NCBI RefSeq assembly: GCF_026627505.1
Contig: NZ_JAPNLK010000022.1
Location: 1 to 64,000, forward strand
Reading direction: 5' to 3'
From: Streptomyces sp. H27-H5
GTDB taxonomy: Bacteria; Actinomycetota; Actinomycetes; Streptomycetales; Streptomycetaceae
DNA: 64,000 nt
Positions 1 through 64,000 of the stretch are shown here, piece after piece (within the stretch, counting starts at the first letter, position 1; every line of letters starts with the position of its first letter). The notes beneath the pieces were generated by a model. It was not told the origin of the DNA and did not search any database. It saw only the letters and a list, made by a program, of their open reading frames with translations. Both the position numbers and the translations under genes were made by a program.

Positions 1-76
1 CGGCACCGACATCGGCCACCCCAACGACGCCTTCGACACCGCCGCCATCGTCCACCTCGCCGACCACGAGGCGTGA
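1..76 (+). CDS. 3' end of an unidentified gene (partial)
   Basis: An open frame enters from the window edge and ends at a TGA at 74-76, giving the last 24 residues, ending in HLADHEA. The fragment is too short to assign to a family. No start or ribosome site is visible, and it could be a chance frame, although its codon pattern (G or C in most third positions) fits coding DNA. Confidence 0.45.
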   Translation, partial: GTDIGHPNDAFDTAAIVHLADHEA

Positions 77-137
77 CCGCACCCAACCCGCCCAACCGGA
101 AAAGGACCTGCAACGCGCTGCACTAGGACCACCGGGC

Positions 138-178
138 TCGGGCCTCCGGGTTCTGTTCCCCGGGATCGGGCCTCCGGG
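138..178. repeat. Pair of 13-bp direct repeats
   Basis: TCGGGCCTCCGGG occurs at 138-150 and again at 166-178, in the gap between the partial first gene and the toxin gene. It has no obvious function. The rest of 77-230 shows no gene. Confidence 0.5.
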
Positions 179-230
179 CTCTCCGGACCCTGCCGCCTCC
201 GGGAATCCCCGCCGGCCTCGCCGCACCGTG

Positions 231-647
231 CTACGCGTCCTCCGCGTGGCCCCGCAGCGAGGCCGGCAGGGGTTCGCTGATGAGGCTGCGCAGTTCGTCG
301 GCGACCGCGCCGATGTCCAACCGGCCCAGCTTCGCCGCCTCGACGAGGTCTCCCAGGTCCTCCGGGGAGGGCAGGTGCTTCGCCCCGGCCACCCGCAGGT
401 ACGAGCGGGTCGCGGCGGCCGCGTAGAACTCGTTCATCGGGGATTCCAGCGCCGGGCAGACCGCGAGGGTGTGCAGAAACGCGGCGGCCCGCCACGCGGT
501 GTCCGGGGCGGGCTGTTCGGGTACCAGGACGAGGTCGTTCTGGTGCCGGGCGACCGCGGCGGCCACCCCGGAGGGATCCCACACGGCGGGATCCGACGGA
601 AGGTGATGGGCCAGGGCCGTCCAGGCCCACTCCATGGTGATCTTCAA
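231..647 (-). CDS. Doc/Fic-like toxin of a toxin-antitoxin pair
   Basis: This 138-residue protein resembles the short Streptomyces proteins annotated as Fic-family toxin components. A block at about residues 50-85 (AWRAAAFLHTLAVCP, then MNEFYAAAA) lies where Doc has its helix and Fic motif. The usual HxFx(D/E)(A/G)N(K/G)R signature is not kept: only the Asn near residue 72 can be aligned, and the catalytic His and final Arg are missing. Its start overlaps the stop of the upstream antitoxin gene by 4 bp (ATGA), so the two are translationally coupled. A second in-frame ATG four codons later is possible. Whether it still AMPylates or phosphorylates a target is unknown. Confidence 0.7.
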   Translation of the reverse strand: MKITMEWAWTALAHHLPSDPAVWDPSGVAAAVARHQNDLVLVPEQPAPDTAWRAAAFLHTLAVCPALESPMNEFYAAAATRSYLRVAGAKHLPSPEDLGDLVEAAKLGRLDIGAVADELRSLISEPLPASLRGHAEDA

Positions 648-847
648 TTGCCGAACCGCTCCTGGAAGTAGCTCCAGTGGTCGGCGAATTCCTCGATGCC
701 GGAGAGGAACGACTTCCGGTCCTCGTCCAGTTCGCGTTCGGTGACCTCGGTGATCAGCGCGGTCACCGTCGTCCCCAAAGCCGCCGCGCGCGCCTTGAGG
801 CGCTCGTGGAACTCTTCGTCCAGGCGGATGGTGACGTGTCTCGACAT
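644..847 (-). CDS. Ribbon-helix-helix antitoxin
   Basis: This 67-residue protein begins MSRHVTIRLDEEFHERLKAR, the beta-strand and first helix of an Arc/CopG ribbon-helix-helix fold. The second helix follows (GTTVTALITEVTERELDEDR), then an acidic and aromatic tail (FADHWSYFQERFGN) of the kind that wraps a toxin. The ATG at 847 was preferred to an upstream in-frame start at 913 because it begins directly at the fold and leaves the 858-877 palindrome upstream as an operator. It is expected to neutralise the downstream Doc-like toxin and to repress its own promoter. Confidence 0.85.
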   Translation of the reverse strand: MSRHVTIRLDEEFHERLKARAAALGTTVTALITEVTERELDEDRKSFLSGIEEFADHWSYFQERFGN

Positions 848-857
848 GGCGTTCACC

Positions 858-877
858 GTACAGCGGTCGTGCTGTAC
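858..877. promoter_or_regulatory. Palindromic operator of the toxin-antitoxin operon
   Basis: GTACAGC (858-864), six bases, then GCTGTAC (871-877) form a perfect inverted repeat ending 11 bp before the antitoxin ATG. RHH antitoxins bind such repeats as dimers of dimers, so this is probably the autoregulatory site overlapping the promoter or start of the transcript. Confidence 0.7.
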
Positions 878-897
878 GCAGGAGGGGAACGACACAA

Positions 898-929
898 GGG
901 TGGCCGGGGACACAGGTCCCCGGCCACCC
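898..929 (-). terminator. Hairpin terminator after the LolA-like gene
   Basis: There is a perfect 13-bp stem (898-910 with 917-929) and a six-base loop, 38 bp past the stop at 967. It has no T tract, which is common in Streptomyces. It also separates this gene from the toxin-antitoxin promoter. Confidence 0.75.
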
Positions 930-966
930 TCCGCTCTCGCGCGGCCCCTTGACGGAGCCGGCCGGG

Positions 967-2181
967 CTACTTCGCCGCGTTGGCCGTCTTCACCAGCGCG
1001 TCCTTGGTGACGGCGCCGACGTAGACCTTGCCGTCGTCGGTGATCAGCGCGTTGACCAGGCGGGTCGAGAAGACCCGGCCGGAACCGAACGAGCCGTTGA
1101 CCTTGTCACCGAGGGAGTCGATGAACTGCTTGGCCTCCTTGGGGGCGTCCTTGCCGTTCGCCGCGGCCTCGGCGTCCTTGAGGCCCTTGCCGCCGGGTAC
1201 GGAGATCTGTGCGACCGTCGCCCAGCCCTCGCCGAGCACCTTCACGTCGCCGTCGCCCGCGCCGCCGGTCAGGGCACCGAGGCCCGGGAAGGCGTCCAGG
1301 CCCTTCCACTCCTTGCCGTGCTCGCCCTTGGCGCCCTTGTCCGCCTCGGCGGCGCCCTCGGTCACCTTGGCGCCCTTGGGCGGGCTGAAGGCGAAGACGT
1401 CGGCGGCCGGCTTGGCGAAGTCCACCTTGGTGAAGCCGGCGTCCACGATCGGCTTGCCGCCCTGGCTGGACAGCAGCTGCACGCGCAGCGGCACGCCGTT
1501 CTTGGCGTCGACCGCGATCTGGACGGAGCCGACGGTGGAACCGGACTGCTTGGGCTTGAGCACGAGCTGGTAGGCGTCGCGGCCGGCCACCTGCGCGGTG
1601 TCGCCGACGCTGACGTCGGTGGTCGTGCCGGCGGCCTTCAGGACGTCCTGGGCCAGCTGCTGGGGCGAGGCGCCGAGCCGGTCGGCCGTCTTGTGGCCGT
1701 CCTTGCCCCGGGCGGCCGCCTCCTCGTGCTTCTCGTGCCAGGCCTCGTTGGACTGGCTGTCATAGCCCCACACGTCCGTGCCGTTGTGGATGAGGCTGTA
1801 CTCGTCCTTGCCGTCCAGGAACGTGAGCTTCTGGCGGTCCGGGCCGTCGGCCGCGACGCGGAAGGTGTGCGTGCCGTTGGCCAGCTGCGCGACCTTGTCC
1901 TGCGGGTCGGCCGAGCCGCCCGCGACGCCCCCGCCGCCGAGCAGGCCGCTCGCCAGGGTCGGCAGGCCGAGGTCGGTGCTGATGCGGGCGCTGCCGGACA
2001 GCTCCTGGACGTCCGAGGCGGCGATCTTCTCGATCAGCTGCTGGGCCGTCACCTTCGGCAGGTCCGGTCCTCCGGCGTTCGCGAAGGCCGGGACCATCGC
2101 GATGGTCGCCGCGGCCACCCCGAACACCGCGACCGGTACGGCGTACCGAGCGGCCTTGTGGGTCTTCGTGTTCGTTGCCAT
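967..2181 (-). CDS. LolA-like secreted or membrane-anchored protein
   Basis: This 404-residue protein starts with a basic stretch and one hydrophobic segment (about residues 13-35, ending MVPAFANA), which may be a cleaved signal or an anchor. The rest looks like the actinobacterial LolA/LppX-type beta-half-barrel: early residues LIEKIAASDVQELSGSARI, a central TFRVAADGPDRQKLTFLDG, then repeated strand-like segments. Such proteins bind lipids or lipoproteins at the cell surface. Gram-positives lack the outer-membrane Lol pathway, so the real substrate is unknown. The gene has its own terminator and lies downstream of the polyprenyl synthase gene, with a terminator between them. Confidence 0.75.
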   Translation of the reverse strand: MATNTKTHKAARYAVPVAVFGVAAATIAMVPAFANAGGPDLPKVTAQQLIEKIAASDVQELSGSARISTDLGLPTLASGLLGGGGVAGGSADPQDKVAQLANGTHTFRVAADGPDRQKLTFLDGKDEYSLIHNGTDVWGYDSQSNEAWHEKHEEAAARGKDGHKTADRLGASPQQLAQDVLKAAGTTTDVSVGDTAQVAGRDAYQLVLKPKQSGSTVGSVQIAVDAKNGVPLRVQLLSSQGGKPIVDAGFTKVDFAKPAADVFAFSPPKGAKVTEGAAEADKGAKGEHGKEWKGLDAFPGLGALTGGAGDGDVKVLGEGWATVAQISVPGGKGLKDAEAAANGKDAPKEAKQFIDSLGDKVNGSFGSGRVFSTRLVNALITDDGKVYVGAVTKDALVKTANAAK

Positions 2182-2362
2182 GTGTCTGCCCTACCTCTGT
2201 GTGTACGGCGGCGACCTACCCGTCATTCGTGTACACGTCCACCCCGCGCCGCCACTCTCACCCGATCTGGTGGGGATGTGCCTCTATCTGACCAAAGAAG
2301 AGGGCGGTGGGGCGTCACTCCCCGGACTCAAGTTGGCGTACCTCCCAGGGATGACACGACAC

Positions 2363-2400
2363 GGGCCCGGCATCCCCCACCCGTAGGGGTTGCCGAGCCC
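2363..2400 (-). terminator. Hairpin terminator after the polyprenyl synthase gene
   Basis: A 15-bp stem with two mismatches (2363-2377 with 2386-2400) and an eight-base loop lies just past the stop at 2434 and upstream of the LolA-like gene. Confidence 0.6.
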
Positions 2401-2433
2401 GGTCCGCGGTCGCGGGGGTGTGCGTCGCGGGGC

Positions 2434-3444
2434 TCAGCCCGCGCGGTGCACCACCGCGTCGCACAGCTCTTCGAGCGCCGACTTGGCGAAGCACTCGGGC
2501 AGCGGCGCGAGCGTCGCCCGCGCCTCCTGCGCGTACCGGATGGTGTCCCGTCGGGCCTGTTCCAGGGCCGGGTGGACGCGCAGCCGGGACAGCACCTCGG
2601 CGTGTCGGGCGTCGTCCGTGAGGTCGCCGTCCAGCAGCCCCACGAGCTCCAGGTCGTCCGGGTTCCCGTCCCGCTCCGCCATCTCGCGCAGCCGCAGCAC
2701 GGGCAGCGTGGGGATGCCCTCGCGCAGGTCGGTGCCGGGGGTCTTGCCGGACTCGTGCGAGTCGGAGGCGATGTCGAGGACGTCGTCGGCGAGCTGGAAG
2801 GCGGTGCCGAGCCGCTCTCCGTACTGGGTCAGGATGTCGACCACCGACTCGTCGGCGCCGGACATCAGCGCGCCGAAGCGGCCGGAGACGGCGATCAGCG
2901 AGCCGGTCTTGCCGGCGATGACGTCGAGGTAGTGGGCGACCGGGTCGCGGCCGTCGCGGGGACCGGCGGTCTCCAGGATCTGACCCGTCACCAGGCGCTC
3001 GAAGGCCTCCGCCTGGATGCGGACGGCCTCGGGCCCGAGGTCGGCCAGGATGTGCGAGGCGCGGGCGAACAGGAAGTCACCCGTGAGGACGGCCACGGAG
3101 TTGCCCCAACGGGCGTTCGCGCTCTCCACGCCGCGACGCACGTCCGCCTCGTCCATGACGTCGTCGTGGTAGAGCGTGGCCAGGTGGGTGAGTTCCACCA
3201 CCACGGCGGACGGCACGATGCCCGGGGCGTACGGATCCCCGAAACGGGACGCGAGCATCACCAGCAACGGCCGGAACCGCTTGCCTCCGGCGCGCACCAG
3301 GTGCTGCGCGGCCTCGGTGATGAAGGGGACTTCGCTCTTGGTGGCCTCCAGCAGACCCGCCTCGACGGCGGCCAGTCCGGCCTGGACATCGGTCTCAAGA
3401 GCCTGGTCCCGCACGCTCAGTCCGAACGGCCCGACGACGGTCAC
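2434..3444 (-). CDS. Long-chain polyprenyl diphosphate synthase
   Basis: This 336-residue trans-prenyltransferase condenses isopentenyl diphosphate units onto an allylic primer. The first aspartate-rich motif (DDVMD, residues 94-98) and the second (DDVLD, 220-224) are intact, as are GGKRFRPL (about 53-60) and the chain-binding KTG near 179. Length and motifs fit the catalytic subunit of heptaprenyl/octaprenyl synthases (HepB/GrcC type), which make menaquinone side chains. The menaquinone genes menG, mqnC and mqnA elsewhere in the window support this role. The GTG/ATG at 3444 faces the POT gene across a 190-bp divergent promoter region. Confidence 0.92.
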   Translation of the reverse strand: MTVVGPFGLSVRDQALETDVQAGLAAVEAGLLEATKSEVPFITEAAQHLVRAGGKRFRPLLVMLASRFGDPYAPGIVPSAVVVELTHLATLYHDDVMDEADVRRGVESANARWGNSVAVLTGDFLFARASHILADLGPEAVRIQAEAFERLVTGQILETAGPRDGRDPVAHYLDVIAGKTGSLIAVSGRFGALMSGADESVVDILTQYGERLGTAFQLADDVLDIASDSHESGKTPGTDLREGIPTLPVLRLREMAERDGNPDDLELVGLLDGDLTDDARHAEVLSRLRVHPALEQARRDTIRYAQEARATLAPLPECFAKSALEELCDAVVHRAG

Positions 3445-3634
3445 GAGGGGTACTCCTGTCTGCTGACGATCACCTTGACGATCACATGGATTGTCGATGT
3501 GTCGCTGCCATCACTCAAGCCAGCGTATCCGGTCTGTTTTCGATCACCCAGAGCGCCTGCCCGGCCGCCGCGCGCGCACCGCCCGATGCGCACCGGTATG
3601 TTCTGGAGGAGCCGAAACAACCAGAGAAGGCGTT

Positions 3635-4889
3635 TTGTCCAGAACCACAGCCGATCGAGACGAGGCGAACGACCCGGAGGCGGACCAGTCGCCACCGGAG
3701 GACGACCACGCCTTCCTCGGACACCCCAGGGGTCTGGCCACGCTCTCCGGACTGGAGGTCTGGGAGCGCTTCTCGTTCCTGGGCATGCAGGCCATTCTCG
3801 TCCTCTACTTCGCGGACACGGTGGCGAACGGCGGCCTGGGGATGAGCCCGGGCACCGCGGCCTCCGTCTCGGCGGCCTACGGGACCATGGTCTACCTCGT
3901 CTCCGTCGCCGGCGGATGGCTCGCCGACCGGATCCTCGGTTCCTATCGAGCGGTGCTCTACGGCGGCATCCTGATCGCCTGCGGCCACTACGGCATGGCC
4001 GTGCCGACCGCCGTCATGACGTGGGTGGGCCTCGGCCTGATCAGCGCGGGCACCGGTCTGCTCAAGCCCAACGTGGCCAGCATGGTCGGCAGGCTCTACC
4101 GGACCGACGACCAGCGGCGCGACGCGGGATTCGCCCTGTACTACATGGGGATCAACATCGGCGCGTTCGCCGGCCCCCTGATCACCGCGTGGCTCGGCGA
4201 GAACAAGGGCTGGCACTGGGGGTTCTCCGCCGCCGCCATCGGCATGACCGCGGGTCTGATCCAGTACGTCCTGGGACGCCGCCATCTGGCCGGACGAAAG
4301 CACTCGGCCGAGTTCGCGCTCGCCCCCGACGCGATGCGCACCGCGGTGTGGCGGATCGTCGGCGGACTGCTCCCGGTGGCCGTCGCGGCCACCGCGCTGG
4401 CCCTGGCCGGGTGGCTCACCATGGGCCGGTTCGTGGACCTGCTGCAGCATCATCGTCGAGTACGCCTGGAAGAGGATGAAGTTGAACGCGACCGAGGCCA
4501 GGAAGAGGACCACGTACGGGCGCAGCCGCCCGCGCTCCGCGGTCGTCACCCTGGGACTGCGGAACATCACCACGAAGTAGACGATCGGGGCGATCACCGA
4601 GATCAGGGTCTCGTACCTGCTGCTGGGCCTCGGCGACGTGCTGCTGGAGACCTCCGGCATGTCGGCCACCACCAAACTCGCCCCGAAGGCGTACGCCAGC
4701 CAGACGATGGCCCTGTGGTTCCTCTCCCTGGCCCTGGCCAACGGCATCCAGGCCCAGGTGGTGAAGGTCTACGGGCAGGTCTCGAACCCCGTCTACTTCG
4801 GCGTGAACGGTGCCGTCGCGGTGGCCGCGGGCCTCGTCGTGGTCGCCCTGGCGCCCTGGCTCAAGCGCACCATGCACCCCGTCCACTGA
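3635..4889 (+). pseudogene. POT-family peptide transporter, broken by an internal inversion and deletion
   Basis: The N-terminal arm (TTG at 3635 after AGAAGG; to about 4442, 269 codons) is a clear proton-dependent oligopeptide transporter: [19 protein letters not shown], then [17 protein letters not shown]. The C-terminal arm (about 4611-4889) is also clear ([18 protein letters not shown]) but in another reading frame. Between them, about 165 bp reads as nonsense on the plus strand, while its complement encodes the family's middle segment ([16 protein letters not shown], then [16 protein letters not shown]). The middle is therefore inverted, and roughly 80-100 residues that normally follow it are missing. 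The product cannot be a working transporter. An assembly error has not been excluded. Confidence 0.85.
4443..4611 (-). other. Inverted segment inside the POT transporter gene
   Basis: On the minus strand this piece encodes about 55 residues of POT sequence (from [11 protein letters not shown] to [12 protein letters not shown]), opposite to the rest of the gene. ACCTGCTGC occurs in direct orientation at 4437-4445 and 4615-4623, next to both breakpoints, and a six-base inverted match (GCAGCA/TGCTGC) is also present. Edges are accurate to a few bases only. No recombinase gene or long flanking inverted repeat is nearby. Confidence 0.8.
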
Positions 4890-4920
4890 GGCCGACCGGC
4901 GATCGGAGATTGGTTTCCGC

Positions 4921-6924
4921 ATGATCATCCGCACCGATTTCCCGTACGCGACCACCCGCGAGGATGTCCGGATCCCGCTGTCCGACGGGGTCGAGCTGTA
5001 CGCCCGGATCTGGCGCCCGGTCACCGGCGAGCCCGTGCCCGCCCTGCTGGAGTACCTCCCGTACCGGCTCACCGACTGGACGGCGCCCCGCGACTGGCAG
5101 CGGCACCCCTGGTACGCGGGGCACGGCTACGCCTCCGTACGGGTCGACGTGCGCGGCCACGGGTGCAGCGGCGGCGACCCCGGCGACGAGTACGACGCCC
5201 GGGAGCTGGCCGACGGCGTCGCGGTGGTGGAGTGGCTCGCCGCGCAGCCGTGGTGCACGGGCGCGGTGGGCATGTTCGGGATCTCCTGGGGCGGCTTCAA
5301 CAGCCTCCAGATCGCCGCGCTCGCCCCCGAGGCGCTGAAGGCGGTCGTCACCGTCTGCTCCACCGACGACCGCTACGACAACGACGTCCACTACATGGGC
5401 GGCTCGGTGCTGGCCGTGGACATGCACGCCTGGGCCTCGACGATGCTGGCCTTCGCCTCCCGCCCGCCGGACCCGCTGTACGCGGGCGAGGGCTGGCGGG
5501 AGCAGTGGCTCGCCCGGCTGGACGCCGTGGAGCCGCTCGTCCACACCTGGCTCGGGCACCAGACCCGGGACGACTACTGGCGCCACGGCAGCGTCTGCGA
5601 GGACTACTCCGCCATCGGCGCGGCGGTGCTGGCCGTCGGCGGCTGGCACGACCCGTACCGGGACACGGTGCTGCGCCTGGTCGAGCACCTGCCGGCGGGC
5701 CGGGTGCGGGGGCTGATCGGCCCCTGGTCGCACCAGTACCCCGACCGCGGTCTGCCGCCGGGCCCGGCGATCGGCTTCCTCCAGGAGACGCTGCGCTGGT
5801 GGGACCACTGGCTCCGGGGCGAGGACAACGGGGTCATGGACGAGCCGCTGCTGCGTTCCTGGATCAGCGAGTCGCACCCCCCTGCCACCGTCTACGAGCG
5901 CCTGGAGGGCCGCTGGGTCGGCGACACGGCCTGGCCCTCGCCCTCGGTCGTCCCCGTCTCGTACGGGCTCCAGGGCCCGCCCGTGGCCGTCGCCTCGCCG
6001 CAGCACACCGGCCTGGACGCCGGGCGGTTCTTCCCCTTCGGCAACGACGCGGACCTGCCGCCGGACCAGCGCGAGGAGGACGCCAAGTCGGCGTGCTTCG
6101 AGTTCCCCGTGGCGCCGGGCGAACCGGTGGAGATCCTCGGCCGGCCCTCGGTCACCCTGCGGCTGCGGATGGACGTCCCGTACGGGCAGGTGATCGCCCG
6201 GCTGTGCGACGTGGCCCCGGACGGGTCCTCCACCCTGGTCACGCGCGGCGTGCTGAACCTGTCCGCGCGGCGCGGGCGGGACAGGGCGGTGCCGTGGCCG
6301 GTGGGCGCGACCGAGGACGTCACCTTCGAGCTGAACGGCATCGGCCACGCCTTCCCGCCGGGGCACCGGATCCGGCTGGCCGTGTCCTCCGCGTACTGGC
6401 CCTGGATCTGGCCGCGGGCGGGCTCCGAGGCCGGGTGGACGCTGGACCCGGCCGGCAGCACCCTCGAACTCCCCCTGCGCACGCCCGGCCCGGCCGACCA
6501 CGGCATCGTCTTCGAGGCCCCGGAGCAGTCCGAGCCGCTGCGCGTGGTGTACCCCGACACCCTGGAGGAGCCCCGGCCGGAGCGGGTCGTCGTACGCGAC
6601 GTCGCGGCCGGCACCTGGCGGCTGGAGGTGGATCCCCGGTACGGGGGGACGCGGGTGTACCCGGACGGGCTGGAGTTCTCCGAGGACGCGGTGGAGGTGT
6701 ACGAGATCGACTCCCGCGACCCGCTGTCCGCCCACACCCGGTCGGACTGGCGGATCCGGTTGCACCGGCCGGACCTGGGCTGGGACACGCGGGTGGAGAC
6801 CCGGTCGGAGATCTCGTGCGACGAGGGCGGGTTCCTGACGTCGAACGAGGTGGTGTGCCGGGAGGGCGACGAGGTGGTCTTCCACCGGACGTGGGAACGG
6901 CGCCTGCCGAGGGCGGCGGGCTGA
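4921..6924 (+). CDS. CocE/NonD family serine hydrolase (X-Pro dipeptidyl-peptidase S15 fold)
   Basis: This 667-residue protein has an alpha/beta-hydrolase domain (about 1-320) followed by the jelly-roll C-terminal domain of the S15 family. The nucleophile elbow is GISWGG with Ser122. The probable acid is Asp244 in GGWHDPY and the base His271 in GPWSHQ. Members hydrolyse acyl esters or X-Pro peptides; the substrate cannot be read from sequence. The ATG at 4921 was chosen because the family begins with a strand like [16 protein letters not shown], and upstream codons overlap the end of the transporter gene. It lies 31 bp after the broken transporter and may once have shared a peptide-use operon with it. 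Confidence 0.9.
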
Positions 6925-6967
6925 CGGCGGGCTGACGCACCGGCCGCCCGCCGGCCGCCCGGCCGGG

Positions 6968-7774
6968 TCAGCCGTAGAGGCGCTCCAGCACCACCGCGAT
7001 GCCGTCGTCCTCGTTCGACAGCGTCAGTTCGTCGGCGACGGCCACCAGCTCGCGGTGCGCGTTGGCCATGGCCACGCCGTGGGCCGCCCACGCGAACATC
7101 GGGACGTCGTTGGGCATGTCCCCGAAGGCGATCGTCGAGGACGCCGGCAGGTCCAGCACCTCCGCCGCCCGGGCCAGGCCGCTCGCCTTGTCGATGCCCG
7201 GCGGCTGGAGCTCCACGGTGTGTTCCCCGGCCATCGTCACGTTGACGAGGTCGCCGACCACTCCCCGCGCGACCCGGGTGAGTTCGTCGTCGTCCAGACG
7301 CGGGTGCTGGAGCAGCACCTTGTTGATGGGGGCGGACCACAGGTCCGCGCGGCTGTGGACGCGGACCGTCGGCAGGTGCGGGTGCCACATCCGGTAGCCG
7401 GGCCCTATCAACATCTCCGCGTCCACCCCCTCCTGGTTCACGGCGGCGTAGACCTCGCCGATCTCCGCCTCGATCTTCCCGAGGGCCACCTCGGCGAGGC
7501 CCCGGTCCATGGACACGGAGTGCAGCAGGCGCCCGCGCGCCGCGTCGTACACCTGCGCTCCCTGCCCGCACACCGCGAGCCCCGTGTAGCCGAGACCGTC
7601 GAGTACGTGGCGAACCTGCGGGACCGGGCGGCCGGTCACGATGATGTGCTGGGCGCCGGCCGCTCGGGCGGTCGCGAGGGCCTTGTGGGAGCGGGCCGAG
7701 ACGGTGTCTCCGGCGCGCAGCAGAGTCCCGTCCAGGTCGGTGGCCACAAGTGCATAGGGGAGGGCGGAAGTCAC
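6968..7774 (-). CDS. HAD-superfamily sugar/nucleotide phosphatase (Cof type)
   Basis: This is a 268-residue Cof/YbiV-type HAD hydrolase. Motif I is DLDGTLL near the N-terminus, motif II IIVTGRP, and motif IV the late SSTIAFGDMPNDVPMF, with an alpha/beta cap between them. Such enzymes dephosphorylate sugar phosphates, FMN or related metabolites. The GTG at 7774 puts motif I about ten residues in, as is usual; a longer TTG start at 7804 has its ribosome site too close and is less likely. The gene is convergent with the CocE gene and divergent from fumarylacetoacetase. Confidence 0.88.
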   Translation of the reverse strand: MTSALPYALVATDLDGTLLRAGDTVSARSHKALATARAAGAQHIIVTGRPVPQVRHVLDGLGYTGLAVCGQGAQVYDAARGRLLHSVSMDRGLAEVALGKIEAEIGEVYAAVNQEGVDAEMLIGPGYRMWHPHLPTVRVHSRADLWSAPINKVLLQHPRLDDDELTRVARGVVGDLVNVTMAGEHTVELQPPGIDKASGLARAAEVLDLPASSTIAFGDMPNDVPMFAWAAHGVAMANAHRELVAVADELTLSNEDDGIAVVLERLYG

Positions 7775-7915
7775 CCCGCCAAGGATACGGACCCCCTCGG
7801 ACAAGTCCTACAAATAGCGCCCGAATCCGGCCTCCCGCCCGCCCCACCGGCCACGTAACGTGTCAACCAGCCCCCGGGACACCCCCGGACCGCGTCGAAA
7901 GCGAGGCAGTAACCC

Positions 7916-9139
7916 ATGCCCCAGCAGAGCCCCCTCGATGTTCCCGAGGGCGACCCGTTCGGGCCGCACAACCTCCCCTACGGCGTGTTCTCCACCTCCG
8001 GGGACCCGCGCCGGCGGATCGGGGTACGGATCGGCGGGCACGTGCTCGACGCCGGGGCGGCCGCCGTCGCGCTCGGCTCCCCGTACGCCGAACTCCTCGG
8101 CCGGGACTCCCTCAACCCGCTGCTCGCCGCCGGCCGCACGGCCTGGCGCGACGTGCGCCGGGCGCTGACCGCCTGGGTCACCGATCCCGGCCACCGGCCC
8201 GCCGTGGAGCCGCACCTGCTGCCGCTGGACGCCGTGGAGCTGCACCTGCCGTACGAGGTCGCCGACTACGTCGACTTCTACGCGAGCGAGCACCACGCCA
8301 CCAACGTCGGACAGATGTTCCGTCCGGACGGCGACGCCCTCACCCCCAACTGGAAGCACCTGCCGATCGGCTACCACGGCCGCGCCGGCACCCTCGTGGT
8401 CTCCGGCACCGACGTGGTGCGTCCCTCCGGCCAGCGCAAGACGCCCGCCGACCCGGCGCCCGTCTTCGGGCCGAGCGTCAAGCTGGACATCGAGGCCGAG
8501 GTCGGATTCGTCGTCGGCACCCCGTCCGAACTGGGCCGCCCGGTGCCGCTGGCCGACTTCGAGGACCACGTCTTCGGGCTGTTCCTGCTCAACGACTGGT
8601 CCGCGCGGGACATCCAGGCCTGGGAGTACGTGCCGCTCGGCCCGTTCCTCGGCAAGTCCTTCGCCACCTCCGTCTCCGCCTGGGTGACCCCGCTGGAGGC
8701 CCTCGACTCGGCGCGCGTCGCCCCGCCCGCTCGGGACTTCCCGCTGCTGCCCTACCTCGACGACGCCGACAGCGACCGGCCCGGCGGCTTCGACCTGCAC
8801 ATCAGCGTCGCCCTCAACGGGCAGGAGGTGGCCCGGCCGCCGTTCTCCTCGATGTACTGGACCGCCGCCCAGCAGCTGGCCCACATGACCGTCAACGGTG
8901 CCTCCCTGCGCACCGGCGACGTGTACGGCTCCGGCACCGTCAGCGGCCCGGACCTCGACCAGCGCGGCTCGCTGCTGGAGCTCACCTGGAACGGCCGCGA
9001 CGCCATCGAACTGGCCGACGGCAAGCGCACGTTCCTGGAGGACGGCGACGTCGTCACCCTCACCGCCTGGGCCCCCGGGGCCGACGGCACCCGGGTGGGC
9101 CTCGGCGAGGTCACCGGCCGCGTCGTGGCCGGCCGGTAG
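7916..9139 (+). CDS. fahA: Fumarylacetoacetase
   Basis: This 407-residue enzyme of the last step of tyrosine/homogentisate breakdown splits 4-fumarylacetoacetate into fumarate and acetoacetate. The small N-terminal domain is followed by the FAH fold, with DFYASEHHATNVGQMFRP (metal Asp and catalytic His region) near residues 120-140 and LDIEAEVGFVVGTP with the metal-binding acidic residues. Later blocks LLNDWSARDIQAWEY and GPFLGKSFATS are typical. It stands alone: no hmgA or other homogentisate gene is adjacent. A strong hairpin follows at 9161. Confidence 0.95.
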   Translation: MPQQSPLDVPEGDPFGPHNLPYGVFSTSGDPRRRIGVRIGGHVLDAGAAAVALGSPYAELLGRDSLNPLLAAGRTAWRDVRRALTAWVTDPGHRPAVEPHLLPLDAVELHLPYEVADYVDFYASEHHATNVGQMFRPDGDALTPNWKHLPIGYHGRAGTLVVSGTDVVRPSGQRKTPADPAPVFGPSVKLDIEAEVGFVVGTPSELGRPVPLADFEDHVFGLFLLNDWSARDIQAWEYVPLGPFLGKSFATSVSAWVTPLEALDSARVAPPARDFPLLPYLDDADSDRPGGFDLHISVALNGQEVARPPFSSMYWTAAQQLAHMTVNGASLRTGDVYGSGTVSGPDLDQRGSLLELTWNGRDAIELADGKRTFLEDGDVVTLTAWAPGADGTRVGLGEVTGRVVAGR

Positions 9140-9160
9140 GTCCCGCCCCCGGGCCGGCCG

Positions 9161-9190
9161 GGGCCGCACCCACCCCTTTGGGTGCGGCCC
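9161..9190 (+). terminator. Hairpin terminator after fahA
   Basis: There is a perfect 11-bp GC stem (9161-9171 with 9180-9190) and an eight-base loop, starting 22 bp after the fahA stop. Confidence 0.8.
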
Positions 9191-9275
9191 GCGTGCGCGC
9201 CCCGGGACGCCCCGCGAGGGTGGACGCACGGGACGGGACAACCGTGCCTCCGTACCGCCACCGCGAGGAGCCGCC

Positions 9276-9890
9276 ATGCATGCACGCCGCCGGAAGACCG
9301 TTCTCACCTGCGCGGCCGCCGTGTCGCTCGGGCTGGCCGCCGTGGCCCCGGCGCACGGCGTCGACGGCCCGGCGCCCGACCCGCGCAACCGGCAGGCCAT
9401 GAGGGACATGGCGACGGCGATCCGGGTGACGGCCAAGTACGTGGACGAGCGGGAGGCCCTCAAGGACGGGTACGTCCCGCACGGCGAGAGCTGCATGAAC
9501 AACCCGTTCGGGGCGGGCGCGATGGGCTATCACTACGTCAAGCAGGCCAACTGGGGTTCGAAGGACCCCGCCCGGCCGACCGCGCTCCTCTACAGCAGCG
9601 AGAAGGACCGCAACGGCCGCCGCCGGCTGGAGACCGTCGAGTGGATGTCCACCGACCGGGACCAGGACCTGAAGACCAAGGACGACCGGCCGAGCATGTT
9701 CGGGCTCCCCTTCGACGGACCGATGCCGGGCCACTGGGCGGGCATGCCCAAGCACTACGACCTGCACATGTGGGCGTACAAGAAGAACCCTGCGGGCCGC
9801 TTCCACAACTGGAACACGGCCCTGTCCTGCCCGAAGAAGGCCGGCTCCAAGACCATGCCGGAGAACTCCGGACACGCGCACGGCCACTAG
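9276..9890 (+). CDS. Secreted protein of unknown function
   Basis: This 204-residue protein has a Sec signal peptide (MHARRRKT, hydrophobic core, cleavage near residues 23-27 after APAHG). The mature part keeps blocks I associate with a conserved actinobacterial secreted family: SCMNNPFGAGAMGYHYV, then DRPSMFGLPFDGPMPGHW, and a His-rich KHYDLHMWAYKKNPAG with NWN near the end. Clustered His, Asp and Trp could form a metal or ligand site, but no activity is known to me. The ATG at 9276 has GAGGAG six bases upstream. Internal starts found further upstream in the frame overlap fahA. Confidence 0.75.
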   Translation: MHARRRKTVLTCAAAVSLGLAAVAPAHGVDGPAPDPRNRQAMRDMATAIRVTAKYVDEREALKDGYVPHGESCMNNPFGAGAMGYHYVKQANWGSKDPARPTALLYSSEKDRNGRRRLETVEWMSTDRDQDLKTKDDRPSMFGLPFDGPMPGHWAGMPKHYDLHMWAYKKNPAGRFHNWNTALSCPKKAGSKTMPENSGHAHGH

Positions 9891-9989
9891 GCCCTGTCGT
9901 CAAGTGCCGAACGCACATGACTCACCCGGAAGGGCGGCGTTCTGCGGATCCCCGGCGATACGCTGGTCGCACTCGCGAGACTCCGGCTC

Positions 9990-10589
9990 ATGGGAGCACT
10001 GATGAACCCGGAACACAGCTGGCCGGTCCCCCCCGAGGGCGGCTGGACCGCGGACGACCTGGACACGCTTTCGAATCTGCCTCCGCACACGGAGCTGATC
10101 GACGGGAGCTTGGTTTTCGTGAGTCCGCAGACTCGGTTCCACATGCGCGCCGTGAACTTCTTCGACCGGCAACTGGATTCGCTGGTCCCGGAAGGCCTTG
10201 AGGTCCTCCGGGAGTTCACCATCGACATCGATCGGCGCAACCGCCCCGAACCCGATGTCATCGTGTGTCGTGAGGACGTCGTGGACGACTGGGCTCAGAC
10301 GCGCCTTCCGGCCGAGACGGTCCTGCTGGCGATCGAGGTGGTGTCTCCGGAGTCCGTCGACCGCGACCGCGAGACCAAGCCCCTGAAGTACGCGCGGGCG
10401 GGGATCCCCCATTACTGGCGCGTGGAGAACAAGGACGGCCGGGCAGTCGTCTACGTCTTCGAACGGGAGCCGGCCGGCGGCGGCTACGTCGCCACCGGCA
10501 TCTTCCACGACCGCTTGAAGGTCTCCGTCCCCTTCTCCATCGACCTCGACCTCACCGCCATCACGGCAAAGCGGGCACGGCCCGAGTAG
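9990..10589 (+). CDS. Uma2-family (DUF820) restriction-endonuclease-fold protein
   Basis: This 199-residue Uma2 protein has the order typical of the family: TELIDGSLVFVSP, HMRAVNFFDRQL, then the PD-(D/E)xK-like core EPDVIVCREDV, LLAIEVVSPES (Glu of the core) and DRETKPLKYARAGIPHYWRV. The nuclease residues look intact. Streptomyces carry many dispersed copies and their biological role is unknown. A second ATG (10002) is a possible start. It is convergent with nuoN, separated by a strong hairpin. Confidence 0.9.
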   Translation: MGALMNPEHSWPVPPEGGWTADDLDTLSNLPPHTELIDGSLVFVSPQTRFHMRAVNFFDRQLDSLVPEGLEVLREFTIDIDRRNRPEPDVIVCREDVVDDWAQTRLPAETVLLAIEVVSPESVDRDRETKPLKYARAGIPHYWRVENKDGRAVVYVFEREPAGGGYVATGIFHDRLKVSVPFSIDLDLTAITAKRARPE

Positions 10590-10591
10590 GC

Positions 10592-10630
10592 GACAGGGCC
10601 CGGCCCCCCCGAAGGGGGCCGGGCCCTGTC
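10592..10630. terminator. Bidirectional hairpin terminator between the Uma2 gene and nuoN
   Basis: A perfect 17-bp stem (10592-10608 with 10614-10630) with a five-base loop sits in the 56-bp gap between the two converging stop codons, so it can serve both transcripts. Confidence 0.85.
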
Positions 10631-10645
10631 GCGTCGAGGCCGGCG

Positions 10646-12301
10646 TCAGCGGACGAACGTGCTCGCCTGGCCCGCCAGGTCCAGGAAGTACTGCGGGGCC
10701 ACGCCCAGGACCACCGTCACCGCAACGCCGACGGCGATGGTCGTCATCGTCAGCGGCGAGGGCACCGCGACCGTCGGGCCGTCGGCCTTCGGCTCGCTGA
10801 AGAACATCAGGACGATCACCCGGATGTAGAAGAACGCGGCGATCGCGGACGAGAGCACACCGACCACGACCAGCACCCCGGCGCCGCCCTCCGCCGCCGC
10901 CTTGAACACGGCGAACTTGCCGGAGAAGCCGGAGGTCAGCGGGATGCCGGCGAAGGCCAGCAGGAACACCGCGAAGACGGCCGCCGTCAGCGGCGAACGC
11001 CGCCCCAGGCCGGCCCACTTCGACAGGTGCGTGGCCTCGCCGCCCGCGTCGCGGACCAGGGTGACCACGGCGAAGGCGCCGATCGTCACGAAGGAGTACG
11101 CCGCCAGGTAGAAGAGGACGGACTGGACGCCCTCCGCCGAGGTGGCGATCACACCGGCCAGGATGAACCCGGCGTGCGCGATCGACGAGTAGGCCAGGAG
11201 CCGCTTGACGTCGGTCTGGGTCACCGCGATCACGGCGCCCGCGAGCATCGTGACGATCGCGACGCCCCACATCACCGGCCGCCAGTCCCAGCGCAGGCCC
11301 GGCAGGACCACGTACAGCAGGCGCAGGAGGGCGCCGAAGGCGGCCACCTTCGTCGCCGCCGCCATGAAGCCGGTGACCGGGGTCGGGGCTCCCTGGTAGA
11401 CGTCCGGGGTCCACATGTGGAACGGGACCGCGCCGACCTTGAACAGCAGGCCCATCAGGATCAGCGCGCCGCCGATCAGCAGCAGCGCGTCGTTGCCCAT
11501 CGTGCCGGCCAGCGCCGGGTCGATCTTCTGGACGGTGCCGTCGACCACGTCCGCGATGACCGCGTACGAGACCGAGCCGGCGTACCCGTACAGCAGCGCG
11601 ATGCCGAAGAGCAGGAACGCCGAGGAGAACGCGCCCAGCAGGAAGTACTTGACGGCGGCCTCCTGCGACATCAACCGCTGGCGGCGGGCGACGGCGCAGA
11701 GCAGGTACAGCGGGAGGGAGAAGACCTCCAGGGCGATGAACAGCGTCAGCAGGTCGTTCGCCGCCGGGAAGATCAGCATGCCCGCGACCGCGAACATCAT
11801 CAGCGGGAAGACCTCGGTGGTGCTGAAGCCCGCCTTGACGGCCGCCTTCTCGCTCTCGCTGCCCGGTACGGACGCCGCCTGCGCGGCGAAGGAGTCCACC
11901 CGGTTGCCGTGCGCCGCCGGGTCGAGGCGACGCTCGGCGAAGGTGAACACGGCCACGATCGAGGCCAGCAGGATGGTGCCCTGAAGGAACAGCGCCGGCC
12001 CGTCGACGGCGATGGCGCCCATGGCCGCGGTGTGGGCCTTGGTGGAGCCGTACCCGCCGGCCGCGAGGCCGACGACCGCCGCGAAGGCCGCGGCCAGTGC
12101 GGCGACGGCCAGGAACACCTGGACGTAGTGGCGGGACTTGCGCGGGACGAAGGCCTCCACGAGGACTCCGAGGATCGCCGCGCCCACCACGATCAGGGTG
12201 GGCGAGAGCTGCGCGTACTCGATGTGCGGGGTCGGGATGCGGGTGGCCGGGTCCCCGGCCGCCAGCGCCCACAACCCCTGGGCAGCAGTCACGGTGCTCA
12301 C
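10646..12301 (-). CDS. nuoN: NADH-quinone oxidoreductase subunit N
   Basis: This 551-residue antiporter-like membrane subunit of complex I is one of three proton-channel subunits with NuoL and NuoM. It has about 14 hydrophobic helices. Characteristic loop sequence includes GAVPFHMWTPDVYQGAPTPVT, then KRLLAYSSIAHAGFIL. It is the last gene of the operon. The GTG at 12301 overlaps the nuoM stop (GTGA), which decides the start; a second GTG lies two codons later. The bidirectional hairpin at 10592-10630 ends the operon. Confidence 0.95.
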   Translation of the reverse strand: MSTVTAAQGLWALAAGDPATRIPTPHIEYAQLSPTLIVVGAAILGVLVEAFVPRKSRHYVQVFLAVAALAAAFAAVVGLAAGGYGSTKAHTAAMGAIAVDGPALFLQGTILLASIVAVFTFAERRLDPAAHGNRVDSFAAQAASVPGSESEKAAVKAGFSTTEVFPLMMFAVAGMLIFPAANDLLTLFIALEVFSLPLYLLCAVARRQRLMSQEAAVKYFLLGAFSSAFLLFGIALLYGYAGSVSYAVIADVVDGTVQKIDPALAGTMGNDALLLIGGALILMGLLFKVGAVPFHMWTPDVYQGAPTPVTGFMAAATKVAAFGALLRLLYVVLPGLRWDWRPVMWGVAIVTMLAGAVIAVTQTDVKRLLAYSSIAHAGFILAGVIATSAEGVQSVLFYLAAYSFVTIGAFAVVTLVRDAGGEATHLSKWAGLGRRSPLTAAVFAVFLLAFAGIPLTSGFSGKFAVFKAAAEGGAGVLVVVGVLSSAIAAFFYIRVIVLMFFSEPKADGPTVAVPSPLTMTTIAVGVAVTVVLGVAPQYFLDLAGQASTFVR

Positions 12302-13890
12302 TTCGCCGCCTCCCCGTTCTTGGCGTCGACCACGACCTCTGGCTTCGGGTCGGTCTGTTTCACGTCCGACATGGTGTGCTTCACCGCCGGGTTGACGATC
12401 TCGGTCAGCGGCTTCGGGTACACGCCGAGGCCGATCAGGAGCACGATCAGCGGCGCGACCACGAGCACCTCGCGCAGGCGCAGGTCCGGCATGGTGCGGA
12501 CCTCCTCCTTCACGGGGCCGGTCATCGTGCGCTGGTAGAGCACCAGGGTGTAGAGCGCGGCGAGCACGATGCCCACGGTGGCGATGATGCCGACCACCGG
12601 GTAGCGGGCGAACGTGCCGACCAGGACCAGGAACTCGCTGACGAACGGGGCGAGTCCGGGCAGCGACAGGGTGGCCAGACCACCGATCAGGAAGGTGCCG
12701 GCGAGCACCGGGGCCACCTTCTGCACGCCGCCGTAGTCGGCGATGAGCCGGGAGCCGCGCCGCGAGATCAGGAAGCCGGCCACCAACATCAGCGCCGCCG
12801 TCGAGATCCCGTGGTTGACCATGTAGAGGGTGGCGCCCGACTGTCCCTGCGAGGTCATCGCGAAGATGCCCAGGACGATGAACCCGAAGTGCGAGATCGA
12901 GGCGTAGGCGACCAGCCGCTTGATGTCCCGCTGCCCGACCGCGACCAGCGCGCCGTAGACGATGCTGATCAGGGCGAGTACGAGGATCACGGGCGTGGCC
13001 CACTTGCTGGCGTCGGGGAACAGCCCGAGGCAGAAGCGGAGCATCGCGAAGGTGCCGACCTTGTCGACGACCGCGGTGATGAGGACGGCCACCGGAGCGG
13101 TGGACTCCCCCATCGCGTTCGGCAGCCAGGTGTGCAGCGGCCACAGCGGGGCCTTCACCGCGAAGGCGAAGAAGAAGCCGAGGAACAGCAGCCGCTCGGT
13201 GTTGGTCGCCATGTCGAGCGTGCCCGCGGCGCGGGCGGCGGCGATCTCCTGGAGCGAGAAGTTCCCGGCGACCACGTACAGCCCGATGACGGCCGCCAGC
13301 ATGATCAGACCGCCGACGAGGTTGTAGAGGAGGAACTTGACCGCGGCGTAGGAGCGTTGCGCGGCCGCGTTCTCCTCGGACCCGGCGTGCGCCCGGTCCC
13401 CGAAGCCGCCGATGAGGAAGTACATCGGGATGAGCATGGCTTCGAAGAAGATGTAGAAGAGGAAGACGTCGGTGGCCTCGAAGGAGATGATCACCATCGC
13501 CTCGACCAGCAGGATCAGGGCGAAGAAGCCCTGGGTCGGCCGCCACCGCGAGGAATGGGTCTCCAGCGGGTCGGCGTCGTTCCAGCCGGCGCCGATCACG
13601 AAGGGGATCAGCAGCGCGGTGAGCGCGATCAGCGCCACCGCGATGCCGTCGACGCCGAGCTCGTAGCGGACGCCGAAGTCGGCGATCCACGCGTGGGATT
13701 CGGTGAGCTGGTAGCGGTCGCCACCGGGCTCGAAGCGGATCGCGACGAGCACGGCCAGGGCCAGTGTCGCCAGCGAGAACAGCAGCGCGAGCCACTTGGC
13801 GGCGGTCCTGCGGGCGGCCGGGACGGCCGCCGTCAGGATCGCGCCGACCGCGGGCACGGCCGCCGTCACCGTCAGAAGCGGGACATTCAT
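12298..13890 (-). CDS. nuoM: NADH-quinone oxidoreductase subunit M
   Basis: This is a 530-residue antiporter-like proton-channel subunit with about 14 transmembrane helices. Conserved positions visible include the channel Lys in KAPLWPLHTWLPNAM, and DIKRLVAYASISHFGFIVLG. The C-terminal cytoplasmic tail is Lys/Glu-rich. It lies one base after the nuoL stop, and its stop overlaps the nuoN start by 4 bp, so translation is tightly coupled. Confidence 0.96.
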   Translation of the reverse strand: MNVPLLTVTAAVPAVGAILTAAVPAARRTAAKWLALLFSLATLALAVLVAIRFEPGGDRYQLTESHAWIADFGVRYELGVDGIAVALIALTALLIPFVIGAGWNDADPLETHSSRWRPTQGFFALILLVEAMVIISFEATDVFLFYIFFEAMLIPMYFLIGGFGDRAHAGSEENAAAQRSYAAVKFLLYNLVGGLIMLAAVIGLYVVAGNFSLQEIAAARAAGTLDMATNTERLLFLGFFFAFAVKAPLWPLHTWLPNAMGESTAPVAVLITAVVDKVGTFAMLRFCLGLFPDASKWATPVILVLALISIVYGALVAVGQRDIKRLVAYASISHFGFIVLGIFAMTSQGQSGATLYMVNHGISTAALMLVAGFLISRRGSRLIADYGGVQKVAPVLAGTFLIGGLATLSLPGLAPFVSEFLVLVGTFARYPVVGIIATVGIVLAALYTLVLYQRTMTGPVKEEVRTMPDLRLREVLVVAPLIVLLIGLGVYPKPLTEIVNPAVKHTMSDVKQTDPKPEVVVDAKNGEAAK

Positions 13891-13891
13891 C

Positions 13892-15787
13892 TCACACCGC
13901 CCTCATCAGCAGGGTCGCGGCGATGAGGATCGCCGTGCCCCCGAACATCGAGACCGCGTAGCTGCGGGCATAGCCGTTCTGCAGCTTGCGCAGCCGGCCC
14001 GACAGCCCGCCGACCGAGGCGGCCGTCCCGTTGACCACCCCGTCGACCAGACTGTGGTCGACGTACACGAGGGAGCGGGTCAGGTGCTCCCCGCCGCGCA
14101 CCAGCACGACGTGGTTGAAGTCGTCCTGGAGCAGGTCCCGTCGGGCCGCCCGGGTGAGGAGCGAGCCGCGCGGGGCGACCACCGGTACGGGCTTCCTGCC
14201 GTACTGCGCGTACGCGATGCCCACGCCGATGATCAGGACCACGACCGTCGCGGCGGTGATGACGCCGGCGCTGAGCGGGGAGTGGCCGTGCTCGAAGGAC
14301 GTGACGGGCTCCAGCCACTTCACGAAGGACTCGTTGAAGCTGAAGAGGGCGCCGGCGAAGACCGATCCGAAGGCGAGGACGATCATGGGGATCGTCATGG
14401 ACTTCGGGGACTCGTGCGGGTCCGGCTCGTGGCCCGCCGCGTCGGGCTGCCAGCGCTTCTCGCCGAAGAAGGTCAGGAGCATCACGCGGGTCATGTAGTA
14501 CGCGGTGAGTGCCGCGCCCACCAGGGTGACCGCGCCGAGGATCCAGCCCTCGGTGCCGCCCTTCGCGAAAGCCGCCTCGATGATCTTGTCCTTGGACCAG
14601 AAGCCCGACAGGCCCGGGAAGCCGATGATGGCCAGGTAGCCGAGGCCGAAGGTGACGAAGGTGACCGGCATGAACTTCCGCAGGCCGCCGAAGCGGCGCA
14701 TGTCCACCTCGTCGTTCATCCCGTGCATCACGGAACCCGCGCCGAGGAAGAGTCCGGCCTTGAAGAAGCCGTGCGTCACCAGGTGCATGATCGCGAAGGC
14801 GTAGCCGATGGGGCCGAGGCCCGCCGCGAGGATCATGTAGCCGATCTGCGACATCGTGGAGCCCGCCAGGGCCTTCTTGATGTCGTCCTTCGCGCAACCG
14901 ACGATCGCACCGAAGATCAGGGTGACGGCGCCGACCACGACGACCGCGGTCTGTGCGTCCGGAGCGGCGTTGAAGATCGCCCCGGACCGGGTGATGAGGT
15001 ACACGCCGGCGGTGACCATGGTGGCGGCGTGGATCAGGGCCGAGACCGGAGTCGGGCCCTCCATCGCGTCGCCGAGCCAGGACTGCAGCGGCACCTGGGC
15101 CGACTTGCCGCAGGCGGCCAGCAGCAGCATCAGGGCGATGGCGGTCAGCGTGCCCTCGCCCGCCTCGTCCACCGCGCCGAACACCGGCCCGAAGGCGAAG
15201 GTCCCGAACGTGGTGAACATCAGCATGATGGCGATCGACAGGCCGATGTCGCCGACCCGGTTGACCAGGAAGGCCTTCTTCGCGGCGGTGGCCGCGCTGG
15301 GCTTGTGCTGCCAGAAGCCGATGAGCAGGTACGAGGCCAGGCCCACGCCCTCCCACCCGACGTACAGCAGCAGGTAGTTGTCGGCGAGGACCAGCAGCAG
15401 CATCGCCGCGAGGAAGAGGTTGAGGTAGCCGAAGAAGCGGCGGCGCCGCTCGTCGTGCTCCATGTACCCGATCGAGTACACGTGGATGAGCGTGCCCACC
15501 CCGGTGATCAGCAGGACGAACGTCATCGACAGCTGGTCGAGCTGGAACGCGACGTCGGCCTGGAAGCCCTCCACCGGGATCCAGGTGTACAGCCGCTGGA
15601 ACATGGCCCGGTCGTCGCCGGGCCGGCTCAGCATGTCGCTGAACAGGGCCACGCCGATGCCGAAGGAAGCCGCGGCGAGCAGTGTGCCGAGCCAGTGGCC
15701 GGCCTTGTCGAGGCGGCGGCCGCCGCACAGCAGCACCGCCGCCCCGAGCAGGGGCGCCGCCACCAGCAGCGCAATCAGATTCTCCAC
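13892..15787 (-). CDS. nuoL: NADH-quinone oxidoreductase subunit L
   Basis: This 631-residue distal proton-channel subunit has about 15-16 transmembrane helices and the lateral helix that lines the membrane arm. Key sequence: [36 protein letters not shown] (channel region) and [18 protein letters not shown]. Near the end, an amphipathic stretch fits helix HL. It starts 13 bp after nuoK ends, the widest gap in the distal half of the operon. Confidence 0.96.
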
Positions 15788-15800
15788 TGTTGAACGCCCC

Positions 15801-16100
15801 TTACAGCTTCATCAGGTTGGCGTCGTCGACCGAGGCCGAGTGGCGGGTACGGAAGAACGACACGATGATCGCGAGGCCCACCACGACCTCCGCGGCGGCG
15901 ACGACCATCGTGAAGAAGGCGATGATCTGGCCGTCGAGATTGCCGTGCATCCGGGAGAAGGCGACGAAGGCGAGGTTGCAGGCGTTGAGCATCAGCTCCA
16001 CGCACATGAACAGCACGATCGCGTTCTTCCGGACGAGTACGCCGGCCGCGCCGATGGTGAACAGCAGGGCGGCCAGGTACAGGTAGTTGACCGGGTTCAC
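15801..16100 (-). CDS. nuoK: NADH-quinone oxidoreductase subunit K
   Basis: This is a 99-residue, three-helix membrane subunit (MrpC-like). It keeps the membrane glutamates of the proton path, seen in [15 protein letters not shown] and in [13 protein letters not shown]. Its ATG overlaps the nuoJ stop by 4 bp. Confidence 0.95.
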
Positions 16101-16909
16101 TTCGAGGCCTCCTCACGGCCGAGGCGCTCCGAGGAACGCTGCTCCAGCGCCTTGAGGTCGCCGATCGCCTCGCTGGACACGTCGCGGATCTGGCCGCGGG
16201 CGCGCAGCGTCTTGCTCACGGTCAGCTCGGACGGGGTACCGTCCGGCAGCAGACCGGCGACGTCCACCGCGTTGTGTCGGGCGTACACGCCGGGGGCGGG
16301 CAGCGGCGGGAGCTGTACGCCCCCGCGCACCCGCTGTTCGGCGAGTTCGCGCTGGCTGGGGGCCCGCTCGGTGCGCTCGCGGTGCGTCAGCACCATCGCG
16401 CCGACGGCCGCGGTGATCAGCAGGGCGCCGGTGATCTCGAAGGCGAAGATGTACCGGGTGAAGATCAGCTCGGCGAGGCCTTCGACGTGCCCGGCGGAGT
16501 TGACCCGTCCGAGCCCGTTGAAGTGGGTGATCCCCGCGTTGGCGATGCCGGCGATCAGCAGGATGCCGAAGCCGAGCCCGCACAGGACGGCCAGCCAGCG
16601 CTGCCCCTTGAGGGTCTCGGTGAGCGAGTCCGCGGCGGTGACGCCGACGAGCATGACCACGAAGAGGAACAGCATCATGATGGCGCCGGTGTAGACGACG
16701 ACCTGGACGACGCCCAGGAAGTAGGCACCGTTGGCGAGGTAGAAGACCGCCAGGATGATCATGGTTCCGGCCAGGCACAGTGCGCTGTGCACGGCTTTCT
16801 TCATCAGGATCGTGCACAGCGCGCCGATCACGGCGACCGTGCCGAGGACCCAGAACTGGACGGCCTCGCCGGTGGAGGTGACGGTGGCCGCGGCGGCGAT
16901 GGCGCTCAT
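16097..16909 (-). CDS. nuoJ: NADH-quinone oxidoreductase subunit J
   Basis: This 270-residue membrane subunit has five helices in the first 185 residues, including [20 protein letters not shown], which holds the pi-bulge helix typical of NuoJ. A hydrophilic tail of about 85 residues follows and is longer than in E. coli; such tails occur in actinobacteria. The ATG at 16909 overlaps the nuoI stop by 4 bp. Confidence 0.94.
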
Positions 16910-17529
16910 GCCCCCACCCCCTCGTGCGTGTCGCTCTCCTCGCCGGCGCCTTCCTCGGCGACCTCGCCCTTGGAGACGGCGACCTGTCGGACCGTTCCGG
17001 GAGCGGCCCCGGTCACCAGGCCCTGGTAGTAGTCGGTGTCGTCGGTCCCGGGGAAGATCGAGTGCGGGGCCTCGACCATGCCCTCCGTCAGCCCCGACAG
17101 CAGCTGCTCCTTGGTGTAGATCAGCGATTCGCGGCTGGAGTCGGCCAGTTCGAACTCGTTCGTCATCGTCAGTGCCCGCGTGGGGCACGCCTCGATGCAC
17201 AGCCCGCACAGGATGCAGCGGGCGTAGTTGATCTGGTAGACGCGGCCGTACCGCTCGCCCGGGGAGTAGCGCTCCTCCTCGGTGTTGTCCGCGCCCTCCA
17301 CGTAGATCGCGTCGGCGGGACAGGCCCAGGCGCACAACTCGCAGCCGATGCACTTCTCCAGACCGTCGGGGTGACGGTTGAGCTGGTGCCGTCCGTGGAA
17401 GCGGGGCGCGGTCGTCTTCTGCTGCTCCGGGTACTGCTCGGTGAGCCGCTTCTTGAACATGGCCTTGAAGGTCACGCCGAAGCCGGCCACCGGGTTCTGC
17501 CACTTCTCGTTCTGGTCCGCGTCAGACAT
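16906..17529 (-). CDS. nuoI: NADH-quinone oxidoreductase subunit I
   Basis: This 207-residue peripheral-arm subunit carries clusters N6a and N6b. Two ferredoxin motifs are complete: Cys60, 63, 66, 70 ([12 protein letters not shown]) and Cys105, 108, 111, 115 ([12 protein letters not shown]). It passes electrons towards NuoB. The C-terminal tail is Glu-rich. The ATG at 17529 overlaps the nuoH end by 8 bp; longer upstream starts would run deep into nuoH. Confidence 0.96.
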
Positions 17530-18892
17530 TCTCTGCACCCTCCTCTCGGTCACTGTCGGAATGCGCCGCGCCACTGCCGATGAGCTCCCGATCACCGCGA
17601 GGTCGCCTGCGCGGTACGGGTGCCAGGTGCTGGCCGGGCTTGGGCGGTACGGGGAACCCGCCCGCCAGCGGGTCGAAGGGCTCGGTCGCCGCGGCCTTCT
17701 CGGCCGCCTCCGCCGCCGTCTTGTGCTTCTTGTCGCGGAACAGGTCGGCGACGAAGGACAGCAGCAGGAGGGCGATGACCCCACCGCCGACGTAGAGCAC
17801 GATCTGCTGGAAGTCGTAGTTCTCGTTCCGCAGGGCCCGGACGGTCGCGACCAGCATCAGCCAGACCACGGAGACCGGGATCAGCACCTTCCAGCCGAGC
17901 TTCATCAGCTGGTCGTAGCGCACGCGTGGCAGCGTGCCGCGCAGCCAGATGAAGAAGAACAGCAGCAGCTGGACCTTGAGGACGAACCAGAGCATCGGCC
18001 ACCAGCCGTGGTTCGCGCCCTCCCAGTAGGTGGAGATCGGCGCGGGGGCCCGCCAGCCGCCCAGGAAGAGGGTGACCGAGACGGCGGAGACGGTGACCAT
18101 GTTGACGTACTCGGCCAGCATGAACAGCGCGAACTTGATCGACGAGTACTCGGTGTTGAAGCCGCCGACCAGGTCGCCCTCGGACTCCGGCATGTCGAAG
18201 GGGGCGCGGTTCGTCTCGCCGACCATCGTGATGACGTAGATGATGAAGGAGACCGGCAACAGGATGATGTACCAGCGATCCGCCTGCGCCTCCACGATCG
18301 CCGAGGTCGACATCGACCCGGAGTAGAGGAAGACCGAGGCGAAGGCCGCGCCCATCGCGATCTCGTACGAGATCATCTGCGCGCAGGAGCGCAGGCCGCC
18401 GAGCAGCGGGTACGTGGAGCCCGAGGACCAGCCGGCGAGGACGATGCCGTAGATGCCGACCGAGGCCACCGCGAGGATGTACAGCATCGCGATGGGCAGG
18501 TCGGTCAGCTGCATCGTGGTGCGCTGGCCGAAGATCGAGACCTCGTTGCCCGCGGGCCCGAAGGGGATCACCGCGATCGCCATGAACGCCGGGATCGCCG
18601 CGATGATCGGGGCGAGGACGTAGACGACCTTGTCGGCCCGCTTGACGACGATGTCTTCCTTCAACATCAGCTTCACGCCGTCGGCGAGCGACTGGAGCAT
18701 GCCCCAGGGGCCGTGCCGGTTCGGGCCGATGCGCAGCTGCATCCAGGCGACGACCTTGCGCTCCCACACGATGGAGAACAGCACGGTCACCATCAGGAAG
18801 GCGAAGCAGAAGACCGCCTTGAGGAGGACGAGCCACCAGACGTCCCGACCGAACAGGGACAGGTCCTCGGCAGCGATGTGCAGGGTGCTCAC
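17522..18892 (-). CDS. nuoH: NADH-quinone oxidoreductase subunit H
   Basis: This 456-residue membrane subunit sits at the junction of the two arms and forms part of the quinone chamber. Family sequence: [32 protein letters not shown], and [20 protein letters not shown] with the acidic loop. It has about nine helices and a hydrophilic C-terminal extension of about 70 residues rich in Ala, Pro and charged residues. The GTG at 18892 overlaps the nuoG stop (GTGA). Confidence 0.95.
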
Positions 18893-21396
18893 GCGCCCAC
18901 CTCCGCAGTGGTGTCGTCCGCGGCGGCCGGGGTCGCCGGGCCGATGCGTACGAGGGTGCCCGGACGGGCGCCGGTGTCGGCGAGGACGCCGGCGCCGGTG
19001 GAGTTCATCGGGAGCCAGACCACCCGGTCGGGCATCTCCGTGATCCGCAGCGGCAGTTCCACGCTGCCGGTCGGGCCGGTCACCGCGAGGACGTCGCCGG
19101 TCTTGACGCCCGTCTCGGCGGCCGTGGCGGCCGACAGACGGGCACTGGCCTCGTGCCGGGTGCCGGCCAGGGCCTCGTCGCCGTCCTGGAGGCGGCCCTG
19201 GTCGAGCAGCAGCCGGTGGCCGGCGAGCACGGCCTCGCCCGCGGCGGGGCGGGGCAGCTGCACGGTGTCCGCGGACTGCGCCGTGGCGCGTTCCCCGGCC
19301 CAGGGGCCGAGCCGGTCGATCTCCCGGCGTACGGCGTGCACGTCGGGCAGGGCGATCGGCCGGTCGGCGGCGTCGGCCAGCATGTGCAGCACGCGGCCGT
19401 CGGCCGGGGCGAGCCGGCGCGTCATCTGGTCGGGCTTCAGCGCGGCCTCGAACGGCCGGACCCTGCCCTCCCAGTTGATGAACGCGCCCGCCTTCTCGGC
19501 GACCGCGGCCACCGGGAAGACCACGTCGGCGTGGTCGGTGACCTCGCCGGGCCGCAGTTCCAGGGAGACCACGAAGGCCTCCTGGAGGGCGATCCGGGCG
19601 CGGGCCGGGTCCGGCAGGTCGGTGACCTCGACGCCGGCGACCAGCAGGGCGGACAGTTCGCGCCCGGCGGCCGCCTCGACGATCTGGCCGGTGTCGCGGC
19701 CGTAGCGGTGCGGGAGTTCGTCCAGGCCCCAGGCCGTGGCGACCTCGTCGCGGGCCCGCGGGTCGGTGGCCGGGCGGCCGCCCGGCAGCAGGGACGCGAG
19801 GGCGCCCGCCTCGACGGCGGCCCGCTCCCCGGCCCGGCGCGGGATCCACACCAGCTTCGCGCCGGTGGCGGCCGCGGCCCGGACGGCCGCGGTCAGGGCG
19901 CCGGGCACCGCCGCGAGGCGCTCGCCGACGACGATGACCGCACCGGACTCGCGCAGCGCGTCGGCCGCGGCGTGGCCGCCCTGCTCCAGACCGGAGCGGG
20001 AGGCCAGCGCGTCCAGCCAGGCCGGTTCGGTGCCGGGGGCGGCGCCCAGCAGGGTGCCGCCCGCCTTCTCCAGGCCGCGCGTGGCGAAGGGGGCCAGCGC
20101 GAACGTCCGCTGCTTGTGCCTGCGGTGCGCCTTGCGCAGCCGCAGGAAGACGCCGGGGGCCTCCTCCTCGGACTCGATGCCGACGAGCAGGACGGCGGGC
20201 GCCGCCTCCAGCGCGGAGTACGTGACGCCCTTGCCGTCGAGGTCCCGGCCGGTGCCCGCCACCGAGGAGGCCAGGAACTCGGACTCCTCCGCGCTGTGCA
20301 CCCGGGCCCGGAAGTCGATGTCGTTGGTGTCGAGGACGACCCGGGCGAACTTGGCGTACGCGTAGGCGTCCTCGACGGTGAGCCGTCCGCCGGTCAGCAC
20401 CCCGGCCCGGCCGCGGGCGGCCGCGAGACCGTTCGCCGCCGCCTCCAGGGCCTCGGGCCAGCTCGCCGGGGCGAGGACCCCGTCCGTGCCGCGCACCAGC
20501 GGGGTGGTGAGCCGGTCGGGGCGCTGGGCGTAGCGGAACCCGAAGCGGCCCTTGTCGCAGATCCACTCCTCGTTGACCTCGGGGTCCTCGGCGGCCAGTC
20601 GGCGCAGCACCTTGCCGCGGCGGTGGTCGGTCCGGGTCGCGCAGCCGCCCGCGCAGTGCTCGCACACGCTCGGGGAGGAGACGAGGTCGAAGGGGCGGGA
20701 GCGGAACCGGTAGGCGGCGGAGGTGAGCGCGCCGACCGGGCAGATCTGGATGGTGTTGCCGGAGAAGTACGACTCGAAGGGGTCGCCCTCGCCGATGCCG
20801 ACCTGCTGGAGCGCGCCGCGCTCGATCAGTTCGATCATCGGGTCGCCGGCCACCTGGTTGGAGAAGCGGGTGCAGCGCGCGCACAGCACGCACCGCTCGC
20901 GGTCGAGCAGCACCTGCGTGGAGATCGGGATCGGCTTCTCGTAGGTCCGCTTGTGCCCGTCGAACCGGGAGTCGGAGTTGCCGTGCGACATCGCCTGGTT
21001 CTGCAGCGGGCACTCGCCGCCCTTGTCGCAGACCGGGCAGTCCAGCGGGTGGTTGATGAGCAGCAGCTCCATCACACCGCGCTGGGCCTTGTCGGCGACC
21101 GGGGAGGTCAGTTGGGTCTTGACGACCATGCCGTCGGTGCAGGTGATGGTGCAGGAGGCCATCGGCTTGCGCTGGCCCTCCACCTCGACGATGCACTGGC
21201 GGCAGGCGCCGGCGGGGTCAAGGAGGGGGTGGTCGCAGAACCGGGGGATCTCGATGCCGATCTGCTCGGCGGCCCGGATGACCAACGTGCCCTTGGGCAC
21301 GGACAGTTCGATGCCGTCGATGGTCAGGGACACCGTGTTCTGCGGCGGCACCGCCGCCTCGCCGCCACCGGCGGGGGCGTTAGTGGTGACGGTCAT
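18889..21396 (-). CDS. nuoG: NADH-quinone oxidoreductase subunit G
   Basis: This is an 835-residue iron-sulfur subunit. The N-terminal [2Fe-2S] ligands lie in [20 protein letters not shown]; then come the His/Cys cluster in [18 protein letters not shown] and Cys ligands in [17 protein letters not shown]. The molybdopterin-oxidoreductase-like domain begins with [17 protein letters not shown], which could carry the extra cluster N7. It ends in a C-terminal beta domain of that superfamily. It starts at the ATG at 21396, overlapping nuoF by 4 bp. Confidence 0.95.
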
Positions 21397-22742
21397 GCGT
21401 TCACCTCCGTGTCAGCCCAGAGGGTCGACTTCCTGGGGTCGAAGGGGCAGCCCTTGCCCGTGATGTGCTGCTCGTACTCCTCGCGGAAGTACTTGAGCGA
21501 GGAGAAGATCGGGCTGGCGGCGCCATCGCCGAGCGCGCAGAACGACTTGCCGTTGATGTTGTCGGCGATGTCGTTCAGCTTGTCGAGGTCGGACATGACG
21601 CCCTTGCCGGCCTCGATGTCGCGGAGCAGTTGGACGAGCCAGTACGTGCCCTCGCGGCAGGGGGTGCACTTGCCGCAGGACTCGTGGGCGTAGAACTCGG
21701 TCCAGCGGGTGACGGCCCGCACCACGCAGGTCGTCTCGTCGAAGCACTGGAGCGCCTTGGTGCCGAGCATCGAGCCGGCGGCGCCGACGCCCTCGTAGTC
21801 GAGGGGGACGTCGAGGTGCTCGTCCGTGAACATCGGGGTGGAGGAACCGCCCGGGGTCCAGAACTTCAGCCGGTGCCCGGGGCGCATCCCGCCGCTCATG
21901 TCGAGGAGCTGGCGCAGGGTGATCCCGAGGGGGGCCTCGTACTGGCCGGGGCCGGAGACGTGTCCGGAGAGCGAGTACAGCGTGAAGCCGGGGGACTTCT
22001 CGGTCCCCATCGCCTTGAACCAGTCCTTGCCCTTGTTCAGGATCGCGGGAACCGAGGCGATGGACTCGACGTTGTTGACGACAGTGGGGCAGGCGTAGAG
22101 CCCCTCGACGGCGGGGAAGGGGGGACGCAGCCGGGGCTGACCGCGCCGGCCTTCGAGGGAGTCGAGCAGTGCCGTCTCCTCGCCGCAGATGTACGCGCCC
22201 GCTCCCGCGTGCACCGTGATGTCGAGGTCGAGTCCGCTCCCGAGGACGTCCTTGCCGAGGTAGCCGGCCTCGTACGCCTCGCGCACGGCCTCGTGCAGGC
22301 GCCGCAGCACCGGCACGACCTCGCCGCGCAGGTAGATGAAGGCGTGCGTCGACCGGATCGCGTAACAGGCGATGATCATTCCCTCGATGAGGGAGTGCGG
22401 GTTCGCGAAGAGGAGGGGGATGTCCTTGCAGGTTCCCGGCTCCGACTCGTCCGCGTTCACGACGAGGTAGTGCGGCTTGCCGTCGCCCTGCGGGATGAAC
22501 TGCCACTTCATCCCGGTGGGGAAGCCCGCGCCGCCGCGCCCGCGCAGACCGGAGTCCTTCACGTAGGCGATCAGGTCGTCCGGGGTCATCGCGAGCGCCT
22601 TGCGCAGGCCCTCGTACCCCTCGTGACGCCGGTAGGTCTCCAGCGTCCAGGACCGCTGCTCGTCCCAGAACGCCGACAGCACGGGTGCCAGGAGCTTCTC
22701 CGGGCTGGTGCCGTTCTCGCTGATCTCGGGTGCCATCGTCAT
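21393..22742 (-). CDS. nuoF: NADH-quinone oxidoreductase subunit F
   Basis: This 449-residue subunit is where NADH is oxidised and electrons enter through FMN. It keeps the Gly-rich nucleotide site [15 protein letters not shown] and [12 protein letters not shown], the [14 protein letters not shown] block, and the [4Fe-4S] N3 motif [12 protein letters not shown] with its fourth Cys further on ([10 protein letters not shown]). Start choice is open between GTG 22745, ATG 22742 and ATG 22736; 22742 gives a TGATG junction with nuoE and a GAGG-rich ribosome site. Confidence 0.95.
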
Positions 22743-23614
22743 CACTCCCCCTCCTCGGCTGCCGGTCCGGCCGGGTGGTCGGGGTCGGACGCCGACGTCT
22801 CCTGTGGCGCGTCGTGCGAGCTGAGGTGCCGCGAGCCGGGCATCGGCGCGTCGTGCGGAGCCTCGCCGCGCGGGGCGACCACCCGGCCGCCCTGCTGGGG
22901 GGCCTCGCCGCGGAAGAGCCGCAGCCCGATCAGGGAGGCCGGACCCGCGCCGCCGGTCGCCTCGACCGCGCCCTCGCGCTCGTCGGGGAACCCGGCCAGG
23001 ATCCGGGCCGTCTCCTTGTACGTGCACAGCGGCGCGCCCCGGGTCGGTTCGACCGGGCGGTCGGCCAGCAGGTCGTCCACCAGGGCCTTGGCGGACTGGG
23101 GGGTCTGGTTGTCGAAGAACTCCCAGTTGACCATCACCACGGGGGCGAAGTCGCAGGCCGCGTTGCACTCGATGTGCTCCAGCGTGACCTTGCCGTCGGG
23201 GGTGGTCTCGTTGTTGCCGACGCCCAGGTGTTCCTTGAGCTCGTCGAAGATCGCGTCGCCGCCCATCACCGCGCACAGGGTGTTGGTACAGACGCCCACC
23301 TGGTAGTCGCCGGACGGCTTGCGCCGGTACATCGTGTAGAAGGTCGCGACGGCCGTGACCTCGGCGGTGGTCAGGCCGAGCACCTCGGCGCAGAACCGGA
23401 TGCCGGTGCGCGAGACGTAGCCCTCCTCGGACTGGGTCAGGTGCAGCAGCGGCAGCAGCGCGGAGCGGCTGTCGGGGTAGCGGGCGATGACCTCGGCGGC
23501 GTCCGCCGCGAGCCGCTCGCGCACCTCCGCCGGGTAGTCGGGGGCCGGCAGCTGGGGCATGCCCAGGCTGAGGGGGGCCGGAGGGGTGTCCCCGCCGGAA
23601 AACGCGGTCGTCAT
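22742..23614 (-). CDS. nuoE: NADH-quinone oxidoreductase subunit E
   Basis: This is a 290-residue thioredoxin-fold subunit holding [2Fe-2S] cluster N1a through Cys109 and Cys114 (CTNTLC) and Cys150 and Cys154 (CNAAC). The conserved [11 protein letters not shown] precedes the cluster site. About 90 residues at the C-terminus, rich in Pro, Gly and charges, go beyond the usual bacterial length and look disordered. It overlaps nuoD by 4 bp. Confidence 0.95.
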
Positions 23615-24936
23615 CGGTCGACGCCTCCCATCACGGGGTCGATGGAGGCGACGGCGACGATCACGTCGGCGATCTGGCCGCCCTCGCACATCGCGGCCAT
23701 GGCCTGCAGGTTGGTGAAGGACGGGTCGCGGAAGTGGACCCGGTAGGGGCGGGTGCCGCCGTCGGAGACGACGTGGACGCCGAGCTCGCCCTTGGGGGAC
23801 TCGACGGCCGCGTACGCCTGCCCGGCCGGCACCCGGAAGCCCTCGGTCACCAGCTTGAAGTGGTGGATGAGGGCCTCCATGGAGGTGCCCATGATGTTCC
23901 TGATGTGGTCGAGCGAGTTGCCGAGCCCGTCGGGGCCCATGGCCAGCTGCGCCGGCCAGGCGATCTTCTTGTCGGCGACCATGACCGGGCCCGGCTCCAG
24001 GCGTTCCAGGCACTGCTCGACGATCCGCAGCGACTGGCGCATCTCCTCCAGGCGGACCAGGAACCGGCCGTAGGAGTCGCAGGACTCGGTGGTCGGCACG
24101 TCGAACTCGTAGTTCTCGTAGCCGCAGTACGGGTCCGTCTTGCGCAGGTCGTGCGGGAGGCCGGCGGAGCGCAGGATCGGGCCGGTGGCGCCGAGCGCCA
24201 TGCAGCCGGTCAGGTCGAGGTAGCCGACGTCCTGCATGCGGGCCTTGAAGATGGGGTTGCCGGTGGCGAGCTTGTCGTACTCCGGCAGGTTCTTCTTCAT
24301 GGTCTTCACGAAGTCGCGCAGCTGGTCCACGGCGCCCGGGGGCAGGTCCTGGGCCAGGCCGCCGGGGCGGATGAACGCGTGGTTCATCCGCAGGCCGGTG
24401 ATCAGCTCGAAGATGTCGAGGATCAGCTCGCGGTCGCGGAACCCGTAGATCATGATCGTGGTCGCGCCCAGCTCCATGCCGCCGGTGGCGATGCACACCA
24501 GGTGGGAGGAGAGCCGGTTGAGTTCCATCAGCAGGACGCGGATGACGGTGGCGCGGTCCGGGATCTGGTCGGTGATGCCGAGCAGCTTCTCGACGCCCAG
24601 GCAGTACGCCGTCTCGTTGAAGAACGGCGTCAGGTAGTCCATGCGCGTCACGAAGGTGGTGCCCTGCGTCCAGTTCCGGAATTCGAGGTTCTTCTCGATG
24701 CCGGTGTGCAGGTAGCCGATGCCGCAGCGGGCTTCGGTGACGGTCTCGCCGTCGATCTCCAGGATCAGGCGGAGCACGCCGTGGGTGGACGGGTGCTGGG
24801 GACCCATGTTGACGACGATCCGCTCGTCGTCCGCGCGGGCCGCCGACTGGACGATCTCGTCCCAGTCACCGCCGGTGACGGTGTAGACGAGGCCCTCGGT
24901 GGTCTCCCTGGAGGAGGCGTGGTGGGACGTGGACAT
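23611..24936 (-). CDS. nuoD: NADH-quinone oxidoreductase subunit D
   Basis: This is the 441-residue '49-kDa' subunit, related to the large subunit of [NiFe] hydrogenases, that lines the quinone pocket. It contains [15 protein letters not shown] with the quinone-binding His, GIEKNLEFR, the [14 protein letters not shown] region, and the C-terminal DPVMGGVDR. Here the quinone would be menaquinone. Start and nuoC stop share one base (TGATG). Confidence 0.96.
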
Positions 24937-25676
24937 CAGCTGTACGACCTCCGCTGGTCGGGAGCCGGGATCTGGGCGCCCTTGTACTCGATGGCGATGC
25001 CACCGAGCGGGTAGTCCTTGCGCTGCGGGAACCCCTGCCAGTCGTCCGGCATCATGATTCGGGTGAGGGCCGGGTGGCCGTCGAAGATCAGGCCGAAGAA
25101 GTCGTACGCCTCGCGCTCGTGCCAGTCGTTGGTCGGATAGACCTCGACGAGCGACGGCAGGTGCCGGTCGGCGTCCGGGACGGACACCTCCAGGCGCAGG
25201 ATCCGCCCGTGGGTGAGCGAGCGCAGGTGGTAGACGGCGTGCAGTTCGCGGCCCTTGTCCCCGGGGAAGTGCACCCCGCTGACGCCGGTGCACAGCTCGA
25301 AGCGCAGGGCCGGGTCGTCGCGCAGGGTCCGTGCCACGCGCACGAGGTGCTCGCGGGCCACGTGGAAGGTCAGCTCGCCGCGGTCGACGACCGTCTTCTC
25401 GATGGCGTGCTCGGGGACCAGGCCCTGTTCCTCCAGGGCGCCCTCGAACTCGTCGGCCACCTCGTCGAACCAGGACCCGTACGGACGGCTCGTCGCGCCG
25501 GGCATGGCCACGGTGCGGACGAGGCCGCCGTAGCCGCTGGTGTCCCCGCCGGCCGCGGCGCCGAACATGCCCTTGCGGACGCCGATCACCTCGGGGCCGG
25601 TGGTGCCCCTGGGGGCGGGAACGTTGTTCCCGTCCCCGTTGCCGTTGCCGTTCTGCACGGCCGGGTCGTCGCTCAC
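24936..25676 (-). CDS. nuoC: NADH-quinone oxidoreductase subunit C
   Basis: This is the 246-residue '30-kDa' peripheral subunit. The signature [19 protein letters not shown] is followed by [20 protein letters not shown]. The first 55 residues are Asn/Gly/Pro-rich and form an extension not seen in E. coli. It is separate from nuoD, not fused as in E. coli. The GTG at 25676 overlaps the nuoB stop by 4 bp. Confidence 0.95.
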
Positions 25677-26227
25677 CGAAGGAGCCCCTTCATCTCGATG
25701 GTGGGGAGGGCCTTGAGGGCCGCCTCCTCCGCCTCGCGCGCCGCCTCTTCCTGGTTCACGCCGAGCTTTCCGCCCTGGATCTTCTGGTGGAGCTTGAGGA
25801 TCGCGTCCATCAACATCTCGGGGCGGGGCGGGCAACCGGGCAGGTAGATGTCCACGGGGACGATGTGGTCGACGCCCTGGACGATCGCGTAGTTGTTGAA
25901 CATTCCGCCCGAAGAGGCGCAAACGCCCATGGAGATGACCCACTTGGGAGCGGGCATCTGGTCGTACACCTGCCGCAGCACCGGCGCCATCTTCTGACTG
26001 ACCCGGCCGGCCACGATCATCAGGTCCGCCTGGCGCGGTGAGCCGCGGAAGACCTCCATGCCGAAGCGGGCCAGGTCGTACCGGCCCGCTCCGGTGGTCA
26101 TCATCTCGATGGCGCAGCACGCCAGGCCGAACGTGGCCGGGAAGACGGATGACTTGCGCACCCAGCCCGCGGCCTGTTCGACGGTCGTCAGCAGAAAGCC
26201 GCTCGGCAGCTTCTCTTCCAGTCCCAT
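25673..26227 (-). CDS. nuoB: NADH-quinone oxidoreductase subunit B
   Basis: This 184-residue subunit carries cluster N2, the direct electron donor to quinone. The ligand cysteines are Cys37 and Cys38 ([10 protein letters not shown]), Cys103 ([10 protein letters not shown]) and Cys132 (LPGCPPRPE). It starts 15 bp after nuoA. The C-terminal 30 residues are Glu/Ala-rich and likely helical. Confidence 0.96.
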
Positions 26228-26242
26228 GGAAAATTCAGCCCC

Positions 26243-26602
26243 TCAGTCCCATTCCAGGCCGCCGCGGCGCCACACGTAGGCGTAGGCGACGAAGACGGTG
26301 AGCACGAAGAGCAACATCTCGACGAGCCCGAAGATCCCCAGGGAGTCGAAGGTGACCGCCCAGGGGTAGAGGAAGACGATCTCGATGTCGAAGACGATGA
26401 AGAGCATCGCCGTCAGGTAGTACTTGATGGGGAAGCGACCGCCACCGGCCGGTACCGGAGTGGGCTCGATGCCGCACTCGTACGCTTCAAGTTTTGCCCG
26501 GTTGTACCTCTTTGGGCCGATCAGCGTGGCCATGACCACGGAGAAGATCGCAAACCCTGCGCCGAGGGCGCCGAGCACGAGGATGGGCGCGTACGCATTC
26601 AC
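26243..26602 (-). CDS. nuoA: NADH-quinone oxidoreductase subunit A
   Basis: This is a 119-residue, three-helix membrane subunit at the arm junction. The loop between helices 1 and 2 has the family motif KLEAYECGIEPT with the conserved Cys, followed by RFPIKYYLTAMLFIVFDIE. It starts at the GTG at 26602 after a GGAG-rich leader. As first gene of the operon it receives the promoter and Rex-type operator found about 100 bp upstream. Confidence 0.95.
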   Translation of the reverse strand: MNAYAPILVLGALGAGFAIFSVVMATLIGPKRYNRAKLEAYECGIEPTPVPAGGGRFPIKYYLTAMLFIVFDIEIVFLYPWAVTFDSLGIFGLVEMLLFVLTVFVAYAYVWRRGGLEWD

Positions 26603-26700
26603 GCTCCTCGCTCCTTCCAGTCGTCCTTGACCGTTGGACCGCTGTGCCGGCGCCGAGTGACCCGCCTCCCGTGAAGATCACCCGAATCGGAGGGGATTGC

Positions 26701-26718
26701 ATGTGAGGCAGTTCACAA
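26701..26718 (-). promoter_or_regulatory. Rex-type operator upstream of nuoA
   Basis: TGTGAGGCAGTTCACA (26702-26717) with flanking A at each side matches the form TTGTGAA-N4-TTCACAA recognised by the NADH/NAD+ sensor Rex: TGTGA and TCACA half-sites six bases apart. It lies 99 bp before the nuoA start codon. In S. coelicolor the nuo operon is reported as a Rex target, so repression when NADH is low and release when NADH is high is expected. Confidence 0.75.
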
Positions 26719-27151
26719 GCCGGACTGGTGCGCATCTTATGCCTGCCGGTCTGTGATCTGCGACACGGGTAACAACACCGAGTTTGTGATCTCCACCACC
26801 TGACGAACGATCATGAAGTCCGATGAGTGGTGATCTTCGTACGCAAGGCATCCACATGATCACCAAAGGTGACATCCGGGCCCTTCGCCGCAGGTGGAAG
26901 GGGGTCCGCACTATCAAACGTTGGATCATGCAGGCAAATTGGCACCACTGCCGTAGCGGTGGTAAGGGGATCCATACCCCCCGAACGAGGGGTTCGGGAG
27001 GACTCGGGTGGACGTCGGGCCGAGCCGATCCGAGGGGGAGGGGCGGCGGGACGAGGGCCGCGCGGATCGCGTGCATCCGTTCACGAACCACACGGGAACC
27101 TCACAGCCGGGTCACGGAGCGGCCACAGTGCCCGCACAGCGGTAGGTAACT

Positions 27152-27165
27152 GTGACCTGCGTCAC
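27152..27165 (+). promoter_or_regulatory. Crp-type binding site
   Basis: GTGACCTGCGTCAC fits the streptomycete Crp pattern GTG-N6-GNCAC exactly. It lies about 240 bp before the start of the NlpC/P60 wall hydrolase gene. Short motifs arise by chance, so this is a candidate only. Confidence 0.4.
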
Positions 27166-27286
27166 GTGGACTCCGCGCCACCGAAAGGGGGCTTGGCCAA
27201 CTGTCGAGCGGAATGGTAGGCGCCGGATCAATTGGGACTTATCGCGGAAACCCCATGATCACAGGCTTGTGAGGGTGTGTCCGTTT

Positions 27287-27313
27287 CGCCCGTTACCGCG
27301 TCAATAACGGGCG
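27287..27313 (+). promoter_or_regulatory. Hairpin in the leader of the NlpC/P60 gene
   Basis: A perfect 9-bp inverted repeat (CGCCCGTTA and TAACGGGCG) with a nine-base loop lies 92 bp before the start codon. It could be a protein-binding palindrome or a leader RNA stem. I could not match it to the c-di-AMP riboswitch that precedes some streptomycete wall-hydrolase genes. Confidence 0.4.
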
Positions 27314-27404
27314 CGACGCGTCCGGTTCGCGGCCTTCGCGCGCAACTGTGGCGCACACCACGTTTCTTGAAGCGACCGGCCGCCCCCTGATAGCGGTTAG
27401 TCCC

Positions 27405-28280
27405 ATGTCCCACACCGCTCACACACCCAGCCACCGGAAGCCCCGCCGCAGCGTCTCCAAGCTCGCGGTCCGCGCCGGCGTTGCCGGTGGCGTCCTCAGC
27501 ACCCTCGCCATGGCCGGCACCGCGAGCGCGTCCCCGTCCCCAGAGCCCGTGGCCGAGACGACGCTCGAAATGCCGGTCCTCGACCTGGACCTGAGCGCCG
27601 ACGTGGCGACGGCCGTCACCACGGCCGCCGAGAACACCCGCGCCGCAGCCGTCGAAGGCGAGCTGAACGTCCAGGAGGAGCACGCCCGCACGGGCGCCGC
27701 CGCCGAGGCGAAGCAGGCCAAGGAAGACGCCCAGCAGAAGGCCGACGCCGAGAAGAAGGCCAAGGAGGAGCAGGCGCGCAAGGCCGAGGCCGACCGCGCC
27801 AACCGCAGCTCCGCCCGCTCCTCGCTGGCGAACGCCTCCGCCTCGGACGACGATTCCTTCTCGCCCGGCAGCAGCTCCGGCGGCGGCAACTCCGACGAGA
27901 GCGGCAGCACGTCGAGGCCGGCCACCGGCTCCGCCGCCGCCATCGTCGACTTCGCCCGCGCGCAGGTCGGCAAGGCGTACGTCAGTGGCGCCACCGGCTC
28001 CTCGGCGTACGACTGCTCCGGCCTCGTCCAGGCCGCGTACCGCCAGGCCGGGATCACCCTCGACCGCGTGTCGCAGGCGCAGTCCAACGCCGGCACCTCG
28101 GTGTCGCTGAGCAACCTCCAGCCGGGCGACATCCTGTACTGGGGTGCCAAGGGCAGCGCGTACCACGTCGCCATCTACGTCGGCGGCGGCAAGTTCGTCG
28201 GTGCGCAGAACCCCAGCACCGGTGTCGTCGAGCGCAGCCTGAGCTACGACATGCCGACGGGCGCGGTCCGCGTCCTCTGA
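27405..28280 (+). CDS. Secreted NlpC/P60 (C40) peptidoglycan hydrolase
   Basis: This 291-residue exported wall enzyme has a signal peptide with twin-basic start (HRKPRRSVSKL) and cleavage near residues 40-43 (GTASAS). A charged, Ala/Lys/Glu-rich coiled coil follows (about 70-130), then a Ser/Gly-rich linker and the C40 domain from about residue 168. Catalytic Cys204 (YDCSGLVQAAY) and His254 (AYHVAIYVGGG) are intact, with a polar third residue likely near Asn269. Such enzymes cut the stem peptide between D-Glu and the diamino acid. The ATG at 27405 was chosen since it gives the signal peptide directly. Confidence 0.9.
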   Translation: MSHTAHTPSHRKPRRSVSKLAVRAGVAGGVLSTLAMAGTASASPSPEPVAETTLEMPVLDLDLSADVATAVTTAAENTRAAAVEGELNVQEEHARTGAAAEAKQAKEDAQQKADAEKKAKEEQARKAEADRANRSSARSSLANASASDDDSFSPGSSSGGGNSDESGSTSRPATGSAAAIVDFARAQVGKAYVSGATGSSAYDCSGLVQAAYRQAGITLDRVSQAQSNAGTSVSLSNLQPGDILYWGAKGSAYHVAIYVGGGKFVGAQNPSTGVVERSLSYDMPTGAVRVL

Positions 28281-28740
28281 GTCGTCGCGTCCTCGTGAAC
28301 CGTCGCGGCCTCTGAAGCCTTACCGGGCGTCCAGAGGTGCCTGGGGCCTCGTGCGGGACCCTCCGGGCCGTCCGAGCCGCTCTCGGACGCCCTGAGGAGC
28401 CTTCAGGCACCTTCGGACAGCCCGCGGCTGACCGCGCGTGCACGGAAAGGGCCGGTACTCCCCCGCTCGGGGGTGGAGTACCGGCCCTTTCGCGCGCCCG
28501 TGCCCGTGCCCGAGAGGGGAACGGAACACGCCGTCGCCGGGTCGATTTCACGCGCGCCTGGCCGAAGTGCGGGTGCGCGGGCGGACGGTGCCCTTGTTTC
28601 CCGTCGCGGAAATGCGGAATTCCGTACGGAATGCGGGGCGTGCCGTGTCAGACGAGCGAGGCCGCCAGTTTGAAACGGGCGTCGCGCTGTTTCCCGTAGA
28701 GCGCGACTGAACTTGAATCCGTGTCCTCACCGCCACCGAG
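28281..28740. other. Gene-free spacer with a strong terminator and a 14-bp palindrome
   Basis: Apart from the terminator at 28446-28490 this spacer holds ATTCCGTACGGAAT, a perfect 14-bp palindrome at 28619-28632, bracketed by direct repeats AATGCGG (28611-28617 and 28631-28637). I see no gene in it. The palindrome may be an operator left from the lost front of the ABC transporter system. Confidence 0.5.
28446..28490 (+). terminator. Hairpin terminator after the NlpC/P60 gene
   Basis: There is a perfect 16-bp stem (28446-28461 with 28475-28490), with a further CCCC/GGGG pairing inside the loop and AAA/TTT at the base. It is placed 165 bp after the stop. Confidence 0.8.
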
Positions 28741-29547
28741 GTGACCATCGAGGACGTGGCCCCCGTGGTGAACGAGTTCGCCGGTTCCGGTTTCCCCGCC
28801 GACGCGGAGGAGCGGCTGCGCGAGGTCGCGGGCATCCGCAACGCCGGAACGCTGTGGACCGTACGGCTCGATCCGGGGACGACGATCGGCGTCCTGCCCA
28901 CCGGCGGCCGCGCCACCACCGGCACCGCCACGGGCACCATCACCGGCACCCCGGTCGTCGCCGCCTCCCCGGGGGCCGTCGCCGCCCTGGTGCCCACCCT
29001 CCGGGAGGGCCGGCTCTACGACGAGTTCGCCGAGCGGAGCCGGCAGCGCGTCGTGCTCATCGGCAGCGGGGGCGCCGAACGCCTCGGCATCAGCACCCTG
29101 AGCACCCGCCCCCCGCTCTGCATCGGCGAGGAGCCGTTCACCGTGGCGGGCGTCATCGCCGACGTGGAACGCAAACCGGAGAACCTGCTCGCCGGGATCT
29201 GCCTGGTCATCGGCGCGGTCGGCATCGCCAACACCACCCTCGTCGCGGTGCTGGAGCGGACGTCGGAGATCGGGCTGCGCCGTGCGCTGGGCGCCCGGGG
29301 GCGGCACGTGGCGGCCCAGTTCCTCACCGAGGCCGCGACGCTGGGCACGCTCGGGGGGCTGGTCGGCACCTCGTTGGGCGAACTGACGGTGGTCGCCGTC
29401 TCGCTGGCCCGCGACTGGACTCCGGTGATCCATCCCGCCACCGTCGCGGCCGCCCCGCTCACCGGGCTCGTCACCGGCCTGCCGGCCGGGCTCCATCCGG
29501 CCTGGCGGGCGGCCCGTATCGAACCCGTCGAGGCCCTGCGAAGATAG
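28741..29547 (+). pseudogene. MacB/FtsX-type ABC transporter permease remnant
   Basis: The 268-codon frame matches the streptomycete MacB-like permease family: an extracellular domain (ending FTVAGVIADVERKPENLL) followed by the C-terminal membrane part (CLVIGAVGIANTTLVAVLER, GLRRALGARGRH). The N-terminal helix, which should come before the first residues, is absent: the frame begins after a stop with no ribosome site. About 100 residues that I expect between the extracellular domain and the second helix are missing, in frame. No ATPase gene is adjacent. It is therefore very probably non-functional. Confidence 0.75.
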
Positions 29548-29593
29548 TCGGGGCGCTCGCCCGACCGTCAACGACCCTGGAGGTGGTGGTCCC

Positions 29594-29947
29594 GTGCTCA
29601 CCCGACGGCCCGCCGAGGACGCCGAGGTCGCCGACCGCGGCACCGGGGACCCCACCGCACTGCCCGCCGCGGCGGGTCTGGCCCTGCTCGCGGTCGGTGG
29701 CTGGTTGCTGACCACCGCCCGCCCCTGGGCGAAGCCGGGGCACCCCGTCACGCTCGGGCTCGGCTGGACGGCCTCGCTCGCCCTGCTGGTGTGCGGGATG
29801 GTGCTGTTGGCCCGCTGTGTGCGGACCGTGCACGGCGCTCCGTACGAGGACGGGTGCGCGGACGGGCACCCGGACCGGACCTCCGCGGCCCGGAGCGGAG
29901 ACTCCCCCGACGAACCGGCCCGCCCCGCACCACCCCCCGCCGACTGA
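29594..29947 (+). CDS. Small two-helix membrane protein
   Basis: This 117-residue protein has two hydrophobic segments (about residues 23-42 and 52-72) and a hydrophilic Pro/Asp-rich tail. Its GTG start has GGAGG nine to ten bases upstream. I recognise no family. It follows the ABC permease remnant by 46 bp and ends at an exceptionally strong terminator, so it could be an accessory of the lost transporter. Confidence 0.5.
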   Translation: MLTRRPAEDAEVADRGTGDPTALPAAAGLALLAVGGWLLTTARPWAKPGHPVTLGLGWTASLALLVCGMVLLARCVRTVHGAPYEDGCADGHPDRTSAARSGDSPDEPARPAPPPAD

Positions 29948-29953
29948 CCGCGA

Positions 29954-30007
29954 AACGCCGTCCGGTCCGTCCGTCGCACCTGCGCGACGGACGGACCGGA
30001 CGGCGTT
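29954..30007 (+). terminator. Perfect 24-bp hairpin
   Basis: Bases 29954-29977 pair without mismatch with 29984-30007 around a six-base loop. It starts seven bases past the stop of the small membrane gene and ends 42 bp before the PIN-domain gene, which it isolates from upstream transcription. Confidence 0.8.
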
Positions 30008-30049
30008 CGGCCCCGTCTCCGCTGAAGCACGGCGGCAGGCGGAGCAGGA

Positions 30050-30499
30050 GTGGTAAGCAAGCGCCTCAAGATCAAGGCAAAGAGCGAGGGCACGCTCGTC
30101 CTGGACGCCCAAGGACTTTCACTGCACGTCGACGGTGACGAGGGGATGCGTGCGCGTATCGAAGTCGCTCAGCAGAGCGGCCGACGCGTGGCGCTGTCCG
30201 CGCTGACGCCCTTGGAGGTGCGCCGGACAGGGGAAGCCGCCAAGCGACTCCAGTTCCCACTGTCCCGGTTCGACGTGAAACCGGTCAACGACGCGGTGAC
30301 GGACGCCGCAGCGAAGCTGCTGGACGCCTCGGGCCTCGACGGGCACGAATGCCTCGTGGACGCACTCGTGGTGGCCACGGCCGCACTCTGCACCCCCCCG
30401 GTCCTACTCGTCACTTCCGACAAGTCGCACATCCCGGCGCTGTGCAAGGCCGCCGAGGAACTTCCCGGCTCACCGAAGGTGAAGATCGTCAACGTGTGA
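30050..30499 (+). CDS. PIN-domain ribonuclease (VapC-like)
   Basis: This 149-residue protein has acidic residues spaced as in PIN nucleases: an early LVLDAQGLS, then SALTPLEVRR, CLVDALVVATAA and finally LLVTSDKSHIPALC. VapC-type toxins cleave RNA with these residues around a magnesium ion. The first 12 residues are Lys-rich. The GTG at 30050 has GGAG five bases before it. No complete antitoxin gene is present upstream; only a short frame ending SAEARRQAEQEW overlaps the start by 7 bp. Confidence 0.75.
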   Translation: MVSKRLKIKAKSEGTLVLDAQGLSLHVDGDEGMRARIEVAQQSGRRVALSALTPLEVRRTGEAAKRLQFPLSRFDVKPVNDAVTDAAAKLLDASGLDGHECLVDALVVATAALCTPPVLLVTSDKSHIPALCKAAEELPGSPKVKIVNV

Positions 30500-30559
30500 C
30501 GGCCAAATGTCACGAGCCGAGCCGCTCGACCACCCGACGAGCGGCCCGGCCTTGACCGG

Positions 30560-31843
30560 TCAAGCGCGGGGCGCCACCTTCGAGAGGCCGTTGATGACGC
30601 GGTCCATCGCGTCGCCGCCCGTGGGGTCGGTCAGGTTGGCCAGCATCTTGAGCGTGAAGCGCATCAGCACCGGGTGGGTCAGACCGCGCTGTGCGGCGAT
30701 CTTCATGACCTTCGGGTTGCCGATCAGCTTCACGAAGGCGCGGCCCAGCGTGTAATAGCCGCCGTACGTCTCCTTGAGGACCTTCGGGTAGTTGTGCAGG
30801 GCCAGTTCGCGCTGGGCCGGGGTGGCGCGGGCGTGCGCCTGGACGATGACGTCGGCGGCGATCTGGCCGGACTCCATCGCGTAGGCGATGCCCTCGCCGT
30901 TGAACGGGTTGACGAGGCCGCCGGCGTCGCCGACGAGCAGCAGGCCCTTGGTGTAGTGGGGCTGGCGGTTGAAGGCCATCGGCAGGGCCGCGCCGCGGAT
31001 CGGCTGCGTCATGTTGTCGGGGGTGTAGCCCCAGTCCTCCGGCATGGACGCGCACCAGGCCTTGAGGACCTCGCGCCAGTCCAGCTCCTTGAAGGCGGAG
31101 GAGGAGTTGAGGATGCCGAGGCCGACGTTGGACGTGCCGTCGCCCATGCCGAAGATCCAGCCGTAGCCGGGCAGCAGCCGGTCCTGCGCGCCGCGCCGGT
31201 CCCACAGCTCCAGCCAGGACTCCAGGTAGTCGTCGTCGTGACGGGGCGAGGTGAAGTACGTCCGGACGGCGACGCCCATCGGGCGGTCCTCGCGGCGGTG
31301 CAGGCCCATCGCGAGGGAGATCCGCGAGGAGTTGCCGTCGGCCGCGACGACCAGCGGGGCGCTGAAGGTGACCGGGGTCTTCTCCTCGCCCAGCTTCGCC
31401 TGCACGCCGGTGATGTGGCCGGTGCGCGCGTCGCGGACGGGCTCGCCGACGTTGCAGCGCTCGTAGAGGCGGGCGCCCGCCTTCTGGGCCTGGCGGGCCA
31501 GGGTCTCGTCGAAGTCGTCGCGCTTGCGGACGAGCCCGTAGTCCGGATAGGAGGCGAGTTCCGGCCAGTCGAGCTGGAGCCGCTGCCCGCCGCCGATGAT
31601 CCGCAGGCCCTTGTTGCGGAGCCAGCCGGCCTCCTCGGAGACGTCGATGCCCATGGCGACCAGCTGCTTGGTGGCGCGCGGCGTCAGGCCGTCGCCGCAG
31701 ACCTTCTCGCGGGGGAAGGAGGTCTTCTCCAGGAGCAGGACGTCCAATCCGGCCTTGGCGAGGTAGTACGCGGTGGTCGAGCCGGCGGGCCCGGCCCCGA
31801 CGACGATCACGTCCGCGGAGTGTTCGGAGAGGGGCTCGGTCAC
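30560..31843 (-). CDS. Geranylgeranyl-reductase-family FAD enzyme, probable menaquinone side-chain reductase
   Basis: This is a 427-residue flavoprotein with an N-terminal Rossmann motif VVGAGPAGSTTAYYLAKAG, a family block FPREKVCGDGLTPRA, and the second FAD site LLVGDAGGLVNPFNGEGIAYAM. These enzymes saturate double bonds of isoprenoid chains; MenJ of mycobacteria, a relative, reduces one unit of the menaquinone tail. Neighbouring menG and mqn genes make the same role likely here, although archaeal-lipid or chlorophyll reductases share the fold. The start is GTG with GGGAGA seven bases before it. Confidence 0.85.
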   Translation of the reverse strand: MTEPLSEHSADVIVVGAGPAGSTTAYYLAKAGLDVLLLEKTSFPREKVCGDGLTPRATKQLVAMGIDVSEEAGWLRNKGLRIIGGGQRLQLDWPELASYPDYGLVRKRDDFDETLARQAQKAGARLYERCNVGEPVRDARTGHITGVQAKLGEEKTPVTFSAPLVVAADGNSSRISLAMGLHRREDRPMGVAVRTYFTSPRHDDDYLESWLELWDRRGAQDRLLPGYGWIFGMGDGTSNVGLGILNSSSAFKELDWREVLKAWCASMPEDWGYTPDNMTQPIRGAALPMAFNRQPHYTKGLLLVGDAGGLVNPFNGEGIAYAMESGQIAADVIVQAHARATPAQRELALHNYPKVLKETYGGYYTLGRAFVKLIGNPKVMKIAAQRGLTHPVLMRFTLKMLANLTDPTGGDAMDRVINGLSKVAPRA

Positions 31844-31940
31844 TGCGGGGTCTCCCGAAGGCTCGATAAAGGGTGCCCAACGGCACCGGACACGTGCAGT
31901 CTATGCAGCGAGAGAGATCACGATCCGAAGGGTGCCTCCG

Positions 31941-32459
31941 ATGACCACCTCGCCCGCCCGGCCGCTTCCCACCGTGCAGTTGCGCGTGCCCATCGACGAG
32001 GACGCCCGTGCCTGGCACCAGGTCTTCGCCGACACGGAGGTGATGGAGTTCCTCGGTGGCCCCGCGGAGCTGTCCATGTACGAGGAGTTCACCGCCCGCC
32101 AGCGGTTGCACGACGCCCGGCTCGGCTACTGCCTGTGGACCCTGCTGGACGAGGCGGGCGCCGTGATCGGTTTCACCGGTGCGCAGCCGTGGCCCGCGGA
32201 GAAGGAGTGGGGGCCGGTCGGGGAGATCGAGATCGGCTGGCGGCTGGGGCGCTCCGCCTGGGGCCGGGGGTACGCGTACGCGTCCGCGCTGGCGACGCTG
32301 GAGCGGGTACGGGCGGCCGGCGTGACGCGCGTGGTGGCGATGATCGACGCCCGGAACGTGCGTTCGGTGGCGGTCGCGGAGCGGCTCGGGATGGACCTGG
32401 ACGAGGAGTCCACGATGCCGGACGGCAACCCGGCCCGCCGCTACGCGCTGTCGCTGTAG
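31941..32459 (+). CDS. GNAT-family acetyltransferase
   Basis: This 172-residue RimJ/RimL-type N-acetyltransferase has VGEIEIGWRLGRSAWGRGYA, which contains the acetyl-CoA pyrophosphate loop (RSAWGRGYA), followed by VTRVVAMIDARNVRSVAVAERLGM, the last conserved helix and strand. The acceptor is unknown. It is divergent from the FAD reductase gene. The ATG at 31941 was chosen over longer upstream frames that overlap the neighbour's promoter. Confidence 0.88.
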   Translation: MTTSPARPLPTVQLRVPIDEDARAWHQVFADTEVMEFLGGPAELSMYEEFTARQRLHDARLGYCLWTLLDEAGAVIGFTGAQPWPAEKEWGPVGEIEIGWRLGRSAWGRGYAYASALATLERVRAAGVTRVVAMIDARNVRSVAVAERLGMDLDEESTMPDGNPARRYALSL

Positions 32460-32481
32460 ACCGCGGACCCGGATCCGCCGG

Positions 32482-33483
32482 TCAGAAGACCGACAGGCCG
32501 GTCAGCGTCGTGAAGCGGTCGAGGGCCGCCACACCCGCGACCGAGTTCCCCTGGGCGTCGAGCCCGGGGCTCCACACCGCGATCGAGCACCGGCCGGGAA
32601 CGACGGCGACGATCCCGCCGCCCACCCCGCTCTTGCCGGGCAGGCCGACGCGGTAGGCGAACTCGCCTGCCGCGTCGTAGGTGCCGCAGGTCAGCATCAC
32701 CGCGTTGATCTGCTTGGCCTCGCTGCGCGTCAGCAGGCGCGTGCCGTCGGCGCGCAGCCCGTGCCGGGCCAGTACGCGTCCGGCGCGGGCCAGGTCGGCG
32801 CAGGTCATCTCGATGGAGCACTGCCAGAAGTAGTGCTCCAGCAGGGCCGGTACGGGGTTGTCGATGTTGCCGTACGAGGCCATGAAGTGGGCGACGGCCG
32901 CGTTGCGGTCGCCGTGCTCCTGCTCGGAGGCGGCCACCTCGGCGTCGAACCCTATGGCCGGGTTCTCGCTCTCCTCCCGCAGGAACTGCAGGAGTTCGCT
33001 GCTCGCGTCGCCCGTGAGGGTCTGGAGGCGGTCGGTGACGACGAGGGCGCCCGCGTTGATGAACGGGTTGCGGGGGATGCCGTTCTCGTACTCCAGCTGT
33101 ACGAGCGAGTTGAACGGGTTGCCGGAGGGTTCGCGGCCCACTCGTTCCCACAGGCTGTCGCCGCCCTCCGCGAGGGCCAGGGCGAGTGCGAAGACCTTGG
33201 TGATGGACTGGGTGGAGAAGGGGACCTGCCAGTCCCCCACCCCGTACGCGTTGCCTTCGAGGTCGACGACGGCCATCCCGAACTGCGTCGGGTCCACGGA
33301 CGCCAGCGCCGGGATGTACTCGGCCGGGGTGCCGCGGCCGATCACCGGCGCGATGTCGGCCGCGATCCGCTCCAGCAGTCCCTGGTAGTCGAAGCGCACG
33401 GTCTCGGAGGGTTCCGGGCCGAGGAACGCGGGGCCGGAGGGCGCGGCGCCCGGGGGCGCGTCGTCGACGGGCGCGGCGGGCAT
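32482..33483 (-). CDS. glsA: Glutaminase A
   Basis: This 333-residue serine-dependent beta-lactamase-fold glutaminase hydrolyses glutamine to glutamate and ammonia. The Ser-x-x-Lys catalytic pair is Ser93 and Lys96 in PFSTQSITKVF. Other family blocks are PSGNPFNSLVQLE, NPFINAGAL, and the late LPGKSGVGGGIVAVVPG. About 30 Pro/Ala-rich residues precede the fold. It lies 6 bp downstream of menG, so they may be cotranscribed. Confidence 0.93.
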   Translation of the reverse strand: MPAAPVDDAPPGAAPSGPAFLGPEPSETVRFDYQGLLERIAADIAPVIGRGTPAEYIPALASVDPTQFGMAVVDLEGNAYGVGDWQVPFSTQSITKVFALALALAEGGDSLWERVGREPSGNPFNSLVQLEYENGIPRNPFINAGALVVTDRLQTLTGDASSELLQFLREESENPAIGFDAEVAASEQEHGDRNAAVAHFMASYGNIDNPVPALLEHYFWQCSIEMTCADLARAGRVLARHGLRADGTRLLTRSEAKQINAVMLTCGTYDAAGEFAYRVGLPGKSGVGGGIVAVVPGRCSIAVWSPGLDAQGNSVAGVAALDRFTTLTGLSVF

Positions 33484-33489
33484 CGCGTC

Positions 33490-34182
33490 CTACGCCTTGA
33501 CGCCGCGGTGCAGGGCCACGATGCCGCCGCTGAGGTTGCGCCACGCGACCTTGGACCAGCCGGCCTTCTGCAGGAGCGCGGCGAGTTCCGGCTGGTCGGG
33601 CCATGCGCGGATGGACTCGGCGAGGTACACGTACGCGTCGGGGTTGGGCGACATGGCGCGGGCCACCGGCGGGAGGGCGCGCATCAGGTACTCGGTGTAG
33701 ACCGTCCGGAACGGCGCCCAGGTGGGCTGCGAGAACTCGCAGATGACGACCTGGCCGCCGGGCTTCGTGACGCGGTACAGCTCGCGCAGGGCGGTGTCGG
33801 TGTCCTGGACGTTGCGCAGCCCGAAGGAGATCGTCACGGTGTCGAAGGTGTCGTCCTTGAACGGCAGCTTCGTCGCGTCGCCGGCGGTCAGCGGCAGCCA
33901 GGGGTGCCTCTTCTTGCCCTCCTGGAGCATGCCCAGGGAGAAGTCGCAGGGGACGACGTACGCGCCGGTCGCGGCGAAGGGCAGCGAGGAGGTCGCGGTC
34001 CCGGCGGCCAGGTCGAGGATCGTGTGTCCGGGGCGGGCGCCGACCGCCTTGGCGACCTCCTTGCGCCACAGGCGGGCCTGACCGAGCGAGAGCACGTCGT
34101 TGACGAGGTCGTAGTTCGCCGCCAGCCCGTCGAACATGGAGGCGACTTCGTGCGGCTGCTTGTCCAGGGAAGCGCTGGTCAC
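33490..34182 (-). CDS. menG: Demethylmenaquinone methyltransferase
   Basis: This 230-residue UbiE/MenG SAM-dependent methylase carries out the last step of menaquinone synthesis, C-methylation of the naphthoquinone ring. Signature blocks are [19 protein letters not shown], the SAM site [12 protein letters not shown], and [19 protein letters not shown]. Start at GTG 34182 gives the usual length; a longer open frame upstream lacks family sequence. Together with mqnC and mqnA it supports menaquinone, not ubiquinone, as the quinone of this organism. Confidence 0.94.
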
Positions 34183-34426
34183 TGGCGTGGGCCCCTCGGG
34201 TGCGATGCGGTGCGGTGCGGGTCTGTCCGCCATTCTCGCAGGCGGACCCGGGGCCGGCCGCCGCGGGCACAACTGACCCGAAGGACAGTTACGCGGGACG
34301 GCCGGATCGGCTTTGACTGGTGCGCGTGTGGCCCGAAACGGGTCGGACAAAAGCCACGTTCGTCGGCGAAGCGCATGAAATGCCCGCTCGTGTGCGACGT
34401 GGACCACGCGAACAGAAAGCTCCTGC

Positions 34427-35356
34427 ATGCCGGAAGGCCATCCGACCAGACGTTCCCGCGGTGACGTGCGCGCCCTGCGCCGGGCCGCCGAACGGCGGCG
34501 ACGACTGCACCGTACCCTCATCGGCTCCGCGGCAATCGCCGTCGCCTGCGTGACCGCCTACACCCTGCGCCCGCAGGACGGGACCGCCGCGGTCGCGGAC
34601 GACCGACCGGCCGCGGCCGCCCCCACCCGGGAGGCCGACGCGGGCGGTCCCACGCCCGACGGCGGCTCCGAGCCGGCCCCGGACGGCGGGCGGACGAAGC
34701 CGCCGGCCGCCTCCCCGCCGGCCGCGCCGAAGCCCGGGGCGAAGGCCACGCCGAAGGCCTCGACCCCGGCGAAGCCGACCCCGTCGGTTCCGGCCTCCGG
34801 TCCCGGGGTCTTCGCCGCGTCCACCGCCTCCGGCTCGCCGCAGGGCAAGGGGCGCGCGCTGCGCTGGCGGGTCGAGGTCGAGCAGGGCAGCGGGGTCGAC
34901 CCGGAGGCCGCGGCCCGGTCCGTCGAGGCGATCCTCGGGGACCCGCGCGGCTGGACCCGTGATCCCGCGTACGGGTTCCGCCTCGTCGGCGCCGGCCAAC
35001 CGGTGGACTTCACCGTGAAGATCGCCACCCCCACCACCACCGACCGGCTGTGCGAGGTCGTCACCCCCGAGCTGATCGGCGAGACCAACTGTCGCGCCGG
35101 TCACACGGTCGTGGTGAACCTCAAGCGCTGGCAGGAGGGATCACCGCAGTTCGACGGTCCCGTCGAGGAGTACCGGGCCCTGATCGTCAACCACGAGGTG
35201 GGCCACGAGATCGGTCGCGAGCACGAGACCTGCCCCGGTCCCGGCAAGCAGGCACCGGCGATGATGCAACAGATCAAGGGACTGCTCGGCTGTACGGCGA
35301 ACGCCTGGCCGTTCAACGCCGCCGGAACCTACCTGGCCGGCCCGAACGTCCCTTAG
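34427..35356 (+). CDS. DUF3152 protein with a metzincin-like zinc motif
   Basis: This is a 309-residue, probably surface-exposed protein: an Arg-rich cytoplasmic start, one hydrophobic anchor (about 31-47), an Ala/Pro-rich linker to about residue 130, then the DUF3152 domain. That domain contains [11 protein letters not shown] (256-266), which fits HExxHxxGxxH, the zinc site of metzincin peptidases, with Glu257 as general base. Two conserved Cys pairs could form disulfides. Proteolytic activity is an inference. It is transcribed away from menG. Confidence 0.85.
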
Positions 35357-35391
35357 GCAGGGGGCCGAGCGCGTCGGCCGGGGGGCAAGGG

Positions 35392-35721
35392 GTGGAAGCC
35401 GTGCGCAGCGTCAGCTTCAGCGTCCCGTCGTGGTTCCCCGCCCACGACCCGCAGGCGCCTGCGCGGGTCCACCTCACCGACCAGGAGTCGGCGGTGTTCC
35501 TGTGGCTGGCCACCGGCGCCTCGAACGCGGAGCTGGCCGCGACGCTGCAACTGTCCGTCAGCACCGTCAAGTTCCACGTGCTGAACATCCGGAACAAGCT
35601 CGGCGGGGTGAGCCGCCTCCAGGTCTGCCTGCTGGCCGCCCTCGCCCGGGAGGGCGGCCGGCCCGACGACGACGTGCCCGGGGACCTCAGCGACGGCGGT
35701 GCAGCAGCCGTCCCCCGATGA
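35392..35721 (+). CDS. Short LuxR-type DNA-binding protein
   Basis: This 109-residue protein is little more than a LuxR/GerE helix-turn-helix: LTDQESAVFLWLATGASNAE, then LQLSVSTVKFHVLNIRNKLG with the recognition helix, and SRLQVCLLA. It has no receiver or autoinducer domain, so it may act with a partner or constitutively. The GTG at 35392 (another at 35401) lies 36 bp after the DUF3152 stop, suggesting an operon. Its last 35 bp overlap the opposing gene at 35687. Confidence 0.8.
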   Translation: MEAVRSVSFSVPSWFPAHDPQAPARVHLTDQESAVFLWLATGASNAELAATLQLSVSTVKFHVLNIRNKLGGVSRLQVCLLAALAREGGRPDDDVPGDLSDGGAAAVPR

Positions 35722-36349
35722 CCGTGGCCACACAACTCGTCGCGCCCAGGGTGAGCAGTTCCCCGGGGTCGGCCGCCGCGAAGACCGCGAACCGGGCCGG
35801 GGCGTCCGGCTCCAGGGCGCCGTGGAAGGCCTGTTCGGCCGCGTCCCACCCGGCGAACGGGTCCAGGGACGCCTCCCGCTCCGCACCCGGCGACCCTTGG
35901 GGCCGCGCCGCCGGCGGCAGGACCGCCAGACCCGACCGCACCACGGCGGTCCGCACCGACGGGATCGTGAACCGGCCGGTGACCGCCACCACCCCGCGTG
36001 CCAGGAGCTTCTGCGTCCCGCGCCGGGCGCTGTTGCCCCACCGGGACTCGGTCATGGTGAGACCGGCCAGGGCCTGCCCGCCGATCGGGTCCGCGCCGAG
36101 TTCGGCGACCTCGTACGGGTCGTCCGGGTAGTACGTGCGCTCCAACAGCTCGTCCGCGCCGCGCACCAGCAGTCCCGGGGTCAACACCCCGGGCCAGCAA
36201 CGGACCCGGGCGTGCGGGCGGGCCGCGCCGAGCTCCTCGTACGGGCCCACGCCGGCGATCCGGTCGCCCTCGACGAGCACCGCGCCGCCGGGGAGCGGGG
36301 TCGAACCCGGCCCGGCGACGAGGAGTTCGGCGGTGTGCAGCGTCAGCAT
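35687..36349 (-). CDS. Imidazolonepropionase-like protein next to mqnC
   Basis: This 220-residue protein resembles only the beginning and end of an amidohydrolase: the N-terminal composite beta-domain (LLVAGPGSTPLPGGAVLVEG, DRIAGVGPYEEL) and a short helical rest, without the HxH metal motif or the full barrel. Streptomycete genomes carry this small protein beside mqnC. It lies 13 bp downstream of mqnC on the same strand, so it could assist the futalosine route. Catalysis is doubtful because the metal ligands are missing. Confidence 0.7.
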   Translation of the reverse strand: MLTLHTAELLVAGPGSTPLPGGAVLVEGDRIAGVGPYEELGAARPHARVRCWPGVLTPGLLVRGADELLERTYYPDDPYEVAELGADPIGGQALAGLTMTESRWGNSARRGTQKLLARGVVAVTGRFTIPSVRTAVVRSGLAVLPPAARPQGSPGAEREASLDPFAGWDAAEQAFHGALEPDAPARFAVFAAADPGELLTLGATSCVATVIGGRLLHRRR

Positions 36350-36362
36350 CGGTTCGGCGGCG

Positions 36363-37562
36363 TCAGTTCGAGGAGATGAGCTTCAGCTCGGGGTGCGCGG
36401 TGCCGCCCTCGATGGCGGTGGAGGAGATGTGCGAGACGACGCGGTCGTCGACCGGGTCGTTCGCCGGGTCGTCGTGCACCACGAGGTGCTCGTACGTCGT
36501 CGCGCGCTGCGCCGGCGTGCGGCCCGCCTTGCGGATCAGCTCGATGATCTCCATGCGGTTCGAGCGGTGCTTGGCACCGGCCGAGGAGACCACGTTCTCC
36601 TCCAGCATGATCGAGCCGAGGTCGTCCGCGCCGTAGTGCAGCGACAGTTGGCCCGCTTCCTTGCCGACCGTCAGCCAGGAGCCCTGGATGTGCGCGATGT
36701 TGTCGAGGAAGAGCCGCGCGATCGCGATCATGCGCAGGTACTCGAAGATCGTCGCCTGGGTCCGGCCCTTGAGGTGGTTGTTCTCGGGCTGGTACGTGTA
36801 CGGGATGAAGGCGCGGAAGCCGCCGGTGCGGTCCTGCGTGTCGCGGATCATCGCGATGTGCTCGATGCGCTCGGCGTTGGTCTCGCCCGTGCCCATCAGC
36901 ATGGTGGAGGTGGACTCGACACCCAGCTTGTGGGCGATCTCCATGATCTCCAGCCAACGCTCGCCGGACTCCTTGAGCGGGGCGATGGCCTTGCGCGGGC
37001 GGGCCGGCAGCAGTTCGGCGCCGGCGCCCGCGAAGGAGTCGAGGCCGGCGGCGTGGATCCGCTGGATGGCCTCCTCCGCCGAGACGCCCGAGATGCGGGC
37101 CATGTGCTCGACCTCGGACGCGCCGAGGGAGTGGATGACCAGCTGCGGGTACGCCTTCTTGATGGCGGAGAAGTGCTCCTCGTAGTACTCGACGCCGTAG
37201 TCCGGGTGGTGACCGCCCTGGAACATGATCTGCGTGCCACCGAGCTCCACGGTCTCCGCGCAGCGGCGCAGGATGTCGTCGAGGCCGCGGGACCAGCCCT
37301 TCTTGGTGTCCTTCGGGGCGGCGTAGAACGCGCAGAACTTGCACGCCGTGACGCACACGTTGGTGTAGTTGATGTTGCGCTCGATGATGTACGTCGCGAT
37401 GTGCTCCGTACCCGCGTAGCGCAGCCGGCGCGCGGCGTCGGCGGCCTGGCCGAGCGCGTGCAGCGGGGCGTGCCGGTAGAGGTCGAGCGCTTCGTCCTGG
37501 GTGATCCGGCCCCCTGCGGCGGCTCGGTCGAGGACAGACTGGAGAGCGGCCTGGTCGGTCAC
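36363..37562 (-). CDS. mqnC: Cyclic dehypoxanthinyl futalosine synthase
   Basis: This 399-residue radical SAM enzyme cyclises dehypoxanthine futalosine in the futalosine pathway to menaquinone. The cluster cysteines are Cys70, Cys74 and Cys77 (CVTACKFC). Family sequence NINYTNVCVT, then QGGHHPDYGVEYYEEHF and GAELLPARPRKAIAP fit MqnC rather than the related MqnE or CofH. The gene runs with the small downstream protein and is separated from the kinase gene by about 90 bp. Confidence 0.94.
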   Translation of the reverse strand: MTDQAALQSVLDRAAAGGRITQDEALDLYRHAPLHALGQAADAARRLRYAGTEHIATYIIERNINYTNVCVTACKFCAFYAAPKDTKKGWSRGLDDILRRCAETVELGGTQIMFQGGHHPDYGVEYYEEHFSAIKKAYPQLVIHSLGASEVEHMARISGVSAEEAIQRIHAAGLDSFAGAGAELLPARPRKAIAPLKESGERWLEIMEIAHKLGVESTSTMLMGTGETNAERIEHIAMIRDTQDRTGGFRAFIPYTYQPENNHLKGRTQATIFEYLRMIAIARLFLDNIAHIQGSWLTVGKEAGQLSLHYGADDLGSIMLEENVVSSAGAKHRSNRMEIIELIRKAGRTPAQRATTYEHLVVHDDPANDPVDDRVVSHISSTAIEGGTAHPELKLISSN

Positions 37563-37650
37563 CGGTGCGTCACCTTTCGGCGGTGTGTCAAGGGTCCGGA
37601 CCGATCCAGCGTACGCCGGCGGTCCTCGGGTCCGTTCAGGGGTGCGCGGG

Positions 37651-39363
37651 TCAACGCTCTCGGGTCAGATCGCCTTCGGGGTTGCCGGCCGCCGCGTCCC
37701 CGGACCGGTAGTGCAGGGTCCCGTTCGCGTTCAGGGTGAAGCGTTCGTCGGCGGAGCCGTCGGAACACACGCCGGGCGCCGGGTTGGGGCCGTCCGTCGT
37801 GTCGAGGACCAGCGAACGGTCGGTGGCGGCGCGCAGCTTCCAGTCCCCGCTGCAATCGGTGCCGAGGACGGGCAGGACCGACTTGTCCCGGGCGACGACC
37901 TGGCCGATCCGGCCGCCGCTGATGGTGATCTCGAACGCGTTGGACACGCCCAGGCGGGCCGTGGTGACCGTGCCCTTCCAGGTGCCGGCCAGGCCTTGGG
38001 GCACGGTGTCCCGGACCCCCGGGGACGGGGTCGCGCCGCCCGTGCTCGCGGTGGGCCCCGTGGCGGGCGCCGAATCGGCCGTACGCGGGGAGGAGGAGGG
38101 CGGCGGACCGGTCGCCAGGTCCCGGTTCCCGCCCGACTGCCAGGGCAGCAGGTCCAGTCCGTACAGCCCGCCCGACAGCACGGCCAGCACGGCCGCCGCG
38201 GCGAGGACCACGGTGCAGCTGAACCGCCGGCCGGCCGCGCGCACGGAGACCCGCCGCCCGTCGGCGTCGGACGCGGTGCGCGGCCCGGGCACGCCGCCGC
38301 CGTACCCCGCCCCGCCCGCGCCGGCCTCCGCGCCGTACGCCGGCCCGTACGGAGTGGTGCCGCCGCCGGGGAAGCCGTCCGGTGCCCCGACGGCCACCCG
38401 CTGCTCGCCGTAAGAAGAGGGCGAGGTGAACGGCACCGGGCCCGAGGGGTACTCCGGCAACGCCTCGTCCAGGTCCAGCAGGGCCACCGCGGCGCGGTTG
38501 GCCTCCTCGACCAGCGGGGTCGGCAACCAGCCCGACACCCCCAGGGCGCCGTCCAGCGCGGCCGCGATCACCGCCGGCGCGGGTCGAGCGGCCGGCGACT
38601 TCGCCAGGCAGGCCGCGATCAGGTCCCGCAGCGGTCCGGGCCCGATCCCGCCGAGGTCCGGCGGTTCGTGGACCACCTTGTAGAGGAGGGTCGCGGAGTT
38701 GTCCCCGCTGAAGGGGGCCCGGCCGGTCGCGGCGAAGACCAGGACCGCGCCCAGCGAGAACACGTCCGCCGCCCCGGTGACGGGGTTGCCGAGGATCTGT
38801 TCCGGCGACATGTAGCCGGGCGAGCCCACGGAGACGCCGGTGGAGGTCAGCGCGGCGGCGCCGTCCGAGGCGCGGGCGATCCCGAAGTCGATCAGGCGCG
38901 GGCCGCCCGTCGGGCCGCCCGCGAGGGTGAGCATCACGTTCGACGGCTTCACGTCCCGGTGGACGAGCCCCAGCCCGTGCACCGCCACCAACGCGCGGGC
39001 CAGCCCCTCCCCGACGGCCCGTACCGAATGCTCGGGCAGCGGCCCGTAGCCCGCCACGGCCCGGTCCAGCGACGGGCCCGCGACGTAGCCGGTGGCCACC
39101 CACGGCACCGGGGCCTCCGGGTCCGCGTCCAGGACGGGCGCGGTCCACTCGCCCCCCACCCGGCGCGCGGCGGCGACCTCGCGGCGGAAGCGGGCGCGGA
39201 ACTCCTCGTCGGAGGCGAAGTGGGGGTGGACGATCTTCACGGCGACGGTCCGGCCGCCCGCGCTGCGCCCCAGGTAGACCCGACCCATGCCGCCCGCGCC
39301 GAGGCGTCCGAGCAGCCGGTAGGCGCCGATGGTCCGCGGTTCGCCCGCTTCGAGCGGCTGCAT
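37651..39363 (-). CDS. Transmembrane Ser/Thr protein kinase (PknB type)
   Basis: This 570-residue kinase has an intact catalytic domain (about 14-275): Gly-loop LGAGGMGRVYLG, Lys43, HRDVKPSN with Asp137, and DFG at 159-161, followed by GSPGYMSPEQ. A Gly/Pro/Tyr-rich linker leads to one membrane helix (about 383-406). The outside part (about 407-570) has a Ser/Thr/Pro stalk and a beta-rich domain with two Cys, not PASTA repeats, so it senses something other than muropeptides. ATG at 39363 follows GGGAGGGGG. Confidence 0.92.
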   Translation of the reverse strand: MQPLEAGEPRTIGAYRLLGRLGAGGMGRVYLGRSAGGRTVAVKIVHPHFASDEEFRARFRREVAAARRVGGEWTAPVLDADPEAPVPWVATGYVAGPSLDRAVAGYGPLPEHSVRAVGEGLARALVAVHGLGLVHRDVKPSNVMLTLAGGPTGGPRLIDFGIARASDGAAALTSTGVSVGSPGYMSPEQILGNPVTGAADVFSLGAVLVFAATGRAPFSGDNSATLLYKVVHEPPDLGGIGPGPLRDLIAACLAKSPAARPAPAVIAAALDGALGVSGWLPTPLVEEANRAAVALLDLDEALPEYPSGPVPFTSPSSYGEQRVAVGAPDGFPGGGTTPYGPAYGAEAGAGGAGYGGGVPGPRTASDADGRRVSVRAAGRRFSCTVVLAAAAVLAVLSGGLYGLDLLPWQSGGNRDLATGPPPSSSPRTADSAPATGPTASTGGATPSPGVRDTVPQGLAGTWKGTVTTARLGVSNAFEITISGGRIGQVVARDKSVLPVLGTDCSGDWKLRAATDRSLVLDTTDGPNPAPGVCSDGSADERFTLNANGTLHYRSGDAAAGNPEGDLTRER

Positions 39364-39657
39364 CGCGTCCCCCTCCCCGAGGTTCGTGGATCGCTGACGG
39401 TCAACCAGCACCTTAGGGGTGTCCACCGCCGGCCGGGGAGCTTCCATCGTGTCCGGAGTACTACGGCACCACGGCGGGGACGGGTGGTTCGATCCCCGCC
39501 GAATGCGCCGGCGCACCGGTCTCGGCCCCTTTGTTCCGCAGGCCGTTCCGTCGGCCGTTCCGTCGGCGGACGGAAATGCGAAAGGGGAACGAATTCCCGG
39601 TAAACGGAACATTCCCCTTTCCGGGATGCGGAACTCGCGCCGGGGGCATAAGGCGCG
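39364..39657. other. Spacer with tandem and inverted repeats between the kinase gene and mqnA
   Basis: No gene is seen. CCGTTCCGTCGG occurs twice in tandem (39543-39554, 39555-39566). AAAGGGGAA (39581-39589) and TTCCCCTTT (39612-39620) form a 9-bp inverted repeat with a 22-base loop, which could end mqnA transcription or bind a regulator of the kinase gene. Confidence 0.5.
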
Positions 39658-40530
<873 letters not shown>

Positions 40531-40664
40531 CTAGCCCCGGCTCCGCGTCAGCGATCGGGCGGGTCTCAAACGTCCGGGTGACGTGATCTTTCCCTCTGGT
40601 CTCGGCCGCAGGGTGCATGCTAGGCTCGACGCAAGTTGCAGTTTGGTTTCCCTTGCAGTACGAG

Positions 40665-40703
40665 GCCTGCGGAGAATGTGACCCGCAGGCTTTTGTAGTT
40701 TTC
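40665..40703 (+). promoter_or_regulatory. Leader hairpin with T-rich tail before the cold-shock gene
   Basis: GCCTGCGG (40665-40672) pairs with CCGCAGGC (40683-40690), followed at once by TTTTGTAGTTTTC. This looks like an intrinsic terminator placed inside the leader, about 55 bp before the start codon. It may work as an attenuator or temperature-responsive structure. Promoter-like TTGCAG (40636-40641) and TACGAG (40659-40664), 17 bp apart, lie just upstream but the -10 is weak. Confidence 0.5.
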
Positions 40704-40757
40704 AGACTTCTTAGCAGGTTCTGGAGCAGGGCGACCCTTTGGCCCATAGGAGGGCTC

Positions 40758-40961
40758 ATGGCTACCGGAACCGTGAAGTGGTTCAACGCTGAAAAGGGCT
40801 TCGGCTTCATCGCCCAGGACGGCGGCGGCCCGGATGTCTTCGTCCACTACTCCGCGATCAATGCCTCTGGCTTCCGCTCCCTCGAGGAGAACCAGCAGGT
40901 CACCTTCGACGTCACGCAGGGTCCGAAGGGCCCGCAGGCGGAGAACGTCATCCCGGCCTAG
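40758..40961 (+). CDS. Cold-shock protein (CspA family)
   Basis: This 67-residue OB-fold RNA/DNA chaperone has the RNP1 motif KGFGFI and the RNP2 motif DVFVHY; the start [15 protein letters not shown] is typical of streptomycete Csps. An AGGAGGG ribosome site ends three bases before the ATG. A long leader with a hairpin precedes it, and an imperfect hairpin followed by a pyrimidine-rich stretch ends it. Such proteins are often constitutive as well as cold-induced in Streptomyces. Confidence 0.96.
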
Positions 40962-41003
40962 TCGCCTGGCCGACCGGATCGCGGTTGGATTAAGCAGTAC
41001 CCA

Positions 41004-41047
41004 AGGAGCCCTGCCTCCTCCGTGCGAGCGGAGGCGGCGGGGCTCCT
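41004..41047 (+). terminator. Terminator of the cold-shock gene
   Basis: AGGAGCCC (41004-41011) pairs with GGGCTCCT (41040-41047), and inside it GCCTCC pairs with GGAGGC; a pyrimidine-rich tail with TTT follows. The stem has small internal bulges. Confidence 0.65.
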
Positions 41048-41084
41048 GCCTTTCCCCTCTCCCCTCCGGTGTGTGCGAGGGGGG

Positions 41085-41133
41085 AACGCCGCTGCCCCGG
41101 TCGCCGTTCGACGGTGACCGGGGCAGCGGCGTT
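41085..41133 (-). terminator. Terminator of the lytic transglycosylase gene
   Basis: A perfect 18-bp stem (41085-41102 with 41116-41133) has a small inner stem in the loop. It begins 18 bp past the stop at 41151 and would also stop read-through from the cold-shock gene. Confidence 0.8.
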
Positions 41134-41150
41134 GTTCGGGGGGCCCGTTG

Positions 41151-42914
41151 CTACGGCTTCGCCGTCGTCGGGGTCGTGGGCGTCGGGTTCGCAGGCGTCG
41201 TCGGCGTCGTGGGCGGCACCGTCGCAGAGGCGTCGACCTTGAGCGTCAGGACCAGTTCGACCTTCTCCGGGGTGAGCACGCGCAGCTGGTAGGTGCCCGG
41301 GGCCACGCCGTCGGTGAACAGCTCCGGCAGGGCGATCCTGCCGTCGGCGCCCGTCGGGGCCAGGTCCAGGGTGGTCAGCTTCTCGCCGTCCTTGCCCTTG
41401 AAGTACGGGCCCTTCGCGGTCTTCGGGTCCACCGGCACCCACGCGCCCGTGGCCTCGTCCTTCACGACCAGGCCCGCGACGGCCTTGGTGCCGGCGATCG
41501 GCTTGCCCTTGGCGGTGGCCAGCAGCTCCACGCCCTTGAAGCTCGTGCCCGTGACGACTTCCAGCGGCTTGTCGGCGCCGCTGTCCACGCGAACCAGCAG
41601 GTCCGCCGCGGGCTTCGCCAGGACGGTGCCCTTCAGCATCACCGTGAACTGGCTCGTCATGTCGTACGCCGTGGCCCGGAAGGAGAACGTGCCCGGCTTC
41701 GGACCGGCCGTCAGCTCGGGGACGGTCGCGATGCCCTGGGCGTCGGTGGTGACGACCACGGAGTTCTTCTTGGCGGCCCGGAAGACGGTGCCGCCCGTGG
41801 TGTCGTCCGGCTCCACGGCGAGCACGACCTGGCGGCCGGCGGCCGGCTTGCCGTCGGTGAGCAGCGCCTTGACCTTCAGGGTCGGGGTGAAGGCGCTCCC
41901 GACCTCGGCCTTCAGTTCCGCCTCGCCGATCAGCGACAGCTTCGCGAGGCGCGCGACCGGCGGCTCCGGCTTGGTGGGCGGCTTGGTCGGCGGGGTCGTC
42001 GGCTTGGTGGGCGGGGTCGTGGGCTTGGTCGGCGGCTTCTGCGGGGTGCCGCCCGTCGGCGGCCTCGTGGCCGGGGGCCGGGTGACCGGCTGCCGCGGGA
42101 TGGGCAGGGTGCCCGTCGCGGGCGGGGTCGGGTAGGTGCCGACGGGCGGGTTCGGGACCCCGGCGACGCCGCCTTCCTGGTACTGGCGCATGTACCCGAG
42201 GACGGTGTTCACGTACTCGCGGGAACTGTTGTAGCTGAGGAGCGCCGCGTCGAGCTTGGCCGGGTCCGAGAGGTCCTTGTCGCCCGCGCACAGATAGAGG
42301 CCGGTGCCCAGCGCGGCGTCGTACATGTTGTTGGGGTCGCGTTGGCCGTCGCCGTTGCCGTCGGCGCCGTACGTCTTCCAGGTCTCGGGGATGAACTGCA
42401 TCGGGCCGATCGCGCGGTCGTACTCGGTGTCCGCGTCCCACTGGCCCTTGTCGGTGTCCTTGATCTGGGCGAAGCCGTTGCCGTCCAGGCGGGGACCGCG
42501 GATCGGGCGTTCGGTGGACCCGTCGGACTTGAGCCCGTAGCCGGAGGCGTGCACGGACTCGACCCGGCCTATGCCCGCCACCAGCTGCCAGGGCAGCTTG
42601 CAGTTGGGGAGCGCGGCGGCCACGGCCACCTCGGCGCGCTTGTAGGCGTCGAGGGCCGTTCCCGGTATGCCGCTCGCGCTCTCGGGGGCGCCCGCGGTCG
42701 CGGGTGGCTGCGGGTTCGCGAGGTCTTCGGGCAGGTCCAGCCGGGCGTCGCCGCGGTCGGCGGCCTGGGGGCTGTCCGGTGTCGGTTCGGATTCGCCCGC
42801 GCCGGCGGTCGACGGGTTGGTCACGACGGCGGCGGTGGTCAGGCTGGCCGCGAGCGCGGCCGTGCACAGGACCTTGCGTGAGGTGTTGACTACATGACGG
42901 TGAAGCGGCTTCAC
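41151..42914 (-). CDS. Secreted lytic transglycosylase with Pro/Thr stalk and Ig-like domains
   Basis: This 587-residue exported wall enzyme starts with a signal peptide (about residues 1-40, ending NPSTAGAG). A transglycosylase-B-like domain (about 85-250) has the sequence LVAGIGRVESVHASGYG with the catalytic Glu, DRAIGPMQFIPETWKTYG and ALLSYNSSREYV. A Pro/Thr stalk with repeats of PPTKPTT follows (about 265-320), then beta-strand segments resembling Ig-like domains and a Thr/Pro tail. It should cut glycan strands with formation of anhydro-MurNAc. The start is GTG, inside a perfect 7-1-7 palindrome (42900-42914). Confidence 0.9.
   Translation of the reverse strand: MKPLHRHVVNTSRKVLCTAALAASLTTAAVVTNPSTAGAGESEPTPDSPQAADRGDARLDLPEDLANPQPPATAGAPESASGIPGTALDAYKRAEVAVAAALPNCKLPWQLVAGIGRVESVHASGYGLKSDGSTERPIRGPRLDGNGFAQIKDTDKGQWDADTEYDRAIGPMQFIPETWKTYGADGNGDGQRDPNNMYDAALGTGLYLCAGDKDLSDPAKLDAALLSYNSSREYVNTVLGYMRQYQEGGVAGVPNPPVGTYPTPPATGTLPIPRQPVTRPPATRPPTGGTPQKPPTKPTTPPTKPTTPPTKPPTKPEPPVARLAKLSLIGEAELKAEVGSAFTPTLKVKALLTDGKPAAGRQVVLAVEPDDTTGGTVFRAAKKNSVVVTTDAQGIATVPELTAGPKPGTFSFRATAYDMTSQFTVMLKGTVLAKPAADLLVRVDSGADKPLEVVTGTSFKGVELLATAKGKPIAGTKAVAGLVVKDEATGAWVPVDPKTAKGPYFKGKDGEKLTTLDLAPTGADGRIALPELFTDGVAPGTYQLRVLTPEKVELVLTLKVDASATVPPTTPTTPANPTPTTPTTAKP
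42900..42914. repeat. Palindrome over the transglycosylase start codon
   Basis: GTGAAGC, one base, GCTTCAC covers the first five codons of the transglycosylase gene. It could be an operator or hide the start codon in the messenger; coding chance is equally possible. Confidence 0.35.
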
Positions 42915-43157
42915 AGTGCGGCGATCCCCCCGAGGCGGCCGTCAGTACGTGCGGCTGGTCGAGCCGTGAATCTTCTGTCTATCAGGTATTCGGACGCGAC
43001 TCACCGGGGCCCGGGCAGATATGACACACCATTCGTCTCGGTTTCGTCGCTCGTTCGGTCGGGACGACCGGCAGGGTCGGCGCGGGCCCTTCGACCCTGC
43101 CCGAAACACCCCAATGACCCGGTGTGGGTGGCTTCTTCGCTCTTTGGCCTGGTTTGC

Positions 43158-43415
43158 ATGACAGTCGGCAACACGATGCACCGGCGCCCCCTGCTCCTCG
43201 GCGGCGCGCTGATCGCCGTCCTGGGCGTGGCGGTGGGGGGCGGTGTCCACGCCATGGCGACGGGGACGGACGCGCGGAAGGGGTCGGCGCAGGCCTCGGG
43301 AGCGCCCGACGGGCGGTCCGACGGCAGGGAGGTGGACATGTCCTCCGGGAAGGGCATCGCCTCGATCGACCCGAGGGCCTTCCGCGACCTGGTGGCGGCG
43401 AACACGAGGCCCTGA
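43158..43415 (+). CDS. Small exported protein of unknown function
   Basis: An 85-residue frame begins MTVGNTMHRRPLLLGGALIA, giving a short basic start and one hydrophobic segment (about 11-30), then a Gly/Ser/Asp-rich tail. It could be secreted or anchored. A second ATG (43176) is possible, and neither has a strong ribosome site. I recognise no family. It is divergent from the transglycosylase gene. Confidence 0.45.
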   Translation: MTVGNTMHRRPLLLGGALIAVLGVAVGGGVHAMATGTDARKGSAQASGAPDGRSDGREVDMSSGKGIASIDPRAFRDLVAANTRP

Positions 43416-43495
43416 CGGCGCGCCCCGTGGACGAGGAGGACGGTCCGGAGGGCACCCCCCCTCCCTCTCTTCCCATCCCCGGCCCCACGCCCTAC

Positions 43496-43512
43496 TCTGA
43501 CGCCCCGTCAGA
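43496..43512. promoter_or_regulatory. Perfect 7-3-7 palindrome before the SDR gene
   Basis: TCTGACGCCCCGTCAGA has two 7-base arms around three Cs and ends 37 bp before the SDR start codon. Position, symmetry and length suit a dimeric repressor such as a TetR-family protein. No regulator gene is adjacent. Confidence 0.5.
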
Positions 43513-43549
43513 TCTGCTGAGCCGGCATCACCGGCCTGGAGGGCGCGCC

Positions 43550-44332
43550 ATGCTGCTGCGAGGGAAGACCGTCATCGTGTCCGGGGTCGGCGCCGGGCTG
43601 GGGCACCAGGTGGCCGCCACCGTGGTGCGGGACGGCGGGAACGCCGTGCTCGGGGCGCGGACCGAGGCGAACCTGGTCAAGTCCGCCGCCGAGATCGACC
43701 CGGACGGGGCGCACACCGCGTACCTGCCGACCGACATCACCGACGAAGCCCGCTGCGAGGCCCTGGTGGCCCTCGCCGAGGAGCGGTTCGGCGGGGTGGA
43801 CGCGGTGGTGCACGTGGCCGCCTGGGACTCGCACTTCGGTGGTCTGGAGGACGCCGACTTCGGGACCTGGCAGCAGATCCTGGACGTGAACCTGTTGGGG
43901 ACCCTGCGCATGACGCGGGCCTGCCTGCCCGCGCTGAAGCGGGCCGGCGGCTCCGTCGTGATCATCGGGACGCAGTCGGCGGTGGCGAGTCCGTCGCAGG
44001 TGCAGCAGGCCGCGTACGCCGCCTCCAAGGGGGCGCTGACCTCCGCCATGTACTCGATGGCCCGGGAGCTCGGGCCGTACCGGATCCGGGTCAACACCGT
44101 GCTGCCGGGCTGGATGTGGGGGCCGCCGGTGCAGGCGTTCGTCACGTTCACCGCGCACGGCGAGGGGGTCCCCGAGGAGGAGGTGCGGGCCCGGCTCGCC
44201 GAGCGGATGGCGCTGCCCGATCTCGCGACGGACGGGGACGTCGCGGACGCCGCCGCGTTCCTGGCCTCGGACCGGGCACGGGCGATAACCGGCCAGTCTC
44301 TGCTGGTCAACGCCGGTGAGCTGATGCGATGA
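43550..44332 (+). CDS. Short-chain dehydrogenase/reductase
   Basis: This is a 260-residue classical SDR. The NAD(P) loop is SGVGAGLG near residues 11-18, the active-site Ser lies in [12 protein letters not shown], and the Tyr/Lys pair in [12 protein letters not shown]. The C-terminal [12 protein letters not shown] is typical. The substrate is not evident. The ATG at 43550 has GGAGGG about seven bases upstream. It precedes fbiC by 40 bp and may be cotranscribed, but no link in function is known. Confidence 0.9.
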
Positions 44333-44372
44333 CCCCCTCCACCGCCGGATCGGTGGATCGTATGCTCGGGCC

Positions 44373-46964
44373 ATGACCACTCCGAGTGACGCTCCGACCG
44401 ACAACGCGATGCGCCGCGCGCTCCGGCGGGCCCGCGACGGCGTCGCGCTCGACGCGACCGAGGCGGCCGTGCTCCTCCAGGCGCGCGGCGAGTCCCTGAA
44501 GGACCTCGCCGCCTCCGCCGCGCGAGTGCGGGACTCCGGGCTCGACGCCGCCGGGCGGCCCGGTGTCATCACGTACTCGCGCAAGGTGTTCATCCCCCTC
44601 ACCCGGCTCTGTCGCGACAAGTGCCACTACTGCACGTTCGTCACGGTGCCCGGCAAGCTCCGCCGGGACGGCCACGGGATGTACCTCTCGCCCGACGAGG
44701 TCCTCGACATCGCGCGCAAGGGTGCCGCGATGGGCTGCAAGGAGGCCCTGTTCACCCTCGGGGACCGCCCCGAGGACCGTTGGCCCGAGGCCCGTGAGTG
44801 GCTGCACGCGCACGGCTACGACGACACGCTGGCCTACGTGCGGGCGATGGCGATCCGGGTCCTGGAGGAGACGGGTCTGCTCCCGCACCTCAATCCGGGT
44901 GTCCTGTCGTGGTCCGAGCTCCAGCGGCTGAAGCCCGTCGCGCCGTCGATGGGGATGATGCTGGAGACCACCGCGACCCGCCTGTGGTCCGAGCCCGGCG
45001 GCCCGCACCACGGTTCCCCGGACAAGGAGCCGGCGGTCCGGTTGCGGGTGCTGGAGGACGCGGGGCGTTCCAACGTCCCGTTCACGACCGGGGTGCTGAT
45101 CGGCATCGGAGAGACCTACGAGGAGCGCGCCGACGCGTTCTTCGAGTTGCGGCGGATCCAGCGCAGCTACCACGGCATCCAGGAAGTGATCGTCCAGAAC
45201 TTCCGGGCTAAGCCGGACACGGCCATGCGCGGCATGCCCGACGCGGAGTTGGAGGAGCTGGCGGCCGCGATCGCGGTGGCCCGGCACCTGCTCGGCCCGT
45301 CGGCCCGCATCCAGGCTCCGCCGAACCTGGTCGACGAGGAGTACGCGCTGCTGATCGGGGCGGGCATCGACGACTGGGGCGGGGTGTCGCCGCTGACGCC
45401 CGACCACGTGAATCCCGAGCGCCCCTGGCCGCACATCGAGGAGCTGGCCGCGCGGACGGCCGCCGCCGGCTTCGAGCTGCGCGAGCGCCTCACGATCTAT
45501 CCGGAGTTCCTGGAGCGCGGGGAGCCGTGGCTCGATCCCCGGTTGCTGCCGCACGTACGGGCGTTGGCCGACGCGGGGACGGGGCTGGCGGACGAGACGG
45601 CCGCGGTCGAGGGCCGGCCGTGGCAGGAGCCCGACGAGGGTTTCGCCGCGTACGGGCGCACCGACCTGCACACCGCGATCGACACCGAGGGGCGCACGGG
45701 CGACCGGCGCGAGGACTTCGACCACGTCTACGGGGACTGGGACGCCCTGCGGGAGGCCGCGGCGCCCGGAATGGTCCCGGAGCGGATCGACACGGACGTC
45801 CGGGCGGCCCTCGCCCGGGCGGCGGACGACCCGACGGCGCTGACCGACGAGCAGGCCCTCGCCCTGTTGCACGCGGACGGCCCGGCGTTGGACGCGCTGT
45901 GCCGGATCGCGGACGACCTGCGCAGGTCGGTGGTGGGTGACGAGGTCACGTACATCGTCACGCGGAACATCAACTTCACCAACGTCTGTTACACCGGCTG
46001 CCGCTTCTGCGCGTTCGCGCAGCGCCGTACGGACGCGGACGCGTACACGCTCTCGCTGGACCAGGTCGCGGACCGGGCGGCGCAGGCCTGGGACGTGGGC
46101 GCGGTCGAGGTCTGCATGCAGGGCGGCATCCACCCGGACCTGCCCGGCACGGCGTACTTCGACATCGCGCGGGCGGTGAAGGAGCGGGTCCCCGGCATGC
46201 ACGTGCACGCCTTCTCGCCGATGGAGGTCGTCAACGGCGCCACCCGCACCGGAATGTCGGTGCGGGACTGGCTGACGGCGGCCAAGGAGGCCGGGCTGGA
46301 CTCCATTCCGGGGACGGCGGCGGAGATCCTGGACGACGAGGTCCGCTGGGTGCTCACCAAGGGCAAGCTGCCGACGGCGGACTGGATCGACGTCGTCTCC
46401 ACGGCGCACGAGCTGGGCATCCGGTCCTCGTCGACGATGATGTACGGGCACGTGGACCAGCCTCGGCACTGGCTGGGGCACTTCCGCACGCTGGCCCGGA
46501 TCCAGCAGGACGCGGTGGCCAAGGGCGTGGAGGGGTTCACGGAGTTCGTGACGCTCCCGTTCATCCACACCAACGCGCCCGTGTACCTGGCGGGGATCGC
46601 CCGGCCCGGTCCGACGGTCCGCGACAACCGGGCGGTGACGGCGATGGCCCGGCTGCTGCTCCACCCGCACATCACCAACATCCAGACGAGCTGGGTGAAG
46701 CTGGGTGCGGAGGGTGCGGCGGAGATGCTCCGGTCCGGTGCGAACGACCTGGGCGGGACGCTGATGGAGGAGACCATCTCCCGCATGGCGGGGTCGAGTT
46801 ACGGCTCGTACAAGTCGGTGCGGGACCTGATCGCGGTCGCGGAGGCGGCCGGCCGGCCGGCGAAGGCCCGTACGACGCTGTACGGGGAGGTGCCCGAGGA
46901 GCGGCAGCGGGCGGCCGGGGCCTCGGACGGGCACCTGCCGGAGCTGCTGCCGATCGCGGAGTAG
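44373..46964 (+). CDS. fbiC: FO synthase (bifunctional CofG/CofH)
   Basis: This 863-residue protein with two radical SAM domains makes the deazaflavin FO, precursor of coenzyme F420, from tyrosine and a ribityl-uracil. The N-terminal CofG-like half has Cys80, Cys84 and Cys87 (CRDKCHYC); the C-terminal CofH-like half has Cys539, Cys543 and Cys546 (CYTGCRFC). Fusion of both halves is normal in actinobacteria. LLM-type enzymes at 49775 and 63423 are probable users of F420. Confidence 0.95.
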
Positions 46965-46990
46965 GCCGGAGCGGGGACGACGACGCGGCG

Positions 46991-47020
46991 CGGGGCCCGA
47001 CCGGGATCGATCCGGCCCCG
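46991..47020. terminator. Hairpin between fbiC and the phosphatase-like gene
   Basis: CGGGGCC (46991-46997) pairs with GGCCCCG (47014-47020), with a self-complementary GGATCGATCC in the loop. It lies between two converging genes and can serve both. Confidence 0.5.
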
Positions 47021-47052
47021 TTGCGCGCGGCGCTGCCGGGCTCGGTGCGGGC

Positions 47053-47730
47053 TCAGCCGACGAGGAGGTCCTCGCGAAGCTCCCGCAGTTCGCGGCGGTC
47101 GATGCCGAGGCCCTTGTCGAGGTAGCGGTCGAAGGATCCGTACGCGGCCCGGACCTCGTCGTAGCCGGCGAAGACGTCGGCGACGACGTACTTCGCGCCG
47201 ACCGGCACGCGGTCGACGTCCTTGGTGCGCTCGTCGGTCATGCGCAGGTCGAAGACGTTGTCGGTGAGCTTGGCCAGGGCGTCGGAGCGGTAGATCTCGC
47301 CCATCTTGACCCACTGGCCGTCGGTGGTGCGGTAGCCGCCGGCGTCGCGGAAGTTGGCCGTTCCCTCCAGTCGCACGAGGCGGTCGGCGAGGCGCAGGCC
47401 CTGGCCTCGCTCCGGCTTGAAGTCGAACCACTGGCGGTCGGCGGCGGGCAGTCCCCTGACCACGGTCCGGCCTCGGGAGCCGCCCTGGGCGACGACCTTG
47501 CCGTTCGCCCTGATCTCGACGTGCCCGGTGCCGCGGGCGCTCCACCGGAGGGTGAACGCACCGTCGGCGCCGGCGGTGACGGAGGCCTCGGTGAAGGGGA
47601 TGGCGGAACGGTTCTGGTGCCGGCCGTCCCGGGGGGAGTCCCAGCCCGCGGCGGTCGCGGCGGGGGCCGCGACCAGGGAGGCGGTGAGCGTGGAGGCGAC
47701 GACGGTCGCGGCGAGGAGTGCCTTCTTCAT
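47053..47730 (-). pseudogene. Secreted tyrosine-phosphatase-like protein lacking the catalytic loop
   Basis: The 225-codon frame has a signal peptide (MKKALLAATVV, cleavage near AATAAG), an Ig-like front, and the lipid/tyrosine phosphatase start NFRDAGGYRTTDGQWVKMG with IYRSDALAKLTD. Then DLR, ERT and DRVP appear compressed, and the chain jumps to the family's C-terminal end (VRAAYGSFDRYLDKGLGIDR). The HCxxxxxR phosphate loop and about 100 surrounding residues are missing, all in frame. It may be a decayed gene or a binding-only pseudophosphatase; decay is more likely. Confidence 0.7.
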
Positions 47731-47963
47731 GTCGTCGAGGCCGTGGGCCCGCGGACAACGCCGGGTGAACGCGGTGTGGCCGAAAACAACCGGACCCGAG
47801 GCCAGTGGCAAAACGTGCCACGATTGTGTCATTCGGCGAGATCCTGTCCGGAACCATTCATATTCCGGCCGTTCTACGGCCACTTATGGGCGGCGTGACT
47901 TACTCCTTCCGGATTCGACCGAACCTGTCCACTACAGTGCGCGCCAGAGCTTGGGGGGACGAC

Positions 47964-49274
47964 ATGGACACGATGACGACCGCGACCGCGGCCGGCACGG
48001 GAACCGCCGGTACGAACGGGGCGGCGACGTCGGTGGAGGGGGAGGAACCGGCGCCGACCACGCCCGTGTCCGCCGCGCCGGCAGAGCCCGCCGCGCAGGA
48101 AGCGGGGGAGGCGGGGACGCGGGTCCCGCAGGCGCAGGTCCCGGACCAGGCGCCCGCGAACGTGCGCCCGGCGCTCTGGGGTCGGGTCGAGCAGCAGGAC
48201 TTCCGCAGCCGGGTGCGCGGCACCCTGCTCGGCGCCGCCATCGGGGACGCGCTCGGCGCGCCCGTCGCCGGTCTCTCCCTCGACGGCATCCGCGAGGCGT
48301 ACGGCCTGGCGGGGCTGACCGAACTCGCCCCCGCCTACGGCCGTCGGGGCACGGTCACCGCGTCCACCCAGCTCACGCTGTTCACCGTGGACGGCCTGAT
48401 ACGGGCCCACGTGCGCCGGGACACCGGCGGCTGGCACCCGCCGACCGACGTCCACCGGGCCTACCTGCGCTGGGCCGCGACCCAGCACGACTGGGGGCCC
48501 GACGAGCGGCGCAAGGACAACGGCTGGCTCGCGCAGGAGGAGTGGCTCTACGCCCGCCGCGGCCCGGACCGGGCCTGCATGACCGGCTTCGCCGACGAGA
48601 CGCTCGGCACCCTGGAACAGCCGAAGAATCCCACCGCCCGGGACGCGGCGGCGACCGTCCGCTCGGCCCCCTTCGGTCTGCTGGTCGGCTGGGAACCGGC
48701 GCTCGTGCTGCAACTCGCCGTGGAGTGCGCGGCGCAGAGCCACGGGCACCCCACCGCGTTCCTGTCGGCCGGGGCGCTCGCCGTGATCGTCCACGGGCTG
48801 ACCCGGGGCGAGTCCCTCGACGCCGCGATCCAGCGGGCCCTGGGCCTGCTGGGCGCCCGCGCCCAACACCAGCCGGTCACGGACGCCCTCCAGCGGGCCG
48901 TCTCGGCCGTCACCCTGGGCGAACCCAGCCCCAAGATGGTCGAGTCGCTGTCCCCGGGCGACGGCCGCGACGCGGAGGACGCGTTGGCCGTGGCCGTGTA
49001 CTGCGCCCTGGTGGCCGAGGACGTCCCGCACGGGCTGCGCCTCGCCGTCAACCACGGCGGGGACTCCACCGCCACCGGCGCCCTGTGCGGCGCGCTGTTG
49101 GGCGCCCTGCACGGGGAGACCGCCCTGCCGGCGGCCTGGTTGGCCGACCTGGAGGGGCGGTCCACGATGCTGGAGCTCTCCGACGACTTCGCCCTGGAGA
49201 TGACGCAGGGGCCCGCCCTGCACGGCCCCTCGGTCTCGGCTCCCGGCTGGCTGGCCCGCTACCCGCGCGGCTGA
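47964..49274 (+). CDS. ADP-ribosylglycohydrolase-fold protein with altered metal sites
   Basis: This is a 436-residue protein: about 80 Ala/Thr/Pro-rich residues, then the all-helical DraG/ARH fold from VRGTLLGAAIGDALGAPVAG to the late LAVNHGGDSTATGALCGALL. Active members bind two magnesium ions through a TDDTxM motif and a GD(S/T)D(S/T)TG motif. Here the first reads TASTQLTLF and the second GGDSTATG, so most ligands are lost. It probably no longer removes ADP-ribose and may bind it or a related ligand. ATG at 47964 follows GGGGGA. Confidence 0.85.
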   Translation: MDTMTTATAAGTGTAGTNGAATSVEGEEPAPTTPVSAAPAEPAAQEAGEAGTRVPQAQVPDQAPANVRPALWGRVEQQDFRSRVRGTLLGAAIGDALGAPVAGLSLDGIREAYGLAGLTELAPAYGRRGTVTASTQLTLFTVDGLIRAHVRRDTGGWHPPTDVHRAYLRWAATQHDWGPDERRKDNGWLAQEEWLYARRGPDRACMTGFADETLGTLEQPKNPTARDAAATVRSAPFGLLVGWEPALVLQLAVECAAQSHGHPTAFLSAGALAVIVHGLTRGESLDAAIQRALGLLGARAQHQPVTDALQRAVSAVTLGEPSPKMVESLSPGDGRDAEDALAVAVYCALVAEDVPHGLRLAVNHGGDSTATGALCGALLGALHGETALPAAWLADLEGRSTMLELSDDFALEMTQGPALHGPSVSAPGWLARYPRG

Positions 49275-49364
49275 CCGGCGCCTCCGGCGGGACCCGGGGC
49301 CGGGGCCGGACCGTGGGTCGGGTCGGGCCCGGGACCGACGGACGGGACCCGGACCCGCGCCCCG

Positions 49365-49663
49365 TCAGGTCCGGGGGCGCGGCTCGATCCACAGGGCCTC
49401 GGCCACCGCGCACAGGTCACCGTCCGCCGTGGTCAGCGCGGTGCCCGCCGTGTACTTGCGGCCCTCCCCACCGAGCAGCCAGGCGTACGAGATCAGGCCC
49501 GCGCCCCCGACCGGCACGGGCCGCAGCAGGCGGGCCGTCAGGGCCGCCGTGACCGCGCCGGCCGGCCGGTGGGCGAGCAGGCGAGCGGGCGGCCCGCCGC
49601 GTTGCCGGGGCAGTCCAGCGCGCCCCACACGAGTTCGGGCGGCAACATCCCGTCCTCGCCCAT
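49365..49663 (-). pseudogene. Thioesterase-family (hotdog) protein remnant
   Basis: Two frames hold pieces of one protein. Upstream: MGEDGMLPPELVWGALDCPG (49663 down to about 49600). Downstream: RPAGAVTAALTARLLRPVPV to WIEPRPRT (to 49365), in another frame. Both match the second half of streptomycete acyl-CoA-thioesterase-like proteins of about 200 residues. The first half is absent and there is a frameshift, probably with a small deletion, near 49575-49600. It cannot make an active enzyme. Confidence 0.65.
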
Positions 49664-49774
49664 GTCGTCACCCCGTCGTGTCGAACCACGTGTCGAACCA
49701 CTGTGTCGAACGTCTGCCACCCGCACGCCGAACCCCGTACGTTGGCCGCCCCACGTCTCGGAGGTGCCTCAGCC

Positions 49775-50635
49775 ATGCGGATCGCCGTCACCATCTTCCT
49801 CACCGACCTCACCGTCTCCCCCACCGGCCTCGCCCGTGCCTTGGAGGAGCGCGGGTTCTCCGGGCTCTACCTGCCCGAGCACACCCACATCCCGGTGAGT
49901 CGGGCCACGCCGGCGCCCATGGGCGGGGACCTCCCGGAGGAGTACGGGCGCACCCTCGACCCGTTCGTGGCCCTCGGCCAGGCCTCGGCCGTGACGGAGC
50001 GCCTCGACCTCGGCACCGGCATCACCCTGGTGACCCAGCACGATCCGATCGCCCTCGCGAAGCAGGTCGCGACGCTGGACCACCTGTGCGGCGGCCGGTT
50101 CACGCTCGGGATCGGCTACGGCTGGAACGTCGAGGAGGCCGCCGACCACGGCGTCGAGTGGTCCGGGCGGCGCGAACTGGTGCGGGACCGGATGGCGTTG
50201 ATGCGGGCCCTGTGGGCTCCGGAACCCACCGCGTACGAGGGCGTGTACGGCTCCGTGCAGGCCAGCCGGGCGTACCCCAAGCCGGTGCGGCCCGCGCGTG
50301 ACCTCGGTCCCGGGCGCACCCTCCACGGCCCCCGCACCCTGATCGGCGGCGCGGCCGGCCCGAAGCTGTTCGCGGCCGTCGCCGACCACTCGGACGGCTG
50401 GCTCCCGATCGGTGGCGGCGGCCTGAGCGAGTCCGTCCCGGTGCTGCGGCAGGTGTGGGAGGACGCGGGCCGCGACCCGAAGGACCTCCAGGTGGTCCCG
50501 TACGCGGTCCGCCCGAACGCGGGCAAGCTCGCGTACTACGAGAGCCTCGGGATCGAGGAGGTGGTGCTGCAACTCCCGTCGGCGGGGGAGGCCGAAGTGC
50601 TGTCCACCCTGGACGAGTTCGCCCCGTACCTCTGA
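49775..50635 (+). CDS. LLM-class flavin/F420-dependent oxidoreductase
   Basis: This is a 286-residue luciferase-like TIM-barrel enzyme. Typical segments are ALEERGFSGLYLPEHTHIP near the start, LGTGITLVTQHDPIALAKQ, and GRFTLGIGYGWNVEEAADHG. In actinobacteria this subgroup generally uses reduced F420, which fits fbiC nearby, but FMN use cannot be excluded. The substrate is unknown. ATG at 49775 is preceded by GGAGG at about 12 bases. Confidence 0.9.
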   Translation: MRIAVTIFLTDLTVSPTGLARALEERGFSGLYLPEHTHIPVSRATPAPMGGDLPEEYGRTLDPFVALGQASAVTERLDLGTGITLVTQHDPIALAKQVATLDHLCGGRFTLGIGYGWNVEEAADHGVEWSGRRELVRDRMALMRALWAPEPTAYEGVYGSVQASRAYPKPVRPARDLGPGRTLHGPRTLIGGAAGPKLFAAVADHSDGWLPIGGGGLSESVPVLRQVWEDAGRDPKDLQVVPYAVRPNAGKLAYYESLGIEEVVLQLPSAGEAEVLSTLDEFAPYL

Positions 50636-50743
50636 CCGGCCCGCCGTGCCCCTGACCGGCCCGCCTCCCCGGCGCGGGGACGGGGGACCCCTGGTACGTT
50701 GACGCGTTCGACCGATCGGGTCGCGTCCACCGGGGGATCACTC

Positions 50744-51295
50744 ATGCACACGAACCAGCGCGTCCGCCTCGTCGCCGCCGGCGCGGCGACCGCCCTCGCG
50801 CTCACGCTCACCGGCTGTGGCGGCGGCGGTGCGGACAAGGGCGACGACGCGAAGCGGGAGCAGTCGAAGTCCCCGGCGCCCGCATCCGGCTCCCCGGCGG
50901 CCTCGGGCTCACCTTCGAGCCCGGCCGCCGGATCCACGGCCGGGGGCACGGGCAAGGACTCGGCGGCCGGCAGCCTGGACGGGGCCTGGATCGCCTCGGC
51001 CACGCCGGGCATGGGCGTCGTCTTCACCGTCAACGGCAAGTCGGCCTTCCTGTCGGAGTCCGCGACCGGCATCGTCTGCGAGGGCTCCGCCACCGGCGCG
51101 ACCATCGACCTGGCGTGCCCGGCGGGCAGCAAGCGGACGAAGGGGCGGGTGGAGTCCGTGGACGCCAAGAAGCTGAAGGTCGCCTGGGCCGGCGGGGCGA
51201 CGGAGACCTTCGACCGGTACGCGTCGGACCGCTTCCCGACCGCCCTCCCGACCGACCTCCCGACCGACCTGCCGAAGCTTCCGCCCACGCCGTAG
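50744..51295 (+). CDS. Lipoprotein with a small beta-rich domain
   Basis: This 183-residue protein has a lipoprotein signal peptide with lipobox LTGC (Cys about residue 24). A Ser/Pro/Ala/Gly stalk follows to about residue 75, then a compact domain starting LDGAWIASATPGMGVVF, and a tail with repeated PTDLP. The domain resembles small beta-barrels that hold a metabolite, but I cannot name a family. Confidence 0.8.
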   Translation: MHTNQRVRLVAAGAATALALTLTGCGGGGADKGDDAKREQSKSPAPASGSPAASGSPSSPAAGSTAGGTGKDSAAGSLDGAWIASATPGMGVVFTVNGKSAFLSESATGIVCEGSATGATIDLACPAGSKRTKGRVESVDAKKLKVAWAGGATETFDRYASDRFPTALPTDLPTDLPKLPPTP

Positions 51296-51399
51296 CCCGC
51301 GCCCGGGGGCCGCCGTCAGGCCCCGTCGGAGCCTCCCCCCCTCGCGAAGGGCGCTGCCGGAGGCCGTCGCCGCGTCCGACGCGCCCCCGCCCGCCCGGC

Positions 51400-51915
51400 T
51401 CAGACGCCGGTCTGGCCGTCGAGGAGTTCGCGGAGGATGTCGAGGTGGCCGTTGTGGCGGGAGGTCTCCTCGATGAGGTGGAGGAGGATCCAGCGGAGGT
51501 CCACGTGGCGGCCGTCCCGGATGGGACGGACCGCCTTCGCGTCCAGGTCGTGCTCGGCCAGCAGGGCGCGGTAGCGGGCGCTCTGTTCCTCGTACTCGGC
51601 GAGGAGGCGGGGCAGCGGGACGTCGAGCGACTGCCGCATCTCGGGGTCGGGGTCCTCCTCGGTCAACTCGGCGAAGGGCCCGACGACCTCCTCGCCGAGG
51701 AACACGACCTGGATCCAGTGGTACTCGACCCACCGGATGTGGCCGATCAGTCCGCAGAACGTCATCAGGGGCGAGCCGGGGAGCGGCGCCTTGCGGGCGT
51801 CCTCCGCGGAGAGCCCCTCGCACTTGGCGCGGGCCGTGTCGCGGGCGTATTCGAGGAAGGTGGTCAGCTGCGTACGCTCGTCCCAGGCGGGGGGCGTATC
51901 GGTTCGTCGTGTCAT
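51400..51915 (-). CDS. DinB/DUF664-family protein
   Basis: This 171-residue four-helix-bundle protein has a DinB-type fold. The putative metal-binding histidines lie in LMTFCGLIGHIRWVEYHW and in ILLHLIEETSRHNGHLDILR. Actinobacterial relatives act as mycothiol-dependent transferases or have unknown functions. A single-gene unit, convergent with the lipoprotein gene. Confidence 0.88.
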   Translation of the reverse strand: MTRRTDTPPAWDERTQLTTFLEYARDTARAKCEGLSAEDARKAPLPGSPLMTFCGLIGHIRWVEYHWIQVVFLGEEVVGPFAELTEEDPDPEMRQSLDVPLPRLLAEYEEQSARYRALLAEHDLDAKAVRPIRDGRHVDLRWILLHLIEETSRHNGHLDILRELLDGQTGV

Positions 51916-51969
51916 CGCGGGCAGTGTCGTACGGCGGGCAACCCGTGTCGAACGAATTAGCGGAACGGA

Positions 51970-52410
51970 TCAGGGGGCGGCGGATGTCGGCGTGACGAGT
52001 TCCGCCCACACCGTCTTGCCGACCGTCCTCGACACGACCCCCCAGTCGTGGGCGACGGCCGCGACGAGCCGCAGACCGTGACCGCCTTCCGCATGGTGCA
52101 CGTACGGGCTCACGGCCGGCCGGCCGCCGGCCCGCGCGTCGGACACCTCGATGCGGAGCACCCCTTCGAGCAGGGCCATCCGCAGCTCGAAGTCCCGCCC
52201 GGGGACCCGGCCGTGGGTGACGGCGTTCCCGGCGAGTTCGGCGACGAGCAGCGCGGCGTCGTCGGACAGTTCGGAGCGGTGGGGGATGCCCCAGTCGTGC
52301 AGCGTCAGCAGGGCGAACCGGCGGCCGAGGCGGGCGCCGCGAGGGGTCGAGCTGAAACGCTGAGTGAACACACGTACGAGGTGGCCGGCGGACCCGGCGG
52401 GTGCGGTCAT
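51970..52410 (-). CDS. Anti-sigma-factor-type ATP-binding protein (RsbW-like)
   Basis: This 146-residue HATPase_c protein has the N box in LLVAELAGNAVTHGRV and the G box in EGGHGLRLVAAVAHDWG. It keeps ATP-binding residues of the histidine-kinase-like family whose members bind sigma factors or anti-anti-sigma factors. ATG at 52410 was taken rather than TTG at 52449. It is divergent from the XRE/DUF397 pair, the arrangement known around whiJ-type loci. Confidence 0.88.
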   Translation of the reverse strand: MTAPAGSAGHLVRVFTQRFSSTPRGARLGRRFALLTLHDWGIPHRSELSDDAALLVAELAGNAVTHGRVPGRDFELRMALLEGVLRIEVSDARAGGRPAVSPYVHHAEGGHGLRLVAAVAHDWGVVSRTVGKTVWAELVTPTSAAP

Positions 52411-52537
52411 GAGATCAACGTCCCGTGCGGGCAAGGGGGTTCCCAGCAATCCGACCGCTACTTTTCATCTGTACGAGTCCACGCGCTGGACAGGCGCGGT
52501 CACCGTCGGTGAGCCTGATGGCCGGGAGGTGACCTCC

Positions 52538-53374
52538 ATGGCGAGTGTCGACGACAACGGTGAAAGCGGTCCCGAGCCGGACGGCGACCTGCGCCACTTC
52601 GGCGAGACGGTCAAGGCCTTCCGCAAACGCGCGGGCCTGACGCAGGAACAGTTGCACCCCCTGATCCGCTACTCGGTGCAGTACATCGGCTCGGTGGAGC
52701 AGGGCCGCCGCCACCCGTCCACGAAGTTCGTGGAGAAGGCGGAGGAGGTGCTGGACGCCTTCGGCGTCATCCGGCTCGCGGCGAAGCAGTTGCAGCGCAG
52801 GCGGGGGCTGGCGTCGTGGTTCCGCCGGTGGGCGGAGCACGAGGACGGCGCGATCGCCCTCAACACGTACGAATGCCGGGCCGTCCCGGGCCTGTTGCAG
52901 CCCGAGCCGTACGCGCGGGCCCTCTTCGAGACGGTGCCGCCGCTGCCCACCGCGAGCGACCTGGAAGCGCGGATGGTGGCGCGGTCGGAGCGACAGAAGC
53001 TGCTGCTGCGCGTCCCGTACATCATGTTCAGCTTCATCGTCGAGCAGAGCCTGATCGAGCGGCAGACGGGCGGGAAGGAGGTCACCCGCGAGCTGATCGG
53101 CCACCTGCTGGAGTGCTCGCTGCTGCCGAACGTGGACATCCAGATCATGCCGCTCGTCCAGCCGGTGCACGCGGGCGCCGACGGGCCCTTCCGGCTCCTC
53201 GAAACCTGGGAACACGAGTGGCTGGGGTACAGCGAGGGACAGAAGACGGGCCATGTGATCACCGACCCCAAAGCCGTCAGCGTCCTTCACCAGCGGTATG
53301 CCAAACTTCGCATCCAGGCCCTCAATCCGGCTGACAGCGCGGGCCTGTTGATGCGAATGCGAGGTTCTCTGTGA
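52538..53374 (+). CDS. WhiJ-type XRE regulator (HTH plus DUF5753)
   Basis: This 278-residue protein has an N-terminal helix-turn-helix (about 22-80: TVKAFRKRAGLTQEQL, then YSVQYIGSVEQGRRHPS) and the DUF5753 domain (about 95-275) with ECRAVPGLLQPEPYARALF and the late block GHVITDPKAVSVLHQRYAKL. Relatives such as WhiJ and BldB-linked regulators control development and antibiotic production together with a DUF397 partner. The ribosome site is GGGAGGTGA. It overlaps the next gene by 4 bp. Confidence 0.93.
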   Translation: MASVDDNGESGPEPDGDLRHFGETVKAFRKRAGLTQEQLHPLIRYSVQYIGSVEQGRRHPSTKFVEKAEEVLDAFGVIRLAAKQLQRRRGLASWFRRWAEHEDGAIALNTYECRAVPGLLQPEPYARALFETVPPLPTASDLEARMVARSERQKLLLRVPYIMFSFIVEQSLIERQTGGKEVTRELIGHLLECSLLPNVDIQIMPLVQPVHAGADGPFRLLETWEHEWLGYSEGQKTGHVITDPKAVSVLHQRYAKLRIQALNPADSAGLLMRMRGSL

Positions 53375-53613
53375 ACGGCTCCGAGTTGCGGTGGTTCAAG
53401 AGCAGCTACAGCAGTGGCGACGGGGACAACTGCGTCGAGGTCGCCCTCTCCTGGCACAAGTCCACCTACAGCGGCAGCGAAGGCGACGACTGCGTCGAGG
53501 TCGCCGCCTGCGCCGACACCGTGCACGTCCGGGACTCCAAGGTCGCCGCCGGTCCCCAGCTCGCCGTCGCGCCCGCCGTGTGGACGGCGTTCCTCGGCGG
53601 CGTCACCGGCTAG
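53371..53613 (+). CDS. DUF397 protein with a duplicated front half
   Basis: This 80-residue partner of the WhiJ-type regulator starts at a GTG overlapping the regulator's stop. Residues 7-26 (RWFKSSYSSGDGDNCVEVAL) are repeated as SWHKSTYSGSEGDDCVEVA at 27-45, followed by the normal second half (VHVRDSKVAAGPQLAV). A standard DUF397 protein has one such unit, so the front half has been duplicated. It is expected to bind or antagonise the upstream regulator. Confidence 0.9.
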   Translation: MNGSELRWFKSSYSSGDGDNCVEVALSWHKSTYSGSEGDDCVEVAACADTVHVRDSKVAAGPQLAVAPAVWTAFLGGVTG

Positions 53614-53625
53614 CGCTCCGTACGA

Positions 53626-53961
53626 CTACGGCGGGGGTATCGGTCCCGGCGCGGTCACGCCGATCGCCGGACGCCAGAAGCGCCCGTCAGGCAGGGCCTG
53701 ACGGGCGCCGAGGAAGTAGTCCGCGTCGCGCTGGAAACCGAGACCCGGGACGATGCGCCGCAGGTGGGGCCATATGCCGGGCACCACCCGGTACTCCCCC
53801 GTCACCATCCACGGATCGTCGCCCAGCACGAACAGGTGCCGGACCACGAGGAACTGTTCCCGCGAGAGCGAGCAGGACTCGACCATCTCCTCGTCCGGCC
53901 CGAAGCCGGTCAGGTCCCAGACGAGATTGTGCCCGTCGGCGAATGGATAGTCGCTGCTCAC
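53626..53961 (-). CDS. Small protein of unknown function
   Basis: This 111-residue soluble protein starts at GTG, with SSDYPFADGHNLVWDLTGFG, an acidic middle and a Trp-rich stretch (GIWPHLRRIVPGLGFQRD). Coding signal is good and the gene fits neatly between two plus-strand genes with a 12-bp gap to the DUF397 stop. I do not recognise a family. Confidence 0.65.
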   Translation of the reverse strand: MSSDYPFADGHNLVWDLTGFGPDEEMVESCSLSREQFLVVRHLFVLGDDPWMVTGEYRVVPGIWPHLRRIVPGLGFQRDADYFLGARQALPDGRFWRPAIGVTAPGPIPPP

Positions 53962-54110
53962 CGCCTCACGCTAGGGCGGGCCCCCGACCGCCCGCACCTG
54001 CTTTTCACCGCCGCTTCACGTGATCGTCTCGCCGGGCGCGGGCTCCGGCGGTCGGCAGCGCGGGACAAAGCACGTGCAGCGGGCACGCATATCGGCGTAT
54101 CGTCCCCCGC

Positions 54111-54629
54111 ATGGACCCGCTCACCGAGAAACAGATCCGTGGCTCCTTCGTGAACTGCACGAAGGGCGAGGCCTCCCGCCTCCGGCTGCCGCTGGACTTC
54201 GGCGACCTGCCCTGGGAGGACCTGGACTTCCTCGGCTGGGTGGACCCGGGTGCCCCGCTGCGCGCCCACCTCGTGCGGACCGGCCCCGACGGCGTGCCCG
54301 TGGGCATCACCCTGCGCGTGCCCGCGTCGAACGGCGCCAGTGCCCTGAAGTCCAGCATCTGCATGGTCTGCCTGACCGGGCACGCCTCGTCCGACGTGGC
54401 GCTGCTGTCCGCTCCCCTCGCCGGGGCCCGCGGCCGGGAGGGCAACACCGTCGGCATCTACCTGTGCGCCGACCTGGCCTGCTCGCTGTACCTGCGGGGC
54501 AAGCGGCGGTCCAAGCGGGCGACGGGGGCCTACGTGGAGACCCTGAGCCTGGAGGAGCGGATCGAGCGGGCGCTCGGGAACCTCGACGCGTTCACGGCGA
54601 AGGTCACCGGCGCGCGCGTGGGCGCCTGA
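54111..54629 (+). CDS. FBP-type (FusB-like) treble-clef zinc-finger protein
   Basis: This 172-residue protein has an N-terminal helical part (LTEKQIRGSFVNCTKGEASR), followed by the FBP domain with zinc ligands in SSICMVCLTG and YLCADLACSLYLRGKR. The family includes FusB, which binds elongation factor G and frees stalled ribosomes from fusidic acid. Chromosomal actinobacterial copies are common and their role is not settled. Confidence 0.88.
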   Translation: MDPLTEKQIRGSFVNCTKGEASRLRLPLDFGDLPWEDLDFLGWVDPGAPLRAHLVRTGPDGVPVGITLRVPASNGASALKSSICMVCLTGHASSDVALLSAPLAGARGREGNTVGIYLCADLACSLYLRGKRRSKRATGAYVETLSLEERIERALGNLDAFTAKVTGARVGA

Positions 54630-54762
54630 GCGCTCCGCGCACGGCCCGGCCGGCAGTCGTCTGCCCACCCCATCCGCCCGCCCGGCCACCCGTCCGCCCC
54701 CATCTGACGGATCTCCCCGCGCGATCCGGCTCCCCGGCGCACGGCGGCGTACCCTGCCCCGC

Positions 54763-55161
54763 ATGATCGATTCACGTACGCACGTTCGTGTCGCCCGCCC
54801 CTCGCTCGACCTGGAGGCCGCCGAGCGGTTCTACGTGGACGGGCTCGGCCTGGACGTCCTGTGGCGCACCAGCGGTCACGTGTCGGGGGAGCACGATCTG
54901 GTGATGGTCGGACTCCCCGGGGGCGGTTGGCACTTCGAGCTGACGCACGACCCGGAGGACCCGATCGCGCCGTCCCCGACGGTCGACGACCTGTTCGTCG
55001 TCTACCTCGGCCGGGAGCCCGAGCCGGCCCTCGTCCAGCGCCTGATCGAGCACGGCGGCACCCGCGTCTCCTCGCACAACCCCTACTGGGACGAGCACGG
55101 GGTCACGGTCGCCGACCCCGACGGCTACCGCCTGGTGCTCTGCTCCCGCGCCTGGGGCTGA
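54763..55161 (+). CDS. VOC-family (glyoxalase-like) protein
   Basis: This is a 132-residue two-module VOC fold: RPSLDLEAAERFYVDGLGL opens the first beta-alpha-beta-beta-beta unit, and HNPYWDEHGVTVADPDGYRLVLC closes the second with the usual metal Glu region replaced by Asp/Tyr. A His in GGWHFELTH may be a metal ligand. The substrate is unknown. Confidence 0.88.
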   Translation: MIDSRTHVRVARPSLDLEAAERFYVDGLGLDVLWRTSGHVSGEHDLVMVGLPGGGWHFELTHDPEDPIAPSPTVDDLFVVYLGREPEPALVQRLIEHGGTRVSSHNPYWDEHGVTVADPDGYRLVLCSRAWG

Positions 55162-55176
55162 GGCACGCCCCGGGGG

Positions 55177-55473
55177 TCAGCCGACGCCGGGGGCCTTCGG
55201 CAGGCCGGCGGTCAGGGCCGTGCCGGCTCCGGAGAGGGAGGCGTCGGTGGCCTTGGTGGCGCTGCCGGCCGCCGAGGCGGTGACGTTGACCGCCGTCTTG
55301 GCGTCGGTGACGGTCTGCGCGGGGTGGTCGGCGATCTCCACCACCCGCTTGGTGATCGGGGTGTCCCCCTGGACGACCGGTCCGTCGGCGTGCGCGACGG
55401 CCGGGGTGAGGGCGAGGGCGGCGCCGCCGGAAAGAACCAGGGCGGCGAGATTGCGCTTCATGGTCTTCTTCAT
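55177..55473 (-). CDS. Small secreted protein
   Basis: This 98-residue protein has a clear signal peptide (MKKTMKRNLAALVLSGGAAL, cleavage at AHA-D about residue 29). The mature part is Ala/Thr-rich with no Cys. The start may be ATG 55473 or ATG 55461. Such small exported proteins are frequent in Streptomyces and mostly unassigned. Confidence 0.7.
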   Translation of the reverse strand: MKKTMKRNLAALVLSGGAALALTPAVAHADGPVVQGDTPITKRVVEIADHPAQTVTDAKTAVNVTASAAGSATKATDASLSGAGTALTAGLPKAPGVG

Positions 55474-55543
55474 GGCCGGAACAACGACGCCGCTCGGCCG
55501 GGGTCACCGCGGCTCGCCGCTCGCGGGGGCCGGCGGACGCCGA

Positions 55544-55576
55544 GGGCCCCGGACCGTGGGGAACGATCCGGGGCCC
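55544..55576 (-). terminator. Hairpin terminator after the APC permease gene
   Basis: A perfect 10-bp stem (55544-55553 with 55567-55576) and a 13-base loop lie 50 bp past the stop at 55626. Confidence 0.65.
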
Positions 55577-55625
55577 CGGGGATGACACGGCGGCGTGGCG
55601 GGGCGGGCCGCGGGGCCCGCCGGGG

Positions 55626-57185
55626 TCAGTCCTCGACCACCAGGGCCGGCGTGGCCTTCGTCAGGACCTGGCCGCGGAAGAAGGCGGGGCTGCGGCGTTC
55701 GGTGACGAACATGACGACCAGGCCGAGGGCCAGCAGGCCGACGCCGATGATGAAGACGCTGCCGACGCCGAGGACCGTGGAGCCGGAGCCGTAGGACGGG
55801 TTCCACATGTCGATGAGGGTCTTGAAGAAGACGGTGGCGAGCAGCAGGCCGCCGAGGACCGGGAAGACGCCCTTGAAGAACAGGTCGCGGGCCGAGTTCC
55901 GCAGTTCCTTGCGGAAGTACCAGGCGCAGGCGAAGGCCGTCAGCGAGTAGTAGAAGCAGATCATCAGGCCGAGCGCGAAGATCGTGTCGGTCAGGACGTT
56001 CTCGCTGACGAGCGTCATCACGGTGTAGAAGACGCCGGTGGCGACGCCCGCCATGACGGTGGCGCGGCCGGGGGTCTTGAACCGGGGGTGGACCTTGGCG
56101 TAGGAGGACGGCAGCGCCTCGTACGTGGACATCGCGAGGACCGTGCGGGCGACCGGGATGAAGGTGGTCTGCAGGGACGCGGTGGCGGAGGCGAGGACGG
56201 CGACGAAGAGCAGGATGCCGAGCATCGGGCCCATGACGGGGCCGGCGAGAGCGGCGAAGACGTTGTCGGAGGTCTCCGGGTTTCCGAGGCCGAGGCCGGA
56301 GGTGCCGGAGCCGACGGCCATCTGGGCGGCGATGCCGGTGGCCAGGTACGAGCCGACGAGGACGATCATCGCGATGAGCGAGGCGCGGCCCGGGGTCTTG
56401 GCGGAGCCGGTGGTCTCCTCGTTGGTGGCGAGACACGCGTCCCAGCCCCAGTACATGAAGATCGAGAGCGAGAGTCCGGCGGTGAAGGCGGCCATGGACT
56501 CGACCGCGAAGGGGTTCATCCACTGCCAGGAGAAGTCCAGGCCGGTGTCGAAGGAACCGGCGGAAGCCTTCTGGAAGGCCATGGCGACGAAGATGGCGAG
56601 GACGGCGAGCTGGAGGCCGACCAGGGCGTACTGGACGCCCTTGGTGGCCGTCATGCCGCGGTAGCTGATGGCGGTCGCGGTGGCGATGAGGGTGAGGCAG
56701 GTGGCGATGTGGACGAGCTTGTTGTCGTCCAGGGCGGAGATCGACGGATTGTTCGTGATCTCGCCGGCCAGCAGCCAGAAGTAGGAGGTGGCGACGCCGG
56801 CCAGGTTGGACAGGACGATGATCGTGGCGATCACCAGGCCCCAGCCGCACATCCAGCCGATCCGCGGGCCGAAGGCCTTCACGGTCCAGGTGAACGAGGT
56901 GCCGCAGTCCGGCATGGCCTTGTTCAGCTCGCGGTACGCGAAGGCGACCAGGAGCATCGGGAGGAAGCCGGCCAGGAAGACCGCCGGCATCTGGACGCCG
57001 ACTTCCCCGGCGGTGGAGCCGAGGGTCGAGGTCAGGCAGTAGACGGGGGCGACGGTGGAGATGCCGATGACGGCGCTTCCCACCAGTCCGACGGACCCCT
57101 TGCCGAGGCCCTTGCCACGAACGTCGCCCTCGGCGACGCCGCTTACCGTGTCTCCGACCCGCGGCCGAACGTCCAGCTGTGTCAT
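55626..57185 (-). CDS. APC-family amino acid permease
   Basis: This 519-residue membrane protein has about 12 helices. GLVGSAVIGISTVAPVYCLT carries the unwound first helix of the LeuT-like fold, and FAYRELNKAMPDCGTSFTW the amphipathic region after helix 2. A central FMYWGWDACLATNEETTG is typical of the APC subgroup. It should import an amino acid or amine with protons; specificity is unclear. ATG at 57185 was chosen over a TTG/GTG further upstream because the cytoplasmic lead (MTQLDVRPRVGDTVS) starts there. Confidence 0.92.
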   Translation of the reverse strand: MTQLDVRPRVGDTVSGVAEGDVRGKGLGKGSVGLVGSAVIGISTVAPVYCLTSTLGSTAGEVGVQMPAVFLAGFLPMLLVAFAYRELNKAMPDCGTSFTWTVKAFGPRIGWMCGWGLVIATIIVLSNLAGVATSYFWLLAGEITNNPSISALDDNKLVHIATCLTLIATATAISYRGMTATKGVQYALVGLQLAVLAIFVAMAFQKASAGSFDTGLDFSWQWMNPFAVESMAAFTAGLSLSIFMYWGWDACLATNEETTGSAKTPGRASLIAMIVLVGSYLATGIAAQMAVGSGTSGLGLGNPETSDNVFAALAGPVMGPMLGILLFVAVLASATASLQTTFIPVARTVLAMSTYEALPSSYAKVHPRFKTPGRATVMAGVATGVFYTVMTLVSENVLTDTIFALGLMICFYYSLTAFACAWYFRKELRNSARDLFFKGVFPVLGGLLLATVFFKTLIDMWNPSYGSGSTVLGVGSVFIIGVGLLALGLVVMFVTERRSPAFFRGQVLTKATPALVVED

Positions 57186-57456
57186 GGGTAGGGACGTTAG
57201 ATGCTGCGGTTTCCTCATCCGGAGGACCAAGGTCCGTTACCGCGTGGGTCCAAATTCCTTGGAATCTTGAGGCCGAGACAGTTCACACTCTGGCAATACA
57301 AGGTTCACTCGGGCATCTATTCATGTTTCGGAAGGCTCGGGGGCAAAGCTTCCGGAATGCGGAAACCGCAGCCTTGCCCGTTATGCCCGTTTCAAAACTT
57401 TCCCGTGCAAATTTTCGGGCCCCCAATACCGGGGCGCCGCCCGCCAGACTGGCCCC

Positions 57457-57900
57457 ATGCCCACGGCCGACGAGCTCCTCAGCGCGGATACCGTCAGTAA
57501 CCTGGCCGGTCTGCTCGCCCGCGCGGCCCGCACGCGCCGCTCCCGAGCCCTCACCGCCCGCGCCGGATCCCTCGACGGACTCGGCTTCAGCGCCCGCGTG
57601 GCCGCGGTCCGCGACGCCGTCCTCGCCGACCTGCCCGAGGACTGACCCGCCTTCGAGGCCGTGCTGCGCACCGCTACGCCGCTCCGTGTCCAACCATCTC
57701 AACGACATCAGCCGGGACCACCCCGGGCTCGCCATGGAGATCGCCGCGAAGTGGCGCACCGACGCCGACACCACGACGGATCGCGTCGTCCGGCACGGCC
57801 TGCGCACCCTGATCAAGGCCGGCCACCCCGAGACGCTCACCCTGCTGGGCCACTCCCCCGACGTCCCGGTCACCGTCGACGGCCCGCGGGTGAGCACCCC
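57457..57900 (+). pseudogene. DNA alkylation repair (AlkD-like) protein remnant
   Basis: The first 62 codons (MPTADELLSADTVSNLAGLL to LADLPED) match the N-terminus of streptomycete AlkD-like HEAT-repeat proteins. The next codon is TGA (57643-57645) where the family has Trp, and the same frame continues PAFEAVLRTA. Then, in another frame, the C-terminal repeat appears (RRSVSNHLNDISRDHPGLA to PDVPVTVDGPRVSTP). Some 150-200 residues between, and the C-terminal beta domain after it, are gone. Nonsense change, deletion and frameshift make it a dead gene. Confidence 0.75.
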
Positions 57901-57990
57901 GCGCGCGAGGCCGCATTTCACTGGACGTCCCCTGAACCCACCTGGCAGGCTCGGGCCCATGACTCACGGAATCGAGCACCACCCCGCCCG

Positions 57991-59847
57991 TTGAGCGCCC
58001 CCGAGGAGCGCACCGCGCCCACCTCCCGGCCCTCTCCCCCCGCGACGTCTCCACACGAGAGCGCACCACGGGAAACCTCTCCGCACGAGACCTCCCTGCA
58101 CGACTACGCGCTCTTCCGCCGCGGCATCGAGCCGGACGGCCGGGTCCCCGCGCGCGGCTACCCGCTGCCCGACGGGCCGCCGGAGCCCGGCCGGCCCGGC
58201 CTGACCCTGCGCGAGGCACAGGAGGAAGTCGCCTCCGCCCTCGCCGACACCCTGGCCGACCCCGACCCGGTCCGGGCGGCGGCCGCCGTCCACCTGCGGG
58301 TCCGCTCGCTCGTCATGCCCCACCGCACCGTCCGCGCCTGTGTCGTGCGGCTGCCCCTGACCGACGAGGCAGCCGCCCGGCGGACCGGCCGACGGCTGGT
58401 GCGCACCGGCACCACCCCGGCCGCCGTCCAGGTCGGCCTGGGGCTGCTGATCCGCCTGGGCGAACCGGAGGACGTGCCCTGGCTCACGGTCCTCGGGACG
58501 CTCCGGGGCTTCGAGCGGCCCGCCGTCGCCGCGCTCGACCGCCTGGACCGGCAGGCCGCCGGCCTGCTGATGCTGCGCACCCGCGTCCGCGACACCGCGC
58601 TGTACCCGCTGCTCGACGCCGTGGAGGCGGGCGACGACACGGCCACGCTCGCCGCCCTGACCGGGCTGCCGCCCGACTTCCGGACGATGGGATACGCCCG
58701 GCGGATCGCGGAGGCCACCGACCTCCACCGGCTGCTCCGGGCGCACCCGCGTGACCCGGCGCTGCTCCTGCGGGCCGCCGGGCTGCTGCGCCGGATGGCG
58801 GACCAGTACGACGTCCGGGCCGAGATCCTCGACTACGGGCCCGCGATGGAGACGTACGAGACGCTGATCGGGCACGCCGACCTGTTGGCGTCGACCCCCG
58901 GGCACCGGGCGGTGCTCCTGTCGATCGCCCTCGACCTGCACAGCGGTCCCGCCGCACTGCTCGACTGGCGTCCCGGCCGGCGCGAGGTGCTGCTGGACGC
59001 GCTGGGGCGGCTGCCGGCCGCCCCGCCGCCCCCCGACGACGCGCCCGACGACCCCGCCGAACGCCGGCGCGCCGACTGGACGGCGCGGACCGGACGGCAG
59101 CCGTTCCGCGTCCCGCCGGACGGGGAACGGCTGCGGATCGAGGTGGTCGCCGAGGACCCCGGCGACCGGGGCGGCGTCGAGACCCGGATCCTGGTCGACG
59201 GCCGCCCGCTGGTACCCGCCCTGTTCGGCAAGGGGCCGGGCGAGAGCCCGGAACGGCTCCTCGACACCGGGCTGTTGCGGGCCGGCGCCGAGCCCCGGGA
59301 GGTGCGGCTCGCCGAGGCGTACTGCACCGAGGGCTGCTGCGGTGCGCTGTACGTGACCATCCGCCGCGAGGGCGAGGAGGTGGTGTGGGGCGACTGGCGC
59401 GGGGCGGTCGGGCCGACCCCACCGGAGTACCGCTTCGACGCCGTCGCCTACGACGCCGAGCTGGAGCGCGCCGACCGGGACCGCCCCTGGTCCTGGCCGG
59501 CCCGCAGCGTGGCGCGGCTCGTCTCGGACGGCCTGCGCGAGCGCCCCGATCTGCTGGCCCGCTGGGACGCCCTGCGGGACTGGGTCGGCACCGTCTGGAA
59601 CGAACCCGACACCGTGGACGTGTCCTTCACGTACTGGCCCGGCCTCGCGGCCGGGAACCGGGACCGCGTGGGGCCGTGGCTCCAGTTCGGGTGGCGGATC
59701 CCGGCAGACGGGACCCCGATCGAGGAGCAGGCCGCCGCCGTGCTGGACCGGTTGGCCTCGACGGACCCGAAGTCCTTCGCGGAGGTCCGGGGCGGCAGCC
59801 GGGAACACGCCGAGGCCCTCGGCCACCCCTGGCCGGAGCGCGGGTAG
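57991..59847 (+). CDS. Large protein of unknown function
   Basis: This protein is 618 residues if started at TTG 57991; the frame is open further upstream through the AlkD remnant. After a Pro/Ser-rich lead it has helical, repeat-like Leu/Ala/Arg-rich stretches (about 75-320), and then a beta-rich part with Cys in AYCTEGCCGALYVTIRREG and a Trp-rich WGDWRG segment. I do not recognise a named family, though similar long proteins occur in Streptomyces. A short frame (MTHGIEHHPAR, 57959-57994) overlaps the TTG, possibly a coupling leader. The start is uncertain. Confidence 0.7.
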   Translation: MSAPEERTAPTSRPSPPATSPHESAPRETSPHETSLHDYALFRRGIEPDGRVPARGYPLPDGPPEPGRPGLTLREAQEEVASALADTLADPDPVRAAAAVHLRVRSLVMPHRTVRACVVRLPLTDEAAARRTGRRLVRTGTTPAAVQVGLGLLIRLGEPEDVPWLTVLGTLRGFERPAVAALDRLDRQAAGLLMLRTRVRDTALYPLLDAVEAGDDTATLAALTGLPPDFRTMGYARRIAEATDLHRLLRAHPRDPALLLRAAGLLRRMADQYDVRAEILDYGPAMETYETLIGHADLLASTPGHRAVLLSIALDLHSGPAALLDWRPGRREVLLDALGRLPAAPPPPDDAPDDPAERRRADWTARTGRQPFRVPPDGERLRIEVVAEDPGDRGGVETRILVDGRPLVPALFGKGPGESPERLLDTGLLRAGAEPREVRLAEAYCTEGCCGALYVTIRREGEEVVWGDWRGAVGPTPPEYRFDAVAYDAELERADRDRPWSWPARSVARLVSDGLRERPDLLARWDALRDWVGTVWNEPDTVDVSFTYWPGLAAGNRDRVGPWLQFGWRIPADGTPIEEQAAAVLDRLASTDPKSFAEVRGGSREHAEALGHPWPERG

Positions 59848-59915
59848 GGCCGGTGGCGCGGCCGGGCTCGGGGCGCTCCCGGCCCGGCCGCGCCGCGACG
59901 GCCCCCGCCCGGTCC

Positions 59916-61388
59916 TCAGCCCGGCCAGACGATCGATTGGATCTCGCTGTAGGCGTGCAGGGCGTACGAGCCGACGTCCCGGCCCACCCCCGACCGTTTG
60001 AAGCCGCCGAACGGGGCCTCCATGTTCCGGCCGATGGTGTTGATGCCGACGCCGCCGGCGCGCAGCCGCCGGGCGACCCGGAAGGCCCGCGCCGAGTCCC
60101 CGGACCACACGTAGGAGAGCAGCCCGAAGTCGCTGTCGTTGGCCAGGGCCACGGCCTCGTCCTCGCCACCGTCGAAGGGGACGACCACCACGACCGGCCC
60201 GAAGATCTCCTCCCGGACGACCCGCATGTCGTTCGTGCAGTCCACGAGAAGGGTCGGCGCGACGTAGAAGCCGCGGCCCGCCCCGACGACCGGGCGTTCG
60301 CCGCCGTACGCGATCCGCGCGCCCTCCTTCTTCCCCAGCTCGACGTACGACTCCACGCGGTCGCGGTGCGCCGCCGAGATCACCGGGCCGACCACGGTGC
60401 CGCGCTCGCCCGGGTCGCCGACCTTCATGAAGGCCAGGTAGCCGGTCAGCTTCTCCACCAGCGGCTCGTACACCGACCGGTGGACGATCACCCGGGTCGG
60501 GGCGGTGCAGATCTGACCGGAGTAGAAGGAGAAGGTGGTGCCGATGCCCGCCACCGCCGCGTCGAGGTCGGCGTCCTCCAGCACGATCGCCGCGCCCTTG
60601 CCGCCCAGCTCCATCAACTGCCGCTTCATCGTCCGGCCGCACACCTCGGCGATGCGCTGCCCGACGGCCGTGGAGCCGGTGAAGGACACCATGTCCACGT
60701 GGCGGGAGTCGACGGCCGCCTCGCCGACCTCGACGGAGGTGCCGCAGACCACGTTCACCACGCCCGCCGGGACCCCGGCCTCGTGCAGGGCCTCGGCCAT
60801 CCGGAACACCGACAGCGGGTCCTGCGGGGCCGGTTTGACCACCACCGTGTTGCCCATGGCGAGCGCCGGGGCCACCTTGCCCGCCGGGTTCGCCCACGGG
60901 TTGTTGTACGAGGTCACGCAGGTGACCACGCCGACCGGCCGGCGCACCTCCAGCGCGCCCAGGATGCTCGCCCGCCCCATCGGGCCGGCGTCGGTGACCT
61001 GCGGCGGCAGACCGCGTTCCACCGGCTCCAGGGCGCCCTTCGCGTACCGCCGGAAGCGGGCCACGCCCACGCCGACCTGCATGCCGCGCGCGATGCCGGT
61101 GGGCGCGCCCGTCTCGGCGCGGGCCAGCTCCGCCCACGGCTCGTACTCGCGCTGCATGACGTCGGCGGCCCGGTCGAGGATCGCGGCCCGTGCCTCGGGC
61201 GTCGTCCGCGACCAGCCCTCGAAGGCCTCCGCCGCCGCGCGCGCCGCCTCCTCGACCTGGGCGCGGGTGGCCTCCGGGGCGAGTCCGACGACGGACTCGT
61301 CTGCCGGGTTGACCACCTCGTAGTGGCCGGCGGCCGGTTCGACCCACTCGCCTGCGATGTACAGCCGCTGCGGTCCGGCGGAGGTCAT
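59916..61388 (-). CDS. Aldehyde dehydrogenase
   Basis: This is a 490-residue NAD(P)-dependent ALDH. Catalytic residues are Cys294 (SGQICTAP), Glu260 (MELGGKG) and an Asn near 162 (TSYNNPW); the Rossmann loop is SFTGSTAVG. It overlaps the amidohydrolase gene by 4 bp (ATGA) and must be cotranslated with it. With the LLM enzyme upstream this suggests a small catabolic set, substrate unknown. Confidence 0.94.
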   Translation of the reverse strand: MTSAGPQRLYIAGEWVEPAAGHYEVVNPADESVVGLAPEATRAQVEEAARAAAEAFEGWSRTTPEARAAILDRAADVMQREYEPWAELARAETGAPTGIARGMQVGVGVARFRRYAKGALEPVERGLPPQVTDAGPMGRASILGALEVRRPVGVVTCVTSYNNPWANPAGKVAPALAMGNTVVVKPAPQDPLSVFRMAEALHEAGVPAGVVNVVCGTSVEVGEAAVDSRHVDMVSFTGSTAVGQRIAEVCGRTMKRQLMELGGKGAAIVLEDADLDAAVAGIGTTFSFYSGQICTAPTRVIVHRSVYEPLVEKLTGYLAFMKVGDPGERGTVVGPVISAAHRDRVESYVELGKKEGARIAYGGERPVVGAGRGFYVAPTLLVDCTNDMRVVREEIFGPVVVVVPFDGGEDEAVALANDSDFGLLSYVWSGDSARAFRVARRLRAGGVGINTIGRNMEAPFGGFKRSGVGRDVGSYALHAYSEIQSIVWPG

Positions 61389-63124
61389 CGGGTGCTCACC
61401 GTCCTCGTGTCGCGGCCGGAGCGCAGCACGATGCCGGGGATCGCGCCGGTCACCTCGTCGTCGCGGATGGTCTCCACGCCGTTGACGCGCACGGACACGA
61501 TCCCGATCGCCCGCGCGTCCAACCGCGGGCTGTCCCCGGGCAGATCGTGCACGAGCGTCGCCGGCCCGGCCTCGATCCGCTCGGGGTCGAAGAGCACCAG
61601 GTCCGCGTGGAACCCCTCGGTGATCCGGCCGCGCTCGCGCAGCCCGAACAGTCGGGCCGGGTCGTCCGTGAGCATCCGTACGGCCTGTTCCAGCGGCAGG
61701 AGCCGGCGTCCGCGCAGACAGTCCCCGAGGAAGCGGGTCGTGTACGGGGCGCCGCACATCCGGTCCAGGTGGGCGCCCGCGTCGGAGCCGCCCAGCATCA
61801 CGTCCTCGTGCTGCCAGGTCTCCTGGCGCAGGGTCCAGCTCGCCGGGTCGTTGTCGGTGGGCATCGGCCACAGGACGGTGCGCAGGTCGTCGTTGGCGCA
61901 GATCTCCACCAGGCAGTGGAAGGCGTCCTGGCCCCGCTCGGCGGCGATGTCGCCGACGACCCGGCCCGAGAGGCCCTCGTTCTCCTCGCTGTACGTGTCG
62001 CCGATGACGTAGCGCCCGAAGTCGGCGAGGCGCCGGAAGACGCCCGCCTCCCTGCTGTCCGCGCGGCGCAGCATCTCGGCGCGCACGTCGGCGTCGCGCA
62101 GCCTCGCGATCCGCTCAGGGACGGGCAGCCCGAGGACCTCGCCCCAGCCGGGGATGAGGTTCAGCGCGCAGAACGTGCCGAGCGACATGTTCATGGGGGT
62201 CAGGATCGGCATGGTGAGCGCGACGATCCGGCCGCCCGCCTTGCGGGCGCGCTCGCTGGGGATCAGCTGGCGCGGGACGCGCTCGGGGACGGACGCGTCG
62301 ACGGTGAGGACGTTCCAGTTCAGGGGCCGGCCGGCGGCGGCGCTCATCTCGACGAACAGGTCGATCTCCTCGTCGGAGAACTGGTCGAGGCAGCCCGCGA
62401 CGATCGCTTCGAGCTGGGTGCCCTCGTGTTCGGAGACCGCGCGGGAGAGCGCGAGCAGCTCTTCCGGCTTCGCGTGGCGGGAGGCCACCGGGGAGCCGGC
62501 GCCGTCGGAGTGCGTGGAGGACTGGGTGGTGGACAGGCCCCAGGCGCCCGCGTTCATCGCGTCGTGGAACAGGTCGAGCATCTCCTGCATCTGCTCCGGC
62601 GTGGGCTGCCCGCCGACGGCGTCCTCGCCCATCACGTACCGGCGCAACGCGCAATGCCCCACCATGAAACCGGCGTTGACGGCTATCCGGCCCTCCAGGG
62701 CGTCGAGGTACTCGCCGAACGAGGACCAGGTCCAGTCGACGCCCTCTTCGAGGGCCTTGAGGGCCATCCCCTCGACCTTGCTCATCATGCGCCGGGTGTA
62801 GTCGGCGTCCTCGGGCCGGTCGGGGTGGAGCGGGGCGAGCGTGAAACCGCAGTTGCCGCCGGCGACGGTGGTGACGCCGTGGTTCATGGAGGGCGTGGCG
62901 TACGGGTCCCAGAACAGTTGGGCGTCGTAGTGCGTGTGCGGGTCGATGAACCCGGGGGTCAGGACGAGCCCGGAGGCGTCCTCGCTGGTCCGGGCCTCCT
63001 CGGTGACGGTGCCCGGCGGGGCGATGAAGGCGATCCGGCCGTCCCTCGTACCGACGTCGGCGACGAAGGCGGGGGCGCCGGTCCCGTCCACGACGGTGGC
63101 TCCCCTGATCAGATGGTCGAGCAT
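61385..63124 (-). CDS. D-aminoacylase-type amidohydrolase
   Basis: This 579-residue metal-dependent amidohydrolase is close to N-acyl-D-amino-acid deacylases. Metal ligands are in PGFIDPHTHYDAQLFWDP (His-x-His and Asp), with later catalytic Asp in MLGGSDAGAHLDRM. The front and back beta-domain pieces are both present. ATG at 63124; the 3' end overlaps the aldehyde dehydrogenase gene by 4 bp. The pair may degrade an N-acyl or cyclic amide compound. Confidence 0.92.
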   Translation of the reverse strand: MLDHLIRGATVVDGTGAPAFVADVGTRDGRIAFIAPPGTVTEEARTSEDASGLVLTPGFIDPHTHYDAQLFWDPYATPSMNHGVTTVAGGNCGFTLAPLHPDRPEDADYTRRMMSKVEGMALKALEEGVDWTWSSFGEYLDALEGRIAVNAGFMVGHCALRRYVMGEDAVGGQPTPEQMQEMLDLFHDAMNAGAWGLSTTQSSTHSDGAGSPVASRHAKPEELLALSRAVSEHEGTQLEAIVAGCLDQFSDEEIDLFVEMSAAAGRPLNWNVLTVDASVPERVPRQLIPSERARKAGGRIVALTMPILTPMNMSLGTFCALNLIPGWGEVLGLPVPERIARLRDADVRAEMLRRADSREAGVFRRLADFGRYVIGDTYSEENEGLSGRVVGDIAAERGQDAFHCLVEICANDDLRTVLWPMPTDNDPASWTLRQETWQHEDVMLGGSDAGAHLDRMCGAPYTTRFLGDCLRGRRLLPLEQAVRMLTDDPARLFGLRERGRITEGFHADLVLFDPERIEAGPATLVHDLPGDSPRLDARAIGIVSVRVNGVETIRDDEVTGAIPGIVLRSGRDTRTVSTR

Positions 63125-63422
63125 GACGTCCCTTCTTCCCTGACGAGTTCGCTGACGCGGTCTTACGGGGGCCGGGGCGTCGCGCCCAGCCCTGCCGGCG
63201 CTTGAGGCGCGGCCGGGCAACACCAGCCCTGCCGGCGTTTGAGGCGAGGCTGAATTGGCCGGTGAGGGTGGGTTGGCTCGGCCGGGACGGCCGGAGGGCG
63301 CAGGGGTCGGCCGCGGCCCGTGCGCGCTCCGGCCGGTTCCGCGTGGGGCCCGGGGGCTCGGTCCCCGAGGCCCCTTTCCGGGGCGGCGGTCCGGGAAGAC
63401 GCCGCCCGGGTCGGGTGTCCGG
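63125..63422. other. Gene-free spacer with two copies of a 22-bp repeat
   Basis: The sequence AGCCCTGCCGGCG plus T/C-TTGAGGCG occurs at 63188-63209 and 63225-63246 with one mismatch. Repeats ending in CCGGCGTTTGAGGCG are, to my knowledge, scattered in intergenic parts of Streptomyces chromosomes. I see no gene. Confidence 0.6.
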
Positions 63423-64000
63423 TCAGGGCCCGGAGGCCTCGCGGAAGCGGGTGGTGCGGTGCACCGGGTCCGTGTCGATCTTCGGGATGACGTGCTCCCC
63501 GATGAGCTTCACGGTGGTCATGGTGTCCTCGTAGGACACCCCGGTCGGCAGGCCGAAGGACAGCTGGTCGGCACCCGCCTGCTCCCAGCGCTTGCACTGC
63601 CGGAGCACCTCGGACGGGTCTCCGCAGATCAGCAGTTCCTCGGCGATCAGCAGCTCGATGATCTCCGCGTTGTACTCGGGCAGCGTCTCGGGCCACTGCG
63701 GGATCGCCTCGGGCCGCGGGAAGGTGTCGTGGTAGCGGAAGACCAGCGACTGGAAGCGGTTCATGTGGGCGTTGACGGCGATCTCGACCGCCTTGTCGTG
63801 GGTCTCGGCGCAGATCGCGGTGGAGGTGACCATGACGTTGTCGTTGACGAAGGCGCCGATGGCCTTCGCCTCCTGGATGGCCGTCTTGTACTGCTCCAGC
63901 ACCCACTCCATGTCGGAGACCTTCTGAACGCTGAAGCCGAGGACTCCGAGGCCCTTCTTGGCGGCCATGGCGTACGAGGTGGGGGATCCGGCGGCGTACC
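63423..64000 (-). CDS. LLM-class F420-dependent oxidoreductase (C-terminal part)
   Basis: The frame is open through the window edge: before the internal ATG at 63968 it still reads YAAGSPTSYA, family sequence of the same enzyme, so the gene starts outside. The 192 visible residues hold the second half of the barrel, with NDNVMVTSTAICAETHDKAV and LLICGDPSEVLRQCKRWEQ AGADQ and the C-terminal KLIGEHVIPK. It runs with the amidohydrolase and aldehyde dehydrogenase genes. Coenzyme F420 is the likely cofactor. Confidence 0.9.
   Translation of the reverse strand, partial: YAAGSPTSYAMAAKKGLGVLGFSVQKVSDMEWVLEQYKTAIQEAKAIGAFVNDNVMVTSTAICAETHDKAVEIAVNAHMNRFQSLVFRYHDTFPRPEAIPQWPETLPEYNAEIIELLIAEELLICGDPSEVLRQCKRWEQAGADQLSFGLPTGVSYEDTMTTVKLIGEHVIPKIDTDPVHRTTRFREASGP

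Follow-up and report, generated by a model that had tools for sequence, protein, structure and literature searches.

Organization of the locus

The window, a stretch of 64,000 nt from a Streptomyces sp. H27-H5 contig (NZ_JAPNLK010000022.1), carries near its first base a two-gene module that is read on the minus strand from position 877 to 231 (Table 1). In the direction of reading, an operator-like palindrome is followed by the gene of a ribbon-helix-helix (RHH) antitoxin and then by the gene of its partner, a protein of predicted Doc fold devoid of the Fic motif (hereafter the toxin), whose TTG start codon sits inside the antitoxin stop (TTGA). This is the bicistronic layout of type II toxin-antitoxin (TA) systems, with the antitoxin first and the genes overlapping, and the overlap may couple translation of the toxin to that of the antitoxin. 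Relatives of the toxin were found in 42 of 61 genomes, own genome counted, and two sets of loci (numbered with the prefix L) were examined: (i) close relatives, comprising at least 55 loci from Streptomyces, Streptacidiphilus and two further actinomycete records; and (ii) the toxin family, for which 70 loci were fetched, including one (L071) that had no tblastn match and was recovered by HMM, and which gave 69 alignable rows with the window included. The weaker matches of the relative search entered the locus set only in part. The antitoxin was upstream of the toxin at all 55 close-relative loci among the matches listed, and an antitoxin start was present upstream at 67 of the 69 family loci. 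The first codon of the toxin was TTG in 37, GTG in 17 and ATG in one of the 55 aligned sequences (window included).

A LolA-like gene of the window type was located upstream at 37 of the 55 close-relative loci among the matches listed, while the others formed several groups with different neighbors. The 231 bases downstream of the toxin in the window had no match to any of the downstream stretches compared. The inverted repeat at 897-930 is perhaps the terminator of the upstream gene, that is, a neighbor and not part of the module; a similar repeat is present in L002, and the repeat was not listed by a terminator scan that required a T run.

Table 1. Coordinates of the module and its surroundings in the window
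Feature	Position	Strand	Basis or remark
Toxin, predicted Doc fold, no Fic motif	231-647	(-)	ORF, 138 aa, TTG start
Former Fic loop, codons for residues 63-76 (VCPALESPMNEFYA)	420-461	(-)	Alignment to canonical Docs
Codon of the kept Fic Asn (N72)	432-434	(-)	Alignment to canonical Docs
Ribbon-helix-helix (RHH) antitoxin	644-847	(-)	ORF, 67 aa, ATG start
Antitoxin stop/toxin start overlap, TTGA	644-647	(-)	Sequence; 4 bases shared
Operator-like palindrome GTACAGC-N6-GCTGTAC (7-6-7)	858-877	(.)	Perfect; only exact site in the genome
-10-like TACGGT (TAnnnT), putative leaderless promoter	855-860	(-)	7 nt before the antitoxin ATG
Perfect 14-bp inverted repeat, 6-nt loop	897-930	(.)	Between the LolA-like gene and the antitoxin
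LolA-like gene, upstream neighbor	967-2181	(-)	

Antitoxin, putative operator and promoter

The antitoxin was matched by RHH-type families and not by the Phd/YefM fold, for which no match was found. It scored 21.8 bits against Pfam ParG (cut-off 21.4), fell just below the cut-off for RHH_4 (E 5.6e-5) and well below that for the RelB-like family (E 6.5e-5), and had Arc-like repressors as its best matches in PHROGs (E 5e-4). A preliminary description of this locus, made from the sequence, had called the antitoxin and its 7-6-7 palindrome perfect; the palindrome was found to be so and the antitoxin to be intact. Comparison of 56 promoters (the 55 loci among the matches listed, plus the window) revealed both palindrome arms to be exact in 49, around 32 different spacers; the seven promoters with inexact arms were those of L133, L143, L146, L147, L148, L157, and L167. 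In the 9.13-Mb genome the exact palindrome occurs once and no second site was found at one mismatch, the next sites having two; at up to three mismatches, 257 places were detected compared with 195 for a reversed control. The search at two mismatches also brought to light a tandem run of GTACGGCG units elsewhere in the same genome (contig C255, 71513-71572).

The palindrome was further examined for its co-occurrence with the antitoxin in 294 Streptomyces genomes, 23 of which carried the antitoxin (E ≤1e-8) and 28 the exact palindrome. All 23 antitoxin carriers, own genome included, had the exact palindrome, and each had it exactly once (a count that for the 22 other carriers covers exact sites), compared with 5 of 271 non-carriers; the reversed pattern was found in 1 of the 294 genomes. 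No antitoxin-like frame adjoined the exact site in the five non-carrier genomes, and these five sites were thus read as chance occurrences. When inverted repeats were scored in single promoters, the scores were often not significant against shuffles (many p > 0.1) and the top-scoring repeat was often not the operator, being the hairpin at 897-930 in the window; the case for an operator is therefore made by conservation across loci together with presence and absence across genomes. By these comparisons, the palindrome behaves like a putative operator of the antitoxin.

Of the 56 promoters, 55 had a TAnnnT element 6 to 7 nt before the antitoxin start, as did 63 of 66 modules from the family at large; in 200 base shuffles these counts reached at most 4 and 6, respectively. 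In the window this element overlaps the right arm of the palindrome. Since transcription is expected to begin at the ATG or immediately beside it, the antitoxin mRNA is probably leaderless; leaderless mRNAs are described as common in S. coelicolor, in which 264 mRNAs have leaders of less than 10 nt (PMC4681348). A scan of positions 1-2400 for the two-hexamer sigma-70 consensus recognized no promoter and no -35 element, so that the promoter assignment stands on the -10 element alone.

Half-sites follow the strand residues of the antitoxin

The putative operators were compared with the residues of the antitoxin strand in 122 modules, which were sorted by these residues using patterns set by eye on the same loci and with close relatives counted repeatedly. 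Two GCTGTAC half-sites were present in 41 of 46 modules with an H-T-R strand and in all four with a P-T-R strand, GCTAGC was present in all 30 modules with a Q-N-R strand (twice in 26), and two GGTAC/GTACC half-sites were present in all 23 modules with an A-N-E or S-N-S/T strand. None of the 53 Q-N-R, A-N-E, and S-N-S/T modules had GCTGTAC, and none of the 73 H-T-R, P-T-R, A-N-E, and S-N-S/T modules had GCTAGC; GGTAC/GTACC pairs were also detected in two H-T-R modules. A further 19 modules fell outside the patterns, and nine of these had two GCTGTAC half-sites as in the window. In the P-T-R modules (L058, L063, L065, and L067) the GCTGTAC half-sites are direct repeats, compared with the inverted repeat of the window. 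As judged from these counts, the half-sites appear to track the strand residues of the antitoxin, and the matched strands and half-sites provide ready material from which a DNA-recognition code of RHH proteins might be read.

The toxin is a predicted full-length Doc fold

The toxin itself matched no family in Pfam, NCBIfam, PADLOC, or PHROGs, neither PF02661 nor TIGR01550 included, and was therefore classified by profiles built from its relatives. A profile of 57 of the 69 family rows (A1) was found to match, among PDB sequences, the P1 Doc entries 3k33 (E 1e-5) and 3dd7 (E 3.1e-5) and the Doc-family entry 9vzc (E 1.6e-4), with the alignment to Doc spanning the Fic motif without a gap. The family HMM also matched canonical actinomycete Docs at E-values of 1e-10 to 1e-23, as obtained in small search sets. 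Canonical Docs, which were gathered from the same genus, order and class, were added to give an alignment of 87 rows (A2), from which AlphaFold2 modeled the toxin with a pLDDT of 89 and a pTM of 0.83. The best five Foldseek matches of this model in the PDB were all Doc chains. When aligned by VIA-align, the model superposed on Doc 3dd7 at Z 14.6 (2.3 A, 117 of 138 residues), followed by AvrB at Z 7.7 (3.5 A, 108 residues) and then by Fic proteins at Z 6-7. The model is composed of helices, without strands of three residues or more, and an inserted upper-lobe domain in the beta-hairpin, as in AvrB, is absent from the 138-residue model. An earlier model from a shallower alignment had a pLDDT of 77 and a weak N-terminal half, and was aligned to Doc over residues 47-125 only. 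The preliminary description had pointed to Doc-like surroundings and to comparison of a predicted structure with Doc and Fic, naming a structure unrelated to Doc as the contrary outcome; this outcome did not arise, and the toxin of the window is by prediction a full-length Doc fold.

The Fic motif is absent throughout the family

Canonical actinomycete Docs typically have the loop N-H-[AP]-[LF]-x-D-G-N-K-R, compared with C-P-A-L-E-S-P-M-N-E-F in the toxin of the window. Against the Fic motif H-x-F-x-[DEN]-[GA]-N-K-R the toxin lacks the His, Asp, Gly, Lys, and Arg and retains the Asn (N72) and the hydrophobic position preceding it. In alignment with P1 Doc, the catalytic His position is occupied by Pro65, or by Cys64 depending on where the one-residue insertion of the toxin is placed, and the Fic N-K-R is replaced by N72-E73-F74. 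The loss of the catalytic His and Arg noted in the preliminary description is thus borne out, and the Lys is lost with them, as are the Asp and Gly, which it had not listed.

The absence of the motif is family-wide and is not a matter of one gene decaying. The His column of the 69 family rows holds P in 36, R in 13, K in 10, E in 8, Q in 2, and H in none, and one subfamily keeps the Fic Arg (N-A-R-F-A). Of 20 weaker matches, 14 had the motif, three had kept most of it minus the His, and three were motif-less, with one of the latter broken. The three that lack the His (L224:432-833, L226:529-924, and L233:557-955) are otherwise canonical-looking Docs in which it is replaced by R, P, and R, respectively, with L233 also lacking the Asp; these losses, at two or three separate places in the tree, are possible early steps of the same loss. 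Two motif-less sequences, L107:1275-1634 (E-P-L-E-A-H-N-K-L-F-A-W) and L239:487-873 (D-P-L-E-D-R-N-A-F-F-A-W), look intermediate and branch beside canonical Docs. L241:440-826 is a family member interrupted by a stop and apparently a dead copy.

In a 95-row tree from which the motif columns had been excluded, a branch with an SH-aLRT of 98 separated 63 motif-less rows from 29 His-bearing rows and the three His losses. Left out of this tree were 30 family rows that were truncated or nearly identical to others (with the copy from the window restored), most of the 55 close relatives (nine were used), 17 of 20 loci from a separate set, one of the two L088 frames, and L111, L112, and L241. As it was computed by a quick search from 115 columns and has several long branches, a single loss of the motif is favored and not proven. 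Most simply, a clade of motif-less Docs found mainly in Streptomyces and close relatives lost the motif once and then diversified, in keeping with the earlier suggestion of a streptomycete family. This group is largely invisible to current models, as PF02661 (Pfam Fic) and TIGR01550 each matched 24 of the 87 A2 rows, of which 23 are canonical or canonical-like by our count. Other matches to A2 rows were three weak XopAC/AvrAC and one CD1375 in NCBIfam, and one FMN_red in Pfam. Plasmid records matching the toxin of the window numbered 51 (50 Streptomyces and 1 Kitasatospora), among which several members are annotated as 'toxin Doc' or 'fic family toxin-antitoxin system, toxin component', whereas others are given as 'hypothetical protein' or bear no annotation; no match to the toxin was found in phage records.

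The former active site remains constrained

Coding sequences of the close relatives were compared by the method of Nei and Gojobori. The toxin had a median omega of 0.178 (55 sequences), compared with 0.155 (55 sequences) for the antitoxin and 0.425 (38 sequences) for the LolA-like gene; the toxin value was derived from 1,483 usable of 1,485 pairs, which are non-independent, with a method that is crude at high G+C and with L167 excluded as broken. Judging from these ratios, the toxin is under purifying selection. The toxin match extended over at least 116 residues in 54 of the 55 loci among the matches listed. In 55 sequences (the window and 54 loci, without L167) 12 of the 14 positions of the loop V63-C64-P65-x-L67-x-S69-P70-M71-N72-E73-F74-Y75-A76 were invariant, with only positions 66 and 68 variable, and T80, R81, Y83, H35, and H59 were likewise invariant from Streptomyces to Streptacidiphilus. 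These values leave unsupported the suggestion of the preliminary description that the toxin is inert, insofar as this means a decaying gene. The excluded locus, L167 of Streptomyces sp. MZ04, is a broken module, in which the toxin departs from the rest of the family beyond residue 58 or so, Cys replaces the strand Arg of the antitoxin, and the operator is damaged.

Constraint was also measured within and between seven subfamilies (53 sequences), which were set by eye. Residues 62-76 had the lowest within-subfamily entropy, rank 1 of 110 windows of 15 residues, by the narrow margin of 0.234 compared with 0.242 (54-67) and 0.249 (24-37) with the insertion column excluded. The loop sequence varies between subfamilies, and at telling them apart the loop was not above average (rank 63 of 110). 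Near-invariant residues of the motif-less rows were D24, A30, R34, A54, A55, L67, N72, Y83, G88, and L101, and seven of these ten (D24, R34, A54, A55, L67, N72, and G88) are the usual residue in canonical Docs too. R34 lies within helix 26-36 of the model, and this fits the Arg that, according to Kinch et al., follows helix 2 and holds the loop of the active site in both Fic and AvrB (PMC2686095). Taken together, the alignments indicate that the scaffold has been retained and the catalytic set lost, and that the former active site is still constrained.

Proposed function of the module

Small RHH-like frames were found by eye upstream of canonical Docs at 14 of 14 loci in one set and at least 11 of 15 in another, and a likely ancestor is thus an RHH-Doc module in which the motif was intact. 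The module of the window is type II TA-like and probably descended from such a pair. Our preferred reading, held tentatively and with somewhat less than even confidence, is that the motif-less Doc-fold partner is a non-enzymatic effector held by an antitoxin that represses its own promoter. The RHH antitoxin would bind the palindrome over the -10 element of its own leaderless promoter and repress the operon, with the toxin made at a lower, coupled level from its overlapping start. By analogy with Phd-Doc, the hydrophobic C-terminal part of the antitoxin may wrap the toxin and feed back on repression. Free toxin would then act stoichiometrically, by binding through the remodeled face of the former active site. 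A translation factor such as EF-Tu would be the first candidate target, carried over from Doc only. A non-enzymatic effector is proposed because the catalytic residues are gone while the loop is tightly constrained, and a protein contact is a more likely output than a regulon since the genome has no other operator within one mismatch. The conservation of the loop is, as noted above, only marginally the highest, and its purpose could be purely structural or confined to antitoxin binding.

The preliminary description had offered two readings, namely that the family uses a different chemistry or that an inert toxin is retained in a pair that survives as a regulator. According to the former, the loop Cys64-Pro-x-Leu-x-Ser-Pro-Met-Asn-Glu-Phe-Tyr with Arg81 and His35/His59 would catalyze a non-Fic transfer or hydrolysis, which we consider rather unlikely. 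The invariant Cys64, Glu73, Tyr75, Arg81, His35, and His59 of the window subfamily could support other chemistry, as could the place of the loop among the most constrained stretches within subfamilies, and AvrB offers the precedent of a fido fold that lacks the motif but retains binding of ADP and of a peptide (PMC2686095). Furthermore, Fic2 of Campylobacter fetus is described as toxic in spite of a degenerate motif, with its His kept and needed (PMC5651007), so that a degenerate motif alone is no proof of lost catalysis. However, the near-invariant polar residues of the 63 motif-less rows are D24, R34, N72, and Y83 only, and the first three are already conserved in canonical Doc; hence no shared new catalytic set is seen, and Cys occupies its column in only 3 of the 69 family rows. 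The related proposal that the former Fic loop was rebuilt around these same residues into a new catalytic or ligand site, with a chemistry new to the Fic/Doc superfamily, seems quite improbable to us.

The regulator reading fared unevenly. The operator-like palindrome agrees with regulation of the module by its own antitoxin, but a wider regulator is weakened by the single exact site in each of the 22 other carriers, and the lack of a second site within one mismatch in the own genome argues against it. A narrower form, in which the toxin is a mere co-repressor or derepressor that tunes its own operon by conditional cooperativity as a self-contained or selfish autoregulator, is consistent with the intact operator and antitoxin and with the loss of the Fic residues, yet such a pair would regulate little but itself, and the low omega and constant loop of the toxin would be hard to explain; we regard this as a rather doubtful account. 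The same two observations, together with the near-complete length of the toxin at the close-relative loci, make it highly improbable that the toxin is a dead remnant, a pseudogene-like passenger that persists solely through its linkage with the antitoxin, even though the catalytic residues are lost and one relative (L167) is broken. An anti-addiction decoy was also considered, in which the motif-less protein or its antitoxin would cross-bind and neutralize incoming canonical RHH-Doc modules. The RHH-like frames seen by eye beside canonical actinomycete Docs, the plasmid-borne motif-less relatives, and the heterologous Fic-Fic neutralization described in C. fetus (PMC5651007) are in its favor; however, the sole PF02661 match of the own genome is a 380-aa open frame and not a short Doc, and the antitoxin strands and operators differ between subfamilies, which suggests insulation rather than cross-talk. 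This decoy function appears very unlikely.

Comparison with known systems

The Phd-Doc system of phage P1 is a two-gene operon with the antitoxin first, in which Doc (families TIGR01550 and PF02661) is a kinase of EF-Tu. The module of the window resembles it in the predicted full-length Doc fold of the toxin, homologous by profile, and in the two-gene, antitoxin-first order, and the toxin shares with P1 Doc the Fic Asn, the Asp, and the Arg that follows helix 2. Unlike P1 Doc, it is without the motif His, Asp, Gly, Lys, and Arg and has no PF02661 or TIGR01550 match, and its antitoxin is of the RHH type and not Phd/YefM. In table passages of the survey by Makarova et al. (2009; PMC2701414), AbrB, Xre, and YhfG are listed beside Fic/Doc and RHH is not; two phd/doc pairs have been predicted in S. 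coelicolor, as reported in PMC3303803.

Doc and Fic proteins with altered motifs are described in several studies. In the classification of Khater and Mohanty (2015; PMC4454073), the main text of which does not contain the word Streptomyces, Doc clade D2 has a natural His to Gln replacement, read by its authors as selected for another function or residual activity, and clade F6 is without a conserved motif; as described there, D2 keeps D/E and N-K-R, whereas almost none of the motif is left in the motif-less family examined here. The enteric FicTA pair EcFicT-EcFicA is reported to have a somewhat degenerated motif and a tight antitoxin hold, and is thought to have left the toxin role (PMC5033356). 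By that account EcFicT keeps the salt bridge between the antitoxin Glu and the Fic Arg, and EcFicA forms two helices, whereas the antitoxin of the window is RHH. AvrB is similar to the toxin in its fido fold, in the lack of the catalytic His, and in the Arg after helix 2 (R34 here), but is described as a secreted plant effector with an inserted upper-lobe domain (PMC2686095). Altered motifs are thus already known from D2, F6, EcFicT, Fic2, and AvrB; a large streptomycete group of RHH-partnered Docs minus nearly the whole motif was not found in searches of the open-access literature, which likewise yielded no paper on motif-less Streptomyces Docs. Although many of the plasmid relatives are annotated as Doc or Fic toxins, their residues argue against Fic or Doc chemistry. 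Should such relatives nevertheless be able to arrest growth, they would represent toxins of the Doc fold whose action relies on binding alone or on a new chemistry.

Among the close counterparts of the module are the canonical actinomycete RHH-Doc modules (e.g., L222, L087, and L089), which share its gene order, an antitoxin that is RHH-like by eye, and a similar Doc length, but differ in having kept H-x-[LF]-x-D-G-N-K-R, or nearly so. Relatives with and without the motif are thereby at hand for side-by-side comparison.
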